Of a stretch of DNA of 64,000 bases, positions 1-64,000 are shown one piece after another (the stretch's first letter is position 1; each line of letters begins with the position of its first letter). Position numbers and translations under genes: made by a program. The stretch is taken from the NCBI RefSeq assembly GCF_002803605.1, contig NZ_PHRG01000005.1, forward strand, positions 124,001 to 188,000, given 5' to 3'. The stretch is from Acinetobacter pseudolwoffii. GTDB taxonomy: Bacteria; Pseudomonadota; Gammaproteobacteria; Pseudomonadales; Moraxellaceae. The notes under the pieces are model-generated. The model had not been told where the DNA came from and did not search any database. It saw nothing but the letters and a program-made list of their open reading frames with translations.

Positions 1-637
1 TCTGAATATCAGATTTGTCATGACGGGTACAGACCAGATAAATGATGGAGCCTTTTTGCACCAAAGCCAGTGGATTGAGGATATAAGTCTTTTCTTCGCT
101 GTTGTGACCGCGGCCCTGATAGACACATTCCAGCTGTTTGTCCTGCAACAAGCCTTCATATACCGCCTGCTGTGCAGTCTTATCCACGAAAGGTGGAATG
201 AGCGGTTGGGTGGCTGGCACAATCCGTACCCGATTAATCCATTGGCGGACATTGTTTTGCGAGGACAGACTGCGGCGTGCCAGATCAAACCAGGGATTCA
301 TTTCTTCGATCAGGCTCGGTGGCAGCAAATGTTTTAAATGTTCTTCGACCATCATAAAGGTGACCGCCTGTGAGCTGGTCATATGCGGCAAGCTTTGCAG
401 CGGTGCATCTGAGCGCCAACGCCAGCCTTGTGGTGTGGTCTTGCTGCTTTCGATTGGAAAGCGCTGCGCAATCTGGTTCAGGTCACGCTGAATGGTACGC
501 AGGCTGATATCAATTCCTTCGCGATTCAAGATTTCCTGTAATTCACGTGTTCCCATCCATTTGCCGGTAGAAAGACGCGACAAGATTTGCCATTGGCGAT
601 ACAGGCTATTCGAGGTTTCTTTTTCTTGTGCTGACAT
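1..637 (-). CDS. WYL-domain transcriptional regulator (3' end outside window)
   Basis: Reading leftward from an ATG at 637-635, the frame stays open to the window edge, giving 212 residues without a stop. The N-terminal part (SLYRQWQILSRLSTGKWMGT, then LQEILNREGIDISLRTIQRD) is a DeoR/HTH_11-type winged helix. A linker follows, and then the start of a WYL domain (residues about 140-212, with YEGLLQDKQLECVYQGRG). Proteins with this layout bind DNA and sense a ligand, often a nucleotide or nucleic acid, through the WYL domain. The gene diverges from the ATP-grasp/Anbu operon across a 239-bp spacer, so it could regulate that operon, but I see no clear operator. The C-terminal third is not visible. 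Confidence 0.85.
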   Translation of the reverse strand, partial: MSAQEKETSNSLYRQWQILSRLSTGKWMGTRELQEILNREGIDISLRTIQRDLNQIAQRFPIESSKTTPQGWRWRSDAPLQSLPHMTSSQAVTFMMVEEHLKHLLPPSLIEEMNPWFDLARRSLSSQNNVRQWINRVRIVPATQPLIPPFVDKTAQQAVYEGLLQDKQLECVYQGRGHNSEEKTYILNPLALVQKGSIIYLVCTRHDKSDIQ

Positions 638-876
638 AATTTATTTTGCTGGCGATAAAGAGGATGGGATTTAGGCTTAGACTAACACAATAAAAAAACT
701 CTCATTTTTTCGCAAGTCTTTCTGCGCAACAATTGCCCTACAAACTAAAAACAACTTGGTAAGAAATGGCATTGAGTTCAGGGCGCATTTATTAGATTAA
801 TGGTAGTTGCAATATAGGTTCAATGGCATGGATATTGCTTTGATTTAATTATAATAGATGATAAGACGAGGTTTGT

Positions 877-2436
877 ATGCTTAAAGGAAATCGGGATACA
901 AATGTAATTGAAAAAATTGATAATTTTAGTTCCCAAAATCTTGGGAAAAATTTTATAGAGGCTAAAACAGCAACGGTATCGACTACAGCAAATCCACAAC
1001 TTTTATTTCAACAGTTGTCTTCAAAATTCTTTAATGAAATGCAGGATGAGCAAGTCATGTCCAGTCAGGCAAGTCAAAGACTGGAAGAATGGTTATCCCA
1101 ACACACGCTGGATGAATTGAATGCTCTGAATCAGGTGGCAAAAGAACATTTTTTACATCATGGCATTAGCTTTACGGTTTACGAAGATAAAGAGGGGGTA
1201 GAGCGAAGCATTCCTTTCGATATCATTCCACGAGTGATTGACCGCAAACAGTGGAATATGGTGGCTCTGGGGTCGGCACAACGCGTGCGCGCACTGAATC
1301 TGTTTTTACATGACATTTATCATCAACAGGATATTTTAAAAGCCAATATCATTCCTGAACTCCAGATTTTGACGCATGAGGCTTATCAGCCGCATATGTA
1401 TCAACATAGCCTGAAAGGCAGGATTTATAGCCAGATTAGTGGCATTGATGTAATACGTGATTCCAAGGGCGAATTTTATGTCTTGGAGGACAATCTTAGA
1501 ACGCCATCGGGTGTCTCTTATATGCTGGAATGCCGTAAGATTAGCCAAAAGCTGATGCCGAAAATATTTGAACAGTCCAAGATTGCTGGAATTGAGCAAT
1601 ACCCGCAGCTTTTAAAAGAAATCCTGATCGAAAACGCCCATGTCGACAAACCCTTTGTCGTAGTGCTGACGCCGGGGCGTTTTAATAGTGCTTACTATGA
1701 GCACGCCTTTCTCGCAAGAGAAATGAATGTACCGTTGGTAACATCACGTGATCTTTTTGTTGATGACTCGAAGGTTTATGTAAAAACTATACGTGGTCGC
1801 CAAAGAGTCGATGTTATTTATAGACGGGTCGATGATGCTTATCTCGATCCATTATGCTTTAAACCGGAGAGTACCCTGGGTGTACCTGGCTTAATGTCAG
1901 CTTATTTACAAAATAATGTCCTGATTGCCAACGCACCGGGTACAGGTGTCGCAGATGATAAATCGATTTATCCATATGTCGATAAAATGATTCATTTTTA
2001 TTTGGGTGAACAGCCAATACTAAAAAATGTTCCGACGTATCAATGTCGTAATCAGCAAGATTTAAGCTATGTTTTGGCCCATCTGGACCAGCTGGTGGTA
2101 AAAGAAGCTCAGGGTTCGGGTGGTTATGGCATGCTGATTGGGCCACAGGCTTCGAAACAGCAAATTGAATTTTTCAGGGAGAAAATTTTAGCTGCGCCGC
2201 ATTTGTATATTGCGCAGCCAACTTTGGACTTATCGGTTAGTCCGACTTTGACCAATTTTGGTATTGCTGAACGTCATATTGACTTGCGCCCATTTGTCTT
2301 AAGCTCGCCTTACCGTACTGAAATTGTGCAGGGTGGCTTGACACGTGTAGCGATGCAGCCCGGTTCACTGGTGGTGAATTCATCACAGGGTGGCGGTATT
2401 AAAGATACCTGGGTAGTCGACAATTTACATTCATAA
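877..2436 (+). CDS. Circularly permuted ATP-grasp protein (DUF404/DUF407 family)
   Basis: A 519-residue protein of the circularly permuted ATP-grasp type 2 family. Family-like segments are RVRALNLFLHDIYHQQDIL, DVIRDSKGEFYVLEDNLRTP, VVVLTPGRFNSAYYEHAFLA, the ATP-grasp strand LVVKEAQGSGGYGMLIGP near residue 408, and RHIDLRPFVLSS near the C-terminus. ATP-grasp enzymes activate carboxylates and ligate them to amines; in this cluster an amidoligase or peptide-ligase role is predicted, but the substrate is unknown. The start has a good Shine-Dalgarno (GAGG six bases upstream of ATG), and TATAAT at 850-855 could be a -10 box. It is the first gene of a tightly spaced operon, with the alpha-E gene beginning 22 bases downstream. 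Confidence 0.93.
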   Translation: MLKGNRDTNVIEKIDNFSSQNLGKNFIEAKTATVSTTANPQLLFQQLSSKFFNEMQDEQVMSSQASQRLEEWLSQHTLDELNALNQVAKEHFLHHGISFTVYEDKEGVERSIPFDIIPRVIDRKQWNMVALGSAQRVRALNLFLHDIYHQQDILKANIIPELQILTHEAYQPHMYQHSLKGRIYSQISGIDVIRDSKGEFYVLEDNLRTPSGVSYMLECRKISQKLMPKIFEQSKIAGIEQYPQLLKEILIENAHVDKPFVVVLTPGRFNSAYYEHAFLAREMNVPLVTSRDLFVDDSKVYVKTIRGRQRVDVIYRRVDDAYLDPLCFKPESTLGVPGLMSAYLQNNVLIANAPGTGVADDKSIYPYVDKMIHFYLGEQPILKNVPTYQCRNQQDLSYVLAHLDQLVVKEAQGSGGYGMLIGPQASKQQIEFFREKILAAPHLYIAQPTLDLSVSPTLTNFGIAERHIDLRPFVLSSPYRTEIVQGGLTRVAMQPGSLVVNSSQGGGIKDTWVVDNLHS

Positions 2437-2458
2437 TATTCCAAAGAAGGAAAATGTC

Positions 2459-3061
2459 ATGGTTTTGCTGAATAGCAATGCACAACATATTTTTTGGTTA
2501 GGGCGTTATTTATCTCGCACTCATTTTTTATGTGCGCGCTTTCCATTTTTAGAAGACGAAGCAGCTGTGGCCTATGCCCATGCTTTTTGTTTACCCGCTT
2601 TTGATGCCAGTTCCTTAAATGAATTGGTACTAGATTCAACTCAGACCGCATCTTTTAGCCAGCAGTTTAAAGTGGCTAAAGATAATATTCAGGAACTACG
2701 CGGAGTATTGTCTGCATCAGGCTATGCAGAACTAATGAAACTGATCAAAACTGCAGACAAAAATGCTGGTTATATTTGTGAAGTGGTGACTGAATGTGAA
2801 GATATTCTGGAAGCTGAATCTGCCGATATTTTTCTGTTCTTTAGCCTGGGACAATGTGTCGAACAGCTCGATCATCAGTTACGACTCGGTGAAGAAACCA
2901 GTACGACACTGTGCAAGATCGATGATGTAGTCAGAATTCTAGTGGAAATGGGCTGGGGTGACCTGGAGCAATACTGGGAACAGTTGCGTACAGAACCGAA
3001 CCGGATTCAGTTCTATCAGTTTAGCGACCATATCCATCAACTGTTTGAGGCAGATGTATGA
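2459..3061 (+). CDS. Alpha-E domain protein (DUF403), short form
   Basis: A 200-residue, mostly helical protein. The opening MVLLNSNAQHIFWLGRYLSR matches the alpha-E family signature, in which a helix begins with residues around FWLGRY-E-R. The family partners circularly permuted ATP-grasp proteins genetically and by fusion. Usual members are about 300 residues, so this one is clearly short. The C-terminus (EQLRTEPNRIQFYQFSDHIH) appears intact and its stop codon overlaps the next start by four bases (ATGA), so truncation by mutation is unlikely. SD AAGGA lies upstream of the ATG. No enzymatic motif is visible; it may be a scaffold or partner for the ATP-grasp enzyme. Confidence 0.85.
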   Translation: MVLLNSNAQHIFWLGRYLSRTHFLCARFPFLEDEAAVAYAHAFCLPAFDASSLNELVLDSTQTASFSQQFKVAKDNIQELRGVLSASGYAELMKLIKTADKNAGYICEVVTECEDILEAESADIFLFFSLGQCVEQLDHQLRLGEETSTTLCKIDDVVRILVEMGWGDLEQYWEQLRTEPNRIQFYQFSDHIHQLFEADV

Positions 3062-3837
3062 AATTGATGGTGAATCACCAAACGCATTATATGTATACAG
3101 CTGAGGTGAGGAACAGTATTCAGTACATCAAAATGATGCCTTCGAGCAATGCGCATCAACGGGTGCATTCCTGGGATATTAGTGTACCGGGGAATAAAGA
3201 AATCCGAAAAGATGCCTTTCATAATCTGTGGATGACCTGTAACCAGCGTGAACCTTATTATTCCTTAACGATCATGGCGCAAGGGATTGTCGAGCTGAAT
3301 CCCGCGCATCAGACTGGACTGAATGATTCAATCAATCCCAATATTTTTTTACAGCCAACCGAATCAACGCAATGTAATGCAGCAATGAAAGATTTTGCAC
3401 AAGCTCATGTCCCTGCATTAAGCCGTCAACGTCTGATTGAACTGGCACAGGCCTTGCTGGAACATGTCCCTTATATTTCCAATAGCACCTCAGTGCAAGG
3501 CTCTGCCATAGATGCCTTTGAAGCACGTCAGGGGGTCTGTCAGGATCATAGTCATATTTTCATTGCCATGTGTAAATATCTGGGCTTGGCTGCCCGTTAT
3601 GTTTCTGGCTATTTATATGCACAAAATGCTTCACATCTGGCCAGTCATGCCTGGGCAGAGGTGTTTGTAGAGCAGACATGGTATTGTTTTGATGTGAGTA
3701 ATCTGCTGTTTAGTCCAAGCTCGCATATTTATGTAGCCATTGGGCGGGATTATTGGGATGTAGCACCGGTACGCGGTGTGAGGGAGAAGGGCGGAGTGGA
3801 ATCCATGCATTCCATTGTTCAGGTACTAGGATGTTAA
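3058..3837 (+). CDS. Transglutaminase-like cysteine peptidase family protein
   Basis: A 259-residue protein with a bacterial transglutaminase N-terminal region (LMVNHQTHYMYTAEVRNSIQ) followed by a transglutaminase core. The Cys-His-Asp triad is readable: C161 in ARQGVCQDHSH, H197 in ASHAWAEVFV and D212 in WYCFDVSNLL. Such proteins act as thiol peptidases, amidases or acyl transferases. The ATG overlaps the alpha-E stop by four bases, which implies translational coupling, and the Anbu gene follows 13 bases after the stop. There is no signal peptide, so it is probably cytoplasmic with its partners. The triad is seen in the sequence; any role in transferring or cleaving a peptide tag is inferred from the cluster. 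Confidence 0.93.
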   Translation: MKLMVNHQTHYMYTAEVRNSIQYIKMMPSSNAHQRVHSWDISVPGNKEIRKDAFHNLWMTCNQREPYYSLTIMAQGIVELNPAHQTGLNDSINPNIFLQPTESTQCNAAMKDFAQAHVPALSRQRLIELAQALLEHVPYISNSTSVQGSAIDAFEARQGVCQDHSHIFIAMCKYLGLAARYVSGYLYAQNASHLASHAWAEVFVEQTWYCFDVSNLLFSPSSHIYVAIGRDYWDVAPVRGVREKGGVESMHSIVQVLGC

Positions 3838-3850
3838 TAAGGACAAAAGA

Positions 3851-4585
3851 ATGACGTATTGTTGTGCGCTACGTTTAGAGCAAGGTATGCTTTTTATTAG
3901 TGATACACGGACCAATGCCGGAGTAGATCATATTTCTGTCTTTCGCAAACTGTATACCTTTGGTATTCCTGGGGAGCGTATGATCGTCATACAGGCCTCC
4001 GGAAATCTGGCCACAACACAAGCCGTAATTGGGCGTATCAAAAATCAGCTGGAGTTGAAGCAGGAACCCAATATACTCAGTCTGCATACCATGTTTGATG
4101 TGGCTGAACTGATCGGGAGCACGCTTAAGAGAGTCATCGCCAATGTCACCAGCGACATTTTGGAACAGAGTAATTATTATTGTAATTTACTGGTGGGTGG
4201 TCAGCTCAAAGATCAAGAAATGCAGCTCTATCATGTGTATCCGCAAGGAAATTTTATCTGTGCCACGCGGGATACGCCGTATTTCCAGATTGGCGAGAGT
4301 AAATATGGCAAGCCGATATTGGATCGCGCCTTGACTTATGATATGCCGCTGGATGAAGCTCTGCGTTGTTCGCTCATTTCATTTGCATCGACCTTACGTT
4401 CCAATGTATCGGTCGGTATGCCACTCGATGTGCTGGTGTATAAAAAAGACAGTTTAATGATGCCGAGGGGTAAACGTATTGCCGAAGATGATGAATATTT
4501 CACGTCGATCAGCCGGCAATGGTCAGACACCTTGAAAAAAGGACTGGCAGCGCTACCTGTTCCATCGAATGAATATTTTCTGTAA
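3851..4585 (+). CDS. Proteasome-type peptidase Anbu (ancestral beta subunit)
   Basis: A 244-residue member of the Anbu/proteasome-type Ntn-hydrolase family. It begins MTYCCALRL, so removal of Met1 exposes Thr as the N-terminal nucleophile. The family block SDTRTNAGVDHI gives Asp at mature position 17, and Lys in FRKLYTF is at mature position 32, which matches the Thr1/Asp17/Lys32-33 pattern of proteasome beta subunits. No propeptide is present, as in Anbu and unlike HslV-independent beta subunits. Anbu subunits self-assemble into helical or ring-like oligomers. SD AAGGA precedes the ATG. It is the last gene of the ATP-grasp/alpha-E/transglutaminase operon; its natural substrate is unknown. 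Confidence 0.93.
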   Translation: MTYCCALRLEQGMLFISDTRTNAGVDHISVFRKLYTFGIPGERMIVIQASGNLATTQAVIGRIKNQLELKQEPNILSLHTMFDVAELIGSTLKRVIANVTSDILEQSNYYCNLLVGGQLKDQEMQLYHVYPQGNFICATRDTPYFQIGESKYGKPILDRALTYDMPLDEALRCSLISFASTLRSNVSVGMPLDVLVYKKDSLMMPRGKRIAEDDEYFTSISRQWSDTLKKGLAALPVPSNEYFL

Positions 4586-4663
4586 AAGGTATTCTGGTTC
4601 AGTTTTTTCGCGTACAGTATGAACTTCTGTGCACCAGCATAATAAAAATAGATAAGTTAGCGC

Positions 4664-5095
4664 ATGTACCAATTTTGTTACGCCAGTAAAAGTACGTCTT
4701 CTAAAGTTGATTTGCTTGAAGATCTGACCAATATCCTGAAAGAAGCACGTGATTTTAATCATCGCTATCAAGTCACAGGAGTGCTGTATTTTGCCGATGG
4801 TTATTTTTTTCAATGTCTGGAAGGTGAGTGTTTAACCTTAAAAAGTCTGCTGCTCGAGAGACTCAATAAAGATCCTCGCCATCATGATATTAAATTGTTT
4901 GAGACCAAGGAAATCGAATATCCGAGTTTCCCCGACTGGTCGATGAAGTATATTTCTAAACGCAGTCAAATCCAGCAATTCTGTCAGGACATGGGATTTA
5001 ATGACTTTAATCCTTTTGCCTTTCAGCAACATCATGTCGATGCTTTATTAGAGAAATTGAGTTTAGAGCAGGCTGAAGAACAAAAATCAGCTTAA
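4664..5095 (+). CDS. BLUF-domain blue-light photoreceptor (BlsA-like)
   Basis: A 143-residue stand-alone BLUF protein. The FAD-binding photocycle residues are in place: Tyr6 (FCYASKS), Asn32 (DFNHRYQVTG), Gln50 (YFFQCLEGE), and the Trp92/Met94 pair in FPDWSMKYI. The roughly 45 residues after the BLUF core form a helical tail and carry no output domain such as EAL, so signalling probably occurs by protein-protein contact. This matches Acinetobacter BlsA in size; BlsA links blue light to motility, biofilm and metabolism, and several paralogs can occur per genome, so orthology is not certain. It lies 78 bases after Anbu on the same strand, with a poor SD, so it may have its own promoter. A terminator follows. 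Confidence 0.93.
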   Translation: MYQFCYASKSTSSKVDLLEDLTNILKEARDFNHRYQVTGVLYFADGYFFQCLEGECLTLKSLLLERLNKDPRHHDIKLFETKEIEYPSFPDWSMKYISKRSQIQQFCQDMGFNDFNPFAFQQHHVDALLEKLSLEQAEEQKSA

Positions 5096-5101
5096 ATAAA
5101 A

Positions 5102-5127
5102 AGCCCAACTTCTGTTGGACTTTTTTG
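5102..5127 (+). terminator. Intrinsic terminator after the BLUF gene
   Basis: An imperfect stem (AGCCCAAC / GTTGGACT, one mismatch) with loop TTCT is followed by a run of six T. It sits directly after the BLUF stop codon. A-rich sequence on the other side could make it bidirectional, serving alr as well. Confidence 0.7.
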
Positions 5128-5142
5128 GCTCTGAGGATCAAC

Positions 5143-6213
5143 TCAAATAACTTTACGTAGCGGACGATGACTGAGTCTGCATAACAGTTCATAACCAATG
5201 GTGCCATTGGCTTCAGCAACCTCATCGACCAAACGGGTATTCCCCCAAAGTTCGACTTGAGTGCCAGGTTTTACCTGCATCGCAGTTACATCAATCGCGA
5301 TCATGTCCATTGCTACACGACCAATGACACGCGTTTGCTGGCCATTAATCGCCACATAGTTCTGTTTCGGGAAAGCACGAGGGTAGCCATCACCATAGCC
5401 AATTGAAACAATCGCAAGTGTCATGTCTTGCTCAGCTGTAAATGTTGAACCATAACCGACATGCTCACCTGCCTTGATATGGTTAAGTGCAATCACTTCG
5501 GCAGTAAAGGTCATGACTGGTTTTAAATCCAGATCATGCACATCACGATCTGCAAATGGAGTCGCGCCATAAAGCATGATCCCGGGACGGACAAAATCAA
5601 AATGCAATTCTGGATATTTATAAATGGCTGCTGAATTACAGCATGAACCCATCAATGGTGCGCAGTCATTTTTAATTTCTAAGAATTGACGGATTTGTTC
5701 ATCATTCAGCGGGTGATCAGCATCGGCATTGGCAAAATGCATCGCCAAAACACAAGTAAAACCTTCAGCTTTGAGTTGATTGATCACGTCTTTAATTACA
5801 TCAATTTTAAAGCCAAGACGGTTCATCCCGCTATTCAGCTTGACCCAGACTTTCAGGTCTTTGGCGATATAAGCATCTTTATGTGCCAAGAGCCAATCGA
5901 CCTGTGCCTGCTGATGCACAATCACTTCAATATTCTGATCAATCACGATTGGCATTTCGTCTGCAACAAAAACACCTTCGATGAGCGTGATCGGCTGTTG
6001 ATAACCCAGTTCACGAATTTCCAGGGCTTCTTGTAAGCATGCGACACCAAAAGCATCACTTGCACTTAAGGCTGCCAGGCAGTCTTTAACTCCATGTCCG
6101 TAAGCATTGGCTTTGACCATACTGACGATTTTAGCGGTTGGGGCAAGTTGTTTGACACGGTTTAAATTATATTGCAGTGCTGCACTGTCAATATAAACTG
6201 TAGCTTGGCGCAC
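5143..6213 (-). CDS. alr: Alanine racemase
   Basis: A 356-residue PLP-dependent enzyme that interconverts L- and D-alanine, supplying D-Ala for peptidoglycan or allowing D-Ala catabolism. The PLP lysine is K34 in VSMVKANAYGHG, and the catalytic tyrosine lies in EHVGYGSTF. Other family blocks are WVKLNSGMNRLGF, VRPGIMLYG, SIGYGDGYPR and IGRVAMDM. The length fits E. coli Alr and DadX (356-359), so sequence alone does not distinguish biosynthetic Alr from catabolic DadX. Its position 48 bases downstream of dnaB is the common dnaB-alr arrangement and favours biosynthetic alr. It is encoded on the minus strand and probably cotranscribed with dnaB. Confidence 0.96.
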   Translation of the reverse strand: MRQATVYIDSAALQYNLNRVKQLAPTAKIVSMVKANAYGHGVKDCLAALSASDAFGVACLQEALEIRELGYQQPITLIEGVFVADEMPIVIDQNIEVIVHQQAQVDWLLAHKDAYIAKDLKVWVKLNSGMNRLGFKIDVIKDVINQLKAEGFTCVLAMHFANADADHPLNDEQIRQFLEIKNDCAPLMGSCCNSAAIYKYPELHFDFVRPGIMLYGATPFADRDVHDLDLKPVMTFTAEVIALNHIKAGEHVGYGSTFTAEQDMTLAIVSIGYGDGYPRAFPKQNYVAINGQQTRVIGRVAMDMIAIDVTAMQVKPGTQVELWGNTRLVDEVAEANGTIGYELLCRLSHRPLRKVI

Positions 6214-6261
6214 CCTAAATTACTCCTGGAGGGACGATGGAAATCTGATGATTGAGCTTGT

Positions 6262-7704
6262 TTACTCTTCATCATCATACTGAGCATAAAACTCAGGTGA
6301 GAGATTACTAAAACGGGTATATTGACCTTCGAAAGCCAGACGTACCGTACCAATCGGGCCGTTACGCTGCTTACCAATAATAATTTCAGCAGTGCCGGCT
6401 TCCTTTGATTCCTTGTTATAAACCTCGTCGCGGTAAATGAACATGATCAAATCGGCATCCTGCTCGATTGCACCGGATTCACGTAAATCGGACATCACCG
6501 GGCGTTTATTGGGGCGGTTTTCCAGGGCGCGGTTTAACTGGGAAAGTGCAATCACAGGGCACTGCATTTCTTTGGCTAAGGCTTTTAAACTTCGTGAAAT
6601 TTCCGAGATCTCGCCGACACGGTTGTCGCCCATACCGGGTACTTTCATCAACTGAAGATAATCGACCATGATACAGCCGAGTTTGCCACCATGCATTTTG
6701 GCAATACGACGGGCACGGGAACGTAATTCAGTTGGTGGCAGGGCAGAGGAATCATCGATATACAGGTTTTTTTCCTGTAAATGCACAATGGTACTGGTCA
6801 CTTTTGACCACTCATCGCTGTCCATTTTGCCTGAACGCAAATGCCCCTGATGCACACGGCCAAATGACGAAATCAAACGCATGGCAATCGAATCCGCTGG
6901 CATCTCCATGGAATAGACCAGCGCCGGCAGGTTGTTATTAAATAAAACGCTTTCGACCAGGTTCATGGCAAAGGTGGTTTTACCCATGGACGGACGCGCC
7001 GCGACAATAATCAGGTCGCCGGATTGCATGCCTGAGGTTTTATTATCCAGCTCCACAAAACCTGTGGTTAGACCGGTAATGCTACCTTCCATTTGTGATA
7101 ATTCATTCAATTTATCAAAAACATCGGCAACGACAGAGTTAATCGGTTTAGGCCCTTGCGCCTTGGCATTATTATTATGCTGTTCTGCAATCGAGAAAAT
7201 ATTGGTTTCAGCCAAGTCCAGAATTTCACTGACGGTACGGCCTTTGGTGTCATAGGCATTTTGTAAAATTTCAGAGCTGACTTTAATCATGCTGCGCAGG
7301 GTGGAGAATTCTTTAATTTTGCCTGCATAGGTTTCCAGGTTGTAGAAACTCGATGGCGAGTCTGCCATGAGCTGCATCAGATATTCTTCACCGCCAATCG
7401 CATCCAGTAAATTCTGCTTGATCAGCCAGTCATGCACCAGTACCGCATCATAAGGTGAGTTTTCTTTAGAGAGCTGATCAATGGCGCGGAAAATATATTT
7501 ATGTCGGGTCGCATAAAAATCATTTTCAGTCAGCACATCACCGACCTGTTCAAAAGATTCGGCAACGGTCATTAATGCAGCAAGTACGGCTTGTTCAATC
7601 GCTAAATTGTGCGGTGGAGTACGAAATTCCTTGAGATTGCTGTTCTCAGTACTGATTTCGATATTAGCGCTGGTCGGCTTTTTGCTGGCATTCGCCTGTG
7701 ACAT
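6262..7704 (-). CDS. dnaB: Replicative DNA helicase DnaB
   Basis: A 480-residue hexameric helicase that unwinds DNA at the replication fork. The N-terminal DnaB domain (PHNLAIEQAVLAALMT) is followed by a RecA-like domain with Walker A ARPSMGKTTFAMN, Walker B-like CIMVDYLQLM, SQLNRALENR and the C-terminal IIIGKQRNGPIGTV block. The chosen ATG encodes MSQANASKK and is preceded by AGGG seven bases upstream. A TTG eight codons earlier (7728) keeps the frame open but has no ribosome binding site. The gene heads a probable dnaB-alr transcript downstream of the rpsF-rpsR-rplI block. Confidence 0.97.
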   Translation of the reverse strand: MSQANASKKPTSANIEISTENSNLKEFRTPPHNLAIEQAVLAALMTVAESFEQVGDVLTENDFYATRHKYIFRAIDQLSKENSPYDAVLVHDWLIKQNLLDAIGGEEYLMQLMADSPSSFYNLETYAGKIKEFSTLRSMIKVSSEILQNAYDTKGRTVSEILDLAETNIFSIAEQHNNNAKAQGPKPINSVVADVFDKLNELSQMEGSITGLTTGFVELDNKTSGMQSGDLIIVAARPSMGKTTFAMNLVESVLFNNNLPALVYSMEMPADSIAMRLISSFGRVHQGHLRSGKMDSDEWSKVTSTIVHLQEKNLYIDDSSALPPTELRSRARRIAKMHGGKLGCIMVDYLQLMKVPGMGDNRVGEISEISRSLKALAKEMQCPVIALSQLNRALENRPNKRPVMSDLRESGAIEQDADLIMFIYRDEVYNKESKEAGTAEIIIGKQRNGPIGTVRLAFEGQYTRFSNLSPEFYAQYDDEE

Positions 7705-7876
7705 ATAAATCCCTGATTTTAAATACAATGGTTAAACATTATCGGAGATGAATAGCTTTTATTCACTACGACATGAAATCATACGCGTTCTGAAATCAAA
7801 TGCGAAGGGTAAATTTTCATTTGTATGGGTAATAAAATAATTTTTAAGCAGGAGATACCTGTCATTTTTTTATAGA

Positions 7877-7908
7877 TAAAAAAAGAGCATGCTTTCGCAT
7901 GCTCTTTT
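7877..7908 (-). terminator. Intrinsic terminator after rplI
   Basis: A perfect stem (GAGCATGC / GCATGCTC) with a four-base loop is extended by A/T pairs. On the minus strand it is followed by a U-rich tail, just past the rplI stop. It separates the ribosomal-protein operon from dnaB. Confidence 0.88.
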
Positions 7909-7920
7909 TGAGGCGAGAAA

Positions 7921-8367
7921 TTACTCAGCTACGATAGTAACCAGAACTTCTGCAGTAACATCATGGTGCAATTGGATTGCGATGTTAAATTCGCCAGTGT
8001 GACGAAGTGCGCCATTTGGAAGACGTACTTCTGCACGGTCTACTTCTAGACCAGCATTTGTCAACGCGTCAGCGATGTCACGAGTACCGATAGAACCGAA
8101 TAGTTTACCTTCGTCACCAGCTTTCGCAGTGATTACGATATTTACTTCGTTCAATTGGTCAGCACGTGCTTGAGCAGCAGCTAAAACATCAGCTTCAGCT
8201 TTCTCAAGTTCAGCACGACGAGCTTCAAAAGCAGCAGTGTTTGATTCTGTTGCAGCAACTGCCATACCTTGTGGGATAAGGAAGTTACGGCCATAACCAG
8301 CTTTAACTGATACTTTATCGCCTAGTTTACCTAGGTTTTTAATGCGTTGTAATAAGATAATATCCAC
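7921..8367 (-). CDS. rplI: 50S ribosomal protein bL9
   Basis: A 148-residue protein with the typical L9 N-terminal RNA-binding domain ([20 protein letters not shown], then [16 protein letters not shown]), a long connecting helix rich in Ala, Glu and Arg, and the C-terminal domain ([16 protein letters not shown]). L9 binds 23S rRNA near the L1 stalk and influences reading-frame fidelity. Length matches E. coli (149). It is the last gene of the rpsF-rpsR-rplI operon, nine bases after rpsR, and is followed by a strong terminator. Confidence 0.98.
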
Positions 8368-8376
8368 AGCTCAACC

Positions 8377-8604
8377 TCACTTATGATTGTCAGTGTAAGG
8401 GATCAAAGACAAGAAGCGAGCTTGTTTAATAGCTAGCGCCAATTGACGTTGGTAACGAGCTTTAGTACCTGTAATACGGCTAGGAACAATCTTGCCGTTT
8501 TCAGTGATGTACTGTTTTAAAGTGTCGATATCTTTGTAGTCGATGTACGTAACGTTCTCAGCTGTAAAGCGGCAGAACTTGCGACGACGGTAAAAACGTG
8601 CCAT
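8377..8604 (-). CDS. rpsR: 30S ribosomal protein bS18
   Basis: A 75-residue protein with the S18 core: [36 protein letters not shown] and [18 protein letters not shown]18 dimerises with S6 and binds the 16S rRNA platform. Length matches E. coli (75). It lies between rpsF (12 bases) and rplI (9 bases) and has an SD of the AGGAG type. The order rpsF-rpsR-rplI without priB is normal for Acinetobacter-like genomes. Confidence 0.98.
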
Positions 8605-8616
8605 GTTATGTTCTCC

Positions 8617-9003
8617 TTAAGCTTCAGCAGAGTCTTGAGCGTGTTGTGCTTCTTCACGTTGAGCTTTACGCGCACGTTTTTCTTCAGCACTTTTCGCCAA
8701 TAGTGACTCTTCAGTGATTGCGTTTTCACGACGGATGATAAGGCTACGAATGATTGCATCGTTATAACGGAACAATTCTTCAAGCTCATCAAGAGTAGTC
8801 TGACCACACTCAACATTCATAAGAATGTAGTGAGCTTTGTGGATCTTGTTGATTGGGTAAGCCAATTGACGACGGCCCCAGTCTTCAAGACGGTGGATTT
8901 GACCTTCAGCTTCTTTGATGTGAGTTAGGTAGCGTTCTACCATACCAACGACTTGATCGCTTTGATCAGGGTGTACTAAAAGTACGATTTCGTAATGACG
9001 CAT
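8617..9003 (-). CDS. rpsF: 30S ribosomal protein bS6
   Basis: A 128-residue protein with the S6 fold signature [34 protein letters not shown] and [10 protein letters not shown]. It binds S18 and the 16S rRNA central domain. The charged C-terminal tail (about residues 100-128, rich in Glu, Lys, Arg and Gln) resembles the variable acidic tail of E. coli S6, where glutamates can be added by RimK. It is the first gene of the operon, with SD AAGGAG in its leader. Confidence 0.98.
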
Positions 9004-9405
9004 TGTCAGCTCCTTACGGTTTGGACAGCCCCAATTTAAGTAAATTGAAGCAAGGAGTCACAACCAAGGTTGTGTCGCAGTGTTTGCGAAGGGTGAATTG
9101 TAGAGATTTTCGAGGATAATTTCAACCAGATAAGCCATTTTTGTGAAATTATATCTATTGCCAGATTCTCTTATCAAAAAATCGTTATATTTTTAATCAG
9201 GCTTAAACTGCTTAAATTTATTAAATATACTGTTGATCATATCAACCGACTCTTTCTAGGCAGGAATTGGCCTAAACCTATGAATGTGACTCTAAAACAA
9301 AAATGAGTGAATTTCACAGAAGATAAGAAAGGAGGGGACGAGCGCTTAAAGCTGAAATTTTGATTCTGCAAACAGATGCTCGGAGTGGGGGGATAAAATC
9401 AAAAT
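9004..9405. other. Intergenic region between cyoE and rpsF
   Basis: About 400 bases with no supported ORF. The part next to rpsF must hold the promoter and 5' leader of the ribosomal operon. A small palindrome (CACAACC AA GGTTGTG, 9060-9075) lies in the leader, and a CCG trinucleotide sits just before the SD (minus strand, near 9017-9019), recalling the S6:S18 autoregulatory motif. No clear promoter hexamers were chosen. Confidence 0.4.
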
Positions 9406-9438
9406 AAAAAAAGATAGAGGCGAACTCTCTATCTTTTT
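9406..9438 (-). terminator. Terminator overlapping the cyoE stop codon
   Basis: A 12-bp stem (AAAAAGATAGAG / CTCTATCTTTTT) with a seven-base loop (GCGAACT). Its upstream arm includes bases of the cyoE stop codon. Both flanks are A/T rich, so it ends the cyo transcript immediately after cyoE. Confidence 0.8.
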
Positions 9439-10315
9439 AAAAAAACACTATCTGTGTAGATGGCGCAGTTGAAGTAAAGCTAAATACAATACTGATCACG
9501 GTAATCAGGATGACAGAGAACAGAAAATATTTCTTTGCCCAAAGCTGATCATTTTCAGCTTTAAATCCAATGACACCGATATACAACCAGTAAATGCACA
9601 ATAGATTTAAAATGACTGCATACAACCAATTGGCATAGCCATATACAAATAATGCATTCATGGTCAGGGTGAATAACACCACATACAAAAGTGATTCGAT
9701 CTTGGTACGATGAATCGAGCGCGCCACAGGCAAAATGGGAATGCCTGCATTTTTGTAATCATCAAAGCGGTAAACCGCAATTGCCCATGAGTGAGGCATT
9801 TGCCACAACGCATAACCTAAAAAGATCAGTAATGCACCCAGGTCAAATTGATTGGCCACAGCGGTATAGCCAATGACAGGCGGAGCTGCACCAGAAATAC
9901 TGCCGACTACAGTTTGATGAATTGTGGTTCGTTTTGTCCATAGGCTGTAGAAACCAACATATACAACAAAACCAATCACCGCGAAAAGAAAAGCGTACGC
10001 ATTTACCCAGAACCATAAAATGCTAAAACCAATGAGGCCTAAGACCAGAGCAAAAGCCAGGGCAACAGGTTCAGAGATGGTTTTGATGACCAGAGCACGA
10101 TTTTGTGTGCGCTGCATTTTTTGGTCGATGTCCTGGTCAATCACGTTGTTGACCACACATCCTGATGCTACGACAAGCGTAGTACCGAGAAGGGTAATAA
10201 GCAGGAGAAGGAAATCTACAGAACCTTGAGTGGCTACGAAGTAGCCACCCAAAGTGGTAACAAAGTTACCGAAGAGAATTCCTGGCTTAGTCAGGAATAA
10301 ATACTTTTTCAACAT
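9437..10315 (-). CDS. cyoE: Protoheme IX farnesyltransferase (heme O synthase)
   Basis: A 292-residue polytopic membrane prenyltransferase that converts heme B to heme O, the high-spin heme of the bo3 oxidase. The UbiA-type aspartate-rich motif is present as NNVIDQDIDQKMQRTQNRAL, with a second conserved loop near YTKRTTIHQTVVGSISGAAP-PVIGY and HSWAIAVYRFDDYKNAGIP. About eight or nine hydrophobic segments follow one another. It is the last gene of cyoABCDE, ten bases after cyoD, and is closed by a terminator that overlaps its stop codon. Confidence 0.96.
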   Translation of the reverse strand: MLKKYLFLTKPGILFGNFVTTLGGYFVATQGSVDFLLLLITLLGTTLVVASGCVVNNVIDQDIDQKMQRTQNRALVIKTISEPVALAFALVLGLIGFSILWFWVNAYAFLFAVIGFVVYVGFYSLWTKRTTIHQTVVGSISGAAPPVIGYTAVANQFDLGALLIFLGYALWQMPHSWAIAVYRFDDYKNAGIPILPVARSIHRTKIESLLYVVLFTLTMNALFVYGYANWLYAVILNLLCIYWLYIGVIGFKAENDQLWAKKYFLFSVILITVISIVFSFTSTAPSTQIVFF

Positions 10316-10325
10316 GACGACCAGT

Positions 10326-10652
10326 TTAGATCATCATGTTGTAGTGTAGGTAATTCATGATCCATACAGAACCTACTAAAAGAATAGCGATGGTTAAGAT
10401 GGTATACACGAACGCAATCACGTTCCAGCGTTGCTCTGAAGAAGAGTTCATATGCAGGAAGTAAATTAACTGCACAAGAATCTGAGCAACCGCAGTAATC
10501 GCAATTACTGCAATCAAGATACCGCGTTCAAAACCGCCTGCCATCACCATACCGAATGGAATTACGGTAAGGATGACAGAAAGTACGAAGCCAATTGTAT
10601 ATTGCTTAACGTTACCGTGTGATGCACCAGCTGAGTTATGATCGTGACTCAT
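10326..10652 (-). CDS. cyoD: Cytochrome bo3 ubiquinol oxidase subunit IV
   Basis: A 108-residue protein with three hydrophobic helices and a short His-containing N-terminus ([13 protein letters not shown]). Family features are VKQYTIGFVLSVILTVIPFG, LVQLIYFLHMNSSSEQRWN and VGSVWIMNYLHYNMM. Subunit IV helps assemble the CuB site of subunit I. The ATG overlaps the cyoC TAA by one base (TAATG), indicating coupled translation. An in-frame upstream start 15 codons earlier would lie inside cyoC and was not used. Confidence 0.95.
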   Translation of the reverse strand: MSHDHNSAGASHGNVKQYTIGFVLSVILTVIPFGMVMAGGFERGILIAVIAITAVAQILVQLIYFLHMNSSSEQRWNVIAFVYTILTIAILLVGSVWIMNYLHYNMMI

Positions 10653-11269
10653 TACAGAACTCCCATCAAGTAAACTACGCTGAATACACAGATCCAAACG
10701 ATGTCAAGGAAGTGCCAGAACAAGCTTAGGCAAGCTAGACGACGCGTGTTTGCAAGAGTCAAACCATATTTCTTGATTTGAACCATTAACACGATCATCC
10801 AGACCAGACCAGAAGTTACGTGAATACCGTGCGTACCTACCAAGGTAAAGAACGCAGATAAGAACGCACTTGTGCTTGGACCGTGACCCGCATGAACTAA
10901 GTGATTGAACTCATATAGTTCCATGCCGATGAAGATAGCACCGAATACCCAAGTAATCGCTAACCAAGTCAGTACTTTTGCAACGTCTTTTTTGTATGCA
11001 GCAAGAACTGCAAAACCAAAGGTTACAGAAGAGATCAAGAGAGCGAAGGTTTCAGTCAGAACGAAACCTAAAGAGTCGCCAAACAGGTCTCTCGCACTTG
11101 GAGTACCCACAGGAATGTGGCTACTTAAAACAGCGAACGCAATGAAGAGTGTACCGAACAGGACAAGGTCACTCATCAAGTAAGTCCAGAAACCAAAGAC
11201 GGTGATGTCAGTATCATCGTGATGATGCTCATCGTGTCCGTGGTTATCGTGATGAAGTACTTCAGCCAT
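10652..11269 (-). CDS. cyoC: Cytochrome bo3 ubiquinol oxidase subunit III
   Basis: A 205-residue protein with five hydrophobic helices, as expected for the short bo3 type of oxidase subunit III. Recognisable segments are [40 protein letters not shown] and [20 protein letters not shown]. The N-terminus is His/Asp-rich ([16 protein letters not shown]), which may bind metal but is not conserved in a way I can assess. It starts four bases after cyoB and overlaps cyoD by one base. Confidence 0.96.
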
Positions 11270-11273
11270 TGTC

Positions 11274-13262
11274 TTAGTCCTTCTTCAAGTGTTTTTCAAG
11301 AATCGCATAGCGTTCGTTTTCAATACGCTCAACTTCAGCAGCAGGAACATAGTAATCCACTTTCTTGGTGAAAGAAGACACGATGAAGCTAATGATAGAA
11401 GCAATGAACGTAACAACTACTAACCACCAGATGTGCCAGATTAAACCGAAGCCCATTACAGTGATGAACATCGCGATAACGAAACCAGCAGCACGATTCG
11501 TTGGCATATGGATATCTTCATACTTCGTTGGTTTTGCATATGCAACACCATTTTCTTTCTCAACCCAGAAAGTATCAATACCATTGATCTTTGGAAGATG
11601 AGCAAAGTTATAGAACGGAGCAGGAGAAGATGTCGACCATTCAAGCGTACGACCATCCCATGGATCGCCAGTCAAATCTAGACGTTGGTCACGTTGTAGG
11701 AAACCAACCACAATTTGCATCACGAAACATACAATACCAAGTGCAATCAGAACTGCACCAAACATTGCAATATTTACATACGGATCCCAGTCTGGGTTGT
11801 CAAATGTATTCAAACGACGAGTCATACCCATGAAACCAAGGATATAAAGTGGCATGAATGCAAAGTAGAAACCGAAGAACCAGAACCAGAATGCTGCTTT
11901 ACCCCAAGTTTCATTCAGTCTCCAACCGAACATTTTCGGCCAGTAGAAGATGATACCTGCGAACATCGCGAATACTACACCACCAATAATTACGTTATGG
12001 AAGTGAGCAATCAGGAATAAAGAGTTGTGTACCAGGAAGTCCGCTGGTGGAACTGCCATCAATACACCTGTTAAACCACCGATACCGAAAGTCACAAGGA
12101 AACCAAGTGTCCATAGCATTGGGGTAGTGTAAACAATACGACCCTTGTACATGGTGAACAACCAAGAGAAGATCTTCACACCTGTAGGAATCGCAATAAT
12201 CATGGTCATGATACCGAAGAACGCGTTAACGTTGGCACCTGCACCCATAGTAAAGAAGTGGTGAACCCATACAACGAATGACAATACTGTGATTGCTACT
12301 GTTGCATACACCATGGATTTGTAACCGAACAATGCTTTGCGCGAGTAAGTCGCAACAACTTCTGAGTAAATACCAAATGCTGGTAATACCAAGATATACA
12401 CTTCTGGGTGACCCCAAGTCCAAATCAGGTTTACATACAACATTGGGCTACCACCCAGGTCATTTGTAAAGAAGTGGAAATCGAAGTAACGGTCAAGCGT
12501 TAGCATTGCAATTGTTGCAGTCAACACCGGGAAAGCAGCAATAATCAATACCGCTGTACATAAAGATGTCCAGGTAAAGATTGGCATTTCCATGAGTTTC
12601 ATGCCAGGCGCACGCATTTTGATGATGGTAACAAAGAAGTTAACACCCGTTAATAGCGTACCTAGACCTGAAATTTGCAGTGCCCAGATGTAGTAGTCCA
12701 TACCTACGCCTGGAGAATATTCGATACCTGACAGTGGAGGGTATGCCATCCAGCCTGTTGCAGCGAATTCACCTAACGCAAGTGAAACCATCATCAGACC
12801 CGCAGCGCCGGCAAATAACCAGAAGCTGAGTGAGTTCAATAATGGGAATGCAACGTCACGTGCACCGATTTGAAGCGGCACAGAGATGTTCATTAAACCA
12901 ACTACAAGACCCATTGCCACGAAGAAGATCATGATCACGCCATGCGCGGTAAAGATCTGGTCGTAATGCTCAGGGTGTAAATAACCTTCGCCGCCACCTT
13001 TTGCAAGGAACTGCTGAAGACGCATCATGATCGCATCGGCGAAACCACGCACCAGCATGATCACAGATACGAAGATATACATGATACCAATTTTTTTATG
13101 GTCTACAGATGTGAACCATTCGTTCCACAAGTAGCCCCATTTTTTGAAGTAGGTAATACCAGCAACAACTGCGATAGCACCCAAGATCATCATTGCAACA
13201 GTTGCCAATACGATTGGATCGTAAGGAATTGCATCTGGACCTAACTTACCTAAGAAGCTCAT
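11274..13262 (-). CDS. cyoB: Cytochrome bo3 ubiquinol oxidase subunit I
   Basis: A 662-residue heme-copper oxidase catalytic subunit with about 15 transmembrane helices. The low-spin heme ligand lies in [15 protein letters not shown], the CuB His and cross-linked Tyr in [19 protein letters not shown], the CuB His pair in [11 protein letters not shown], and the two distal heme ligands in [12 protein letters not shown]. It oxidises ubiquinol and reduces O2 to water while pumping protons across the inner membrane. Length matches E. coli CyoB (663). It starts three bases after cyoA. Confidence 0.98.
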
Positions 13263-13265
13263 GTC

Positions 13266-14369
13266 TTATTCTCCTTGAGAAGCAGTCGCATGTTCACCTG
13301 CTACATGAGCTTCAGAAGCAGATGCTTCCTGAGCAACAGCATCAGTCGCTGCAGCTTCTACAGGAGCTGTATGATCAGCACCGTGGTAGTTACTCATATA
13401 GTTGTGAATCACAGATTCAAACAAACCAGACTCGACAGAAGAATAATAAGTCACAGGATGTGGCTGAGTCTTATATGGGCCTTCTGCTTGTGCAGTTTCA
13501 GCAAGTCGTTTCTCTAAATCTGTTCTTGCATTACGAACCATTGCATCAATTTGTTTTTGTGAACGGTTGCCGTCACGTAAGGTCGCAAATTCAGCTTGGT
13601 CTAAAACAGTTTTTTGAACTGCAACAGGATTTACTGAAGTACCATTACCTGATTGAACTGCAGCAACCCATTCAGCGAATTGAGCATCAGTCACAGAATG
13701 TGCACGGAAGCGCATTTGCGAGAAGCCATAGCCTGAATAGTTTGAAGAGAAACCACGATAACCTTCAGCTGGACTCGTTTCATCAGCTAAGAAGTTAAGG
13801 TGAGTTTGCATGCCTGCCATTGCATAAATCTGACCACTTAACGCCGGGATGAAGAAAGAGTTCATCGTGAAGTTAGACGTGATACGAAGGCTTACCGGAG
13901 TTTTCTCTGGGAAACGCAATTCGTTAATTGTTGCAATGTTTTGCTCAGGATAGATGAAGATCCATTTAAATTGTTCAGCAATAACCTGAACAGTTAATGG
14001 TGCTTTATCTGCTTCAATTGGACGGTATGGGTCATACTTGTGGGAACCCCACCAAGTTAACCAAGCTAAAATACCAATAATAATGACAGGAATACCCCAT
14101 ACTACAATTTCAATTGCAGTAGAGTGTGTCCATGTAGGTTTATAGTCTGCGTCTTTATTCGATGCACGATATTTCCAACCGAACCATAATGCCATGATGA
14201 TTGATGGAATAACCACCAACAGCATTAAGTAAATCGCAGTCATCATCAGGTTACTTTGACCTGCTGCAACTGGACCTTTAGAGTTCAGAAGTACCATATC
14301 ACCACCACACCCGGTCAAGAGTGCAGTCATCGCAGATAAAGACAATACAGCTAAAATCGTTTGTCTCAT
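13266..14369 (-). CDS. cyoA: Cytochrome bo3 ubiquinol oxidase subunit II
   Basis: A 367-residue lipoprotein subunit. The signal peptide ends at a lipobox LLTGC with Cys21. Two transmembrane segments follow (LMMTAIYLMLLVVIPSIIMA and IEIVVWGIPVIIIGILAWLT), then a periplasmic cupredoxin-like domain (QVIAEQFKWIFIYPEQNIAT, TSNFTMNSFFIPALSGQIYA) that lacks CuA ligands, as in quinol oxidases. The C-terminal 40 or so residues form an Ala/Glu/His-rich tail (VAQEASASEAHVAGEHA), longer than in E. coli CyoA (315 residues). It is the first gene of cyoABCDE, so its promoter should lie in 14370-14669. Confidence 0.97.
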   Translation of the reverse strand: MRQTILAVLSLSAMTALLTGCGGDMVLLNSKGPVAAGQSNLMMTAIYLMLLVVIPSIIMALWFGWKYRASNKDADYKPTWTHSTAIEIVVWGIPVIIIGILAWLTWWGSHKYDPYRPIEADKAPLTVQVIAEQFKWIFIYPEQNIATINELRFPEKTPVSLRITSNFTMNSFFIPALSGQIYAMAGMQTHLNFLADETSPAEGYRGFSSNYSGYGFSQMRFRAHSVTDAQFAEWVAAVQSGNGTSVNPVAVQKTVLDQAEFATLRDGNRSQKQIDAMVRNARTDLEKRLAETAQAEGPYKTQPHPVTYYSSVESGLFESVIHNYMSNYHGADHTAPVEAAATDAVAQEASASEAHVAGEHATASQGE

Positions 14370-14669
14370 TTTACAACCTCGGTGAAGAGTCCCATTCCCT
14401 AATTTAATATGGGATAGCGATTAAAGTGCACATGACGAAAAAGGCTGATTTTTACAAAACATCCTATTAATCATAATACACCGCTACGTTGTAGGGCATT
14501 ATGCCTGAGATTGACGAACTAAGCTATATCTAAAGCCGCTTTAAATGCCTGTAATAAAAACCGATTTTGTTGCTCGGGATTTAGGAATATTTATAGGAAT
14601 TTTATTTCAATTTCAAAGTTATGTAAGAAAGAATGGGATGAATATCATCCCATTTTAAGTGATTCAAAA
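14370..14669. other. Intergenic region upstream of cyoA
   Basis: A 300-base AT-rich region with no ORF. It must carry the cyo promoter on the minus strand, but I could not pick convincing hexamers. A palindrome AATGGGATGA ATA TCATCCCATT (14632-14654) lies just beyond the stop of the RDD gene and could act as its weak terminator. Confidence 0.4.
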
Positions 14670-15464
14670 TTATTGTTTTACCACTTGAGTTTTTGCCAGT
14701 TTATCGTGTAGGGTCTGACGTTTTTTACCCAATCCGAAGGCCCAGTCAATCATTAAACTCAAGGGCATGAAGATGATATTCAGAAATATAAAGAATACGC
14801 TACGAATGGTGAAGGCACGTAATAAGCTAATTTTCTCACCAGATTCAGCATCTACAATTTTGATTTTCATCATTTTTTTGCCAATACTTTGCCCAGATTT
14901 GGCAATAAGGTAGGCTTGAATCACCAGCATGATCAGTAAATAGACCGCAGTTGCAATCCAGGCTTGTTGAGAAAACATCTCAAACATCTGGGTTTGCAGT
15001 TGCTGCGCCATGGTAGGATCAGCATCACTGTTGAGTATCACATTCATGAACTCTTGGTTCAATTCTGCAAAGCGGACTTCCTGTTCAGGGGTGAAGAATC
15101 CAGTCAGAATAAAAGTCGCTGGTAACCAGAGTAACACGTCTACAATTTTGGCCAGAATACGGCTGGGAATACTGGCAAGTGTATTTTTTTGCGTAGTTGC
15201 TTGGGTGCGTGGTTGCGTACCAGACACTGTTATAGGCGGGTTGTTCTGGAAAGGCGTGTCAGGTGTTGCGGTTGGTGCGACATAACCCTCAGGTTGATAT
15301 ACCGATTTTCCCTGGGTAAGCTCACCTAAAGCTTTCCACTCTGCCATGCCTTGATGCCATGCCAAATCAGTTAGCATGACTTGCTGATTGGCAAGCATTT
15401 GATTTAATTGCTCGAGCGTATATGGACCAGCTTGTTGATTGTTTCGTGCCAAGTAAATCTGCAT
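14670..15464 (-). CDS. GYF_2 and RDD domain membrane protein
   Basis: A 264-residue protein with two recognisable parts. Residues 1-55 form a GYF_2-type domain (YLARNNQQAGPYTLEQLNQM, LAWHQGMAEWKALGEL), expected to bind proline-rich or peptide partners. After a Pro/Thr/Gln linker (about 60-95), the rest is an RDD domain with three hydrophobic segments and the motif PSRILAKIVDVLLWLPA near residue 100; the usual Arg-Asp-Asp is only loosely kept. GKKMMKIKIVDAESGEKISL is a typical RDD cytosolic loop. Transport or regulatory functions have been proposed for the family; none can be assigned here. It is a single gene between cyo and ppsA. Confidence 0.88.
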   Translation of the reverse strand: MQIYLARNNQQAGPYTLEQLNQMLANQQVMLTDLAWHQGMAEWKALGELTQGKSVYQPEGYVAPTATPDTPFQNNPPITVSGTQPRTQATTQKNTLASIPSRILAKIVDVLLWLPATFILTGFFTPEQEVRFAELNQEFMNVILNSDADPTMAQQLQTQMFEMFSQQAWIATAVYLLIMLVIQAYLIAKSGQSIGKKMMKIKIVDAESGEKISLLRAFTIRSVFFIFLNIIFMPLSLMIDWAFGLGKKRQTLHDKLAKTQVVKQ

Positions 15465-15820
15465 ATAGACTGAATCTCAATATATAAATTTGAACTGATA
15501 ATAGGTTGAATTAAGATTGTATTGAATTCTATTTTGAAAACAAACACCATCTTATCGTTAAGATTATAGATAAATTGAGTATTTTCAATCCTATTTATGA
15601 AGAAAATGCTTCAAATCAAAAACAGTGTAACAAGGATCGGGTGGTTTGAGTGCATCATTCAACATATCCGATTCGCTTTAATTATTGCCCTTTAAAAATG
15701 ATTTTACTGTTGGCATTTGTTTGTCATTACAATTTGAATGTGGAGAAACAAAATACAAAAACTTATATTTTTAAAACTTTCAGAAGAGCGTTTTGAAATA
15801 TAAAAGAATATTCATCCCAT
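15465..15820. other. AT-rich intergenic region between ppsA and the RDD gene
   Basis: About 360 bases without a supported ORF. It should contain the minus-strand promoter of the RDD gene. I see no repeat or RNA gene in it. Confidence 0.4.
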
Positions 15821-15853
15821 AAAAAAAAGACCCTGCGAAAGGGTCTTTTTTTT
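15821..15853 (-). terminator. Intrinsic terminator after ppsA
   Basis: A stem AAAAAAAGACCC / GGGTCTTTTTTT encloses a seven-base loop (TGCGAAA). U-rich flanks lie on both sides. It follows the ppsA stop by about a dozen bases. Confidence 0.88.
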
Positions 15854-15865
15854 ATTTAAAATCTA

Positions 15866-18244
15866 TTATGCAGTTGCCACTTTTTCTTTAGCCAGGAAGA
15901 ACCAGGTATCCAGGACTGAATCCGGGTTTAAAGATACAGACTCAATGCCTTGTTCCATGAGCCATTTCGCAAGATCAGGATGGTCTGAAGGACCTTGACC
16001 ACAAATACCCACGTATTTGCCTGCACGGTGACATGCCTGGATTGCAAGAGCAAGAAGCGCTTTTACAGCAGGGTCACGTTCGTCGAACAAGTGCGATACG
16101 ATACCAGAGTCACGGTCTAGACCAAGCGTTAGCTGGGTCAGGTCGTTTGAACCGATAGAGAAACCATCGAAGTGTTCAAGGAATTGATCGGCCAACAATG
16201 CGTTGGTTGGTAATTCACACATCATGATCACTTTAAGACCATTTTCACCACGTTTAAGACCGTTCAATTCCAATAACTCGATCACACGTTTTGCTTCAGC
16301 CACAGTACGCACAAATGGAATCATGATCTGTACGTTGGTTAAGCCCATTTCATCACGAACTTTTTTCAATGCACGGCATTCAAGCTCGAAGCAGTCACGG
16401 AAGTTGTCAGACACGTAGCGGCTTGCACCACGGAAGCCCAGCATCGGGTTCTCTTCTTCTGGCTCGTACAACTTACCGCCGATCAAGTTTGCGTATTCAT
16501 TTGACTTAAAGTCAGACATACGCACGATCACTGGTTTATCTGCAAATGCAGCAGCAAGAGTAGAGATACCTTCAACCAGTTTTTCTACATAGAACTCGAT
16601 TGGAGAAGCATAACCAGCAGTACGCGCCATCACAGCAGCACGTGTTTCACGTGGCAAGCTGTCAATATTCAACAATGCTTTAGGATGCACACCGATCATA
16701 CGGTTGATGATGAATTCTAAACGTGCAAGACCAATCCCTTCGTTTGGAATTTGCGCGAAGTCGAATGCACGATCCGGGTTACCGACGTTCATCATGACTT
16801 TGAACGGAAGAGCAGGCATTGATTCGATCGAGTTGGTTTGGATTTCGAAATCCAGCGCACCTTCATAGATGAAGCCCGTATCACCTTCAGCGCAAGACAC
16901 AGTCACTTCCTGACCGTCAACCAGTACTTCAGTGGCATTACCACAGCCTACAATCGCAGGAACACCAAGTTCACGTGCAATGATTGCAGCATGACAGGTA
17001 CGACCACCACGGTTGGTAATAATCGCAGCAGCACGTTTCATCACTGGTTCCCAATCCGGGTCAGTCATGTCAGATACCAGCACGTCACCGTCTTGTACTT
17101 TGTCCATTTCTTTGATTGAAGTCACGATACGGACTTTACCAGAACCGATACGTTGACCGATTGAGCGACCTTCACAGATCACAGTACCACGTTGTTTGAG
17201 GAGATAGCGCTCCATGGTGCCGACATTTTCACGGCTTTTTACTGTTTCAGGGCGTGCCTGAACGATGTAGATTTTTCCATCATCGCCATCTTTTGCCCAC
17301 TCGATGTCCATTGGAGAACCGTAGTGGTTTTCAATGATCAGCGCTTGTTTGGCAAGTTCTTGGAGTTCTTGGTCGTTTAGAGCGAACTGTTGACGCTCAG
17401 CTTTTTCTACATCTACGACAACCACTGATTTACCTGCAGAAGCTTCTTCACCATAAATCATCTTCTGGTGTTTAGAACCCAAGTTGCGGCGTAAAATCGC
17501 GTGTCGGCCTGCATTTAACAGCGGTTTAGAAATATAGAATTCGTCAGGGTTGACTGCACCTTGAACGACCATTTCACCCAAACCATAAGACGCGGTAATA
17601 AACACTGCATCACGGAAGCCTGATTCAGTGTCCAGGGTAAACATCACACCTGCAGCACCCGTTTCAGAGCGAACCATACGTTGGATCCCTGCTGAAAGGG
17701 CAACCACGTCATGCGCGAAGTTTTGATGGACACGATAAGAAATTGCGCGGTCATTATATAAAGATGCAAAAACTTCTTTGATCGCGATAAGCACGTTATC
17801 AATACCGCGAATATTCAAGAAAGTTTCTTGCTGTCCAGCAAAAGAAGCATCTGGTAAATCTTCTGCTGTCGCTGATGAACGAACGGCAACCGCGATATCA
17901 GGGTTGCCGTTAGAAAGTTCTGCAAATGCTGTACGAACTTCTTGTTCTAATTCAGAGGTAAGTGGAGTATCCACAATCCATTGGCGGATTTTTGCACCGG
18001 TTTCAGCAAGAGCATTCACATCATCCACATTTAGTGCTGCAAGCTCTGCATTAATTTTAGCGTTTAGGCCACTTTGCTCGAGAAATTCACGATATGCTTC
18101 AGCTGTAGTTGCAAAGCCACCTGGCACCGATACACCAGCATTGGATAAGTGGCTGATCATTTCGCCCAAGGATGAGTTTTTCCCACCCACGAGTTCAACG
18201 TCGTGCTTCCCTAATTTTTCCAGACCAATTACGCGCGCTTCCAA
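15866..18244 (-). CDS. ppsA: Phosphoenolpyruvate synthase
   Basis: A 792-residue enzyme that makes PEP from pyruvate and ATP, releasing AMP and phosphate, for gluconeogenesis. The N-terminal ATP-binding domain begins [20 protein letters not shown] and includes [20 protein letters not shown]. The phosphohistidine domain has [18 protein letters not shown], where the His is the swivelling catalytic residue and the preceding Thr is the expected PpsR target. The C-terminal TIM barrel ends with [20 protein letters not shown] and the catalytic Cys. Length matches E. coli (792). It diverges from its regulator ppsR across 154 bases, consistent with paired control in growth on organic acids. Confidence 0.98.
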
Positions 18245-18398
18245 AGTTGTTACTCCACTTTTGCAGTATTAATCACTATCTTGGCATGAGAGTATAGCAA
18301 ATCATCTAGGTTTTTGATTTTACTAAGCGACAGTCATGTAAGATCGGTTTACTATAAAGATTATATAGCACTAAGACAAATGGTGGAGGAGAATTTTA

Positions 18399-19235
18399 AT
18401 GTCAGAAGGTAAACAAATTCAGCGTAGTGTTTTCTTTATCTCGGATGGCACGGCAATTACCGCTGAAACGCTTGGACACTCACTATTAGCGCAGTTTCCA
18501 AATGTAAAGTTTGACATTCATATTATCCCTTATATTAGCTCTGAAGAAGCCGCAACCAGTGTGGTTGCAGAGATCAATGCGCGTGCTCTGCAAGACGGTG
18601 AAAAACCACTGGTTTTTGATACTTTAGTCGACCCTTATGTGCGGGAGATTATTAATACCGCAAATGCCGTAAATCTTGATGTATTTGAAGGGCTTATCAG
18701 TAAGTTGTCGGATGAGTTGCAGGTGTTGCCTACAACTTTAGTCGGTCAAACCCATGCGGTGACTGATACTGCCTCCTATAAAGCCCGTATCGATGCGGTA
18801 CATTTTGCCTTGGACAATGATGATGGCGCGCGTACGCGTCATTATGATAAAGCCGATCTGATTCTGATTGGGGTGTCGCGTTCGGGTAAAACACCTACCT
18901 CTATTTATTTGTCTTTGCAATTTGGTATTCGGGTGGCCAACTATCCACTAACAGAAGAAGATCTGGACGATAATCGCTTGCCAGCGGTACTGCGTCCGCA
19001 TAAAAACAAGCTGTTTGGTCTGATGATTGATGCAGACCGTCTCGTCGCGATTCGCACTGAACGTAAGGCCAATAGTCGTTATGCCAGCTTTAGCCAGTGC
19101 CAGATGGAGCTGCGTGCCATTGAAGGAATCTACATTTCGGAAGGAATCAAGTACCTGAATGTCTCTGAAATGTCGATTGAAGAAATCTCGACACGTGTCT
19201 TGCAAATGACGGGTTTAAAACGTCGAATTGGCTAA
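18399..19235 (+). CDS. ppsR: PEP synthetase regulatory protein (kinase/pyrophosphorylase)
   Basis: A 278-residue DUF299 family bifunctional enzyme that uses ADP to phosphorylate and inactivate PpsA on Thr and uses phosphate to reactivate it. The family P-loop is ILIGVSRSGKTPTSIYLSLQ. Other blocks are RSVFFISDGTAITAETLGHS, VSDELQVLPTTLVGQTH-like sequence and RYASFSQCQMELRAIEGIY. Length matches E. coli PpsR (277). A strong SD (GGTGGAGGAG) precedes the ATG. It diverges from ppsA and is followed by its own terminator. Confidence 0.96.
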   Translation: MSEGKQIQRSVFFISDGTAITAETLGHSLLAQFPNVKFDIHIIPYISSEEAATSVVAEINARALQDGEKPLVFDTLVDPYVREIINTANAVNLDVFEGLISKLSDELQVLPTTLVGQTHAVTDTASYKARIDAVHFALDNDDGARTRHYDKADLILIGVSRSGKTPTSIYLSLQFGIRVANYPLTEEDLDDNRLPAVLRPHKNKLFGLMIDADRLVAIRTERKANSRYASFSQCQMELRAIEGIYISEGIKYLNVSEMSIEEISTRVLQMTGLKRRIG

Positions 19236-19241
19236 AAAGCC

Positions 19242-19273
19242 AAACAGAGCCAAACTTTGATTTGGCTCTGTTT
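19242..19273 (+). terminator. Intrinsic terminator after ppsR
   Basis: A 13-bp stem (AAACAGAGCCAAA / TTTGGCTCTGTTT) with loop CTTTGA starts six bases after the ppsR stop and ends in a short T run. Confidence 0.85.
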
Positions 19274-19468
19274 TATAGCTAAAAAATACCAATAAGTGCT
19301 TATTTATAGAAATAATATATGATTTTTATAAATTTAAAAAATATCAAGTATCATAATTAAAAATACAAAAGAGCGTTATTTAATCAATTTGTTGAATAAG
19401 TACACTATTAATCCTGGGTGTAGAGTTCTAGATTTCATCAATTTTTCATGTTGAGTTGCCAACGTAGC

Positions 19469-20032
19469 TTATTCTTCTGCTAAATAAGTATGAATAATAA
19501 TATCGACCTGATGCTGATCTCCATTGATACAGCAAATACTGTTTTCAGTAATTTTTAGGATTGGCCAGGTAATCAGCTGACAATTTTCCCGCTGTAGCGC
19601 GGCATAATAATGATCTGACTTGAGATAGGTGTTAGGAGAAGATGCAAGATTTGGCATTAACTGGCGTCTTAGCCACAGGTTTTGTACCTGATTTTCCAGA
19701 AATCTGAGGGAAAGCAGACTCTTAATCCGGTTGTTAAATAGACGACGATTTTTACCAATTAAAGGATGATTAATAATGCGTTGCAGAATGCGGTCTGAAC
19801 CTGGCAGCACAAAAGCAGGATTAATCTGAAAAACTTTCACCGAACCGGCATGTTGACTAATTTTATCCAGCTGGGTAACGGTAAACTGGTCTGTACCAAT
19901 AATTGCAATATCTTTGTTTGAATAATCCAGTTTCATAAGCTCGGAAGAAGCGATATTTATTCCGGTAAACAGCTGGAAATGTTCGGGATGATTTTCAAAA
20001 ATGCCAGCGTGTAGATCTTGCTTGGTGGCCAT
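19469..20032 (-). CDS. Short protein derived from a flavin-containing/Baeyer-Villiger monooxygenase
   Basis: A 187-residue protein that aligns by eye only with the central part of class B flavoprotein monooxygenases (about 500 residues). DIAIIGTDQFTVTQL is in the place of the second Rossmann motif (usually VIGTGATAVQ), followed by VKVFQINPAFVLPGSDR, which matches the typical VFQRTPNWVLP-P-DR. NLWLRRQLMPN, YLKSDHYYAALQRENCQLIT and HQVDIIIHTYLAEE match later blocks up to the usual ATGF, which is absent. The N-terminal FAD-binding GxGxxG is missing, so monooxygenase activity is unlikely. The frame is intact, so it is either a retained remnant or a repurposed domain. Confidence 0.6.
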   Translation of the reverse strand: MATKQDLHAGIFENHPEHFQLFTGINIASSELMKLDYSNKDIAIIGTDQFTVTQLDKISQHAGSVKVFQINPAFVLPGSDRILQRIINHPLIGKNRRLFNNRIKSLLSLRFLENQVQNLWLRRQLMPNLASSPNTYLKSDHYYAALQRENCQLITWPILKITENSICCINGDQHQVDIIIHTYLAEE

Positions 20033-20288
20033 TAGACTTCCTTGAATTTATTTAATAATTGATTTTCTTTGTCCTAGATATAAACAAAAACCAGAAGCAG
20101 GGTAAAGGAGAAAATTTAACTTAGACAGTCATCTATTTGACAGAAATACAGCGGCTTATTTTTTTCTAAGTCAGGGGAGATAAATATGATTAAAAAGCGG
20201 TGGTGTTAAGTAAGAGAGAAGAATGAATAGAAAAAGTTTGGATGAAGGCGTTAAACAGGTTGTTGCTATTTTATTTGAAAATTATACA

Positions 20289-20320
20289 ACATCTACCCAT
20301 TGCTGAGAATAGGTAGATGT
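20289..20320 (-). terminator. Hairpin downstream of the luciferase-like monooxygenase gene
   Basis: A nine-bp stem (ACATCTACC / GGTAGATGT) with a 14-base loop lies just past the stop. The U tract on the minus strand is weak (TTGTATAAT), so termination is only probable. Confidence 0.45.
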
Positions 20321-20329
20321 CGCTTTCAT

Positions 20330-21334
20330 TTATTGCCCGTTTTTAAGCTGCATCAACAGCTCAAAGTTATGCAGACGCTTGTCAGTGTCATAGATGTCAC
20401 AAGTGAAGATAAACTCATCAACATCATATCTGGCTAAAAGTGATTCCAGCCCAGCTTTCACAGTTGCTTTGGAGCCGACCTGTGCCATGGCAAAGAAATT
20501 ATCGACTGACATTTTTTCCGCAGGTGACCATAGACCGTCCATTGAATCTATCGGCGCTTTCAGTTTTAAGGTCTGACCACGAATCAATGACAAAACCCGC
20601 TGATAGGCACTGGTCGCCAGATATTCTGCTTCTTCATCGCTATCTGCCACACAGGTCGGTACACCCATTGAAACATAAGGTCGATCCAAGTATTCGGAAG
20701 GCTCGAAGTTTTCACGATACAGCTGAATCGCCTGACCGAGCATACGCGGGGCAAAATGTGAAGCAAAAGAATAAGGCAGGCCCAGTTTTGCTGCAAGTTG
20801 TGCACTGAACAGACTCGATCCGAGTAGCCAGACCGGAACATGCGTGCTTTGACCGGGAGTCGCAACAATACGCTGATTTGGCTCTGGATCTTTAAAATAT
20901 TGCAAAATTTCCAGAATATCTTGCGGGAACTGATCTTCAGTTTCCTGACGGCCACGGCGCAGGGCACGCATGGTCATCTGGTCAGTTCCAGGAGCACGGC
21001 CCAGACCGAGTTCAACACGATCTGGATATAAGGTCGCTAAAGTTCCGAATTGCTCAGCCACCACCAGCGGCGCATGATTCGGGAGCATAATCCCGCCTGA
21101 GCCTAAAGTTAAGCTTTTGGTGTTCGCCAGTAAATAGCCTAAAAGAACGGCTGTGGCTGAACTGGCAATGCCATCCATATTGTGATGTTCTGCCAGCCAC
21201 ATTCGGCTATAACCCAGTTGTTCTGCTGCCTGGGCAAGCTCCAGCGCGTGGTTCAGCGCGAATTGAATAGTCTTATCGTCACGAACAGGAACCAGTTCGA
21301 GGATAGAGAACCGGGTATCGTTAAGTGTACGCAT
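20330..21334 (-). CDS. Luciferase-like (LLM class) flavin-dependent oxidoreductase
   Basis: A 334-residue bacterial luciferase-family monooxygenase of the MsnO8/YhbW subgroup. Characteristic segments are [80 protein letters not shown] and [20 protein letters not shown]. Members use reduced FMN supplied by a reductase to oxidise an organic substrate; the substrate here cannot be inferred. There is no adjacent flavin reductase and it appears to be monocistronic. The start codon follows a plausible purine-rich SD on the minus strand. Confidence 0.9.
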
Positions 21335-21438
21335 CGTATTACTCTTAAATAGACATGACTAAAAGCATACGACTTTGCATTGTATTTGTATATCGAAAAA
21401 AATCGATATAAGTGTAAACGAAAATAACAGGCAAAAAA

Positions 21439-21460
21439 ATAAGCATCCGAAGATGCTTAT
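21439..21460 (-). terminator. Terminator after the first glycine-zipper gene
   Basis: A nine-bp stem (ATAAGCATC / GATGCTTAT) with a CGAA tetraloop is followed on the minus strand by a T run. Confidence 0.85.
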
Positions 21461-21489
21461 TTAAGGAGGGAAGCTTAGAGAGTGCAGCC

Positions 21490-21942
21490 TTAACGACGAC
21501 GGTTGTTATAGCGATAGTCATTCGTGCGGTAGTTTTTTGAACTGTAGCGACGGTCATAGCGGTCATCATAACGGCGATCCTCACTGACTTTTTTACCCAG
21601 TGCTGAACCACCCGCAGAACCTAGTGCTGCACCGATATAACCGCCATTGGTACCCGCCATATTTCGGCCGACTGCATAACCGGCACCACCACCGAGGGCA
21701 CCACCGATAATCGCACCATTACGGTCACGCTTGTTTGCCGCAACAGCTGCACCAGCACCACCACCAATCGCAGAACCGATGGTTGCACCGGTTGTACCAC
21801 CCATTTTATTACCCACGGCTGCACCAACCACACCACCAAGTGCTGAAGCTAAAGCTGTATTGGTGGTATTACCGGCATTGGCTGCTGTCATACCCATGGC
21901 TGAGGTTGCTACAACAGCGATCATTAGAGATTTATAGTTCAT
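21490..21942 (-). CDS. Glycine-zipper surface/envelope protein, copy 1
   Basis: A 150-residue protein with a cleavable signal peptide (MNYKSLMIAVVATSAMGMTA, cut after the following ANA). The mature part is glycine/alanine-rich with repeating GGxxGAxxG patterns (GGVVGAAVGNKMGGTTGATI, GGALGGGAGYAVGRNM), i.e. glycine-zipper segments that can form membrane-inserted helices. The C-terminal 35 residues are basic and Tyr-rich (YDDRYDRRYSSKNYRTNDYR). Glycine-zipper proteins are often outer-membrane or stress-related. A paralog of the same layout lies about 230 bases upstream, suggesting tandem duplication with divergence. Function unknown. Confidence 0.82.
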   Translation of the reverse strand: MNYKSLMIAVVATSAMGMTAANAGNTTNTALASALGGVVGAAVGNKMGGTTGATIGSAIGGGAGAAVAANKRDRNGAIIGGALGGGAGYAVGRNMAGTNGGYIGAALGSAGGSALGKKVSEDRRYDDRYDRRYSSKNYRTNDYRYNNRRR

Positions 21943-22125
21943 GAGTACACCTTTTCGTATATCTAGCTGTATTTGTTGATAAGATCAATTTAATCTAGCA
22001 AGCGTCAAACAGCATGAAGGCCGTGTTGACGAATTGTGATTTTTATCTCCTTAATTTATTCATGATTTTGAGTGAATAATTTTATGTATTACATGAATTT
22101 GACTGTGTTTGAAAAGCATAAAAAA

Positions 22126-22141
22126 AGCACCCGAAGGTGCT
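22126..22141 (-). terminator. Terminator after the second glycine-zipper gene
   Basis: A compact stem (AGCACC / GGTGCT) with a CGAA tetraloop, followed on the minus strand by a seven-base T run. Confidence 0.85.
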
Positions 22142-22175
22142 CTTAATGACGAATGTCTGAGGTCTAACGCATTGA

Positions 22176-22607
22176 TCAGTTATAACGGTAATGACGTTTT
22201 TTCTTGTAGTGGCGTGATTTGGCTTTTTCTGCAGTTTTGTCTTTGGAAATCTTGTTACCTAATGCAGCACCACCGGCAGCACCCAAGGCTGAACCGATAT
22301 AACCGCCATTGCTGCCGCCCATGTTTTTACCTACGGTATAACCTGCACCGCCACCCAAAGCACCACCGATTGCAGATTCAGTACGGTTCTTTTTGCTACT
22401 TGCCACTGCTGCGCCGCCTGCACCACCCAAGGCTGCGCCAAGTGTAGCGCCAGTATTGCCGCCCATGTTTTTACCTAGGGCTGTACCTGCAACACTACCT
22501 AAGGCACTTGCTGCTGCAACACGTGCTGTACTGTCTGCATGTGCATTTACCGCCATCATTGAACCAGCAGCTAAAACTGTACTCATTAAAAGTGCGTTGA
22601 GTTTCAT
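22176..22607 (-). CDS. Glycine-zipper surface/envelope protein, copy 2
   Basis: A 143-residue paralog of the neighbouring protein. The signal peptide is MKLNALLMSTVLAAGSMMAV with cleavage after NAHA. The mature part has the same glycine-zipper blocks (NMGGNTGATLGAALGGAGGA, IGGALGGGAGYTVGKNMGGS, GGYIGSALGAAGGAALGNKI) and a basic, Tyr/His-rich tail (KSRHYKKKRHYRYN). Each gene has its own terminator, so they are independent transcription units rather than one operon. Function unknown; an outer-membrane or periplasmic location is inferred. Confidence 0.82.
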   Translation of the reverse strand: MKLNALLMSTVLAAGSMMAVNAHADSTARVAAASALGSVAGTALGKNMGGNTGATLGAALGGAGGAAVASSKKNRTESAIGGALGGGAGYTVGKNMGGSNGGYIGSALGAAGGAALGNKISKDKTAEKAKSRHYKKKRHYRYN

Positions 22608-22953
22608 GTCATCACTCCGTGTCCATTAACAGGACTGTATTTATTTCGATGTGGAAAATGTAACAAATCATGCCCAGAATAATATGAAGATGTTTCTCCA
22701 TAATTCACTGCTTTATTTGATGAATTGTAAAATCTGCAAGAAATAAGCATAAGATCGATTATAAAAAAGGCAATTCCACTATTTTTAATCTTATTTGTTA
22801 ACAAATGCTGCCGAGAGAGAATGATAGCGGCGTGGACTTACTCAATAATGATGTTCATTAGAAGCCAGAATCGTTAAACTAGGCGCAATTTTTTGATTTC
22901 GCTGTGCTAAATCGGTTTTTAGTTGCAGCCTATGTTTTGAGATTTTTTAAAAA
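22608..22953. other. Divergent intergenic region upstream of prfA
   Basis: About 345 AT-rich bases between divergent genes. It must hold promoters for the glycine-zipper gene (minus) and prfA (plus). No ORF, repeat or RNA gene was supported. The prfA start has no strong SD (GATTTTTTAAAAA upstream). Confidence 0.4.
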
Positions 22954-24042
22954 ATGAAAGAATCGTTACGTTTACGATTAGACCAACTCTCTGACCGCCA
23001 CGAAGAGCTGACAGCATTATTGGCTGATATAGAAGTAATTTCAGACAATAAACGTTTTCGTCAGCTGTCGCGTGAGCATAATGACCTGACAGAAATCACC
23101 AGCGTTTGGAGCAAGTACAGACAGGCTGAAGAAGATATTGAAACAGCTCAGGCCATGTTGTCGGACCCGGACTTTAAGGAAATGGCACAAGAGGAAATCA
23201 AAGAAAATAAAGCTTTGATTGAAGCGCTTGAATCAGACCTGAATATTCTGATGATTCCAAAAGATCCAAATGATGCCAACTCTGCTTATCTGGAAATTCG
23301 TGCCGGAACCGGCGGCGATGAAGCAGCGATTTTCTCGGGTGATCTGTATCGCATGTATAGTAAATACGCAGAAAATCAAGGCTGGCGTATTGAAATCCTG
23401 TCAGAAAATGAAGGTGAACACGGCGGTTATAAAGAAGTGATTTGCCTGATCAATGGTGACGGTGTATATGGTCGCTTGAAGTTTGAGAGTGGTGCGCATC
23501 GTGTACAACGTGTGCCAGCAACCGAATCGCAAGGTCGTGTACATACGTCTGCTTGTACCGTTGCGATCTTACCGGAAGTCGATGTCGATACTTCGGTAGA
23601 AATCAATTCCTCGGATTTGCGGATTGATACTTACCGTGCCTCAGGTGCTGGTGGTCAGCATATTAACAAAACTGATTCTGCGGTACGTATTACCCATTTA
23701 CCGACAGGCACGGTAGTGGAGTGTCAGGATGAACGTTCGCAACACAAAAACAAAGCCAAAGCGATGGCACTTTTGGTGTCTCGTTTAGAAAATGCCAAAC
23801 GGGCTGCTGCCGATGCTGCAACCTCTGAAATGCGTCGTGATCTGGTTGGTTCAGGGGATCGTTCAGAACGTATTCGTACCTATAATTACCCTCAAGGTCG
23901 TATGACCGACCACCGCATTAACCTGACTTTATACAAGCTGGATGCGGTCATGGAAGGTGATTTGACCGAATTGCTGGACAGCCTGCATCGCGAATATCAG
24001 GCCGATCAGTTGGCCATGCTTGCACAGCAGAATGGTGGATAA
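22954..24042 (+). CDS. prfA: Peptide chain release factor 1
   Basis: A 362-residue class I release factor that reads UAA and UAG. The catalytic GGQ is in [20 protein letters not shown]; its Gln is the expected methylation site of PrmC, encoded next door. The codon-recognition tripeptide is PAT in [11 protein letters not shown], which marks RF1 rather than RF2. Length matches E. coli (360). The stop overlaps the prmC start by one base (TAATG), so the two are translationally coupled. It is the first gene of a two-gene operon that ends in a strong terminator. Confidence 0.98.
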
Positions 24043-24860
24043 TGAATATTTTACAAGCGCTGGCTTTACGCGGCGAAGCTGAAAGTTATGAGCGTCAGGA
24101 AAATGCCTGGTTGCTGGAACACATCACCAAGATTGATTCATTTGATCTGTTGATGAAAAAAGATCAGGAATTGACGCCTGAGCAGGAACAAGCTTATAAG
24201 GATGGTCTGGCACGAATTGCTGCCGGTGAACCTTTGGCTTATGTCACCGGTTCACAACCATTCTGGACTTTGGATCTGAAAGTCAGCAAAGATACGTTGG
24301 TGCCGCGTCCTGATACTGAAGTGCTGGTTGAAACCGTGTTAAAGTTAGATTTGCCTGAAGATGCCCGTGTGGTGGATTTGGGTACAGGCACAGGTGCAAT
24401 TGCCTTATCGCTTGCATCGGAGCGTCCTGAATGGGTGATTGTTGCATCAGATATTTATGCGCCTACGCTTGAAGTAGCCAAATATAATGCAGAACAACAT
24501 GATATTGAGAATGTAGAATTCGTTCTGGGTTCGTGGTTGAAACCATTTGGCCGTCAGTTCTTTGATGTGATTGCTTCAAATCCGCCGTATATCGATCCGG
24601 ATGATGCACATATGCAGCATCTGGCGACCGAGCCGCAACGTGCACTGGTTGCGGATAAAAAGGGCTTGGCTGATTTGGAAGACATTATTATTCAGGCCAA
24701 AAAGCATTTAACCGTCAATGGCTGGGTGGTGCTTGAGCATGGTTATGATCAGGCTGATGCCGTGCAGCATCTATTTAAGCAGGCCGGTTATAAAAAGGTC
24801 CGTACCGTAAAAGATTATGGCGGTAATGATCGGGTGACTTTGGGTCAGTGGCCGCATTAA
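24042..24860 (+). CDS. prmC: Release factor glutamine methyltransferase
   Basis: A 272-residue SAM-dependent methyltransferase that modifies the GGQ glutamine of RF1 and RF2. The SAM-binding motif is VVDLGTGTGAIALSLASERP and the glutamine-binding NPPY motif is in IASNPPYIDPDDAHMQHLAT. The N-terminal helical domain (residues 1-75) ends in AAGEPLAYVTGSQPFW. Length matches E. coli PrmC (277). It is coupled to prfA by a one-base overlap. Confidence 0.97.
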   Translation: MNILQALALRGEAESYERQENAWLLEHITKIDSFDLLMKKDQELTPEQEQAYKDGLARIAAGEPLAYVTGSQPFWTLDLKVSKDTLVPRPDTEVLVETVLKLDLPEDARVVDLGTGTGAIALSLASERPEWVIVASDIYAPTLEVAKYNAEQHDIENVEFVLGSWLKPFGRQFFDVIASNPPYIDPDDAHMQHLATEPQRALVADKKGLADLEDIIIQAKKHLTVNGWVVLEHGYDQADAVQHLFKQAGYKKVRTVKDYGGNDRVTLGQWPH

Positions 24861-24882
24861 TTTTTAATCCTTCTTTATGAAA

Positions 24883-24911
24883 AGAGCGACCGATTTGGTC
24901 GCTTTTTTTTT
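24883..24911 (+). terminator. Intrinsic terminator after prmC
   Basis: A stem AGCGACC / GGTCGCT with loop GATTT is followed by nine T. It lies about 25 bases after the prmC stop. Confidence 0.92.
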
Positions 24912-24985
24912 GGTTTTTTAAATTCTTAGATTAACATCTGAAATATCCAGTATTTTTAATGACATTCTATTACTATCCTATAAAG

Positions 24986-25011
24986 AAAAAAGTGATGCCA
25001 GAGCATCACTT
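24986..25011 (-). terminator. Terminator after the 117-residue hypothetical gene
   Basis: A nine-bp stem (AAGTGATGC / GCATCACTT) is followed on the minus strand by a T run, just past the stop at 25033. Confidence 0.85.
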
Positions 25012-25032
25012 TTGTTAAATTCTTTAAAAGAA

Positions 25033-25386
25033 TTACATCGGATAGTCTTGCAGGCAGTCATAGACTTCGACTTGATCTAAGCCACCGGTTTCCATTGCCA
25101 GACAAAGCGCTACAACTTTCACGGTATCTGCCAAGTATTGTTCATCTTTGAGCGCAATACCTTGTTGCAGGGCGACAATGCGATCTGCCGGAATTTCTAA
25201 GGCTGCGGCAGTTTCAGTTGCATCAACACGGTTAAAGAACTGAACCACAACATCTTTAAGCGCTGAGTCAGAGGCACTTAAAATAGCTTGATTAAGCTGT
25301 TCAGAGATTTGATCAGCTGAATGAACTAAAGCATTGGCGAAGTTTTGAACAAGATTCTGTTCAAGAACATCAGTCATCTTTAACAT
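25033..25386 (-). CDS. Conserved hypothetical protein, 117 aa
   Basis: A soluble, helical, acidic 117-residue protein that I do not recognise as a named family. There are no membrane segments, signal peptide or cysteine motifs. Segments such as VLEQNLVQNFANALVHSADQ and AALEIPADRIVALQQGIALK suggest amphipathic helices. The first ATG (MLKMTDV) is preceded by AAGG seven bases upstream and is preferred over the ATG three codons later. It is monocistronic, with its own terminator. A lineage-specific protein is likely; function unknown. Confidence 0.75.
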   Translation of the reverse strand: MLKMTDVLEQNLVQNFANALVHSADQISEQLNQAILSASDSALKDVVVQFFNRVDATETAAALEIPADRIVALQQGIALKDEQYLADTVKVVALCLAMETGGLDQVEVYDCLQDYPM

Positions 25387-25613
25387 GAAAATACCTTCAA
25401 CTTAGGAGAAAATTTGGGAGTACAGCTAATAGCAAAGTGCTATAAATTGAGTGAAAAATAATCTATTCTCAGGCGAATTGCAAAGCTTTCTGGATGACTG
25501 TGTAGTCCTGCTAATATATGCTGCAGGGCTTGAAATTTATAATCACAGTAAAAATATGAACTTAAGTTTCAATAAAATTTTATTAATATTTTTTAAGTAT
25601 CAATTTATATAAA

Positions 25614-26636
25614 TTATCTAATATTATTTTGACGATAAGCTCCCGGACTGACTCCAGTCCATTTCTTAAAGGCACGATGAAAGGCGCTGGATTCCTGGAA
25701 GTTGAGCTGGTCACTGATGTCTTGCAAGCTTTGCTCAGTACGCGTCAATAATTCGATTGCGGTATCCCGGCGTATTTCATTTTTTAATTGCTGGTAGCTG
25801 ACCCCTTCGCTTTTTAAACGCCGTTGTATGGTCGCCTCGGACATATTCATTTTTGAGGCAAGATCATTCAGTTCTAGCCATTCTGACGGTGAAACTTGCA
25901 GAAGCTGTCTGCGAATCTGGGTGCTGAGTGCATAAGGATTTTTAAAACGCACCAATAAATTGTGAGGCGTTTGTTGAATAAACTGATACCAGGATTGAGC
26001 ATCCTGCTTAATCGGCAGTTGCAGATAGCTTGCATCAAACTGCACATAGTTTTCATTGGCCTGATATTCAATCTGTTCACAAAAACGGACTTTATAATCA
26101 AAATCATCGAGTGGTGCAGGACATTTTAATTGAATCTGATTCAGCAAAATCCGTTGTCCACTTAACCAGCAGATCAAGGTATGAATCAGCATCAGATAGG
26201 TCGCATAACTAAACATGCGTTTTGTAGATTTTAAATCATAAATCACGATATAGGCATAGTGTTCCTCAACGAGAAGCGTGCTTTGCAGATCGTCCAGAAT
26301 CAAGTTGAGAAATTGCAAAATGTGTTGTAGCGCCCTTTCTAGTGTATCTGCCTGCATAAGCATTTTTGAAAGCAATTTAAAGCTGCCACGGCGCATGGCA
26401 TGACTGTCCATGCCAAAAAATTCGTCATTCATGCTGTCTGCAAGCACTGTCCATAATTGAGCAAACTGGCTCACCGACACGCGCGCTTTAGGTGCATTGA
26501 GTACTTCGGCTGGAATATTGGCTTTTTTTAGAATAGTAGAGATATCAAATTCTAATCGTTTGGCATCGAGCAAGGCTTCCTTGACCAAGTCGATCGAAAT
26601 AGTCCCTTTGCTATATTCCAGTGCAGGCTTATGCAT
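25614..26636 (-). CDS. AraC-family transcriptional regulator
   Basis: A regulator of about 340 residues with an N-terminal arabinose-binding-like (PF12625-type) sensor domain and a C-terminal AraC HTH domain. The HTH region includes LASKMNMSEATIQRRLKSEG and DISDQLNFQESSAFHRAFKK followed by WTGVSPGAYRQ. I chose the ATG at 26636 (MHKPALEYSKG), which leaves room for a divergent promoter; an upstream ATG at 26732 would add 32 residues but has no SD and would leave only 41 bases to the next gene. It diverges from the SDR/acyl-CoA dehydrogenase/acyl-CoA ligase genes and is likely their regulator. Confidence 0.9.
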   Translation of the reverse strand: MHKPALEYSKGTISIDLVKEALLDAKRLEFDISTILKKANIPAEVLNAPKARVSVSQFAQLWTVLADSMNDEFFGMDSHAMRRGSFKLLSKMLMQADTLERALQHILQFLNLILDDLQSTLLVEEHYAYIVIYDLKSTKRMFSYATYLMLIHTLICWLSGQRILLNQIQLKCPAPLDDFDYKVRFCEQIEYQANENYVQFDASYLQLPIKQDAQSWYQFIQQTPHNLLVRFKNPYALSTQIRRQLLQVSPSEWLELNDLASKMNMSEATIQRRLKSEGVSYQQLKNEIRRDTAIELLTRTEQSLQDISDQLNFQESSAFHRAFKKWTGVSPGAYRQNNIR

Positions 26637-26773
26637 GTTCAGTGTGACATCCTCATTTTTATTGTCCAAATACCTCAGGCAAGATGCAATATTTGGAAAT
26701 TGTACAGAATAAAAACTCTGTTTACTCTGCATATTAAGTCGTATCTCAAATAGAAAATTATCAGGGAAGAAAT

Positions 26774-27544
26774 ATGAAAATTCAGGGAAAAGTCGTTGTG
26801 ATTACCGGGGGAGCATCGGGTTTGGGTGCAGCGACAGCCACGCATCTGGTTGCACACGGTGCCAAAGTGATTCTGGTCGATATGAATCAGGAGCAGGGTG
26901 AGGCATTACAGCAACAACTGGGTGAGCAGGCTGAATTTGTACAGCTGGATGTCACCGATGAGCAGGCCGTAGAAACGTTCTTTGCACATGTCGAAAATGC
27001 GTATGCTCAACTGAATGGTTTGATCAACTGCGCAGGTATTGCACCTTCTGCCAAAGTGCTGGGGCGTAACGGTATTCATGAATTGGCGATGTTCCAAAAA
27101 GTGCTGAATATTAACGTGAATGGCACATTTAATATGCTACGTCATGCAGCGGCGTTAATTGCAAAATATGAACTGCAATCTGGTGAAGAAGAGCGTGGCG
27201 TGATTGTAAATACCGCTTCGGTCGCCGCTTATGATGGTCAAATTGGCCAGACCGCTTATGCTGCTTCCAAAGGTGCAGTGGTGGCGATGACTTTACCTTT
27301 GGCTCGTGAACTGGCACGTGAAGCCATTCGAGTGATGACCATCGCCCCGGGCATTATGGAAACCCCGATGCTAAAAGGTATGCCGCAAAATGTTCAGGAT
27401 GCTTTGGGACAAATGGTGCCATTCCCATCACGTTTGGCTAAACCTCAGGAATTTGCCCAGCTGGTGGGGCATATTTTTGAAAATAGCTATTTAAATGGTG
27501 AAGTGATTCGTCTGGATGGCGCGATTCGCATGCAGCCTAAATAA
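26774..27544 (+). CDS. Short-chain dehydrogenase (3-hydroxyacyl-CoA dehydrogenase type)
   Basis: A 256-residue classical SDR with the NAD-binding motif ITGGASGLGAATATHLVAHG, NNAG-equivalent INCAGIAPSAK, and the catalytic Ser and YxxxK in NTASVAAYDGQIGQTAYAAS-K. The sequence resembles type II 3-hydroxyacyl-CoA dehydrogenases (HSD17B10-like; also 2-methyl-3-hydroxybutyryl-CoA dehydrogenase), e.g. EAIRVMTIAPGIMETPML near the C-terminus. With an acyl-CoA dehydrogenase and an acyl-CoA ligase downstream, a role in short or branched acyl-CoA breakdown is likely. SD GGGAAGAA precedes the ATG. Confidence 0.92.
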   Translation: MKIQGKVVVITGGASGLGAATATHLVAHGAKVILVDMNQEQGEALQQQLGEQAEFVQLDVTDEQAVETFFAHVENAYAQLNGLINCAGIAPSAKVLGRNGIHELAMFQKVLNINVNGTFNMLRHAAALIAKYELQSGEEERGVIVNTASVAAYDGQIGQTAYAASKGAVVAMTLPLARELAREAIRVMTIAPGIMETPMLKGMPQNVQDALGQMVPFPSRLAKPQEFAQLVGHIFENSYLNGEVIRLDGAIRMQPK

Positions 27545-27604
27545 GTCTTCGATTTATATAGGACATGATGATTTGCACAGCTGCCAGTTTCTCATTGAAT
27601 TTAA

Positions 27605-27720
27605 ATGACTTTGTTTAAGCATGCATTTTCTTTTGAAGGATCAAAAGAAACAAAAACCCTTTGCGAAACTGAAGATACATCCCTGTATCTCAGTTTCGCA
27701 GGCGACATCCATGCCGCCTT
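27605..27720. repeat. Hairpin-rich intergenic element, probable dispersed repeat
   Basis: Two strong inverted repeats lie side by side. The first is a ten-bp stem TTTCTTTTGA / TCAAAAGAAA with loop AGGA (27627-27650). The second is an 11-bp stem TGCGAAACTGA / TCAGTTTCGCA continued after one bulged A by GATACA / TGTATC (27662-27700). A shorter GGC / GCC inverted repeat follows. The element splits the SDR and acyl-CoA dehydrogenase genes. From memory, similar sequences recur between Acinetobacter genes, but copy number cannot be tested inside this window. Confidence 0.55.
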
Positions 27721-27791
27721 AACTGACGTTCCAACGATCTCAATAGTAAAAAGCTTGAAGTAAATAAAATAGATATAGAAAGGGAAGTTCA

Positions 27792-28922
27792 ATGATTTTA
27801 AATGATGAACAAAAAATGATTCAGGACATGATGCGCAATTATTCGCAGCAGAAACTGAAACCAACAGCGGCCTTACGCGATAAAACAGCACAATTTCCTG
27901 CACAAGAACTCAAAGAACTGGGTGAGCTTGGCGCACTGGGTATGACCGTTGCTGAAGAATGGGGCGGTGCAGGTCTGGATTATGTTTCTCTGGTTTTGGC
28001 ACTTGAGGAAATTGCCGCAGGAGATGGGGCAATTTCGACTATTATTAGTGTGCAGAATTCTTTGCCTTGTGGGATTACCCAGCGTTATGGCACCGAAGCA
28101 CAGAAACAGCAGTATTTAACTAAACTGGCCACCGGTGAATGGCTGGGTTGTTTCTGCTTGACAGAACCTCAGGCCGGTTCAGATGCCAGTTCTTTAGAAT
28201 GTAGGGCCGAACGTGATGGCGATGAATGGGTACTTAATGGCACCAAGCAGTTTATTACCACGGGCAAACATGCACAGATCGCATTAGTCTTTGCTGTGAC
28301 AGATAAATTGGCAGGGAAAAAAGGCATTTCATGTTTTCTGGTACCGACCGATGCACCGGGTTATATCGTGTCACGCCTAGAGGAGAAAATGGGTCAGCAT
28401 TGTTCCGATACCGCGACGATTGTTCTGGATAACTGCCGGATTCCGGTGGAAAACCTGCTGGGTCAGGAAGGTGAAGGCTACAAAATTGCCTTGTCCAATC
28501 TTGAATCTGGTCGTATTGGTATTGCAGCACAATCAGTCGGGATGGCTCGGGCTGCGCTGGATGCAGCGGTGGAATATGCCAATGAACGTAAAGCCTTTGG
28601 TGTAGAAATTGTGCAGCATCAGGCAGTGGCTTTCAGGCTGGCAGATATGGCGACACAAATTGAAGCGGCACGTCAGCTGACCTTGCATGCGGCAACTTTA
28701 AAAGATGCTGGTTTAGCCTGCTTAAAAGAAGCCTCAATGGCAAAACTGTTTGCATCAACCATTGCAGAACGGGTCTGTTCCGATGCGATTCAGATTCATG
28801 GTGGCTACGGTTATGTCTCTGATTTTCCAGTAGAGCGTATTTACCGTGATGTGCGCGTGAGCCAAATTTATGAAGGTGCATCGGATATTCAACGTTTGGT
28901 GATTGCGCGTGAAGTCTGTTAA
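27792..28922 (+). CDS. Acyl-CoA dehydrogenase
   Basis: A 376-residue FAD-dependent acyl-CoA dehydrogenase that introduces the alpha-beta double bond and passes electrons to ETF. Visible are WLGCFCLTEPQAGSDASSLE, QFITTGKHAQIALVFA, the FAD-binding QIHGGYGYVSDFPVERIYRD and the catalytic Glu in SQIYEGASDIQRLVI, which matches short/branched-chain members. The short-chain-like catalytic position and its SDR and acyl-CoA ligase neighbours suggest a branched or short-chain substrate. SD GAAAGGGAAG precedes the ATG. It is separated from the SDR gene by a repeat-containing spacer, so cotranscription is uncertain. Confidence 0.94.
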   Translation: MILNDEQKMIQDMMRNYSQQKLKPTAALRDKTAQFPAQELKELGELGALGMTVAEEWGGAGLDYVSLVLALEEIAAGDGAISTIISVQNSLPCGITQRYGTEAQKQQYLTKLATGEWLGCFCLTEPQAGSDASSLECRAERDGDEWVLNGTKQFITTGKHAQIALVFAVTDKLAGKKGISCFLVPTDAPGYIVSRLEEKMGQHCSDTATIVLDNCRIPVENLLGQEGEGYKIALSNLESGRIGIAAQSVGMARAALDAAVEYANERKAFGVEIVQHQAVAFRLADMATQIEAARQLTLHAATLKDAGLACLKEASMAKLFASTIAERVCSDAIQIHGGYGYVSDFPVERIYRDVRVSQIYEGASDIQRLVIAREVC

Positions 28923-29194
28923 CGTTGATTTTGATTAAAAATAGACTTTGGTCGATGTTCAAATCTGGCATTTCGGTTGATGGATATGGAAATTGCCAGG
29001 ATCAAGCAACCCTGATTAGCTAAAGACAGACAGTACGCAGAAGATAAATAAAGCAGCATGATTCATGTCTTAGTCATCAGGCATGAATTAGATGTGAAGA
29101 AACTATGCTGATGGAATCAGCAGGAACAACAACGATAAGTGGACACACTCAGGCAAGGTCGCCTGAAAAATACAACAGGATAGAGGTTGTCGTC

Positions 29195-30841
29195 ATGAAG
29201 ACACTAGAACAAGCATATGTTGATTTCAATTTTGAAAATATGGTTCAGGAACATCTGGCTGGAAATGCAGAGTCCATCAATGCCTATACTGAATGTTGTG
29301 GACGTTACCTTGGCCAAAACCGAACCGCACTGATCTGGGAAGGCAAAAATGGTCAAACAGAGCAGTGGACATTTGAACAATTGGCAACTGCTTCAGGACA
29401 GCTGGCCAATTATATGCATTCTCTGGGTTTAAAAGCAGGAGATTGTATAGCTGGACTACTGCCAAGAACACCTGCACTCTTAATTACTATTTTGGCCACC
29501 TGGCGGATCGGTGCTATCTATCAGCCTTTGTTCACTGCCTTTGAAAGTAAAGCAATTGAGCATCGTATGAGTACAGCCGCTACTCAACTGATTGTCACCG
29601 ATCAAGAGCAGCGCTTGAAACTGCATGATCTGAATATTCCAAATATTCTGACCGTACATCAGGCAGTGGCAGATCATTATCCGGATGCTGACTTTTGGAC
29701 CGAGTTAAAGCAGCAGTCAGAAGAGTTTGAGCCAGTGAGTGGCCAATTTAATGATATTTTTCTGATGATGTTTACTTCAGGCACCACAGGCTTGGCAAAA
29801 TCGGTTCCTGTACCTTTAAAAGCGTTGTTGGCCTTTAAAGGCTATATGCTGCACGCCGTAGATCTGCGAGAAGAAGATTCCTTCTGGAATCTGGCCGACC
29901 CAGGTTGGGCCTATGGACTATATTATGGCATTGCGGGCCCGCTCAGTTTAGGTCATAGCATCATTATGGATGAACGTGGATTTAGCGTCGATAATGCTGT
30001 ACATATCATTGAGAAATATAAAGTCAGTAACCTGACTGGCTCGCCAACTGCATTCCGGATGTTCTTTGGCTTTAAAGAAAAATTTGATGCAGGCATCAGT
30101 TCGCATTTGCGTGTGGTCAGTAGTGCAGGTGAACCGCTTACGCCTGAAGTGATCCAGTGGTTCAATCATGATTTAAATGTGAATATTTATGATCAATATG
30201 GACAGACTGAACTCGGTATGGTGATCGCCAATCATCATGGCTTGGAGCATCATAAAAAAGTGGGTTCAGCTGGATTTGCGATTCCGGGGCATCGCTTTGC
30301 GGTATTGAACGCAGAACATCAGGAAGTCGAAAAAGGCGGGATTGGAATCTTGGCAATTGACTGTTCGGCTTCACCCTTGATGTGGTTTAAAGGCTATGCC
30401 GGTCATAATCGAAAGTCTTTTGTCGGGCAGTATTATTTAACCGGTGACACTGTAAAACTGAATGAATATGGCGGTATTGATTTTATTGGGCGTGCGGACG
30501 ATGTCATTACAACTTCGGGCTATCGTGTAGGGCCTTTTGATGTGGAAAGTACCTTGCTGGAATGTGAAGAAGTGCTTGAATCTGCAGTCGTCGGTAAACC
30601 AGATCCAGAACGAACAGAAATTGTAAAAGCCTTTGTGGTACTTAAATTAGCCTATCCAGCCACTGAGGAACTCATGCTGAAGCTGCAAAGCTATGTGCGT
30701 TCACGCCTATCCAAGCATGCCTACCCAAAAGAGATTGAATTTGTCGAGTGTTTACCTAAAACGTCGAGTGGAAAAATTCAGCGAAATTTACTCAAACAGC
30801 AGGAAATTGCCAAACTTCAAGAAATCAAACAAGTTAGTTAG
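29195..30841 (+). CDS. AMP-binding acyl-CoA synthetase
   Basis: A 548-residue ANL-superfamily ligase that activates a carboxylic acid as acyl-AMP and transfers it to CoA. The P-loop is MMFTSGTTGLAKSVPVP, followed by the A5-like NIYDQYGQTELGMVIANHHG, the hinge region YYLTGDTVKLNEYGGIDFIG, RADDVITTSGYRVGPFDVES, and the catalytic Lys in KTSSGKIQRNLLK. It resembles medium-chain or acetyl-CoA synthetase-like enzymes. I chose the ATG at 29195 (MKTLEQAYVDF), which has AGAGG upstream; an earlier ATG at 29105 would add 30 residues not typical of the family. It probably feeds the acyl-CoA dehydrogenase and SDR encoded upstream. Confidence 0.92.
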   Translation: MKTLEQAYVDFNFENMVQEHLAGNAESINAYTECCGRYLGQNRTALIWEGKNGQTEQWTFEQLATASGQLANYMHSLGLKAGDCIAGLLPRTPALLITILATWRIGAIYQPLFTAFESKAIEHRMSTAATQLIVTDQEQRLKLHDLNIPNILTVHQAVADHYPDADFWTELKQQSEEFEPVSGQFNDIFLMMFTSGTTGLAKSVPVPLKALLAFKGYMLHAVDLREEDSFWNLADPGWAYGLYYGIAGPLSLGHSIIMDERGFSVDNAVHIIEKYKVSNLTGSPTAFRMFFGFKEKFDAGISSHLRVVSSAGEPLTPEVIQWFNHDLNVNIYDQYGQTELGMVIANHHGLEHHKKVGSAGFAIPGHRFAVLNAEHQEVEKGGIGILAIDCSASPLMWFKGYAGHNRKSFVGQYYLTGDTVKLNEYGGIDFIGRADDVITTSGYRVGPFDVESTLLECEEVLESAVVGKPDPERTEIVKAFVVLKLAYPATEELMLKLQSYVRSRLSKHAYPKEIEFVECLPKTSSGKIQRNLLKQQEIAKLQEIKQVS

Positions 30842-30874
30842 TTTTTAAAATTAATCTGTTAAGTAAGTGTCAAA

Positions 30875-30903
30875 AGGCTGCCATGGCAGCCTGTGGTTTT
30901 TTG
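30875..30903 (+). terminator. Terminator after the acyl-CoA synthetase gene
   Basis: A perfect 18-base palindrome (AGGCTGCC / GGCAGCCT around AT) is followed four bases later by a six-base T run. Confidence 0.8.
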
Positions 30904-31055
30904 ACAAAATACAGCATTTTCTAGTTAAATTTTAAGTTAGAAATAGGACTGATTTTTACAAGATTTTATTTTCAAAAGTACGAATTAAATTAAGCGAAAT
31001 ACATGGTTGATGTAATTACATTGAAATTATGACAAGGTTTAAGATTAAATATATC

Positions 31056-31088
31056 AAAAATTTAGCCTCTTAATCTTAAGAGGCTAAA
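31056..31088 (-). terminator. Terminator after the PNPOx-like gene
   Basis: A long stem TTTAGCCTCTTA / TAAGAGGCTAAA with a tight loop is followed on the minus strand by ATTTTTG. It lies nine bases past the stop at 31097. Confidence 0.85.
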
Positions 31089-31096
31089 TGTATCCA

Positions 31097-31627
31097 TTAC
31101 CAAATATTGGTTTGTAAATTTACTTTTTGGTGTTCCGCATGTGGCTCACCCGCTTCACCGGTAACGCCACCTTTTAAAGCTTTAAAGAGCTGGGTGACTT
31201 TGTTGTCGGTCACATTCCAGTATTCAGCGCTGACCGCTTCAGCAATCAGTACCCGTACAGTCGGATCATCCTTGCCTTCAAACCAGTTTTCAGCCCAGGG
31301 ATTCCATAATTGCTCAATCAAGATGCGGTCAGTACTGATCTGAGCATGTGCACTAATCGACACATAAATACCATCTGATGGTTTTGCAAAAGACAGACCA
31401 ATCTGACCACGGCCTGTTTCTGCTGCTTTGACCAGATCATTGGTATTACGCAGGATGAAATATAAGTTTTGACGTTCATTCATCTGCTCGGAGTTCAGCA
31501 TGGTCATCGGCTGGGAGTGGATTTCATGTGTGTCGGTTAAATGGCTGATCATGGTATAACGAACATCCTTGATCAATTCCCATAATTTTTCACGATTATC
31601 ATGTTGAGTATTGTTATGCTCGGTCAT
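31097..31627 (-). CDS. Pyridoxamine 5'-phosphate oxidase-like (general stress) protein
   Basis: A 176-residue split-barrel flavin-binding family protein of the general stress protein 26 group. Segments are VRYTMISHLTDTHEIHSQPM, LYFILRNTNDLVKAAETGRG, QIGLSFAKPSDGIYVSISAH and LWNPWAENWFEGKDDPTVRV, which are standard for the group. Members bind FMN, FAD or F420-like cofactors; physiological function is usually unclear. The start is the ATG at 31627 with GGAG nine bases upstream; a start at 31690 would add 21 residues unlike the family. It is monocistronic. Confidence 0.88.
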   Translation of the reverse strand: MTEHNNTQHDNREKLWELIKDVRYTMISHLTDTHEIHSQPMTMLNSEQMNERQNLYFILRNTNDLVKAAETGRGQIGLSFAKPSDGIYVSISAHAQISTDRILIEQLWNPWAENWFEGKDDPTVRVLIAEAVSAEYWNVTDNKVTQLFKALKGGVTGEAGEPHAEHQKVNLQTNIW

Positions 31628-32092
31628 GTATGTTCTCCATACGATTTTATGAAAGCTGAAAAAATTGCTTGGTATTTTCAGATTAATCATATTTAGAGAC
31701 AGATGCCTGAGGTCTCACTGAACTCATACATTTTTATACGCAAATGCAGGCAGAGACTACAGAATCGCTAAACAAGGCAACTTAATGTACAGGGTAATTT
31801 AATAGCAAAGATTTTAATAACAGCAGGTCTGACGCCTTTTATAAACTGGAGAGCCATTTGCCGGAACTGTTTAATTGAGGTGATTCAAAAAAATCATGCC
31901 AAGCTCTAGTGGCTGCAGCTTGATACCGAGCGTTTAGCTGATATGCTATTTGGCTCAGCGATGGCCAAACCATTTATTGATGTGCTGTGAATTGACTGTG
32001 AAATTGATCTTCCAAAGATTTTTAGCCTTTAGAAACATCAGTAAAGCCAATTTTGCGATCATTGTTAAAAATTTTCGAAACAAGGAAAGACG
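31628..32092. other. Region between the PNPOx-like and ThiF/MoeB genes
   Basis: A 465-base stretch. The first half holds only presumed promoter sequence. The second half (31810-31990) holds a degraded coding remnant listed separately. The last 20 bases contain AAGGA, the SD for the TTG start of the ThiF/MoeB-family gene. Confidence 0.45.
31810..31990 (+). pseudogene. Degraded C-terminal remnant of a regulator (TetR-like?)
   Basis: Two overlapping frames read as one protein fragment. Frame one gives SDAFYKLESHLPELF; then a one-base shift continues as LIEVIQKNHAKL, an in-frame TAG, and WLQLDTERLADMLFGSAMAK-PFIDVL followed by TGA. The pattern LDTERLADMLFG resembles the C-terminal helix of TetR-family repressors. 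No HTH-encoding part is visible upstream, so only the 3' end survives, with one frameshift and one stop. The family assignment is by eye and tentative. Confidence 0.4.
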
Positions 32093-32878
32093 TTGTCTAC
32101 ATTTAATATGGATGCCATATCCCCAGAATTCGAACTCACCGATGCTGAATTACATTTGTATAGCCGTCAGATTCTCTTAGATGACTGGGATATTGACGCT
32201 CAAGAACGGTTAAAATTTTCTAATGTCTGCATTGTTGGTTGTGGTGGAATTGGCTGTGCACTGGCAGAACTTTTGGCACGTGCCGGTGTAGGAAAAATTA
32301 CCCTAATCGATCCAGATACGATCGAGATGAGCAATTTACAGCGACAACTTGCATTTACACCGCAGGATCTTGGACTTTACAAAGCAGAAATTCTGGCGAA
32401 ACGACTGGGCCAAATTAATCCAAACGTACAGGTTGAATATATTAATCAGGCCTTAACGGCTGAAAATGCAGTCAGTGTGATTCGGCATCAGGACTTGGTG
32501 CTGGATGGTTGCGACCAGTTTGCGACACGTTATCTGGTTAATCAGCGCTGTGTAGAACTGAATGTACCTTTGTTGAGTGCCTCGGCGATTGGCCTGCAAG
32601 GGCAACTTTTTATGCTCGAAGGGGATTCGGCCTGCTATGCCTGCCTGTTCCCACCCGAAAACCAGGCTGATGAAAGTCTACGCTGTGCAAACTCCGGTGT
32701 ACTGGCGACCACGCCTAACGTGATGGCCAGCTTGCAAGCCCATCATGCCTTGTTATATCTGGGTTTGGGATTGATGCCACTCAGACAAAAACTGCTGTTA
32801 TGGGATGGATTGAGTTTTAAGCAGCGGATTCTCGCTTTCGAAAAAGATACAGATTGTCCGATCTGTCAGGCAAGATAA
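32093..32878 (+). CDS. ThiF/HesA/MoeB-family adenylyltransferase
   Basis: A 261-residue E1-like enzyme that adenylates the C-terminal glycine of a ubiquitin-like sulfur carrier (MoaD or ThiS type). Motifs are YSRQILLDDWDIDAQERL, the nucleotide-binding CIVGCGGIGCALAELLARAG, LIDPDTIEMSNLQRQLAFT and VLDGCDQFATRYLVNQRCVE. The zinc site is CYAC plus CPIC at the C-terminus. The start is TTG with AAGGA six bases upstream; the ATG five codons later has no SD. No moaD, moaE or thiS lies nearby, so its partner must be elsewhere; MoeB is the most likely identity. Confidence 0.9.
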   Translation: MSTFNMDAISPEFELTDAELHLYSRQILLDDWDIDAQERLKFSNVCIVGCGGIGCALAELLARAGVGKITLIDPDTIEMSNLQRQLAFTPQDLGLYKAEILAKRLGQINPNVQVEYINQALTAENAVSVIRHQDLVLDGCDQFATRYLVNQRCVELNVPLLSASAIGLQGQLFMLEGDSACYACLFPPENQADESLRCANSGVLATTPNVMASLQAHHALLYLGLGLMPLRQKLLLWDGLSFKQRILAFEKDTDCPICQAR

Positions 32879-32936
32879 GCCTGCAAATTAATATTTTTTT
32901 GCTACACTGCATGTAATTAATTTTTCCTAAGACATT

Positions 32937-34235
32937 ATGAAAAACAATATCTGGTTAGATGGAATACGTTCAGTTGCCCGCATGGGAGAAACAGCGGTCG
33001 TTGCGGCAAAGGCGGGCTTTAAATATGCTACTGAAAAGCCAAGCAATGCCAAACTCATGCGGGAGACTTTTGAATCTCTGGGTTCAACTTATATCAAGCT
33101 GGGGCAGTTTATTGCCAGTACGCCGTCTCTATTTCCGCGTGAATATGTAGAAGAATTTCAGGGCTGTCTGGATCAGACTCCACGCTTACCGTTCAGTTAT
33201 ATCCAGCAAGTGTTGGCTTCTGAATTTGCAGGACGCAATCTGGATGAAATCTTTGCATCGATTGATGAAACGCCGTTAGCTTCTGCATCTATTGCACAGG
33301 TGCATGCAGCCAAACTGGTGTCTGGCGAAGATGTCGTGATTAAGGTACAAAAACCGGGTGTGGAAACCATTTTATACACCGATTTAAATGTACTGCACTG
33401 GGCGACCAAAGTGCTGGAAAAAGCAGTACCAAAAGTCAAGTTTGCGTCACTGGCCGACATTGTCGAAGAAATCAAAACCCGTATGGTGCGTGAAGTCGAT
33501 TTTATCGAAGAAGCCCAGAATCTGGATGATTTTGTTAATTACCTGAATATCACCAACAATCAGGCAGCGACTGCACCGAAGGTTTATCATCAATATTCGA
33601 CCCGTCGTGTGCTCACCATGCAGCGTTTATACGGTGTGCCTTTGACAGATTTTGAAGTGGTTAAAAAGGTATCCAAAGATCCATCTCAAGTACTCATCAC
33701 TGCGATGAATACTTGGTTTGGCAGCTTGATGATGTGTAACAGTTTTCATGCCGATTTGCATGCAGGCAACCTGATGCTGCTCGAAGATGGCCGTGTCGGT
33801 TTTATTGATTTCGGTATTGTCGGTCAGCTCAAGCCTGAGGTATGGACGGCATGTATGGCATTTATGGATTCATTGCAACATACCAATTATGAGCTGATGG
33901 CGCAAAACATGCTGAAAATGGGCATGACCGCTGTGCAGATTGATACCAAAGTCTTGGCTGCTGATCTGGAACGTTTATTTAGTGGTGTATTGATGGCAGA
34001 TCCACAGGAACTGCTCACTTCAAATCCTGCTGACCTGAACGATATCATGATGGATATGGTGGCTGTGGGTGAACGTCATGGGATTCGGTTCCCGCGTGAC
34101 TTTGCCTTGCTGTTCAAGCAAATGTTGTATTTCGACCGTTTCATGCGAATTCTGGCGCCGTATACCGATATCTATGCCGATCAGCGTTTGCAAATGGTGC
34201 AGAGCATGGATCCGAATCTGCTGTTAAAGCATTAA
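32937..34235 (+). CDS. ABC1/AarF/UbiB-family atypical kinase
   Basis: A 432-residue ABC1-family protein. Signatures are the KxGQ motif in TYIKLGQFIASTPSLFP, the Ala-rich loop ASIAQVHAAKLVSGEDVVIK with the lysine, FHADLHAGNLMLLEDG as the catalytic loop and GFIDFGIVGQL as the DFG-like motif. UbiB relatives support ubiquinone biosynthesis or lipid handling through ATPase activity. E. coli UbiB is longer (546) with C-terminal membrane helices that are not obvious here, so this may be a paralog rather than the ubi-operon UbiB. It starts 58 bases after the ThiF/MoeB-family gene. Confidence 0.9.
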   Translation: MKNNIWLDGIRSVARMGETAVVAAKAGFKYATEKPSNAKLMRETFESLGSTYIKLGQFIASTPSLFPREYVEEFQGCLDQTPRLPFSYIQQVLASEFAGRNLDEIFASIDETPLASASIAQVHAAKLVSGEDVVIKVQKPGVETILYTDLNVLHWATKVLEKAVPKVKFASLADIVEEIKTRMVREVDFIEEAQNLDDFVNYLNITNNQAATAPKVYHQYSTRRVLTMQRLYGVPLTDFEVVKKVSKDPSQVLITAMNTWFGSLMMCNSFHADLHAGNLMLLEDGRVGFIDFGIVGQLKPEVWTACMAFMDSLQHTNYELMAQNMLKMGMTAVQIDTKVLAADLERLFSGVLMADPQELLTSNPADLNDIMMDMVAVGERHGIRFPRDFALLFKQMLYFDRFMRILAPYTDIYADQRLQMVQSMDPNLLLKH

Positions 34236-34256
34236 TCTTAAACCCATCTAGACTTG

Positions 34257-34335
34257 GAAAAATCCCCCTAAATCCCCCTTTTTTTAAAGGGGGACTTTAA
34301 AAGCTCCTCCCTTTGAAGAGGAGCTTGAGAGGGAT
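34257..34335. repeat. Intergenic hairpin element with CCCCCT direct repeats
   Basis: The element starts with a tandem repeat (AATCCCCCTAAATCCCCCT). A nine-bp stem TCCCCCTTT / AAAGGGGGA with a TTTT loop follows (34273-34294), then a second eight-bp stem AGCTCCTC / GAGGAGCT (34302-34325). Its arrangement resembles REP/BIME-like elements. It fills the gap between the ABC1-family gene and folB and may also attenuate or end transcription. From memory such CCCCCT elements recur in Acinetobacter; copy number cannot be checked here. Confidence 0.6.
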
Positions 34336-34365
34336 GTGGTCAGTATTAAATTCTCGAGCAATCTA

Positions 34366-34746
34366 ATGGACGCCATTATTATTGAAGGTTTAAAGGTTGA
34401 GACAGTCGTGGGCTGCTTTAACTGGGAGCGTCAAATTATTCAGCCTCTAATGCTGGATTTGACCATTCAAACCGATTTAGAACAGGCATCAAACTCAGAT
34501 GCACTTGCAGATACGCTGAATTATGCAGAAATTTGTGAGATTTCCAGCAAAGTCATTCAAGACGCCAAGCCTGAATTGATTGAACATGCAGCAAAGTTAG
34601 TGCTGAATGCACTTTTTACTACCTTTACAGCAATTGAATCGATTAATATTACGATCCGTAAGCCTGCCATTATCGCGCAAGCCAATTCTGTAGGGATACG
34701 TCTTGAACGCCACCGAAACGATTTTCGCCCTAGCATTAGCGAGTAA
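34366..34746 (+). CDS. folB: Dihydroneopterin aldolase
   Basis: A 126-residue enzyme of folate biosynthesis that cleaves or epimerises dihydroneopterin. Family blocks are AIIIEGLKVETVVGCFNWER, LMLDLTIQTDLEQA, DTLNYAEICEISSKVI and the C-terminal INITIRKPAIIAQANSVGI with the catalytic Lys. The ATG at 34366 (MDAIIIEG) is the natural family start; a GTG ten codons earlier falls at the edge of the hairpin element. Its 3' end overlaps the folK-like gene by 44 bases. Confidence 0.93.
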   Translation: MDAIIIEGLKVETVVGCFNWERQIIQPLMLDLTIQTDLEQASNSDALADTLNYAEICEISSKVIQDAKPELIEHAAKLVLNALFTTFTAIESINITIRKPAIIAQANSVGIRLERHRNDFRPSISE

Positions 34747-35140
34747 TTGTCATCCTCAGCAACATTTTCAAGCTGCACAGCAACGTATTTCCGAATGGGG
34801 GGAAGTTCAGTTTTCTCCCATTTATATGATTCCTTGCCGTGATGGCATCGGCGCCGATTACTGGAATGCAGCGTGTTTATTGCGAAGTTCGGTATCTAGT
34901 GAAGACATGATTGAGTTGCTTAAACAGCTGGAACAGGCATCAGGGCGAGCACGTCCATCACATCAGATTACTTTGGATGTTGATTTAATTGCCTGGGGCC
35001 CGGATCTTGGACATATGCAGTTTAATGAAAAAAAATTGCCTTTGGCTCTGGATGTGAAAGTGCCCATGTTTGATATCTGGCATGATGCCATGTTTGAACA
35101 TGGATCACATAGTTTCCCAACAGTTGAACAGCTGATTTAA
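34703..35140 (+). CDS. folK: HPPK-like protein (divergent folK)
   Basis: A 145-residue relative of 6-hydroxymethyl-7,8-dihydropterin pyrophosphokinase. The fold markers are FALALASNCHPQQHFQAAQQ, ADYWNAACLLRSSVSSEDMI and the metal-binding LDVD in ITLDVDLIAWGPD. The E. coli loop WGPRTLDLD is replaced by SHQITLDVD, so the catalytic-loop Trp and the conserved Arg just before LDxD are missing. The TTG start has AGGGA seven bases upstream, inside folB. E. coli HPPK has 159 residues. It is either a divergent paralog or an enzyme with altered kinetics. The gene symbol refers to family, not to proven activity. Confidence 0.75.
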   Translation: MNATETIFALALASNCHPQQHFQAAQQRISEWGEVQFSPIYMIPCRDGIGADYWNAACLLRSSVSSEDMIELLKQLEQASGRARPSHQITLDVDLIAWGPDLGHMQFNEKKLPLALDVKVPMFDIWHDAMFEHGSHSFPTVEQLI

Positions 35141-35194
35141 ATCGAATCACATGATTTTCTGCTAATACAATTTATCCAGTAAGAATAATTAACC

Positions 35195-35223
35195 AGCCTG
35201 ATCAAGCAATATCAGGCTTTTTT
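35195..35223 (+). terminator. Terminator after the folK-like gene
   Basis: A stem AGCCTGAT / ATCAGGCT with an eight-base loop is followed by a T run. It lies about 55 bases past the stop. Confidence 0.85.
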
Positions 35224-35302
35224 ATGATGCAGTTTTTTGTTTTTATATGAAAAGAAAAATTCAGATAAGATGGCTCAGGTGGAGTTTAGGAATCATTTAA
35301 AA

Positions 35303-35398
35303 ATGAAAATATTGGAAATTGTGGTTTCGGTGATTTTAATCCTTGGGATCCTTTATGTGATCCAATGGGGATTTCATGGTTTTCCGACAGGGAATTAA
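35303..35398 (+). CDS. Candidate 31-residue single-pass membrane peptide
   Basis: A short ORF beginning MKILEIVVSVILILGILYVI with a hydrophobic span of about 18 residues, then a short polar tail ending PTGN. AGGA lies 11 bases before the ATG, which is acceptable but not ideal. The peptide begins after the folK terminator and stands alone. The hydrophobic segment flanked by a charged N-terminus fits small inner-membrane regulators, but coding status is not proven. Confidence 0.45.
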   Translation: MKILEIVVSVILILGILYVIQWGFHGFPTGN

Positions 35399-35480
35399 TA
35401 TTTGATTGATTTAAAGCTCTGGAATTTATTTTAAGCTCGATAAAAAACCTCAAAGTAGCAAGAAATGAATCATCGCTATT

Positions 35481-35558
35481 TCACTTTTTCTTGTTATAAA
35501 AAATGATCAGCAATACGATAATGATCGCCAAGATGGCAAGAATGATCGTAGTTTCCAT
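35481..35558 (-). CDS. Candidate 25-residue membrane peptide
   Basis: A minus-strand ORF that begins METTIILAILAIIIVLLIIF and ends YNKKK: one transmembrane segment with a positively charged cytosolic end. AGAGG lies about six bases before the ATG, an excellent SD for a frame this short. It is convergent with the 31-residue peptide ORF, and the two hydrophobic peptides stand within 250 bases of each other. Small single-pass proteins of this type often tune a larger membrane complex. Confidence 0.55.
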   Translation of the reverse strand: METTIILAILAIIIVLLIIFYNKKK

Positions 35559-35737
35559 AACAATACCTCTCAGACATAGATCTTAAGGTTTAAGCGTCTA
35601 AATTAAAACTGAACGTAAATTAAAATAAACTCAAGTTTTGTTAGAGCCGTTAGTTTTTCGAAAAAACATTTTTCAGTGATGTTAATAGAAGAACCGCTCA
35701 ATCCTATTCTGTATTTAACTAAAAAATAAACCCATAT

Positions 35738-36439
35738 TTAGGCAACAGACACATTAAATAATGATCCGATCCACGCACTGAATAACATGGCGATAATTCC
35801 CCAGAGCATCACCCGAACTGCACCTCTCCAGACGCTCACTCCACCGGCATAGCTCGCCAGTGCACCCATCATCCCCAAACTTAAAACGCCAATCAGCATG
35901 ACGCCTTTATCCAGATAGTGTTCCGGTAGAATCATGATTGAAATTAAAGGAAATAATGAACCTACCGTAAATGCCATAGCCGAAGAAAATGCAGCGAGAA
36001 AGGGCTGAGCCGAGGTATGTGCTGAAATACCAATTTCATCCCGGGCATGGGCATCCAAGGCATTATGGTCGGTCAACTGTTCAGCGACCTGTTGTGCCAA
36101 AGCGGGTTCCAGACCTCGTTGTATATAAATCGTTTTGAGCTCATTTAATTCATGGGTGGGATGGCGTTGCAGTTCGCGCTCTTCCATGAGTAGATCATTG
36201 GTTTCAATATCTTGCTGGGATTTTACTGAAATATATTCACCGGCCGCCATTGATGCGGCGCCAGAAATCAATCCGGCAACACAGGTCACCAATAAAATTT
36301 CAGTGGATGCTCCACTGGCTGCGATACCCACCACCAGACTGGTGACCGAAATAATCCCGTCATTTGCCCCCAGTACAGCTGCACGAAGCCAGCCCGCACG
36401 TTCGATATAATGTTTTTCAAGATGGTATGAATGGCGCAC
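35738..36439 (-). CDS. VIT1/CCC1-family Fe/Mn transporter
   Basis: A 233-residue membrane protein of the VIT family, which moves Fe2+ or Mn2+ across membranes. The N-terminal signature is RAGWLRAAVLGANDGIISVT, followed by hydrophobic helices (SLVVGIAASGASTEILLVTC, GLISGAASMAAGEYISVKSQ) and a cytosolic metal-binding helix pair rich in Glu (around residues 75-130). Three more helices end the protein. The GTG start at 36439 has AGGG seven bases upstream; an ATG at 36463 would add eight residues without a comparable SD. A Fur-like palindrome overlaps the upstream region. Confidence 0.9.
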   Translation of the reverse strand: MRHSYHLEKHYIERAGWLRAAVLGANDGIISVTSLVVGIAASGASTEILLVTCVAGLISGAASMAAGEYISVKSQQDIETNDLLMEERELQRHPTHELNELKTIYIQRGLEPALAQQVAEQLTDHNALDAHARDEIGISAHTSAQPFLAAFSSAMAFTVGSLFPLISIMILPEHYLDKGVMLIGVLSLGMMGALASYAGGVSVWRGAVRVMLWGIIAMLFSAWIGSLFNVSVA

Positions 36440-36455
36440 AATGAAGCCCTTTTTT

Positions 36456-36472
36456 ATTATCATTATGATTAT
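36456..36472. promoter_or_regulatory. Possible Fur-like operator
   Basis: The 17-base sequence ATTATCATTATGATTAT contains the palindrome ATCAT-T-ATGAT and resembles the Fur box (GATAATGATAATCATTATC) in spacing and composition. It lies just upstream of the GTG start of the VIT-family transporter, where iron control would make sense. Sequence similarity only. Confidence 0.4.
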
Positions 36473-36716
36473 AGTAAATTTAAGTCATGTATAGATAGTA
36501 GGATTGAATCGATCTGAAAATTACCTTGAATGATCAGATCATAGTGCGCTTGGTTAAGTATTTTATCAATCCAAAATAAAACCGAGGTGAAATTCATTTA
36601 TTCAAAAGACCAGACGGACTTGATATATAATTGATATCCAAGGGATCAAACTTATTTAATAAAAACAATTATATAAAAATTATAGCTGAGTGAGCTGGTT
36701 TAAAAAGAGAATTATC

Positions 36717-37418
36717 ATGAAAGAAAAAAATGAGAGCCATAAATGTTTGGTGTGCGGCAAGCACTTTCTTCTGAAAGATCTTACTCCGATGGGAACGGTC
36801 AGAAAAGTCATTACTGAAGAGATTGGCAAGGATATTCCAGTCTGGACGCCGCAAGATTATATTTGTCAGACAGATCTAACCCGCTATCGCATGCAGTATG
36901 TACATTCATTATTAAGTTTGGAAAAGGGTGAGGTCACAGATCTTGAGTTTGAAGTGATTGATAGCATGCATCAGCATGAACTGATCACCAAAAATGTGGA
37001 AACGACCTTAGAGCAAAAGTGGACCTTGGGAGAAAGGCTCGCCGATAAAATTGCAACTTTTGGTGGAAGCTGGACCTTTTTGATTTGTTTTGCAATTTTC
37101 TTGGGTCTGTGGATTATGATAAATACTGTGGTGATGGTGACACGACCTGCTGATCCTTATCCATTTATTCTGTTGAATTTAATCCTTTCGTGTCTTGCGG
37201 CGATTCAAGCACCTATTATTATGATGAGCCAGAACAGACAGGAAGCAAAAGACCGCTTACGTTCGCAAAATGATTATCAGATTAATTTAAAAGCTGAACT
37301 GGAAATTCAGCATTTACATGAAAAACTCGATCATCTATTAATGCATCAATGGGAACGGTTGGCGCAAATACAGGAAATCCAGCTAGATTTACTCTCGGAA
37401 ATGAGCAAGAAGTATTGA
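36717..37418 (+). CDS. DUF1003 membrane protein with N-terminal zinc-ribbon-like CxxC
   Basis: A 233-residue protein. The N-terminus carries CLVCGKHFLLKDLTPMG, a possible zinc site with one CxxC visible. The DUF1003 region starts with LGERLADKIATFGGSWTFLI, has two transmembrane segments (ICFAIFLGLWIMINTVVMVT, FILLNLILSCLAAIQAPIIM) and the typical MMSQNRQEAKDRLRSQNDY. A coiled-coil tail follows (LKAELEIQHLHEKLDHLLMH). The ATG at 36717 has AGAGA upstream and is preferred over a GTG at 36690. Function of DUF1003 is unknown to me. Confidence 0.87.
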   Translation: MKEKNESHKCLVCGKHFLLKDLTPMGTVRKVITEEIGKDIPVWTPQDYICQTDLTRYRMQYVHSLLSLEKGEVTDLEFEVIDSMHQHELITKNVETTLEQKWTLGERLADKIATFGGSWTFLICFAIFLGLWIMINTVVMVTRPADPYPFILLNLILSCLAAIQAPIIMMSQNRQEAKDRLRSQNDYQINLKAELEIQHLHEKLDHLLMHQWERLAQIQEIQLDLLSEMSKKY

Positions 37419-37519
37419 AATGAAAAGCTGTGGTATTTCTCATATTTTATATGGATTGTAAATAAAGGATGATCGCATATCTTTAGCGAATAAATTTAGA
37501 TCAAAATTTGAGACACATT

Positions 37520-37542
37520 AAAAAGCCCACAATGCGTGGGCT
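37520..37542 (-). terminator. Terminator after coq7
   Basis: A seven-bp stem AGCCCAC / GTGGGCT with a five-base loop is followed on the minus strand by TTTTTAA. It lies 19 bases past the coq7 stop. Confidence 0.85.
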
Positions 37543-37560
37543 GAGATCGGATCGATCTTT

Positions 37561-38196
37561 TTAAATAAAATAACTGGTCTTGGTCATGAGTTTGGAAATA
37601 GCTGTCATGGTGATTTTGACCGGAGCAGGCAGATCTACACCGCCTGCCTTCAACGCTGTATCCCGATGATGCAGCTCATCTTCGTTCATCTGTTCCAGAA
37701 TACGGCGAGAACGCTCATCTTGCAGCGGCAACTGACTGATATGATGCTGCAAATGCATGCTCACCTGACGTTCAGTTTCTGCGACAAAACCCAGACTGTA
37801 TTTATCACCGGCAATTCCGGCCAGCGCGCCCATACCAAAGGACAGGCCGTACCAGACCGGATTGAGCAGACTGGTATGGCTATCCAGTTCTTTCAAGCGG
37901 TCTTCACACCAGGCCAGATGATCCTGCTCCTCAATCGCTGCCTGTTCCATTTCACGACGCACATTCGGAAGTTTTGCCGTCATGGCCTGACCATGATAGA
38001 GCGCCTGTGCACACACTTCACCACTATGATTGACCCGCATCAAACCTGCCACATGACGGGCATCGCTCACCGTCAATTGTGTTTCTACCGGTTGGGCTGG
38101 ATTTTCACGTTGTGCCGATGTCGTGCCCGGGACGAGACTGCGTAATGCCTGATCAAAAGAATGAATCAGCTTGTCGACACCTGTATATTGACGCAT
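37561..38196 (-). CDS. coq7: 3-demethoxyubiquinol 3-hydroxylase
   Basis: A 211-residue di-iron hydroxylase for the last hydroxylation step of ubiquinone synthesis. The di-iron ligands are in RVNHSGEVCAQALYHGQ, AAIEEQDHLAWCEDRLKEL, FVAETERQVSMHLQHHISQL and EQMNEDELHHRDTALKAGG, which give the repeated E and ExxH pattern. Bacteria carrying this Coq7 type usually lack the flavin enzyme UbiF for the same step. Length matches other bacterial Coq7 proteins. It starts three bases after the stop of the MFS transporter, so the two are probably cotranscribed. Confidence 0.96.
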   Translation of the reverse strand: MRQYTGVDKLIHSFDQALRSLVPGTTSAQRENPAQPVETQLTVSDARHVAGLMRVNHSGEVCAQALYHGQAMTAKLPNVRREMEQAAIEEQDHLAWCEDRLKELDSHTSLLNPVWYGLSFGMGALAGIAGDKYSLGFVAETERQVSMHLQHHISQLPLQDERSRRILEQMNEDELHHRDTALKAGGVDLPAPVKITMTAISKLMTKTSYFI

Positions 38197-38199
38197 GAA

Positions 38200-39519
38200 T
38201 TAATCCTCCAAGGGTGTTTTCGCGGTTTTGATCATGGGTTTGAGTCGGAAAAGCAGCCATAGGGTAAACAGGCCGCTCAACACTGCGGTAATACAAAAAA
38301 GTACTTTAAGATCAAGCTCTAAAATACTTAAAATAATAATCGAAAATATAGCAGAAGATACCATGAAAACGGCATTCAGAATGTTATTTGCTGCAACCAC
38401 ACGCGCACGATGTGAGCGGGGAGAATGCGCCTGCATCATGGCATAAAGCGGTACGATATAAAAACCGCCACTAATCCCGAGTAAGGTCACTGCCAGCATC
38501 ACATGGTAATAACTCCAGCCTTGCTGAAACACATCAGCCAGACCGATTAATTCACCGGTACGTGCTGGAACAAAGGCCAGACTCGCGGCCAGATATAGGG
38601 CAAAGATCACCAGACCGATTGCGCCAAAAGGCACCATCTTGATATTGACCTTGCTGCCGCCAATTTTACGGCATAAATATGAACCTAGCCCGATTCCGAC
38701 AGAAAAGAAAGTTAAGAGCAGGCTGGCAACATTTTCAGAGGCATGCAGATTTTGCAAGGTCAGTTGAGGGATTTGAGTCAGATAGGTTGCGCCGTAAAAC
38801 CAGTACCATGAGTTGCCCAATAAAATGGTAAAGACTAATGGCAAACCCTGGGCATATTTTAATGTTTGCAAGCTGGTACGGAAAAAATTCCAGTCAATTT
38901 GCAGTTCTGGCGCAGGGATATTCTGTTTGAGAATATAACGACTCGATCCATAACCAATCAGGGCGATCACAACGACTGTTAAACTGATCCAGATCAGATT
39001 ACCAGAAGATGCAGCAATGACCGCACCACCCAGAATCATACCGAATAAAATTGCCAGCGATGTTCCGGACTGAAACAGGGCATTGCCAGACATCAGCTCA
39101 TTGGGTTTTAGCACTTCCGGTAAAATGGCATATTTGATTGGGCCAAAGAAGGTGGACTGGGTTCCCATCAGGAACAAGGCAAATAACAGAATCCAGAGGT
39201 TGCCAAGCAGGAAACCCACCGTTCCCAACAACATAATCACAATTTCCAGAATCTTTAAATAGCGAATCAGCTGTGAACGTTCGTATTTATCGGCAATTTG
39301 TCCGGCGGTGGCTGAAAAAATAAAATAAGGCAGGATAAACAGCAAAGCAGCCAGATTATTCAAGGTGCTGATGCTGGCCGATTGTTGCTGAATCCAGCCG
39401 TAGGTGATGACTAGGAGTAACGCTTGTTTAAATACATTATCGTTTAATGCACCAAAAAACTGCGTCAGAAACATCGGTAAAAAGCGCCGAGAAGCTAACA
39501 AATGTTCATTTTTGTTCAT
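38200..39519 (-). CDS. MFS transporter, LplT-like (lysophospholipid transporter family)
   Basis: A 439-residue major facilitator protein with about 12 hydrophobic segments. The N-terminus FLPMFLTQFFGALNDNVFKQ is the signature of the LplT / MFS_1 group linked to lysophospholipid import, and QIADKYERSQLIRYLKILEI matches the conserved loop between helices 2 and 3. The ATQSTFFGPIKYAILPEVL-type segment (TQSTFFGPIKYAILPEVLKP) is also typical. There is no acyltransferase fusion (as in Aas). It lies upstream of coq7 on the same strand. Substrate is inferred from family only. Confidence 0.9.
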   Translation of the reverse strand: MNKNEHLLASRRFLPMFLTQFFGALNDNVFKQALLLVITYGWIQQQSASISTLNNLAALLFILPYFIFSATAGQIADKYERSQLIRYLKILEIVIMLLGTVGFLLGNLWILLFALFLMGTQSTFFGPIKYAILPEVLKPNELMSGNALFQSGTSLAILFGMILGGAVIAASSGNLIWISLTVVVIALIGYGSSRYILKQNIPAPELQIDWNFFRTSLQTLKYAQGLPLVFTILLGNSWYWFYGATYLTQIPQLTLQNLHASENVASLLLTFFSVGIGLGSYLCRKIGGSKVNIKMVPFGAIGLVIFALYLAASLAFVPARTGELIGLADVFQQGWSYYHVMLAVTLLGISGGFYIVPLYAMMQAHSPRSHRARVVAANNILNAVFMVSSAIFSIIILSILELDLKVLFCITAVLSGLFTLWLLFRLKPMIKTAKTPLED

Positions 39520-39693
39520 ATAGAGCGTGCTACATTAAGTTTTATTAAGAAATGTCAGTTATGCGTAAACATTGAGAAAAATCATGTAAGATACTTTCAG
39601 CCATGTAAAGGTAAAAACCAATCAATTAAGCTCTTTAGCTTATATTTTTCGGTCAAATAATCAATTAAAGAATGTATTCGTTTCGAGTTTGCC

Positions 39694-42450
39694 ATGCCTG
39701 CAAAGAAAAAATTTAAAAAAACGATGCTTCATCGCAGTATGGGGTCGCTTATACCACTTCAGAGTGGGACACAGCTGTGTATGAGCATTTTTTTTATGAT
39801 GTTATCCCATCAGAGCATGGCACAAACCGAACAGCCTGAAACACCTGTGGCCATTTCTCAGGCAGAAATGGTAGATGAACTGTCCAAAGAAGCGATGCGA
39901 CAGGGACTGGTCACATCTGAAAATGAAGCCACCGAAAAAATTGAAGAAGCGATACAGCCGGAAGCATCTGTCGACAGCATGTTGATGCTGGAGCAACAGC
40001 AAAATGCAGGCTCCGGTCTGGACGTATTTACACCGATCCAGTTCGATGATCTGGAAGAGCTGCCGATCCAGTCCATTGACCAGAACATGGCGAATGAAAT
40101 TTATCGTGAGGCCGAGCAAGCCAAGCAGGAAGCACAAAATTATCGCAATACCCAGACCGCTGAAACAGTCGTAGCAGATATCAGTCAGCAAGAGTTACTT
40201 GAAATCAATCAGGCACCTGTAAATGTCGACCAGTTGATGCAATCGATTCAGGCAGACAGCCAGATTATTGTACAAAATAATGAAGCCGGCATGACTTTGC
40301 CAGAAGTAACGGGGCCACTTGTTGCTGAAGATGAGAAACGTCCCAATATTTTTAAACGACTATTTTATAAAATCCGTCCGCCACGTCAGATCATGACCGC
40401 GAGAGTTCCGCGAATTAGTGCGGATGTGGTGATTATGAACGGCGAAGGTATTGCGCAAAGCAATGGTATGCTGAATCGTAGAGCTGAGCCTGAAGGCTAT
40501 CTGAATTTAAGAAATAATGTCAAAGCCAAACTGTCCAGTTTTACCCAGGAGTCTTTTGGCGACTTTAATTCCGCTTTGCCACAACTGCGAACCTTGTCCC
40601 GACAGGCGGCACAGGCAGTCGGTTATTACAATGCCCAGTTCAGGTTTGAAAAAATCTCTGATAGTCGCGTTCGGGTTTTTGTCACCCCGAATGAACCTGT
40701 GCTGATCACTACACAAAATCTGGAATTTAGCGGAGCGGGTGCGGAACAGCCGCAATTCCAGGTCATCAGTCTTTTGCCTGAGCAGGAAGAGGGCGATATT
40801 TTCAATCACGGCAATTATGAACAGACCAAACAACGGATTAATACTGCCGCCAATAACAACGGTTATTTTGATTCATACTGGCGCTTGCATGATGTCAAGA
40901 TTGCACAGCCACAAAATACGGCCGATGTAAATTTACGTTTCGAGACAGGCGAGCGTTACAAGTTGGGCAATGTCGAGTTTAGAATGAGTGATCCTGAAAA
41001 GGAATTTCCGCTGGATCGTGATGTACTCGAAAGTCTGGTCACCTGGAAAGATGGTGCAGACTATACCTTCTGGCGAGTGAATAGCCTGGCCAATAACCTG
41101 ACCAACTCGCGCTATTTTAACTATACCCTGGTGGATGCAATTCGCCCTGATCCGGTTGACAGGGAGCTGGAGCTGGCACCGGATATTCAAAGCCTGATAG
41201 AAGAACAGAAACTTTCTGAAGATCAGGCGACTGCGACACAGCCTGATCGCTCAGTGGCATCTGCTAAAGAAGTCACTCAAAATGTCGTCGATGAAGACCA
41301 GTTTGCCGGTAGCCGCGATCAGGAAAATCCAAATTTAAGAAGCTTGCGGGTCGAGCAGCAGACCAAAGAAAATGAGCAGGAGCGTTTAAAGGCACAAGCG
41401 CGGGAAGAGAAGAAAGTTCCAGTGATTGTGACTTTAAATGCAGACCGTTTAAACAGTGCTGAACTGGGTCTGGGTTATGGAACAGATACCAATATCCGTC
41501 TACGTGGTCAGTACCGCCGCGCCATTGTAAATAAGCGCGGACATTCTTTTGATGCCAACCTCGAGTTGTCCGGTATCCGGCAGTCCATCGATGGTCGTTA
41601 TAACATTCCTTATCACCATCCGCTGAATGATTATGTCAGTATTGTCGGTGGTTATGAGCGCGAAGAACGTGATGGCGTGGCTCAAGGTGAAGGTCTGCAA
41701 ATTGAATCGGCAGTGCTGGGTGTAGACCGGATTATTAAAAACCCGCTGGGTAACTGGCAGCGTACTTTTGGAGCGCGTTACCGTCTGGATCGCTTGAAGC
41801 AGAATGGTTCTGTTGATTTTAACCAGATTCCGGAAGCGTTTCGCTTTAATACCGAAGATGAACAGCAGTCGTTACTGGTCGGTTATGAAGTTTCACGTAC
41901 CGATACCGATCGTCGGGTCAATCCGACCAAGGGTTTCAAGCAGACCTACAAAGTCGAGCTGGGTAGTGAGGTGTTATTGTCTGATGCAGATATGGCGATT
42001 GTAAATGCAGGCTGGCGTTTTATCTATTCATTGGGTGAAAATGCAGATCATCAGTTTGTTGGACGTGCCGATGCCGGTTATATCTTCACTGAAGATTTTG
42101 CCAAAGTGCCGTATAACCTGAGATATTTCACCGGTGGTGACCAGAGCATTCGTGGTTTTGATTACAAGAGTCTTTCTCCGGAAATTGAAGGCTTTAAAGT
42201 CGGTGGTCAGGCCTTAGGGGTTGCTTCCTTAGAGTATAACTATCAGTTTAGGGAAGGCTGGCGTGCTGCGGTTTTTGCAGATGCCGGAAATGCTTATAAT
42301 AAAGAGTTCAGTAATCCGACCGAATATGGTGCGGGTGTGGGGATACGTTGGGCCTCACCGATTGGACCGATTCGTATCGATGTGGCGACTGGATTGTCTG
42401 ATGACAATCACCCAATTCGTCTGCATTTCTTTATTGGTTCGCAGTTATAA
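39694..42450 (+). CDS. tamA: TamA-like outer membrane protein with long N-terminal extension
   Basis: A 918-residue BamA/TamA superfamily protein. A signal peptide is likely up to SHQSMAQ near residue 44. A Gln/Glu/Ala-rich linker (about 45-215) follows and is not part of normal TamA (577 residues in E. coli). POTRA-type domains occupy about 225-480 (NNVKAKLSSFTQESFGDFNS, EQTKQRINTAANNNGYFDSY), then a polar insert (480-565), and a 16-strand barrel with RYFTGGDQSIRGFDYKSLSP and the C-terminal IGPIRIDVATGLSDDNHPIR. With TamB, it moves lipid or inserts outer-membrane proteins. It starts a tamA-tamB operon; tamB follows after 36 bases. Confidence 0.9.
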   Translation: MPAKKKFKKTMLHRSMGSLIPLQSGTQLCMSIFFMMLSHQSMAQTEQPETPVAISQAEMVDELSKEAMRQGLVTSENEATEKIEEAIQPEASVDSMLMLEQQQNAGSGLDVFTPIQFDDLEELPIQSIDQNMANEIYREAEQAKQEAQNYRNTQTAETVVADISQQELLEINQAPVNVDQLMQSIQADSQIIVQNNEAGMTLPEVTGPLVAEDEKRPNIFKRLFYKIRPPRQIMTARVPRISADVVIMNGEGIAQSNGMLNRRAEPEGYLNLRNNVKAKLSSFTQESFGDFNSALPQLRTLSRQAAQAVGYYNAQFRFEKISDSRVRVFVTPNEPVLITTQNLEFSGAGAEQPQFQVISLLPEQEEGDIFNHGNYEQTKQRINTAANNNGYFDSYWRLHDVKIAQPQNTADVNLRFETGERYKLGNVEFRMSDPEKEFPLDRDVLESLVTWKDGADYTFWRVNSLANNLTNSRYFNYTLVDAIRPDPVDRELELAPDIQSLIEEQKLSEDQATATQPDRSVASAKEVTQNVVDEDQFAGSRDQENPNLRSLRVEQQTKENEQERLKAQAREEKKVPVIVTLNADRLNSAELGLGYGTDTNIRLRGQYRRAIVNKRGHSFDANLELSGIRQSIDGRYNIPYHHPLNDYVSIVGGYEREERDGVAQGEGLQIESAVLGVDRIIKNPLGNWQRTFGARYRLDRLKQNGSVDFNQIPEAFRFNTEDEQQSLLVGYEVSRTDTDRRVNPTKGFKQTYKVELGSEVLLSDADMAIVNAGWRFIYSLGENADHQFVGRADAGYIFTEDFAKVPYNLRYFTGGDQSIRGFDYKSLSPEIEGFKVGGQALGVASLEYNYQFREGWRAAVFADAGNAYNKEFSNPTEYGAGVGIRWASPIGPIRIDVATGLSDDNHPIRLHFFIGSQL

Positions 42451-42486
42451 AACATCATTTTTTTAAAATAGTTATTTGGGTACATC

Positions 42487-45400
42487 ATGGTCGAGAACCA
42501 ACCACAGCCAGAACAACAACCACAAGATAGCGTTGTGCCGAAAAAGCGCCGTATATTGAGAAGTATCCTGTTGTCGGTACTTTTCTCACTCATTTTCCTG
42601 CTCTCTGTGCTGGCGCTGCTGTTTTCGACCAATCAGGGCAGTAAGTTCCTGCTAGATCAGGTATTACAACGCCAGCAAATTATTCATTATGAATATGAAG
42701 GCGGAAATTTATGGCGTGGAATTATTCTTAAAAATGTGCTGGTCAGCCTGAAACCGGTCGATGTCAAAATTGATCGTGCTGATGTAAAACTGGGCTGGCG
42801 GGCGATCATCAAAAAAGAAATTCATCTGAATGAAGCAGATGTCCGTAACCTGCAAATTATTAATAAAACTCCGTCTAGCAGCGAACCTTTCAAGTTCAAT
42901 GCCATCCGTTTGCCTTTTGTGCTGCGCGTCGATCATCTGCTGCTTGATCATCTGGTGATTAAAACCCAAACCACGGCAGTTGATTTTTATAATATCGAAT
43001 TAAATGATGCGCTCTGGTCTGGTACCGAATTAAACTTTGAAGATTCCCGCATGGATATGGGTTATCTCTCGGTGCGTGAAGCGACGGGTAAAATGCAGTT
43101 TGAAGGCAAATATCCACTGGATGCCCGCGCAATCGTCAATCTGCCTTCTTTAAGAGACAGCTTGAATATTCATGATATTCAGGTTCGGGCGCGTGGCACG
43201 CTGGATACGATTCAGGCAGGCGTAGCGACCAATACACCCGATTTATTAACCGGTTGGGCCATCGTACATCCAATGCGGCCCCAGGTGCCGATGCGTGGCG
43301 AGTTAAAATTTAAGGATTATAACTGGCCGATTCTGACTGAGCAGAAACTGTTTACGAAAGACGGGATTGCCGAGTTCAATGGAGATATCGATCGTCTGGA
43401 CTTGAACGTCCGTACCGACCTGATCGGTGAAAATATTCCACAAGGCCAGTATAACGCGGTGATGTATACCGATCTGGTCAATCAGCTCAATATTACCGAT
43501 CTGAATGGCCAGCTGATGAAAGGTGCGGTTAGCCTTGCCGGGACAGTGGGCTGGAACGAACAGGTAAGCTGGGATCTGAACGGACGATTAAACGGAATTG
43601 ATCCTAAGCATGAACGTATCCCGCAAGTCGTACAAGACTTTTTACCACCTAGCCTGGATGGCAATATTGCCTCAAAAGGCAATCTGGAAAATGGCCTGCA
43701 TCTGACGGCGCTGGTAGATTTTGACCGTTATGAAACTTGGAATATCAAACTGGATCAGAATCCGGTTAAAGACAATAAAGCACAACCGATTCTTCTGGAT
43801 GTTGCCTGGCAAAATATCGACCGCGCCGTACCCTATGTCGGCTGGCTCAGCAGTCAGTCTGGCGATGTGAAACTGGCACTGGTCGAAGGCCAGCAGAATA
43901 TTCATGTGGCAACCAAAGTCGAACAGCACGAACAAGGTCTTCTGCCAGCAGGCATGTATCAGGCCAAACTGGATCTGAAAAATAATATTCTAAATGTGCC
44001 GAGCTTCAATTATAGCGCCAATGCACAGGCAGGTAGCTTAAGCGGTCATGCGCGAATTGAACTGCCACAAGAAAAACGCCAGTTGAAATGGACTGCATTA
44101 TTAAACGCCAAGGACTTAAATACCCGAAGTCTGGCTGCGGCTTCACCGATAGACCGTTTAAATGGCCAGATCAAGGCCAATGGCTATGCACAACCCAATC
44201 AGCAGATTATTAAACTGTCTAATGTAGACCTGACTGGGCGCCTGGCAGAACAGAACGAAACAGTACGTCTGACCGGTAACAGTACCATTGCTTTATTATT
44301 CCATAATGAAAAAGCCGGCGGTGGTTTTAGAGGCTATGCAGTCAATTATGATGGGGCTTTAAATGCCAGTCAGTTGCAAGCCAGTCAGGGAATCCTGAAA
44401 CTGCGTGTTTCAGGTACACCAGAAGTATTGAGAGTCAATGAATTGCGTCATGATGGTATCGCTGGCAAGATTAATGCCAATGGTCTGGTGAATCTGGCAA
44501 ATGGTATTGGCTGGGATATTAACGCTTCATTAATCCGCTTTAAGCCGCAATATTTTAATGCCAACCTGAAAGGCGAGTTGTCGGGCAATGTAAAAACCCA
44601 AGGGGTTTGGTCAGATGCCTTAAAACGCATTCAGATCCAGCGTTTGAATCTGGCCGGTATGTTAAATAACAAGCCGGTACGAGGCACAGGTAATTTATCA
44701 GTCATTATTAATTCAAATCAGCGTGGTTTTGTCCCAGAGCAGTTTGAAGCCAATAACCTGTTCCTGTCTTATGCCAGCAACCAGATTCAGGCCACTGGCA
44801 ATGCGCAGAATCTGCAACTCAAAGTCAACGCACCAGCATTGTATGAGTTATATCCGGGCTTAAGAGGTCGTGCACAGGGCTATATCAATATGCAGGCGCA
44901 GCCACGTTTGCAGGCTTCGGCAAATCTTTCGATTGATAATTTTGCCTTTAAAAACCTGATGAGTGTGCAAAAAATTCGTGTCCGCGGACAGTTGCCAACA
45001 TCGCAAAGCACACCAACTTTATTGACCGCGACAATGGATCGCTTGCGTAGCGGTTCACGGGAAATTGTACGCGGGGAAATATCACTTGCCGGTACTCGTG
45101 CGGCGCATATCCTTAAAGTTCAGGCAGAAAATAAACTGTCAAAATTCTTTGTGCAGCTGGCCGGTGGCTTTAATGCACAAAATAACTGGCTGGGTCAGAT
45201 TCAAAAAGGTGATTTTGACTCTTTGCGTGCTCATTTAGTACAGCGTCAAAATGCGGCAGTGATTTATAATGCGGCCCAGTCTGATCTGTTTGTCGGTGCA
45301 CATTGCTGGATGAGTCAGCAAAGCCAGTTGTGTTTTGATCAACCGATTCGGGTCAATAAAACCCGTGGCAGCGTATCCTTTGTGACCCAAAACCTGGATC

Positions 45401-47010
45401 TGGATGATTTCAGTGCATTCCTGCCTGAAGGGCTGGCATTGACCGGTAAAGTGAACGGTTATGCCAAGGCAGCCTGGGCGCAAGGTGCTAAACCAAAAAT
45501 CGATGCGCGTCTGGTCACCCGAAGTGGTGTGGTCGGCTTATCTTCGGAAGACCCGGATTATTTAGGTTCTACCCTAAAATATGATGAAGTGGGTCTGGTG
45601 GCAAAAAGTGTCGCAGAAGGCTTACAAGTTCGACTGGATGTAAAAACTCCGGATATCGGGACAGGGTATGCCAATGTCATTATTGATCCATATCGGGACA
45701 GTAAACCGATGCGTGGCGAAATTGCCTTTAATCAGGTGCAGCTTAAAGTCTTTAAACCCTTTATTCAGGACATCCGTAATCTGGATGGCACCTTGTCCTA
45801 TGCCGGAAAAGTGAGTGGAACCTTAACTGATCCTTTGCTGGAAGGTGAGGTTCGAGTCAAAGATGCTTCGATCAGCATGATCTCCTTGCCGGTGAATCTG
45901 ACCAATGTGCAGTTGTATTCATCGATACGTCAGAATTCTGCCAGTATTAATGGTGCATTTAACAGTGGTCGTGGCGTGGGTAAATTGACCGGTTCAGTCG
46001 ACTGGAAAGGTGATCCGCGAGTACAGTTAAAACTGCAAGGTGAAAATCTGCTGATTCGTCAGGCACCTTTAATTACTGCCGTGGTTACGCCCGATTTAAC
46101 CTTGGACATGTATCCATTCAATAAAAAGCTGAGTCTAAGTGGTACGGTTGATGTGCCACGTGCACTAATTTCTATGCCTGAAGCCTCAGAACCTGTGGTC
46201 GGACTTTCTTCAGATGTACGTGTGGTGCGTGAAGGTGATGACCAGCTGGCTATTCTCAAATCGGCCCGTCCTTGGGATATTCGGGCTGATGTGGCGGTTT
46301 CTCTGGGTAATCAAGTGATATTTCAGGGCTTTGATAGCCGTATTCCGCTATTGGGCCGGGTCAATCTGTCACAGCGGGGTCTGGAAACTGCGATGCGTGC
46401 CAATGGTGCGATCGGGGTATCACAGCGGGTGAAAATCGAAGCTTATGGTCAGAGTCTGGATCTGAACCGTGCCATTGCCCGTTTTAATGGTGAGTTGACC
46501 AATCCGACGCTGGATGTTGATGCCAATAAGTCGGTTCAGGGAAGTACGGTCGGGGTACGGGTGACGGGCACTGCTTCAAGTTCAAATATTCAGATTTATA
46601 ATGATGCTGGCTTGTCAGAGCAGGAAGCTTTAAATGCCTTGATTACTGGTCGTATCAACGAAGGTGCATCCGGTTTAAGTCAGGCTGAAGGATTCAGATC
46701 TGATGTGAATAATACCATTGCCGCAGCAGGTATCAGTCTGGGCCTGGGTGGAACCCGCGCGCTCACCAACCAGATTGGACGGACGTTTGGCTTGAGTGGT
46801 TTGGCACTAGATGCACAAGGAACAGGGGATGATACCCAGGTGTCGGTGACCGGCTATATTACCCCTGATTTATATCTTCGTTATGGTGTTGGGGTGTTTA
46901 CCCCGGTGAACAAGCTGACTTTACGTTATCAGGTGAATCAGCGTCTTTACTTGGAAGCGAGTCAGTCCTTAGAACGTGCAATTGACTTGTTCTATAACTG
47001 GCGTTTCTAA
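42487..47010 (+). CDS. tamB: TamB-like translocation/lipid-transport protein
   Basis: A 1507-residue AsmA-like, TamB family protein. One N-terminal transmembrane segment (ILLSVLFSLIFLLSVLALLF, residues about 23-42) anchors it in the inner membrane, and the rest is predicted periplasmic beta-strand repeat that forms a long hydrophobic groove. The DUF490 C-terminal domain begins around residue 1150 (SGTLTDPLLEGEVRVKDASI) and includes GTASSSNIQIYNDAGLSEQE and ALNALITGRINEGASGLSQA. It ends with the strand LYLEASQSLERAIDLFYNWR-F. It is coupled to tamA by short spacing. TamB-type proteins carry phospholipid between membranes. Confidence 0.94.
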   Translation: MVENQPQPEQQPQDSVVPKKRRILRSILLSVLFSLIFLLSVLALLFSTNQGSKFLLDQVLQRQQIIHYEYEGGNLWRGIILKNVLVSLKPVDVKIDRADVKLGWRAIIKKEIHLNEADVRNLQIINKTPSSSEPFKFNAIRLPFVLRVDHLLLDHLVIKTQTTAVDFYNIELNDALWSGTELNFEDSRMDMGYLSVREATGKMQFEGKYPLDARAIVNLPSLRDSLNIHDIQVRARGTLDTIQAGVATNTPDLLTGWAIVHPMRPQVPMRGELKFKDYNWPILTEQKLFTKDGIAEFNGDIDRLDLNVRTDLIGENIPQGQYNAVMYTDLVNQLNITDLNGQLMKGAVSLAGTVGWNEQVSWDLNGRLNGIDPKHERIPQVVQDFLPPSLDGNIASKGNLENGLHLTALVDFDRYETWNIKLDQNPVKDNKAQPILLDVAWQNIDRAVPYVGWLSSQSGDVKLALVEGQQNIHVATKVEQHEQGLLPAGMYQAKLDLKNNILNVPSFNYSANAQAGSLSGHARIELPQEKRQLKWTALLNAKDLNTRSLAAASPIDRLNGQIKANGYAQPNQQIIKLSNVDLTGRLAEQNETVRLTGNSTIALLFHNEKAGGGFRGYAVNYDGALNASQLQASQGILKLRVSGTPEVLRVNELRHDGIAGKINANGLVNLANGIGWDINASLIRFKPQYFNANLKGELSGNVKTQGVWSDALKRIQIQRLNLAGMLNNKPVRGTGNLSVIINSNQRGFVPEQFEANNLFLSYASNQIQATGNAQNLQLKVNAPALYELYPGLRGRAQGYINMQAQPRLQASANLSIDNFAFKNLMSVQKIRVRGQLPTSQSTPTLLTATMDRLRSGSREIVRGEISLAGTRAAHILKVQAENKLSKFFVQLAGGFNAQNNWLGQIQKGDFDSLRAHLVQRQNAAVIYNAAQSDLFVGAHCWMSQQSQLCFDQPIRVNKTRGSVSFVTQNLDLDDFSAFLPEGLALTGKVNGYAKAAWAQGAKPKIDARLVTRSGVVGLSSEDPDYLGSTLKYDEVGLVAKSVAEGLQVRLDVKTPDIGTGYANVIIDPYRDSKPMRGEIAFNQVQLKVFKPFIQDIRNLDGTLSYAGKVSGTLTDPLLEGEVRVKDASISMISLPVNLTNVQLYSSIRQNSASINGAFNSGRGVGKLTGSVDWKGDPRVQLKLQGENLLIRQAPLITAVVTPDLTLDMYPFNKKLSLSGTVDVPRALISMPEASEPVVGLSSDVRVVREGDDQLAILKSARPWDIRADVAVSLGNQVIFQGFDSRIPLLGRVNLSQRGLETAMRANGAIGVSQRVKIEAYGQSLDLNRAIARFNGELTNPTLDVDANKSVQGSTVGVRVTGTASSSNIQIYNDAGLSEQEALNALITGRINEGASGLSQAEGFRSDVNNTIAAAGISLGLGGTRALTNQIGRTFGLSGLALDAQGTGDDTQVSVTGYITPDLYLRYGVGVFTPVNKLTLRYQVNQRLYLEASQSLERAIDLFYNWRF

Positions 47011-47345
47011 TCATAAGGACAGATAAATATTTTTAAATGATTGCTAGATTTCATTAGATATCTTTAATTGATCAAAAAATGTTCAATTTATTCATATTTA
47101 AATAGATGCTGAAAATACCCTCATCCTTCTGGGATGAGAAGCACTGCTTCGCAAGAGGATGAGGGTATTTTATTTATAATGATTAAAAAATGACTTATCA
47201 AAGAACGCTAGTATCTATTGATATGTATCTGGCTTGAAAACCGCAATATAGACCCGGTTACACAAATGATCATGCTTGACCCTTGAATGAAACGATCAAA
47301 TGTTTGAGCATGATATTTTCTGGGTTATAGAAGTGATGGATCGCC
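47011..47345. other. Intergenic region downstream of tamB
   Basis: About 335 AT-rich bases. A 60-base inverted-repeat element (listed separately) occupies 47112-47171. The remainder should hold the promoter of the acidic 66-residue gene. No ORF was supported. Confidence 0.45.
47112..47171. repeat. Inverted repeat with 16-bp perfect stem and nested hairpin
   Basis: A perfect 16-bp stem AAAATACCCTCATCCT / AGGATGAGGGTATTTT encloses 28 bases with an inner small hairpin (GAAGC ACT GCTTC). T-rich flanks let it act as a bidirectional terminator after tamB. The size and nested structure also fit a REP-like or small MITE-like element. Confidence 0.6.
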
Positions 47346-47546
47346 ATGATAGATGAAGAAAAGCCGTTAAACTTCGATGATGACAATGAGCCTCAAGATT
47401 TCGAAGATGAAGAGTTTATCGATGATAAGAAAGAGGATGAGCTGTACAACACGATTACCAAAGATGGTTCAAGTGTTGATCCTGCAGATGATGGCACGCG
47501 GCATATTCGCCCTGAAGATGGTAATCCCATAGAAGTTGAAGAGTAA
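47346..47546 (+). CDS. Highly acidic small protein, 66 aa
   Basis: A 66-residue protein with about 40% Asp plus Glu (MIDEEKPLNFDDDNEPQDFE). No cysteines, membrane segments or fold motif are visible, and it is probably disordered. Similar short acidic proteins in Acinetobacter are sometimes labelled serine kinase/phosphatase, a label that this sequence does not support. The SD is weak (GATGGA). It is monocistronic, followed by a terminator. Function unknown. Confidence 0.75.
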   Translation: MIDEEKPLNFDDDNEPQDFEDEEFIDDKKEDELYNTITKDGSSVDPADDGTRHIRPEDGNPIEVEE

Positions 47547-47551
47547 AGAAA

Positions 47552-47578
47552 AAAGTCCAATTCAATATTGGGCTTTTT
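47552..47578 (+). terminator. Terminator after the acidic small protein gene
   Basis: A stem AGTCCAA / TTGGGCT (one G-U type pair) with a T run; it lies five bases after the stop. Confidence 0.75.
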
Positions 47579-47823
47579 ATGTTCGTGATTTTCTTTGTCA
47601 TGAAGTACAGTGCTTTGGGTATACACCTGTAGAAGCAATGAATATCAGAATTTAAGCGCAATGGGCTGCAAAAAAGTTGTGAAATATGGCTGAAATTATG
47701 TTTCTGTTACATCCTTAAGAAAAATGAATGAAGCAATAAATCAGCGCTAAAATATAAAAAATCAATCAAATCAGATCATAATAAATTGAAAATCAATAAA
47801 GCCTTAATAAAATTAGGTGTATA

Positions 47824-48063
47824 TTGAAAGTACAATTTCACTCATCAGAGTATGTTCGCATGGCGACTAAATTTATAATCCGTTTTGCAATGATTCTATT
47901 CGCTGTACTTATTTTGACTGCGCTTTCGATTCAATTTTTCTTTGATCCAGAAGTGACTGTGGTTTTATGGATCTTCGCTGTACCCTTTATTCTGGGGGTG
48001 CCAATTTTAGCCTCTGTCGTATTGGCAAGTAATGAGGAACTGGATATTCATAGCGTAAATTAA
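47824..48063 (+). CDS. Small two-helix membrane protein
   Basis: A 79-residue protein with two hydrophobic spans (FAMILFAVLILTALSIQFFF and LWIFAVPFILGVPILASVVL) and an acidic tail (NEELDIHSVN). The TTG at 47824 has AGGTG five bases upstream; an ATG at 47860 (MATKFIIRF) would give 67 residues. Both starts keep the helices. A terminator follows. No known family recognised. Confidence 0.65.
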   Translation: MKVQFHSSEYVRMATKFIIRFAMILFAVLILTALSIQFFFDPEVTVVLWIFAVPFILGVPILASVVLASNEELDIHSVN

Positions 48064-48067
48064 ATTG

Positions 48068-48097
48068 AAAAAAGCCCTCATTTTTTGAGGGTTTTTT
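48068..48097 (+). terminator. Bidirectional terminator between the small membrane protein and xseB
   Basis: A stem around CCCTCA / TGAGGG flanked by A and T runs on either side; it can end transcription from both sides. Confidence 0.85.
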
Positions 48098-48151
48098 ATG
48101 ATATAAAGATGCTTAAATAGCCTAAGCTACTCAACTAGAGTCATTCAATCA

Positions 48152-48346
48152 CTAATCTTTAAATGTGTCATTTAGCGCACTTTGCACCGCTTCAACACGT
48201 GCCTTGCAGGCTTTATAGGCGCTCATGGATTCTTCCACGATTTTCATCAGATTATCAATGTCCGGTTCTTGCTGAGATTCGAGCAATTCCGCATTCTTTT
48301 TCAAGATGTCATAGCCTTGCTGGAAGCTTAAAGTATCATGAGTCAT
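48152..48346 (-). CDS. xseB: Exodeoxyribonuclease VII small subunit
   Basis: A 64-residue helical protein with LSFQQGYDILKKNAELLESQ and a Glu/Lys-rich core, which fits XseB; E. coli has 80 residues. Small subunits wrap round the large subunit to make active exonuclease VII, which degrades single-stranded DNA to oligonucleotides. The ATG at 48346 lies inside the 3' end of xseA (11-base overlap), so translation is coupled; an upstream start would lie within xseA. Since xseA appears frameshifted, XseB may have no partner in this strain. Confidence 0.85.
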   Translation of the reverse strand: MTHDTLSFQQGYDILKKNAELLESQQEPDIDNLMKIVEESMSAYKACKARVEAVQSALNDTFKD

Positions 48347-49599
48347 GGGGAAGTACCTGTATAAGTTGTGCTGAAAAAATGCCATCCTGCAGTTCTACCT
48401 GAACCGGATCGCTGGGCTGAATCTGGTTGATAGAACCCACCACATGTTCTTGCTGACGTACGATGGCATAACCTTTCGATAAAACATGTCGTGGGTTTTG
48501 CAATAGCGTTTCCCGCATCAGGGCATCTAGCTGCTGATTGATTAGTTGGGTATGTTGCTGAGCCAGACTGGAGGTATTGGCCTTGATCTGTTGCAGACGT
48601 TGCAGGGCATCCATAATTTGGCTGTTGGCCAGACTTTGAATGAGTTTTAAGAATTGATCATTCTGATTTTGGTAGGCCTGAATTTGCTGTTGAGATAAAC
48701 GCTGAATCCGCTGTAAATAATTCAAGACATCTTGTGTGAGTTCGACTATATGATTGCGAATTCCGGCGATGACTTTACTCGGAGTATCAAAGGAGCGATG
48801 CGCAATCTCATCCAGAATGGTGTGGTCTTTTTCATGTCCGATGCCCACCCAAATCGGAACCGAGCGTTTACAGAGCAGGGCAGCCAGATCATAATCATTT
48901 AAATAAGCCAGATCATTGACTGCTCCGCCACCCCGAATAATGACGATTAAATCTGGCGCAGTGTCATAGGTTTTCGCCCATTGTTTCAGAGCTTGTGCCA
49001 GACTCTGCATAATGCTTTGCGGGGCAGAATTTCCCTGAAAAGTCGCAGTGTGATAGATAAACTCGCAAACTTGCGCACGATGTAGTGCATCGGCATCTTT
49101 TCTGAAATCTCCGAGACCTGCTGCGTTTTCGGGAGCAATCACTAAAATTCGGTTCAAATCAAAAGGGCTGGGCAGGTTTCTATTACGCTGAATCAGCGCT
49201 TAGCCTGTCAATAATCTGCTGATAACGCCGGGCAATATCACCCAAGGTATAACCCGAGTCAATCTCGACGATATTTAAAGAAAAACCATATTGTGGATCA
49301 AAATTGGCTTGGACTTTAATCAGAACTTTGAGATCACGACTTAATTCAATCCCGCTTTCACGTTCAAATTGAGTGACAATTTTCTGGGCGCTAAATTTCC
49401 AGATGGTGGCTCGGCAACTGGCAATGACCTGATCGCTATCAGCCTCTTTTTCTGCCAGTTCCAGATAATAATGACCTGCTTTGGTACTAAGGTTGCGAAT
49501 CTCAGCTTTGACCCATACCGGCGTATCGAAAGTGAGTTTGACCGCTTCCTGAACTGTCGCAAGATATTCCTTGAGGGAGAGTTGGAGATCGTCTGTCAT
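48336..49599 (-). pseudogene. xseA: Exodeoxyribonuclease VII large subunit, frameshifted
   Basis: The reading frame is split. The N-terminal part (from MTDDLQLSLKEYLATVQEAV to IIDRLSADSA and a stop at about 49183) holds the OB-fold domain with VWVKAEIRNLSTKAGHYYLE. The rest lies in another frame and reads LIQRNRNLPSPFDLNRILVI followed by APENAAG, DLIVIIRGGGAVNDLAYLND and WVGIGHEKDHTILDEIAHRS, as in intact XseA. A single base change of length near 49183-49195 would restore about 420 residues. It could be a real mutation or a sequencing error. The TTG in the second frame (49157) gives a 273-residue piece unlikely to work alone. Confidence 0.8.
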
Positions 49600-49949
49600 G
49601 CCAGTATAAAGTTTAAAATTCAATCAAATAGTAAATCAATCTGCTCAAGATCACAAATCTAAAAATGCAGTCACTTAAACTTTATGTAATGACATTGTGT
49701 TGATGATGGAATGAAGAATCACTTCATTGAGAACGTTAAATTCGTATTCGTTTCAATTTAAACAGATTCCCTGCATCTCTATCTTCATCAATCAAATAGT
49801 TGGCAAGATAGCAATACTGAATTTAGCAATACTTTTATTATTAAACCTTATTGAAGGTATTTGATTAACAATGTACACAGACTTGTGCCTGGCAAGGACA
49901 AGGAAATATGCTAAATTGGTGAAGAATTATTGAAGAAGAATAGGCTCTC
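49600..49949. other. Divergent intergenic region between xseA and the I78 lipoprotein
   Basis: About 350 bases, AT-rich. A possible promoter for the lipoprotein gene has -35-like TTGTGC (49883-49888) and -10-like TATGCT (49907-49912) with an 18-base spacer. Nothing else was seen. Confidence 0.4.
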
Positions 49950-50384
49950 ATGAAAAAAACAATGCTGTTCGGTTTGCTGGCTGTCGCTCTAAGTGCATGT
50001 ACCACCACGCCGCAATCTGAGACGGAAGCTCCTAAAATAGGTTCAGCGAATCCTGCAAGCGCTTATTGTGTCAATCAGGGTGGCAAGCTTGAGATTCGTA
50101 CTGAAAGCAATGGTCAGGTCGGATATTGCCATTTAAAAAATGGTCAGGTGGTCGAGGAGTGGGAATTACTGCACATGAATCAACCTAAATGTATTGCTGA
50201 TCAGGCGGCAGCATTGGTGGGTCAGTCCAATTTGACTGAAGCGCAAATCAAGCAGAAAACCAAGGCACAAATTGTACGTATGGTCGAGCCGGGTCAAGCG
50301 GTGACGATGGATTATCGCGAAGAACGGGTGACTGTAACCGTAGATCCTGCAAGCAAAAAGATTATCCAGGCTTCATGCGGTTAA
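49950..50384 (+). CDS. Lipoprotein with DUF333 and I78 inhibitor-like domains
   Basis: A 144-residue lipoprotein whose signal peptide ends at LSAC with Cys17. Residues about 36-75 are DUF333-like (ASAYCVNQGGKLEIRTESNG, then YCHLKNG). Residues about 80-144 match the I78 peptidase-inhibitor family (CIADQAAALVGQSNLTEAQI, RMVEPGQAVTMDYREERVTV, and a final CG). I78 proteins inhibit serine peptidases or are of unknown role. A terminator follows. Periplasmic/outer-membrane location is inferred from the lipobox. Confidence 0.85.
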   Translation: MKKTMLFGLLAVALSACTTTPQSETEAPKIGSANPASAYCVNQGGKLEIRTESNGQVGYCHLKNGQVVEEWELLHMNQPKCIADQAAALVGQSNLTEAQIKQKTKAQIVRMVEPGQAVTMDYREERVTVTVDPASKKIIQASCG

Positions 50385-50399
50385 TCACACAAAATGAAA

Positions 50400-50421
50400 A
50401 AGCCCATGAGTGGGCTTTTTT
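50400..50421 (+). terminator. Terminator after the I78 lipoprotein gene
   Basis: A stem AGCCCA / TGGGCT with a TGAG tetraloop is followed by six T. Confidence 0.88.
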
Positions 50422-50497
50422 TAATTCCATACAACTGGCATTTTGAAATGACAAATCTTCCCCGATCTTTTATATTGCCCCTCGGAAGGAGAAATTC

Positions 50498-50857
50498 ATG
50501 AAAAAGTTATTGGCTTTATCGTTTATGCTGGCGCTGGCCGGTTGTGCCGAGAAGAAACCCTTAACCCCTGAAGAGCAGTGGCAAGGTTATTGTCGAAGTG
50601 TCGGTAATGCGGCGCGTACCATTATGCTGGATCGTCAGAACGCGATTGAGAAAGAAAAAGCAATCGAGCATGCCAACAAGATCGATGATGAAACCACCAA
50701 AGGTTTTATTCTGAACATTATTGATGAAGTCTACGCACTTCCAGCCGAAGAGATTAAGGCAGATGTAAAAGCAGCCCGTGAAAAAGTCCGCGCTGAGTTT
50801 ACTGAAAAATGTATTGCCACGCCGCATGATGAATTACCAGATTACAAACCGTTCTAG
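50498..50857 (+). CDS. Small lipoprotein, 119 aa
   Basis: A 119-residue lipoprotein with signal peptide MKKLLALSFMLALAGC and Cys16 in LAGC. The mature part is helical and charged (KEKAIEHANKIDDETTKGFI, EIKADVKAAREKVRAEFTEK), with two cysteines (in GYCRSV and EKCIAT) that could form a disulfide. SD GGAAGGAG lies before the ATG. I do not recognise a family. Its last codons form one arm of the terminator. Confidence 0.82.
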   Translation: MKKLLALSFMLALAGCAEKKPLTPEEQWQGYCRSVGNAARTIMLDRQNAIEKEKAIEHANKIDDETTKGFILNIIDEVYALPAEEIKADVKAAREKVRAEFTEKCIATPHDELPDYKPF

Positions 50858-50872
50858 GGAACGGTTTTTTTT
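50846..50872 (+). terminator. Terminator built on the 3' end of the small lipoprotein gene
   Basis: A nine-bp stem AAACCGTTC / GAACGGTTT; the TAG stop (50855-50857) starts the TAGG loop, so the left arm is coding sequence. A T run follows. Confidence 0.88.
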
Positions 50873-51075
50873 AATGGCTGAATCGGGCATAATGCAGCAT
50901 CTCTTTTAAAAAAAACTATCAACCCGAATAAAAGACAAAAAAACATCTAATGAATAATAGAAATAGCCTAAGCGAAATGTACACTTTGTGACAATTTCTA
51001 AATCTAAAATATAGAAATACTTATCTTTATATTGAATAATGAATTTAACTCCAATTACCCGAGGAGTAACACAAT

Positions 51076-51345
51076 ATGCAAGTCGTCAGATATTTACATC
51101 ATTCTGATCTGCTCTTAGAAGATGAACATGGTGTAGTCATTATTGCTGGTAGTCGCTATGTCCTGAGCGTAGGCGACAAAGTATTTTTAAAGAAGGTGCT
51201 AGAACAAGAAAAAAAGCTGTATCAGGTGGATATTTCCTTTGCCAGCAATAATCACAGCACGATGTGTGAAGATGAATGTGTGGTGAAATTCAAAGGCTGC
51301 CGGGATTCATATCAGCAATATTTAAACTCGACCACTGTACACTAA
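51076..51345 (+). CDS. Hypothetical protein, 89 aa
   Basis: An 89-residue soluble protein. The N-terminal half looks beta-rich (VVRYLHHSDLLLEDEHGVVI, IAGSRYVLSVGDKVFLKKVL) and the C-terminal half has two close cysteines (STMCEDECVVKFKGC), three Cys in all, which may bind metal or form a disulfide. The SD is strong (CGAGGAG). No family was recognised. It is monocistronic, followed by a terminator, and lies upstream of acnB. Confidence 0.72.
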   Translation: MQVVRYLHHSDLLLEDEHGVVIIAGSRYVLSVGDKVFLKKVLEQEKKLYQVDISFASNNHSTMCEDECVVKFKGCRDSYQQYLNSTTVH

Positions 51346-51372
51346 GGTGGAGTATCTTTTTAACTTCAAATC

Positions 51373-51398
51373 AGGCAACATCATGGTTGCCTTTTTTA
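51373..51398 (+). terminator. Terminator after the 89-residue hypothetical gene
   Basis: A stem AGGCAAC / GTTGCCT with loop ATCATG and a T run. Confidence 0.85.
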
Positions 51399-51642
51399 TG
51401 CATTAAATTCAGTTAAAAGGGCCTGCTCATAGGCTTGTTTCTTGAGATCTGATCTAAAAGTGATTATTGAATAATCATTAAGAGCATCATTTAGTTATAA
51501 AATAACGAGCATCACAAAGAAACACTTGAGTTGCATTAACTTTTAACTGGAAATTTAGTAAAATTTCGGAGTCCATATTATTTGTGAAGCTTGGAATAAG
51601 CAGGAATTCATAAGTAATTTTTTAAAAAAGAGGAATAACACT

Positions 51643-54282
51643 GTGCTAGAAGCTTACCGCCAACACGTTGAAGAACGTGCCGCACTCGGAGTCCCACCGA
51701 AGCCACTTGACGATGCCCAAACCGCTGCATTAGTTGAACTACTAGTTAACCCGCCAGCTGGTGAAGAAGCATACTTGGTAGATTTGCTTGAAAACCGTGT
51801 ACCAGCAGGTGTTGACCAAGCTGCATATGTAAAAGCTGCGTTCTTGGCTGCATTGGCAAAAGGCGAAGCAACCTCTCCACTTGTTTCTAAAGAACGTGCG
51901 GTTTACTTGCTAGGTACTATGCTTGGTGGTTATAACGTAGCGCCTTTAGTTGAACTTTTAGACAACGCTGAACTTTCTGAGCTTGCTGCTGAAGCGCTTA
52001 AGAAAACGCTTCTTGTATTTGATGCATTCCACGATGTCGCTGATAAAGCAAAAGCGGGTAATGCAAATGCACAAGCTGTTATGCAGTCTTGGGCTGATGC
52101 TGAATGGTTTACTTCACGTCCAGACGTTCCTGAAGAAATCAAACTGACAGTTTTCAAAGTCACTGGCGAAACCAACACTGATGACTTGTCACCTGCACAA
52201 GATGCTTGGAGCCGCCCGGACATTCCATTGCACGCAAATGCAATGTTGAAAAACGTACGTGACGGAATCAAGCCGGAAGTTCCTGGTGAAGTGGGTCCAT
52301 TAAACCAAATCAAAGAATTGATCGCGAAAGGCAACCAGGTTGCTTACGTAGGTGACGTTGTTGGTACAGGTTCATCTCGTAAATCTGCAACCAACTCTGT
52401 GCTTTGGTTCTTTGGTGATGACATTGCTCATATCCCGAACAAAAAAGACGGTGGTTACTGCCTAGGTTCTAAAATTGCGCCAATTTTCTTCAACACGATG
52501 GAAGATGCGGGTGCATTACCGATCGAGATCGATGTTGGCAACATGAACATGGGCGATGAAATCGTTCTTAAAATCGATCATGCTGCTGCGAAAGTTTCTG
52601 CATCTAAAGACGGTGCTGTAATTGCTGAAGCTGATCTTAAAACACCTGTACTTCTAGACGAAGTTCGTGCTGGCGGTCGTATTAACCTGATCGTTGGTCG
52701 TGGTTTGACCACTAAAGCACGTGAAGCTTTAGGTCTTCCAGTATCTACGTTGTTCCGTACTCCGGTTCAACCTGCTGCAACTGGCAAAGGCTTCACTCAA
52801 GCACAGAAAATGGTTGGTCGCGCTTGTGGTCTTCCTGAAGGTCAAGGCGTACTTCCAGGTACTTACTGTGAACCTAAGATGACCACTGTTGGTTCGCAAG
52901 ATACCACTGGCCCAATGACGCGTGACGAATTGAAAGACTTGGCTTGCCTAGGTTTCTCTGCTGACCTTGTTATGCAGTCTTTCTGTCATACCGCTGCGTA
53001 TCCAAAGCCAGTTGACGTTCAAATGCAACACTCGCTTCCTGATTTCATCATGAACCGTGGTGGTGTGTCTTTACGTCCAGGTGACGGTATTATCCACTCT
53101 TGGTTAAACCGTATGCTTCTTCCGGATACTGTGGGTACTGGTGGTGACTCGCATACTCGTTTCCCAATCGGTATTTCGTTCCCGGCGGGTTCTGGTCTAG
53201 TAGCTTTTGCTGCAGCAACTGGTGTTATGCCACTTGATATGCCTGAATCTGTACTTGTGAAGTTCAAAGGTAAAATGCAGCCTGGTATCACGCTACGTGA
53301 CCTGGTACATGCAATTCCTTACTACGCAATTCAAGCGGGTGACTTAACTGTAGAGAAGAAAGGTAAGAAAAACATCTTCTCTGGTCGTATCCTTGAGATC
53401 GATTTGACAGAAATGGAAACTGACCTGACTGTTGAGCAAGCATTCGAATTGTCTGATGCTTCTGCTGAACGTTCAGCTGCTGGTTGTTCGATCACGCTTT
53501 CTGAAGAGAAAGTTGCTGAATACCTTCGTTCAAACATCACTATGCTTAAGTGGATGATTTCTGAAGGTTATGGCGATGCGCGTACGATGGCTCGTCGTGT
53601 TGAGAACATGGAAAAATGGTTAGCGAATCCATCACTTCTTAAAGCTGATGCGGATGCTGAATACACGAAAGTGTATGAAATCGATCTAGCTGACATTAAA
53701 GAACCTGTTCTTTGCTGCCCGAACGATCCAGATGATGCAAAACTTCTTTCTGACGTTCAAGGCGTGAAAATTGACGAAGTATTCGTTGGTTCTTGTATGA
53801 CAAACATTGGTCACTTCCGTGCGACTGGTAAATTGTTAGAGAAAGTTCCAGGTGGTGCATTGTCAACTCGTTTGTGGATTGCTCCGCCAACGCGTATGGA
53901 CGAACATCAGTTGATGGAAGAAGGTTTCTATAACATTTATGGTAAAGCTGGCGCGCGTACTGAAATGCCAGGTTGTTCATTATGTATGGGTAACCAGGCA
54001 CGTGTAGCTCCGAACACAACTTGTGTATCGACGTCTACACGTAACTTCCCGAACCGTCTAGGTCAGGGTGCTAACGTTTACTTGGCTTCTGCTGAACTTG
54101 CATCTGTTGCTGCTGTATTGGGTAAATTACCAACTCCAGAAGAATACCAACAATATGCAGCTCAAATTGACAGTATGTCAGCTGACATCTATCAATACTT
54201 AAGCTTCGACAAGATGAGCGAATATACTAACGCTGCTGCGAATGTTGATACGAAGAAAATTGCTGCTGCTCAGTTGACTTAA
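51643..54282 (+). CDS. acnB: Aconitate hydratase B
   Basis: An 879-residue aconitase B that interconverts citrate and isocitrate. The N-terminal HEAT-like domain opens MLEAYRQHVEERAALGVPPK; the swivel domain holds VVGTGSSRKSATNSVLWFFG; the cluster-binding cysteines are in FVGSCMTNIGHF and MPGCSLCMGNQARV. Length is near E. coli AcnB (865). The start is GTG with AAGAGG upstream. It has its own promoter region of about 240 bases after the previous terminator. The terminator after it is unusual in overlapping the start region of the OLD nuclease gene. Confidence 0.98.
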   Translation: MLEAYRQHVEERAALGVPPKPLDDAQTAALVELLVNPPAGEEAYLVDLLENRVPAGVDQAAYVKAAFLAALAKGEATSPLVSKERAVYLLGTMLGGYNVAPLVELLDNAELSELAAEALKKTLLVFDAFHDVADKAKAGNANAQAVMQSWADAEWFTSRPDVPEEIKLTVFKVTGETNTDDLSPAQDAWSRPDIPLHANAMLKNVRDGIKPEVPGEVGPLNQIKELIAKGNQVAYVGDVVGTGSSRKSATNSVLWFFGDDIAHIPNKKDGGYCLGSKIAPIFFNTMEDAGALPIEIDVGNMNMGDEIVLKIDHAAAKVSASKDGAVIAEADLKTPVLLDEVRAGGRINLIVGRGLTTKAREALGLPVSTLFRTPVQPAATGKGFTQAQKMVGRACGLPEGQGVLPGTYCEPKMTTVGSQDTTGPMTRDELKDLACLGFSADLVMQSFCHTAAYPKPVDVQMQHSLPDFIMNRGGVSLRPGDGIIHSWLNRMLLPDTVGTGGDSHTRFPIGISFPAGSGLVAFAAATGVMPLDMPESVLVKFKGKMQPGITLRDLVHAIPYYAIQAGDLTVEKKGKKNIFSGRILEIDLTEMETDLTVEQAFELSDASAERSAAGCSITLSEEKVAEYLRSNITMLKWMISEGYGDARTMARRVENMEKWLANPSLLKADADAEYTKVYEIDLADIKEPVLCCPNDPDDAKLLSDVQGVKIDEVFVGSCMTNIGHFRATGKLLEKVPGGALSTRLWIAPPTRMDEHQLMEEGFYNIYGKAGARTEMPGCSLCMGNQARVAPNTTCVSTSTRNFPNRLGQGANVYLASAELASVAAVLGKLPTPEEYQQYAAQIDSMSADIYQYLSFDKMSEYTNAAANVDTKKIAAAQLT

Positions 54283-54312
54283 TTTATTGAAAAATAAATT
54301 AAAGTAGTTTAT

Positions 54313-54339
54313 AAAAGCTCCACTTAGGTGGGGCTTTTT
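54313..54339 (+). terminator. acnB terminator containing the SD of the next gene
   Basis: A stem AGCTCCAC / GTGGGGCT (one G-U pair) with a TTAG loop, extended by A/T pairs and followed by a T run. The right arm and loop contain AGGTGG, the only SD-like sequence before the ATG at 54342, so ribosome access would be limited while the hairpin is folded. Confidence 0.75.
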
Positions 54340-54341
54340 CT

Positions 54342-56027
54342 ATGAAACTAACAAAATTTACGATTAAAAATTTCAGAAGTATTACGGATGGAGGAGAAAT
54401 TAATTTAAAAGATCAGTCCGTCCTAGTTGGTAAAAATAATGAGGGTAAAACTACTGTTTTACTTGCTTTGAAGTTAGCAATGGATACTTTAAAGTTTCAT
54501 GGATTATCTTATAAAAGTTTAGGAAGTGTACGTTTTAAACAGAGAAATAATTATGACTGGTATAGGGACTTTCCAATTTCTCTTCAAAATAAGCCACGCG
54601 CTAAAAATACATTATTTATATTAAATTTTGAGCTAAATGAAGATGAAAGACTAGATTTTTATAAAGTAATAAGAAGTAGAATCAATGGTGATTTATGTAT
54701 ACAGATTTCATTTGATCAAAATAATGTAGGTGAAATTCTTGTACCAAAACGTGGAAGTAGTTCTTTATCTGAAAAATCAGAGAAAATCGCAAAATACATT
54801 GCTGAAAAAATTCAATTTACATATATACCAGCGGTAAGAACTGAACAAGAAGCTTTAGATGTAATTAATGAAATGGTCGAAGAGGAATTAGCAAAATTAG
54901 AAAGTGATGAAGATTTTAAACAAGCATTAGCTGTAATCGAAAATTTACAAAAACCTGTATTAGATAAAGTTGCAAATACTATTAAAGATTCTTTACATAA
55001 ATTTTTGCCAAATATTAAATCAGTACAATTAAGAATCTCTGATTCAGCTAGAAGATATAGATTAAGAAAAGATTATGTTATTGAGGTTGATGATGGTGAT
55101 CAAACCGATATTAAATATAAAGGTGATGGAGTGAAAAGCCTAGCAGCTATCGGTTTGTTGAAAGATAGAAATAGAATTCATAATGGGGCATCTATTATTG
55201 CTATTGAAGAACCAGAATCACATTTACATCCTTCAGCAATGCACAGTTTGAAAGTGGCTGTTGAAGAGCTGTCTATAGTAAACCAGTTAGTTATATCAAC
55301 ACATAATCCAGTGTTTGTTGACAGAGATGAGCTATCTAATAATATTTTAGTATCGAATAATAAAGTAAAATCAGTTAAGAAAATTCAAGAAATTCGTGAT
55401 TGCTTGGGTGTTAGAACTTCTGATAATTTGGAGCATGCACGTAAAGTTATTATTGTTGAAGGTGAATGTGACAGTATTATTATTAAAAAACTTATAACCG
55501 AGAGGAGTCAAAAACTATCAAAAATAATGAAAGATGGTGATTTAATAATTAAATTTTTGGGTGGTGTGAGTAAATTAAATTATGAACTTAAACATTATCA
55601 AGATATGCTTTGCTCATGTTTTGTTATTGTGGATAACGATGAGGCCTCAAAATCAATCATACCAAAACTACTCGATTCTACTGAGTTAAATAATAATTCT
55701 TATAGCTATTTAATGGCGAAGGGAAAAAAAGAAACAGAAATTGAAAATTTATTTAAAATTGAATTTTATTCAAATAAAGTAGATCAGGAATTTGGGATTG
55801 ACCTTAAGAACACCAAATTTAGTAAAGATAATAGTAAGTGGAGTACTGCTTTGAAAAGCGTATTAGAAGCTCAGGGTAAAGTTGTCACAGATTCCATTTT
55901 AACTACACTTAAGAAGCATATAACTGCACAAGTTAGTCAGTATGGTGTATACGAAAATATTTATGATTGTAATCATGAATATATAGATAATCTTATTCTC
56001 CAACTAGAGCGAAAATTTATAAAATGA
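54342..56027 (+). CDS. OLD-family ATP-dependent nuclease (AAA ATPase plus TOPRIM)
   Basis: A 561-residue protein with an ABC-like ATPase and a C-terminal TOPRIM domain. Walker A is GKNNEGKTT (residues 30-38), Walker B SIIAIEEPESHLHPSAM, the H-loop TSTHNPVFVD-like STHNPVFVDRDE, and the TOPRIM motifs are VIIVEGECDS (Glu373) and CFVIVDNDEAS (Asp431, Asp433). OLD proteins are ATP-regulated nucleases linked to phage defence. Base composition is far more AT-rich than in acnB and gltS on either side, and codons favour A/T, which indicates recent acquisition. No UvrD-like partner is adjacent, so this is not a Gabija pair; a solitary class 1-type OLD is more likely. Confidence 0.9.
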   Translation: MKLTKFTIKNFRSITDGGEINLKDQSVLVGKNNEGKTTVLLALKLAMDTLKFHGLSYKSLGSVRFKQRNNYDWYRDFPISLQNKPRAKNTLFILNFELNEDERLDFYKVIRSRINGDLCIQISFDQNNVGEILVPKRGSSSLSEKSEKIAKYIAEKIQFTYIPAVRTEQEALDVINEMVEEELAKLESDEDFKQALAVIENLQKPVLDKVANTIKDSLHKFLPNIKSVQLRISDSARRYRLRKDYVIEVDDGDQTDIKYKGDGVKSLAAIGLLKDRNRIHNGASIIAIEEPESHLHPSAMHSLKVAVEELSIVNQLVISTHNPVFVDRDELSNNILVSNNKVKSVKKIQEIRDCLGVRTSDNLEHARKVIIVEGECDSIIIKKLITERSQKLSKIMKDGDLIIKFLGGVSKLNYELKHYQDMLCSCFVIVDNDEASKSIIPKLLDSTELNNNSYSYLMAKGKKETEIENLFKIEFYSNKVDQEFGIDLKNTKFSKDNSKWSTALKSVLEAQGKVVTDSILTTLKKHITAQVSQYGVYENIYDCNHEYIDNLILQLERKFIK

Positions 56028-56166
56028 AGAAATGCTAAGCCCAGTAAATGATTTTTTAGTTTAAATTGCGATCAATTGGTAAGTAATCATTAACTAGACC
56101 TTACAACTAAACTCAATCATCGTTTAATCTTTACATTGAAAAATGATTTAGCAAGTTGATGTAGTA

Positions 56167-56388
56167 ATGCCCAAACAATCCCGATTTTTATGTATTGGTG
56201 GTTTCCTCAATGGAACGCAAGTTAAAGACCAAGGCGATAACTTTGTCTGTGTCGAAAAGTCTAAAAATGTGACTTACACAAAAAAGGAAATTTTCCATCC
56301 TGACGCTTGGGATCATGACTACTATGTCTGTGAAAGCACCACAGATCAGCAAGCGCGCAACTGGGTTTATGATATTCCATCCCGTTAA
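56167..56388 (+). CDS. Hypothetical protein, 73 aa
   Basis: A 73-residue protein, MPKQSRFLCIGGFLNGTQVK at the start, with a Tyr/Asp-rich C-terminal half (WDHDYYVCESTTDQQARNWV). It has two cysteines and no membrane segment. The SD is poor (only GATG nearby). It resembles small proteins found near mobile or phage-related genes, but I cannot name a family. It lies between the OLD nuclease and gltS and could have come with the former. Confidence 0.55.
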   Translation: MPKQSRFLCIGGFLNGTQVKDQGDNFVCVEKSKNVTYTKKEIFHPDAWDHDYYVCESTTDQQARNWVYDIPSR

Positions 56389-56512
56389 TTGCATCTATTC
56401 AGGCTATAAATTAAACAATTATTAGAAACAATAACTTGCATTACATTTCTGTGGTTGATTTTTCATACCTCTTTCCTAAAACTGTATGAAAATAAAGCCA
56501 ATAGGGAATGTT

Positions 56513-57736
56513 ATGACTTATGAAATAGATGCCTTTGGCACTCTGGTAATTGCTGTTTTTTTTCTTTTTATTGGGCGGTATCTTGTTAGTAAAATTAGCT
56601 TCTTTAGGAACTATAACTTACCTGAACCTGTAATCGGTGGTTTAGTCGCAGCGATTACGGCCTTTATTCTCTATAAATTGTTTAATATCAGTGCCACATT
56701 TGACGCACAAATTCAAACCATCCTGATGCTGATGTTCTTTACTTCTGTTGGCTTAAGTGCAGACTTTTTGAAACTGAAAGAAGGTGGAAAATCGCTCCTG
56801 ACCTTCTTGGTCTGTGTCATTTTATTTGTAGTCGTGCAAAATGCTGTCGGTATGAGTTTAGCCACAGCGCTTGGACTTGATCCACTGATTGGCTTGATTG
56901 TCGGTTCCGTCACCTTAACGGGTGGTCATGGTACCGCCGGTGCCTGGGGCGAGGTTCTGGAAACTCAATATGCGATCCAGGGAGCAGTTGTCCTTGGTAT
57001 GGCAAGTGCTACCTTTGGCTTGATTATTGGTGGACTTGTGGGCGGTCCAGTTGCCAAGTTCCTGATTAAACGCAACCAACTGGCTGAAACAGTAGCGCAA
57101 GAGACTAATGAACAGCAGCTCGAATCGCACATCAACACTGCGCCCTTTGAATATCCAAAGAAAACCCGATTGATTACATCCAGTAATGCCGTGTCGACTT
57201 TGGGGATGTTTGCCCTGTGTATTTTTGTCGCCAATCAGATGACAGACTTCAGTCAGGGAAGATGGTTTGAATTGCCCACTTTTGTATGGGCTTTAGGCAC
57301 AGGTGTGATTGTGCGTAATGTCTTGGAGCATGTGCTGAAAGTCGATATCTTCGACCGTGCAATCGATGTATTTGGCAATGCGTCTTTATCCCTGTATTTA
57401 TCTATGGCTTTACTATCACTACAACTCTGGTTACTGGCCGATTTGGCAGGTCCGCTCATTACCATTTTATTGGCGCAGACAGCGGTATTGATTTTATTTA
57501 CCGCAATTGTGACCTTTAGAATTATGGGCAAAAATTACGATGCAGCAGTATTAGTGGCAGGGCATTGTGGTTTTGGTATGGGGGCAACACCGACAGCGAT
57601 TGCCAATATTCAGGCGGTGACCAATAGCTATGGTCCATCACATAAAGCTTTTTTAATTGTACCGCTGTGTGGTGCATTTTTTATTGATATTGTGAATGCT
57701 GTGGTGATCCAAAGCATCATTGCATTTTTCGGCTAA
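56513..57736 (+). CDS. gltS: Sodium/glutamate symporter
   Basis: A 407-residue ESS-family transporter that imports glutamate with Na+. The inverted repeat of the family is visible as two halves, each with a glycine-rich reentrant loop: GSVTLTGGHGTAGAWGEVLE and GHCGFGMGATPTAIANIQAV. Around ten hydrophobic segments are present. The ATG at 56513 (MTYEIDAFGTLVIAV) has AGGGA seven bases upstream and gives a length near E. coli GltS (401); a start at 56486 would add nine residues. Monocistronic. Confidence 0.95.
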   Translation: MTYEIDAFGTLVIAVFFLFIGRYLVSKISFFRNYNLPEPVIGGLVAAITAFILYKLFNISATFDAQIQTILMLMFFTSVGLSADFLKLKEGGKSLLTFLVCVILFVVVQNAVGMSLATALGLDPLIGLIVGSVTLTGGHGTAGAWGEVLETQYAIQGAVVLGMASATFGLIIGGLVGGPVAKFLIKRNQLAETVAQETNEQQLESHINTAPFEYPKKTRLITSSNAVSTLGMFALCIFVANQMTDFSQGRWFELPTFVWALGTGVIVRNVLEHVLKVDIFDRAIDVFGNASLSLYLSMALLSLQLWLLADLAGPLITILLAQTAVLILFTAIVTFRIMGKNYDAAVLVAGHCGFGMGATPTAIANIQAVTNSYGPSHKAFLIVPLCGAFFIDIVNAVVIQSIIAFFG

Positions 57737-57770
57737 ATGTTAATACGTTTTTAAAATCATACATGCAATA

Positions 57771-57792
57771 AAAAGCCCCATGGTTAGGGGCT
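57771..57792 (-). terminator. Hairpin downstream of the alpha/beta hydrolase gene
   Basis: A stem AGCCCC / GGGGCT with a seven-base loop. Only the minus strand has the T run (TTTTTATT), so it ends transcription of the hydrolase gene, about 97 bases past its stop. Confidence 0.7.
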
Positions 57793-57888
57793 AGTCGTAT
57801 ATAGGTCAAGCCCATATACTGTAAGAGGCTCATCTCAAACTGAGTGTATTAGAACATAGCAGCTTGCAAATAACCATCTAAATCTGAT

Positions 57889-58752
57889 TTAAACCGTCAA
57901 TTGTTGTTCAATCACCGGCCATAAATTCTCATGTGATTTTTTAAACATCAGCATATGGCCAATGGCTTTATGCGCATATCTTTTAGGTTGAAGCTCAATC
58001 ATCTGAGTATCTGCATTGGGGTATAAACGCAGTAAATCTTTTACATTTGCTTCTGTTGCAATTTCATCATCCGATGACCAGATCGAAATAATCGGGCAGG
58101 TGATTTGAGCATGAAAATCTGAGCGTGGCAATATGGTTTTACCCATTGCATTCATGACATAGCCCGGTTTGCTACAGAACTGTGCCCATTCACGCGCCAC
58201 ATCTTTAGGCAGATTTTCGCCCATGCCAATGGCTTGAGTCGGAGCATATCCTTTGCTCATACGGGCCAGTGGGAAAATGAGATTGAACATGACCGGCGCC
58301 AGCAGTTTGGTTTTACCTTTAAGTCCTTTGACATGTCCGGTTGAGCCAGCAACAGCCACCACTTTTGCAACTTTGTCATAATTCGGTACGATCCCCAGAA
58401 GCTGACCACCAGCACTATGCCCCAGCAAAATCACTTTTTCTGCATGAGTACGTGCTAATAAAGCATCAATCGCGGCGGGAATATCCAGTTGACCCCATTG
58501 CACAATGCTGGCTTTGGACTGTTTTAAAGGGCCTGCGAGTGACTCACCAATTCCCCGAAAGTCAAAGACCAGTACCGCATAGCCCTGAGCTTGCAACCAG
58601 ATGCAGAAATGATGATAAAACTGTTGGGTAATACCTGTGGCAGGACAGACCAATACCGGACGTTTTTCAGATTCTGAAGAAGCCGCATAAAAGCGTGCAC
58701 TTAAGTGATAGCCATCCTGGCACTGTAGAGTCAATGTTTCAAATTCAGACAT
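57889..58752 (-). CDS. Alpha/beta hydrolase
   Basis: A 287-residue alpha/beta hydrolase-fold protein of the serine aminopeptidase S33-like group. The nucleophile elbow is ILLGHSAGGQLLG; the oxyanion region is PVLVCPATGITQQFYHHFCI and the following VLVFDFRGIGESLAG; Asp is likely in PIISIWSSDDEIATE and His near KAIGHMLMFKKSHENLW. Substrate unknown. The ATG at 58752 (MSEFETL) fits the family; the frame stays open upstream to 58824 but adds residues unlike the family. It diverges from the small membrane protein gene at 58870. Confidence 0.9.
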   Translation of the reverse strand: MSEFETLTLQCQDGYHLSARFYAASSESEKRPVLVCPATGITQQFYHHFCIWLQAQGYAVLVFDFRGIGESLAGPLKQSKASIVQWGQLDIPAAIDALLARTHAEKVILLGHSAGGQLLGIVPNYDKVAKVVAVAGSTGHVKGLKGKTKLLAPVMFNLIFPLARMSKGYAPTQAIGMGENLPKDVAREWAQFCSKPGYVMNAMGKTILPRSDFHAQITCPIISIWSSDDEIATEANVKDLLRLYPNADTQMIELQPKRYAHKAIGHMLMFKKSHENLWPVIEQQLTV

Positions 58753-58869
58753 ACGATACACTATGATTTTAGCTTCCTGATGAAGCTTTAACTTTATACA
58801 GTTTTTGAAGGGATGCTTGCGCAAAGCATGACTTAAAAGTCAGTAAAATAATAGATATGGAATGAGCTT

Positions 58870-59328
58870 ATGCTATCAATGGAACTTGCACTGGCCGTTA
58901 AAATCGCCATTATTTTTAGTGGAATATTCTTGTGGATTGGGATGTTTACCGGGGTCTGGAAGTATTGGCAGATCCGTCAATCACCACAGTCACGCGCACA
59001 TTATTATGTCGATATTGCCCATCGTAGCAGTCTGCTATATGCACCAGCGACGCTAATTCTGGCAGTTCTGGCATATTATTCCGATTTATCCAGTGCCATG
59101 AATTTGATCTGCGTACTGGTGAATATCGTATTTTTTAGTTTTTCGATTGCAGCTTATATGCTGCATGGTTTCCTGCAAGATACCACCAATCAGTTTAAGC
59201 AACCGCATCAACTGGGTCGGTTTCATCTACCTGGCAGTCTGATGAGCTTGGCAATGCTGGGATTAATTATTGCAGAACTTGGAGGAACGGGGATTTTACT
59301 CTATGGCGCATTTGGTGGGCTATTTTAA
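58870..59328 (+). CDS. Four-helix membrane protein, 152 aa
   Basis: A 152-residue protein with four predicted transmembrane segments: residues about 5-27 (VKIAIIFSGIFLWIGMFTGV), 53-70, 75-96 and 125-148. The loop YYVDIAHRSSLLYAPATLIL has a conserved look. I do not recognise a named family. SD TGGAATGAG lies before the ATG. Possibly related to small integral membrane proteins of unknown role found in Acinetobacter and Psychrobacter; function unknown. Confidence 0.8.
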   Translation: MLSMELALAVKIAIIFSGIFLWIGMFTGVWKYWQIRQSPQSRAHYYVDIAHRSSLLYAPATLILAVLAYYSDLSSAMNLICVLVNIVFFSFSIAAYMLHGFLQDTTNQFKQPHQLGRFHLPGSLMSLAMLGLIIAELGGTGILLYGAFGGLF

Positions 59329-59410
59329 TTATTCTTAAAAGTAATATTTTGGTTTTTTTACCAGATGGATGACTGGCCACATCATCCATCTGGGCTAATT
59401 TAAAATTTGA

Positions 59411-59629
59411 TTATCGGTATTTCTGGTCTATGGCAGCCCATAGGAAGAAAGCAGCTGAGACGATCAGCGCATAACCAAAGTATTCAAGTTTTAAATTACC
59501 TTGAATTAAGCAATGGACGGTTAAAGTCAGCATAAGTGCAAAAGTGGTGCATATAAATGTCACCAGATTGGTGTCGTTGGCTTTAAGAGCGTCAATGAAG
59601 ACTTGCTTGTTGAAATGTAATGATAACAT
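59411..59629 (-). CDS. Small membrane protein, 72 aa
   Basis: A 72-residue protein with two hydrophobic spans (LVTFICTTFALMLTLTVHCL and LEYFGYALIVSAAFFLWAAI). The start at 59629 (MLSLHFNKQ) has AGGG six bases upstream; the two earlier ATGs are too close to the SD. It is convergent with the four-helix protein gene. Unknown function. Confidence 0.72.
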   Translation of the reverse strand: MLSLHFNKQVFIDALKANDTNLVTFICTTFALMLTLTVHCLIQGNLKLEYFGYALIVSAAFFLWAAIDQKYR

Positions 59630-60213
59630 CTCCATCCCTCCCATTTATTTATGTTATTGAAGACTAAAGCAGATTAAGTTAGTCAGAATTGAACATACAG
59701 TTGTACTGTTTAATATCAGCCTTTGCAACCATCGGGCTGCACTTTCAGGGTCAAAATGGCCTTCTTTAGTCGTAAAAATACATAATCAATTGATTAGTAA
59801 AGCATTATATATTCAGATTACACCTCCATATCGTCATGAAAACAATAGCTAGCAATTGTTTGATGTGAGCAGATAGAAAATGCAAATTCTACGCCAAAGA
59901 TATGTAGTGTTAATCAATAGAATGTAAGACTGTGTATAAGTCAGAGGGCAAGATGGTTTAAGTCAGCAACAACAGGTATCTAAAAGCTAAAATTCAAAAA
60001 GTTATTTATATTTATATTAAAAATAGGATCATTCGAGCCTGATTATGAATCACACTTTCTGGAAAAAGCACGAGTAAATAGACACACAGCGATGATTTGA
60101 TATTGTCTGTAAGAAGCAATAAAAGTCCGTTTGGGTAAAACCTGACAATTATTGATCACGCTAAAACCGGATTTTGGGTAAAAATACGATCTTTATCAGA
60201 CAGCCTAGAAAGA
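59630..60213. other. Long AT-rich intergenic region
   Basis: About 580 bases between the small membrane protein gene and brnQ, both on the minus strand. I see no ORF, strong hairpin, tRNA or repeat unit in it. It is the longest non-coding stretch in the window. Confidence 0.5.
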
Positions 60214-61500
60214 TTAGTTTCTAATACGGTCAATCACAGCTGCAATTAGCAATACAATCATGGATGGAATAAACCAGGCCAGATTCTGTTCTGAGAGCGG
60301 CAAATTTTGTAGTACGGCAGGCAACTCAAAACCAGCAACTTTTATTCCATCAAAAATACCGAAGATAAATGCCACTAGCGTCACTGGTGCAATCACATGA
60401 GACGGTTTTTTGAAGAAGCTAGCGCAGAAGCTCAATAAAATCACACTAATTGCAGGTGGATAAATCGCGCTCAATACGGGCACCGAAACGGCAATCAGTT
60501 TGGTTAAACCCAGATTTGAAATAATCAGTGAGAAACCGACCAGAATAAATACAAAAATCTTGTATGGAATTTTAGTCAAACTGGAGAAATATTCGGCACA
60601 GGCGCAGGTCAGGCCAATCGCAGTCACCATACAGGCAATAAAAATCATGCCAGACAGGAAATAAGCACCCATATCACCAAAGGCATGTTGTACATAGGCA
60701 TGCAGGATAATGGCACCATTGGCTGCATTCGGTGCAATTTCGTGGCTACCGAGTCCGAGTTTAAACAGACTTAAATACACCAGTGTTAAACCAATACCGG
60801 AAATAATGCCGGCATTCACCGCATATTTGGTAATCAGTTTTTTATCGGTTACACCACGTGAAGTAATCGCTTTCACAATCACGATCCCGAAAACCAAAGC
60901 ACCTAAAGTGTCCATGGTCAAATAACCATTGACGATGCCTTCAGTCACCGGACTGGTAACGTAATTATTGATCGCTGCCGGTGGATTGCTGGCAGGAATC
61001 ATTACGGCTGCCACACCCAAAATGATCAAAGAAATAATTTTAAGCGGTGACAGGAAATAGCCAACTGTATCCAGAATCTTGTTTGGATATAAAGACACCA
61101 CAGTGACTATAGAAAAATAGATGATGCTGTACATGAGCAGGCTGCTCGATTCATCACCAAAGTAAGAAGAAAAACCAATTTCATAAGAAACGGTTGCAGT
61201 ACGCGGTGTTGCAAATAAAGGGCCAACAGCTAAGTAACACACCACAGTCAGTAAAATACTGGCTGCTTTACCAAGTGGGGAACTGAGTGCCTGAATGGAG
61301 CCTTCAACGCGCGACAACGCAATAATGGTAATTACAGGTAAGCCAACTGCAGTAATAAGGAAACCTAAAGCAGCGAGCCATACATGTTCACCAGCTTGTT
61401 GAGCCACAATCGGGGGGAAGATAATGTTGCCCGCACCAATAAACAGTGCAAAGGTCATAAAACCTAGGGCGACAATATCCCGGGTACGCAGACTTGTCAT
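60214..61500 (-). CDS. brnQ: Branched-chain amino acid transport carrier
   Basis: A 428-residue LIVCS-family transporter for Leu, Ile and Val, driven by Na+ or H+. The signature is IVALGFMTFALFIGAGNIIF and PPIVAQQAGEHVWLAALGFL near the N-terminus, with about 12 hydrophobic segments and GPLFATPRTATVSYEIGFSS in the loop before helix 4. Length is close to E. coli BrnQ (439). It diverges from map and has a purine-rich SD. Monocistronic. Confidence 0.95.
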   Translation of the reverse strand: MTSLRTRDIVALGFMTFALFIGAGNIIFPPIVAQQAGEHVWLAALGFLITAVGLPVITIIALSRVEGSIQALSSPLGKAASILLTVVCYLAVGPLFATPRTATVSYEIGFSSYFGDESSSLLMYSIIYFSIVTVVSLYPNKILDTVGYFLSPLKIISLIILGVAAVMIPASNPPAAINNYVTSPVTEGIVNGYLTMDTLGALVFGIVIVKAITSRGVTDKKLITKYAVNAGIISGIGLTLVYLSLFKLGLGSHEIAPNAANGAIILHAYVQHAFGDMGAYFLSGMIFIACMVTAIGLTCACAEYFSSLTKIPYKIFVFILVGFSLIISNLGLTKLIAVSVPVLSAIYPPAISVILLSFCASFFKKPSHVIAPVTLVAFIFGIFDGIKVAGFELPAVLQNLPLSEQNLAWFIPSMIVLLIAAVIDRIRN

Positions 61501-61850
61501 AAAGGGAGATCAATCGACCAAAAGAAAGCGATTTTAGTGTATATGTCCATCTTTTTGGAGCTTATTTTAAGGCTGCAGACCTTGAATCTATTGATTTTGC
61601 TGCTCAGATAACCATTCATTCAAATTTTGGTAGAAATATCTGATTGATAATCAGCTAAAAAATAGATGATCTAAGCCCACTGTATGGATTGATCTGAATT
61701 TTCTTTAAAATTCTCAGATTATTGTTTGTATGAATAAGCAACAGTTGAAATTCTGATTTCCAGAAAAATTGCGGTGATGAAATCCACTAACTGTGACATA
61801 TGTAACAAAAAAGGGACTATAATTCAGATATTCATAGTGAGGATAGATAT
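61501..61850. other. Divergent intergenic region between brnQ and map
   Basis: About 350 bases, AT-rich, with a TATAAT hexamer at 61818-61823 that may be the -10 box of map. No ORF or repeat seen. Confidence 0.4.
61792..61823 (+). promoter_or_regulatory. Possible sigma-70 promoter of map
   Basis: A perfect -10 hexamer TATAAT (61818-61823) lies 27 bases before the map ATG. A weak -35-like GTGACA sits about 19 bases upstream, slightly long for a spacer. Confidence 0.35.
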
Positions 61851-62645
61851 ATGCGAGCTCCAGCGATTAGTCTTAAAACTGAGCAAGATGTAGAAAAATT
61901 GCGGATATCTGGGCGTTTGGCCGCAGAAGTTTTAGCGATGATCGGGGAGCATGTCAAGCCAGGTGTCACGACCGAATATCTGGATGATCTCTGTCATGAT
62001 TTTATTATCAATACTCTAAAAGTAACACCGGCCAATATTGGCTATTATGGTTATACCAAGACCACCTGCATTTCGCCGAATGAAGTAGTCTGTCACGGTA
62101 TTCCATCCTCAAAAACCGTGTTGCAGGATGGTGATATTATCAATATTGATGTGGCGATCATCAAAGATGGTTATTTCGGTGATACCAGCCGGATGTATTA
62201 TGTGGGAACGCCATCTCCAGAAGCCAGACGTCTGGTCAATACCACCTATGCAGCGATGCTGGCCGGGATTCATGCAGTGAAGCCGGGAGCTACCTTAGGC
62301 GATATTGGTTATGCAATTCAAACCGTTGCACAGCGTGAAGGCTATTCGATTGTGCGTGAGTATTGCGGTCATGGCATCGGCAAGGTTTATCACGAACAAC
62401 CGAATATTCTGCATTATGGACAGCCGGGTCAAGGCATCAAGCTGGTGCCGGGTATGGTCTTTACCATTGAGCCGATGGTAAATATGGGTAAAGCTCGTGT
62501 CAAAGAACTAAAAGATGGCTGGACTGTGGTTACCACGGATAAATCGTGGTCTGCACAATGGGAACATATGGTTTATGTGACCGAAACCGGATTTGAATTA
62601 CTCTCTCCATGGCCTGAAGGCACGGGTGATTATCCGGAAATTTAA
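61851..62645 (+). CDS. map: Methionine aminopeptidase type I
   Basis: A 264-residue metalloprotease that removes the initiator methionine. The metal ligands are the two Asp in NIDVAIIKDGYFGDTSRMYY, His in YCGHGIGKVYHEQPNILHYG, Glu in GMVFTIEPMV and Glu in QWEHMVYVTETG. The substrate-binding His is in EVVCHGIPSS. Length matches E. coli Map (264). SD GAGGA lies before the ATG. It is not next to rpsB as in many bacteria, so it may be a second map paralog. This protein would also expose the N-terminal Thr of Anbu, among other targets. Confidence 0.95.
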   Translation: MRAPAISLKTEQDVEKLRISGRLAAEVLAMIGEHVKPGVTTEYLDDLCHDFIINTLKVTPANIGYYGYTKTTCISPNEVVCHGIPSSKTVLQDGDIINIDVAIIKDGYFGDTSRMYYVGTPSPEARRLVNTTYAAMLAGIHAVKPGATLGDIGYAIQTVAQREGYSIVREYCGHGIGKVYHEQPNILHYGQPGQGIKLVPGMVFTIEPMVNMGKARVKELKDGWTVVTTDKSWSAQWEHMVYVTETGFELLSPWPEGTGDYPEI

Positions 62646-62830
62646 AATTTTGACGGGATTTCTGTTAAAAACTTTTGACTTGCCAAATTTACAAGTTCAT
62701 CGTTTTTGCTGACAAAAATATACAAAACACTACAGCAAAACAATGGTTTGAAAATAGAAGTCTGGTTAGACTGAGAATCAGTTACAAAGTTTCCTTTTTT
62801 ATTCACTGTGCTGTAGTGACCTGTTTCTCT

Positions 62831-62865
62831 AGCTCATTTTTCCCCAAGAATGAGCTATTTTTTTG
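62831..62865 (+). terminator. Terminator between map and the LysR gene
   Basis: A stem AGCTCATT / AATGAGCT with a ten-base loop, followed by A and seven T. It lies about 185 bases past the map stop and just before the convergent LysR stop. Confidence 0.82.
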
Positions 62866-62877
62866 TCCATATTTTTA

Positions 62878-63777
62878 TTAGCTATGGTTTAATTCTGCGA
62901 CCAGATAGTCAATAAATACCCGGACTGCAGGCAGCAGACCGCGACGTGAGGGATAAACCGCATGAAAAATACCATGCGGTGCTTTCCAGTCAGGTAAAAC
63001 CCGTACCAGTTCGCCACGTGCCACATACTGCTCTACCACGTTATCTGGCAATAAGGTCACCCCGCAGCTTGAAGCCGCAAGTTGCGCCAACATATTGAGG
63101 TCTGAACCCAATACAGTTGGACTGACCCGAATTTTCTTTTGTTCTTGCTGCTCGTTTTGTAAGGTTAGAAATTGTTCGGTATGATCTTCTGCCATAGTCA
63201 GAATCTTATGTTCAGCCAGTTGCTCGGGGGTTTTTAGCTCACCAAACTGATTGAGATAACCTTGACTTGCAAACAGATGCTGTTCAATTTTTTCAAACTG
63301 ACGGATGACCAGATTCGGATCGTCATCCAGATTGGAGCGTACTCGCAGTGCCAGATCACAGCCTTCATTAATGATATCGACCCGGCGATTGGTGATCATC
63401 ATCTGAACTTTAATTTCTGGATATTGCTTGAGGAAGTTTGGCAGGATTTTGGCGATTTCATTCTGGGCAATTAAAACCGGCAAACTGACTTTAATCGTAC
63501 CACGCGGTTCGGTACTAAGATGATCGACCAGATCATGTGCTGCCTGTGCTGCATTTAACATGACTTGTGCATGGCGGTAAACGTTCATGCCAATATCGGT
63601 GACCGCAAAATGACGCGAGCTGCGTTGAATCAGGCGGACACCTAGACGTTCTTCCAAGTTATGGACACGACGGCTAAGCTTGGATTTAGGGATGTCTGTT
63701 GCACGTTCGGCTGCGCTAAAGCCGCCATGTTCCACCACCTGTGCAAAGCAGTAAAAATCATCAAGATCAGTCAGCAT
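62878..63777 (-). CDS. LysR-family transcriptional regulator
   Basis: A 299-residue LysR-type regulator. The N-terminal winged HTH reads DLDDFYCFAQVVEHGGFSAA, KSKLSRRVHNLEERLGVRLI and QRSSRHFAVTDIG; the rest is a periplasmic-binding-like effector domain (GTIKVSLPVLIAQNEIAKIL). The ATG at 63777 (MLTDLDDF) is the family start; the frame is open to 63837 but the extra residues are unlike the family. It may control a gene outside the window on its left flank (beyond 64000) by divergence; none of its targets is visible. The sequence resembles the CrgA/DsdC-like group. Confidence 0.92.
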   Translation of the reverse strand: MLTDLDDFYCFAQVVEHGGFSAAERATDIPKSKLSRRVHNLEERLGVRLIQRSSRHFAVTDIGMNVYRHAQVMLNAAQAAHDLVDHLSTEPRGTIKVSLPVLIAQNEIAKILPNFLKQYPEIKVQMMITNRRVDIINEGCDLALRVRSNLDDDPNLVIRQFEKIEQHLFASQGYLNQFGELKTPEQLAEHKILTMAEDHTEQFLTLQNEQQEQKKIRVSPTVLGSDLNMLAQLAASSCGVTLLPDNVVEQYVARGELVRVLPDWKAPHGIFHAVYPSRRGLLPAVRVFIDYLVAELNHS

Positions 63778-64000
63778 TCCAAAATTCCATTTATGCAACA
63801 ATCTGCTGATTAAAAATTGATTGTTACGTTCTGTCAATTAAAAAAATATTGAAGTTACTAAAATTTAAAAGCCAACACACTCGATAATGTGATACATAGG
63901 CGCTCATTTATAATGTCTGGAATCTCATTACACCACAGCTAAGTGGTGATTCATTAAAAAAATTGCCATTCAATATATAAGCTTAGATAATAAATAAATT

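Follow-up and report, generated by a model that had tools for sequence, protein, structure and literature searches.

The acnB Locus and Its OLD Gene

The DNA considered here, referred to as the window, is a stretch of 64,000 nucleotides from Acinetobacter pseudolwoffii. In this window a solitary gene of the OLD family lies between acnB and a small conserved gene of 73 codons, and a gltS-like gene follows. The features of the locus are listed below.

51643–54282, + strand: acnB (aconitate hydratase B), the fixed left flank of the slot described in the next section (ORF call)
54287–54315, + strand: promoter-like TTGAAA-N17-TATAAA abutting the hairpin (matrix score)
54313–54339, + strand: intrinsic terminator hairpin and T-run after acnB; its loop and 3' arm hold AGGTGG
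54342–56027, + strand: slot cargo, a solitary Class 1-type OLD ATPase/Toprim gene of 561 aa (ORF, Pfam, PADLOC)
56028–56166, no strand: junction from the OLD stop to the right anchor, 139 nt here
56167–56388, + strand: right anchor, a 73-aa conserved hypothetical gene on the far side of the slot
56486–57736, + strand: gltS-like gene (ORF call)

An earlier note on this DNA, made from the letters alone, described the ORF at 54342–56027 as an AT-rich, solitary OLD-type gene that keeps its key motifs and belongs to a family with known members in phage defence. Library searches agree with this assignment (Pfam: AAA_15, E = 3e-26, and OLD-like_TOPRIM, E = 4e-6; PADLOC: Old, E = 5e-32). The Walker A motif (GKNNEGKT, residues 30–37) is intact, the Toprim residues E373, D431, and D433 are all present, and the stretch IEEPESHL, which begins at residue 288 and was examined as the Walker B, is invariant in the five aligned copies. 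Residues E373 and D377 are also invariant across the aligned OLD copies; this alignment (A1) contains five sequences, with the L043 copy contributing only 390 residues. In the excerpted text of PMC7049728, the metal-A residues of Thermus scotoductus OLD are E377, D431, and D433, which E373, D431, and D433 of the present protein fit. An AlphaFold2 model built from the five sequences was poor (mean pLDDT 43.4).

The characterized Class 1 OLD proteins (P2 Old, T. scotoductus OLD, and E. coli YbjD/OldB) likewise combine an ABC ATPase with a C-terminal Toprim domain. Excerpts of PMC7049728 and, for YbjD, of PMC13261556 describe isolated genes with the metal-A E/D/D residues in place, as is seen here, where no UvrD-like helicase is adjacent and the OLD gene is followed by the 73-aa ORF and gltS. 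In contrast to the characterized proteins, the present sequence is distant from its best solved relative (6p74, title: OLD family endonuclease; E = 6e-9), its nuclease and anti-phage actions are predictions, and full-length close copies of it occur in only one chromosomal slot among 175 genomes of the genus. By homology, the protein would be expected to hinder phage, working as an ATPase-nuclease of the Class 1 OLD type. The solitary OLD-type ATPase/Toprim gene of the earlier note is therefore borne out, and the phage-defence role is plausible by homology.

Other assignments and origins were considered for this gene and rejected. There is no GajB UvrD-like helicase beside the ORF, as would be found in Gabija, and no other ORF of RT or AriB size lies between acnB and gltS, as would be found in Retron Eco8 or PARIS. 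The NCBIfam model for Eco8 scores 20.6 bits against a cut-off of 250, and no Rfam family reaches its gathering score in 54100–56600. With regard to origin, no match was found among 50,697 phage records. Of 72,556 plasmid records only 27 match, the best at 42% identity and none of them from Acinetobacter as judged by the first word of the record. The best plasmid match covers 529864–531414 of CP061270.1, a record of 1.2 Mb that is labelled an E. coli plasmid.

A Replacement Slot behind acnB

The comparison of the acnB–gltS interval across relatives, which the earlier note had proposed, proved to be the right test, as it revealed a replacement slot. The C-terminal part of acnB was matched in 174 of 175 Acinetobacter genomes, and the regions after acnB were fetched for 120 genomes chosen from the matches listed among these 174. 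Selection was by eye, with some contig-edge and some look-alike genomes left aside, and nine further genomes were fetched for single checks. ORFs were called mechanically, and a few slot ORFs may be wrong or may be pseudogenes.

The same 73-aa gene is found on the far side in 76 of the 120 loci (one of these anchors, in L136, is degenerate); the other 44 do not contain it in the stretch fetched, which is less than 2 kb in four of them. Within the family, the anchor was found in 96 of 348 genomes, all within one of 16 genera, and its protein has no match in Pfam or NCBIfam. The gltS-like gene behind the anchor is present in some genomes and absent in others. Among the 76 slots with two flanks, 72 are occupied and four are empty, with 143–184 bp between stem and anchor. 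The slots are small, with a median length of 1.4 kb and 73 of the 76 at or below 2.5 kb; a single ORF of at least 60 aa makes up 45 of them, and 27 contain two or more. When the first ORFs of the occupied slots are clustered, 35 clusters are obtained, 16 of them single (L105 contributed only its first ORF to the clustering).

The diversity of these occupants is accompanied by a marked regularity in their placement. The first cargo ORF is on the acnB strand in 69 of 72 loci, and the ORF start falls between -6 and 30 nt from the terminator stem for 54 of 69 slot ORFs, vs 12 of 585 background ORFs. At the other end, the junction from cargo stop to anchor is 19–54 nt in the four other OLD loci vs the 139 nt observed here. 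The sharp fall in GC content reported for the OLD ORF is real (28.9% vs 45.6% in acnB and 43.3% in gltS); it is not, however, peculiar to OLD, as first cargo ORFs average 28.8% GC, and in every one of the 72 occupied loci the first ORF is poorer in GC than the C-terminal part of acnB. Neither positions 51000–58800 of the window nor any of the 76 slots contains a tRNA or tmRNA gene that could serve as a landing site.

The locus has the fixed flanks and the non-homologous, interchangeable cargo of a defence replacement hotspot. These results strongly support the identification of the interval between acnB and the 73-aa gene as a replacement slot, of which the OLD gene is the present occupant. 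The slot is found across much of the genus and is often filled with defence-type genes. The OLD gene finding is real, and is more interesting than first stated for another reason, namely that the gene occupies a replacement slot. The slot of L105 (genome G174) is 5.9 kb long and has the 73-aa gene twice, as though a pair of slots had been fused.

Cargo of the Slot

The content of the slot has been probed with Pfam on 39 cargo representatives, 14 of which match above the curated cut-off. Matches on the defence side are PDDEXK_4 (two), Mrr_cat, DUF4062, putAbiC (two), and GmrSD_N, to which RNase_T, HEPN_RiboL-PSP, DUF4365, AAA_15, and SLFN_AlbA_2 are added; two of the 14 (FGE-sulfatase and Sel1) are not defence-like. 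PADLOC matched nine of 20 representatives with E up to 1e-4, the strongest matches being PDC-S46 (9e-228), PD-T4-2_A (2e-151), PD-T4-4_A (4e-99), and PDC-S26 (1e-66); the match in L054 is probably a mere coiled-coil match. Among ten more cargo ORFs searched with Pfam, five gave no match and one is a short-chain dehydrogenase, which is likewise not defence-like; the others are transposases, found in three loci. The small cargo ORF clusters 27 and 46 were left out of the library scans. Many cargo types appear, by sequence, to belong to defence families (PD-(D/E)XK, Mrr, AbiC-like, PD-T4-2, PD-T4-4, HEPN, OLD), and a defence role of the cargo is suggested by homology only.

The acnB slot offers a fixed address at which unknown defence genes of Acinetobacter could be read off. 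The 25 of 39 representatives that have no Pfam match above the cut-off share this site with PD-T4-2, PD-T4-4, AbiC-like, Mrr, and PD-(D/E)XK genes. One family w/o a Pfam match (cluster 3; L059, L062, L076, L103, and L107) comprises proteins of at most 111 aa, some of them shortened, and recurs as the last slot ORF after different first genes.

Transposases of the DDE_Tnp_1, rve, and HTH types were observed inside or beside the cargo of L056, L089, and L091, and the rve matches belong to IS-type transposases. Cargo from a single cluster is split into two pieces in L089 and L091, with the transposase between them. The OLD copy of L043 (genome G113) contains an in-frame TAG after 390 codons with the remaining frame open, and may be either a decaying occupant or an assembly error.

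Residency and Exchange of the Cargo

Searches of the 175 genomes indicate that the cargo families examined reside in this slot. All five full-length OLD copies are immediate downstream neighbours of acnB, with the 73-aa gene on their other side; the four besides the present one share 61–90% identity and one of them has an in-frame stop, and three further genomes gave only partial matches at 27–30%. A 705-aa cargo family is in the slot in eight of eight genomes, seven times beside acnB and once beside the 73-aa gene with acnB cut by the contig end. Copies of the Mrr-type gene at 57% identity or above are found after acnB in seven of seven cases (the copy in G084 is 0.4 kb further on, with no 73-aa gene found); four of the five copies at 39–44% are elsewhere, and the fifth, in G148, has no placement relative to acnB. 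For PDC-S46, three of three copies at 59% identity or above follow acnB, and one at 35% is elsewhere. Among the six distant copies without a known slot position, AGGGG shortly precedes the ATG in three (two of them near-identical) and is absent in three. In the slot copies, the T-run is followed directly by the ATG or by a short leader of the TTGAG/TTGGA type that is common to unrelated genes.

These data bear on the possibility that a mobile element which targets terminators inserts the cargo, with a recombinase supplied in trans. Such an element would account for unrelated cargo families that start almost exactly at the T-run, and IS transposases are present in a few slots. Against this, close copies of four cargo families were located, among the 175 genomes, nowhere but behind acnB or ahead of the anchor; Pfam scans of 49 cargo representatives showed no tyrosine or serine recombinase family; and one breakpoint, described below, lies inside the anchor gene. 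Insertion by a mobile element is consequently considered improbable.

Exchange of the cargo is apparent from two pairs of loci, neither of which contains OLD. In L046 and L055 the cargo is identical over 684 nt, while identity is 97% at the end of acnB and 83% in the 73-aa gene; the two are near-identical from the terminator onward, with the first mismatch in the 73-aa gene at nt 72 and ~78% identity thereafter. In L062 and L141 the cargo is 97% identical vs 86% for acnB and 77% for the 73-aa gene, and the change on the left is near the T-run. Both profiles are those of horizontal exchange, and the simplest reading of them would be homologous recombination in the flanks. Acinetobacter is known for natural competence, and natural transformation may be the route through which cargo is exchanged.

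Most other pairs that share cargo are old, with cargo identities of 66–88%. For the OLD loci L039 and L040, cargo and flank identities are alike (88%, 89%, and 80%), and because the OLD pairs have similar identities in cargo and flanks, no recent swap is evident for the OLD gene. Similar divergence of this kind, as well as the broken occupants in L043, L089, and L091, would also be expected if the cargo genes were ancestral at this site and had been lost differently in each lineage. This explanation is scarcely credible given that 35 first-ORF clusters are found in one place and that the identical cargo and diverged right flank of L046 and L055 contradict it unless the assemblies are wrong.

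Comparison with Known Hotspots

Defence hotspots in Acinetobacter were reportedly the subject of work by Yi et al. in 2025 (Commun Biol), which by its title shares both genus and subject with the acnB slot. Among the literature titles and abstract openings listed, none names acnB as a defence site, which is not a claim of absence from print, and the titles listed on promoters that overlap terminators include nothing on the acnB site. One of the listed papers, on silver resistance, contains the word acnB twice. Integron gene cassettes are interchangeable, mostly promoterless genes behind a fixed leader, and the acnB slot resembles them in this one respect, in that interchangeable genes follow a fixed leader; unlike integrons, the scanned slot cargo contains no tyrosine recombinase.

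Other bacteria are known to have hotspots set between core genes, such as cDHS1 and cDHS2 of P. aeruginosa, which, in the excerpts of PMC10250203, resemble the acnB slot in their fixed core flanks, non-homologous defence cargo, and discordance between cargo and flanks. The likeness reportedly extends in the same respects to the defence-island hotspots of E. coli (PMC10121019). The scale is different, as the same P. aeruginosa excerpts give medians of 26 kb for cDHS1 and 6 kb for cDHS2 whereas the acnB slot mostly contains one or two genes (median 1.4 kb). Both cDHS are also described there as having a tRNA or tmRNA at a flank (PMC10250203), in contrast to 76 of 76 acnB slots, and in the acnB slot, unlike the cDHS, the cargo start is tied to a terminator. 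As far as the search extended, what is unusual is that the cargo is of single-gene scale and joins tightly to a terminator overlapped by a promoter-like element.

The Terminator, Its Hairpin, and Cargo Expression

The hairpin between the acnB stop and the ATG is strong and has arms at 54313–54323 and 54328–54338, a TTAG loop, and a T-run at 54335–54339. A simple terminator scan of the window does not list it, in our reading because part of the T-run belongs to the stem. The AGGTGG sequence occupies 54326–54331, of which two bases fall in the loop and the remaining four in the 3' arm. Consequently, the SD-like AGGTGG noted earlier and its overlap with the stem are real; the ATG is two bases past the T-run rather than the three originally given.

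From this overlap the earlier note had proposed a sequestered SD, in which the stem acts as a switch that readthrough, or a change of termination caused by phage, would open, and folding does pair AGGTGG here (unpaired probability 0.22). The comparison of loci does not support such a switch. A terminator-like hairpin was called in 120 of 120 fetched loci (the call in L082 is wrong, and this locus was left out of the terminator counts); the CCAC/GTGG type is present in five of 120 and another type in 115. Four of the five OLD loci have the CCAC/GTGG type, three with AGGTGG and one (L041) with GGGTGG, while the OLD gene of L042 follows the hairpin GGGCTGA-TTAA-TCAGCCC, which has neither CCAC/GTGG nor AGGTGG. 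In L072, the AGGTGG hairpin precedes an unrelated DUF4365 gene. Due to L042, L041, and L072, the AGGTGG hairpin is neither constant with OLD nor specific to it, and as a conserved device the switch is rejected since the hairpin type varies among OLD loci. AGGTGG in the stem looks like a trait of one terminator variant, and a switch evolved for OLD is very improbable.

The earlier note had also named an internal promoter, beforehand, as a result that would speak against its proposal, and a sigma70-like element overlapping the hairpin was found. This element consists of TTGAAA (54287–54292), 17 bases, and TATAAA (54310–54315), with a predicted start at ~54322 in the 5' arm of the hairpin. It is not listed by a sigma70 scan of the window because that scan requires the last -10 position to be T. 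Scored with an approximate sigma70 matrix for E. coli, the element is equalled by one of 284 background Acinetobacter terminators. In addition, TTG is found 30–32 nt before the GC core in 16 of 27 non-redundant leaders.

A plainer explanation is that a leaky acnB terminator gives a low, constant level of cargo mRNA by readthrough, and that the element is a by-product of AT-richness and of the terminator A-tract. The shared direction of acnB and 69 of 72 first cargo ORFs is consistent with this, and 28 of 68 loci have their ATG at most 8 nt from the stem, too close for a promoter to fit between hairpin and gene. The contrast of the element with its own dinucleotide shuffles is also weak (mean score 4.44 vs 1.80, with the top 5% reached by just 33% of 119 loci; p = 0.03 at this locus). 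However, 70% of the 91 acnB terminators scored exceed the 95th percentile of the 284 other terminators (28 of 119 loci were left out because the hairpin is too close to the stop codon), although the acnB loci are related by ancestry and hence not independent in these statistics. Promoter scores with and without an immediate gene have medians of 4.88 vs 4.71 (p = 0.005), a small difference, and since the scores barely differ, the element may belong to the acnB tail whatever follows. Taken together, a putative promoter embedded in the acnB terminator is moderately supported.

Folding predictions also argue against plain readthrough, as the ribosome site would be costly to open in readthrough RNA. 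At this locus, the unpaired probability of the AGGTGGGGC region is 0.22 in readthrough RNA vs 0.76 in the predicted transcript, and opening of -18 to +15 costs 18.4 vs 4.7 kcal/mol. The AUG is no more open (0.33 vs 0.35), and a start two bases earlier would retain a short hairpin (unpaired 0.46). Among 68 loci, 52 have an opening cost that falls by over 3 kcal/mol in the predicted transcript, and the 28 whose ATG is no more than 8 nt from the stem have medians of 21.4 vs 6.3; part of this drop arises because one hairpin arm is removed. Cargo expression by readthrough alone is judged the less likely reading.

The preferred reading has a rough probability of 0.7 and joins an exchangeable, defence-type slot, recombination in its flanks, a promoter abutting the hairpin, and an anti-phage role of the OLD protein. 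Small, mostly single-gene, often defence-type cargo would be swapped between Acinetobacter species, probably after DNA uptake, by recombination in the left flank, at acnB and its terminator, and in the right flank, at the beginning of the 73-aa gene. The new occupant would be set just behind the acnB terminator and would use the leader of the slot instead of its own. Most likely, the promoter whose -10 box abuts the hairpin would start transcription in the upstream arm. As judged from sequence and folding, the cargo mRNA would then lack the full hairpin, leaving the start region more open and the AGGTGG region freed, and readthrough transcripts from acnB would carry a hairpin that hinders translation.

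A more specific proposal, put forward tentatively, is that ~55 bp may serve as an integrase-free platform that both ends acnB transcription and drives recombined bare coding sequences from the in-arm promoter. If this is true, defence genes w/o a promoter or strong SD could be swapped and would be insulated from the upstream gene. The expression and cross-species exchange of bare single genes w/o a visible mobile element thus present a testable question.

Elsewhere in the window, another ORF (22954–24042, + strand) starts 13 nt past a hairpin and T-run. In many genomes an extra stem-loop block, TAATGAGCTAGG...GCAAGAGCAAATCTATGATTTGC or similar, is shared between acnB and the terminator, within ~70 nt of the acnB stop (e.g., L046–L048, L052, L053, L055, L076, L144, L149, and L158). 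The block is perhaps a small repeat element.
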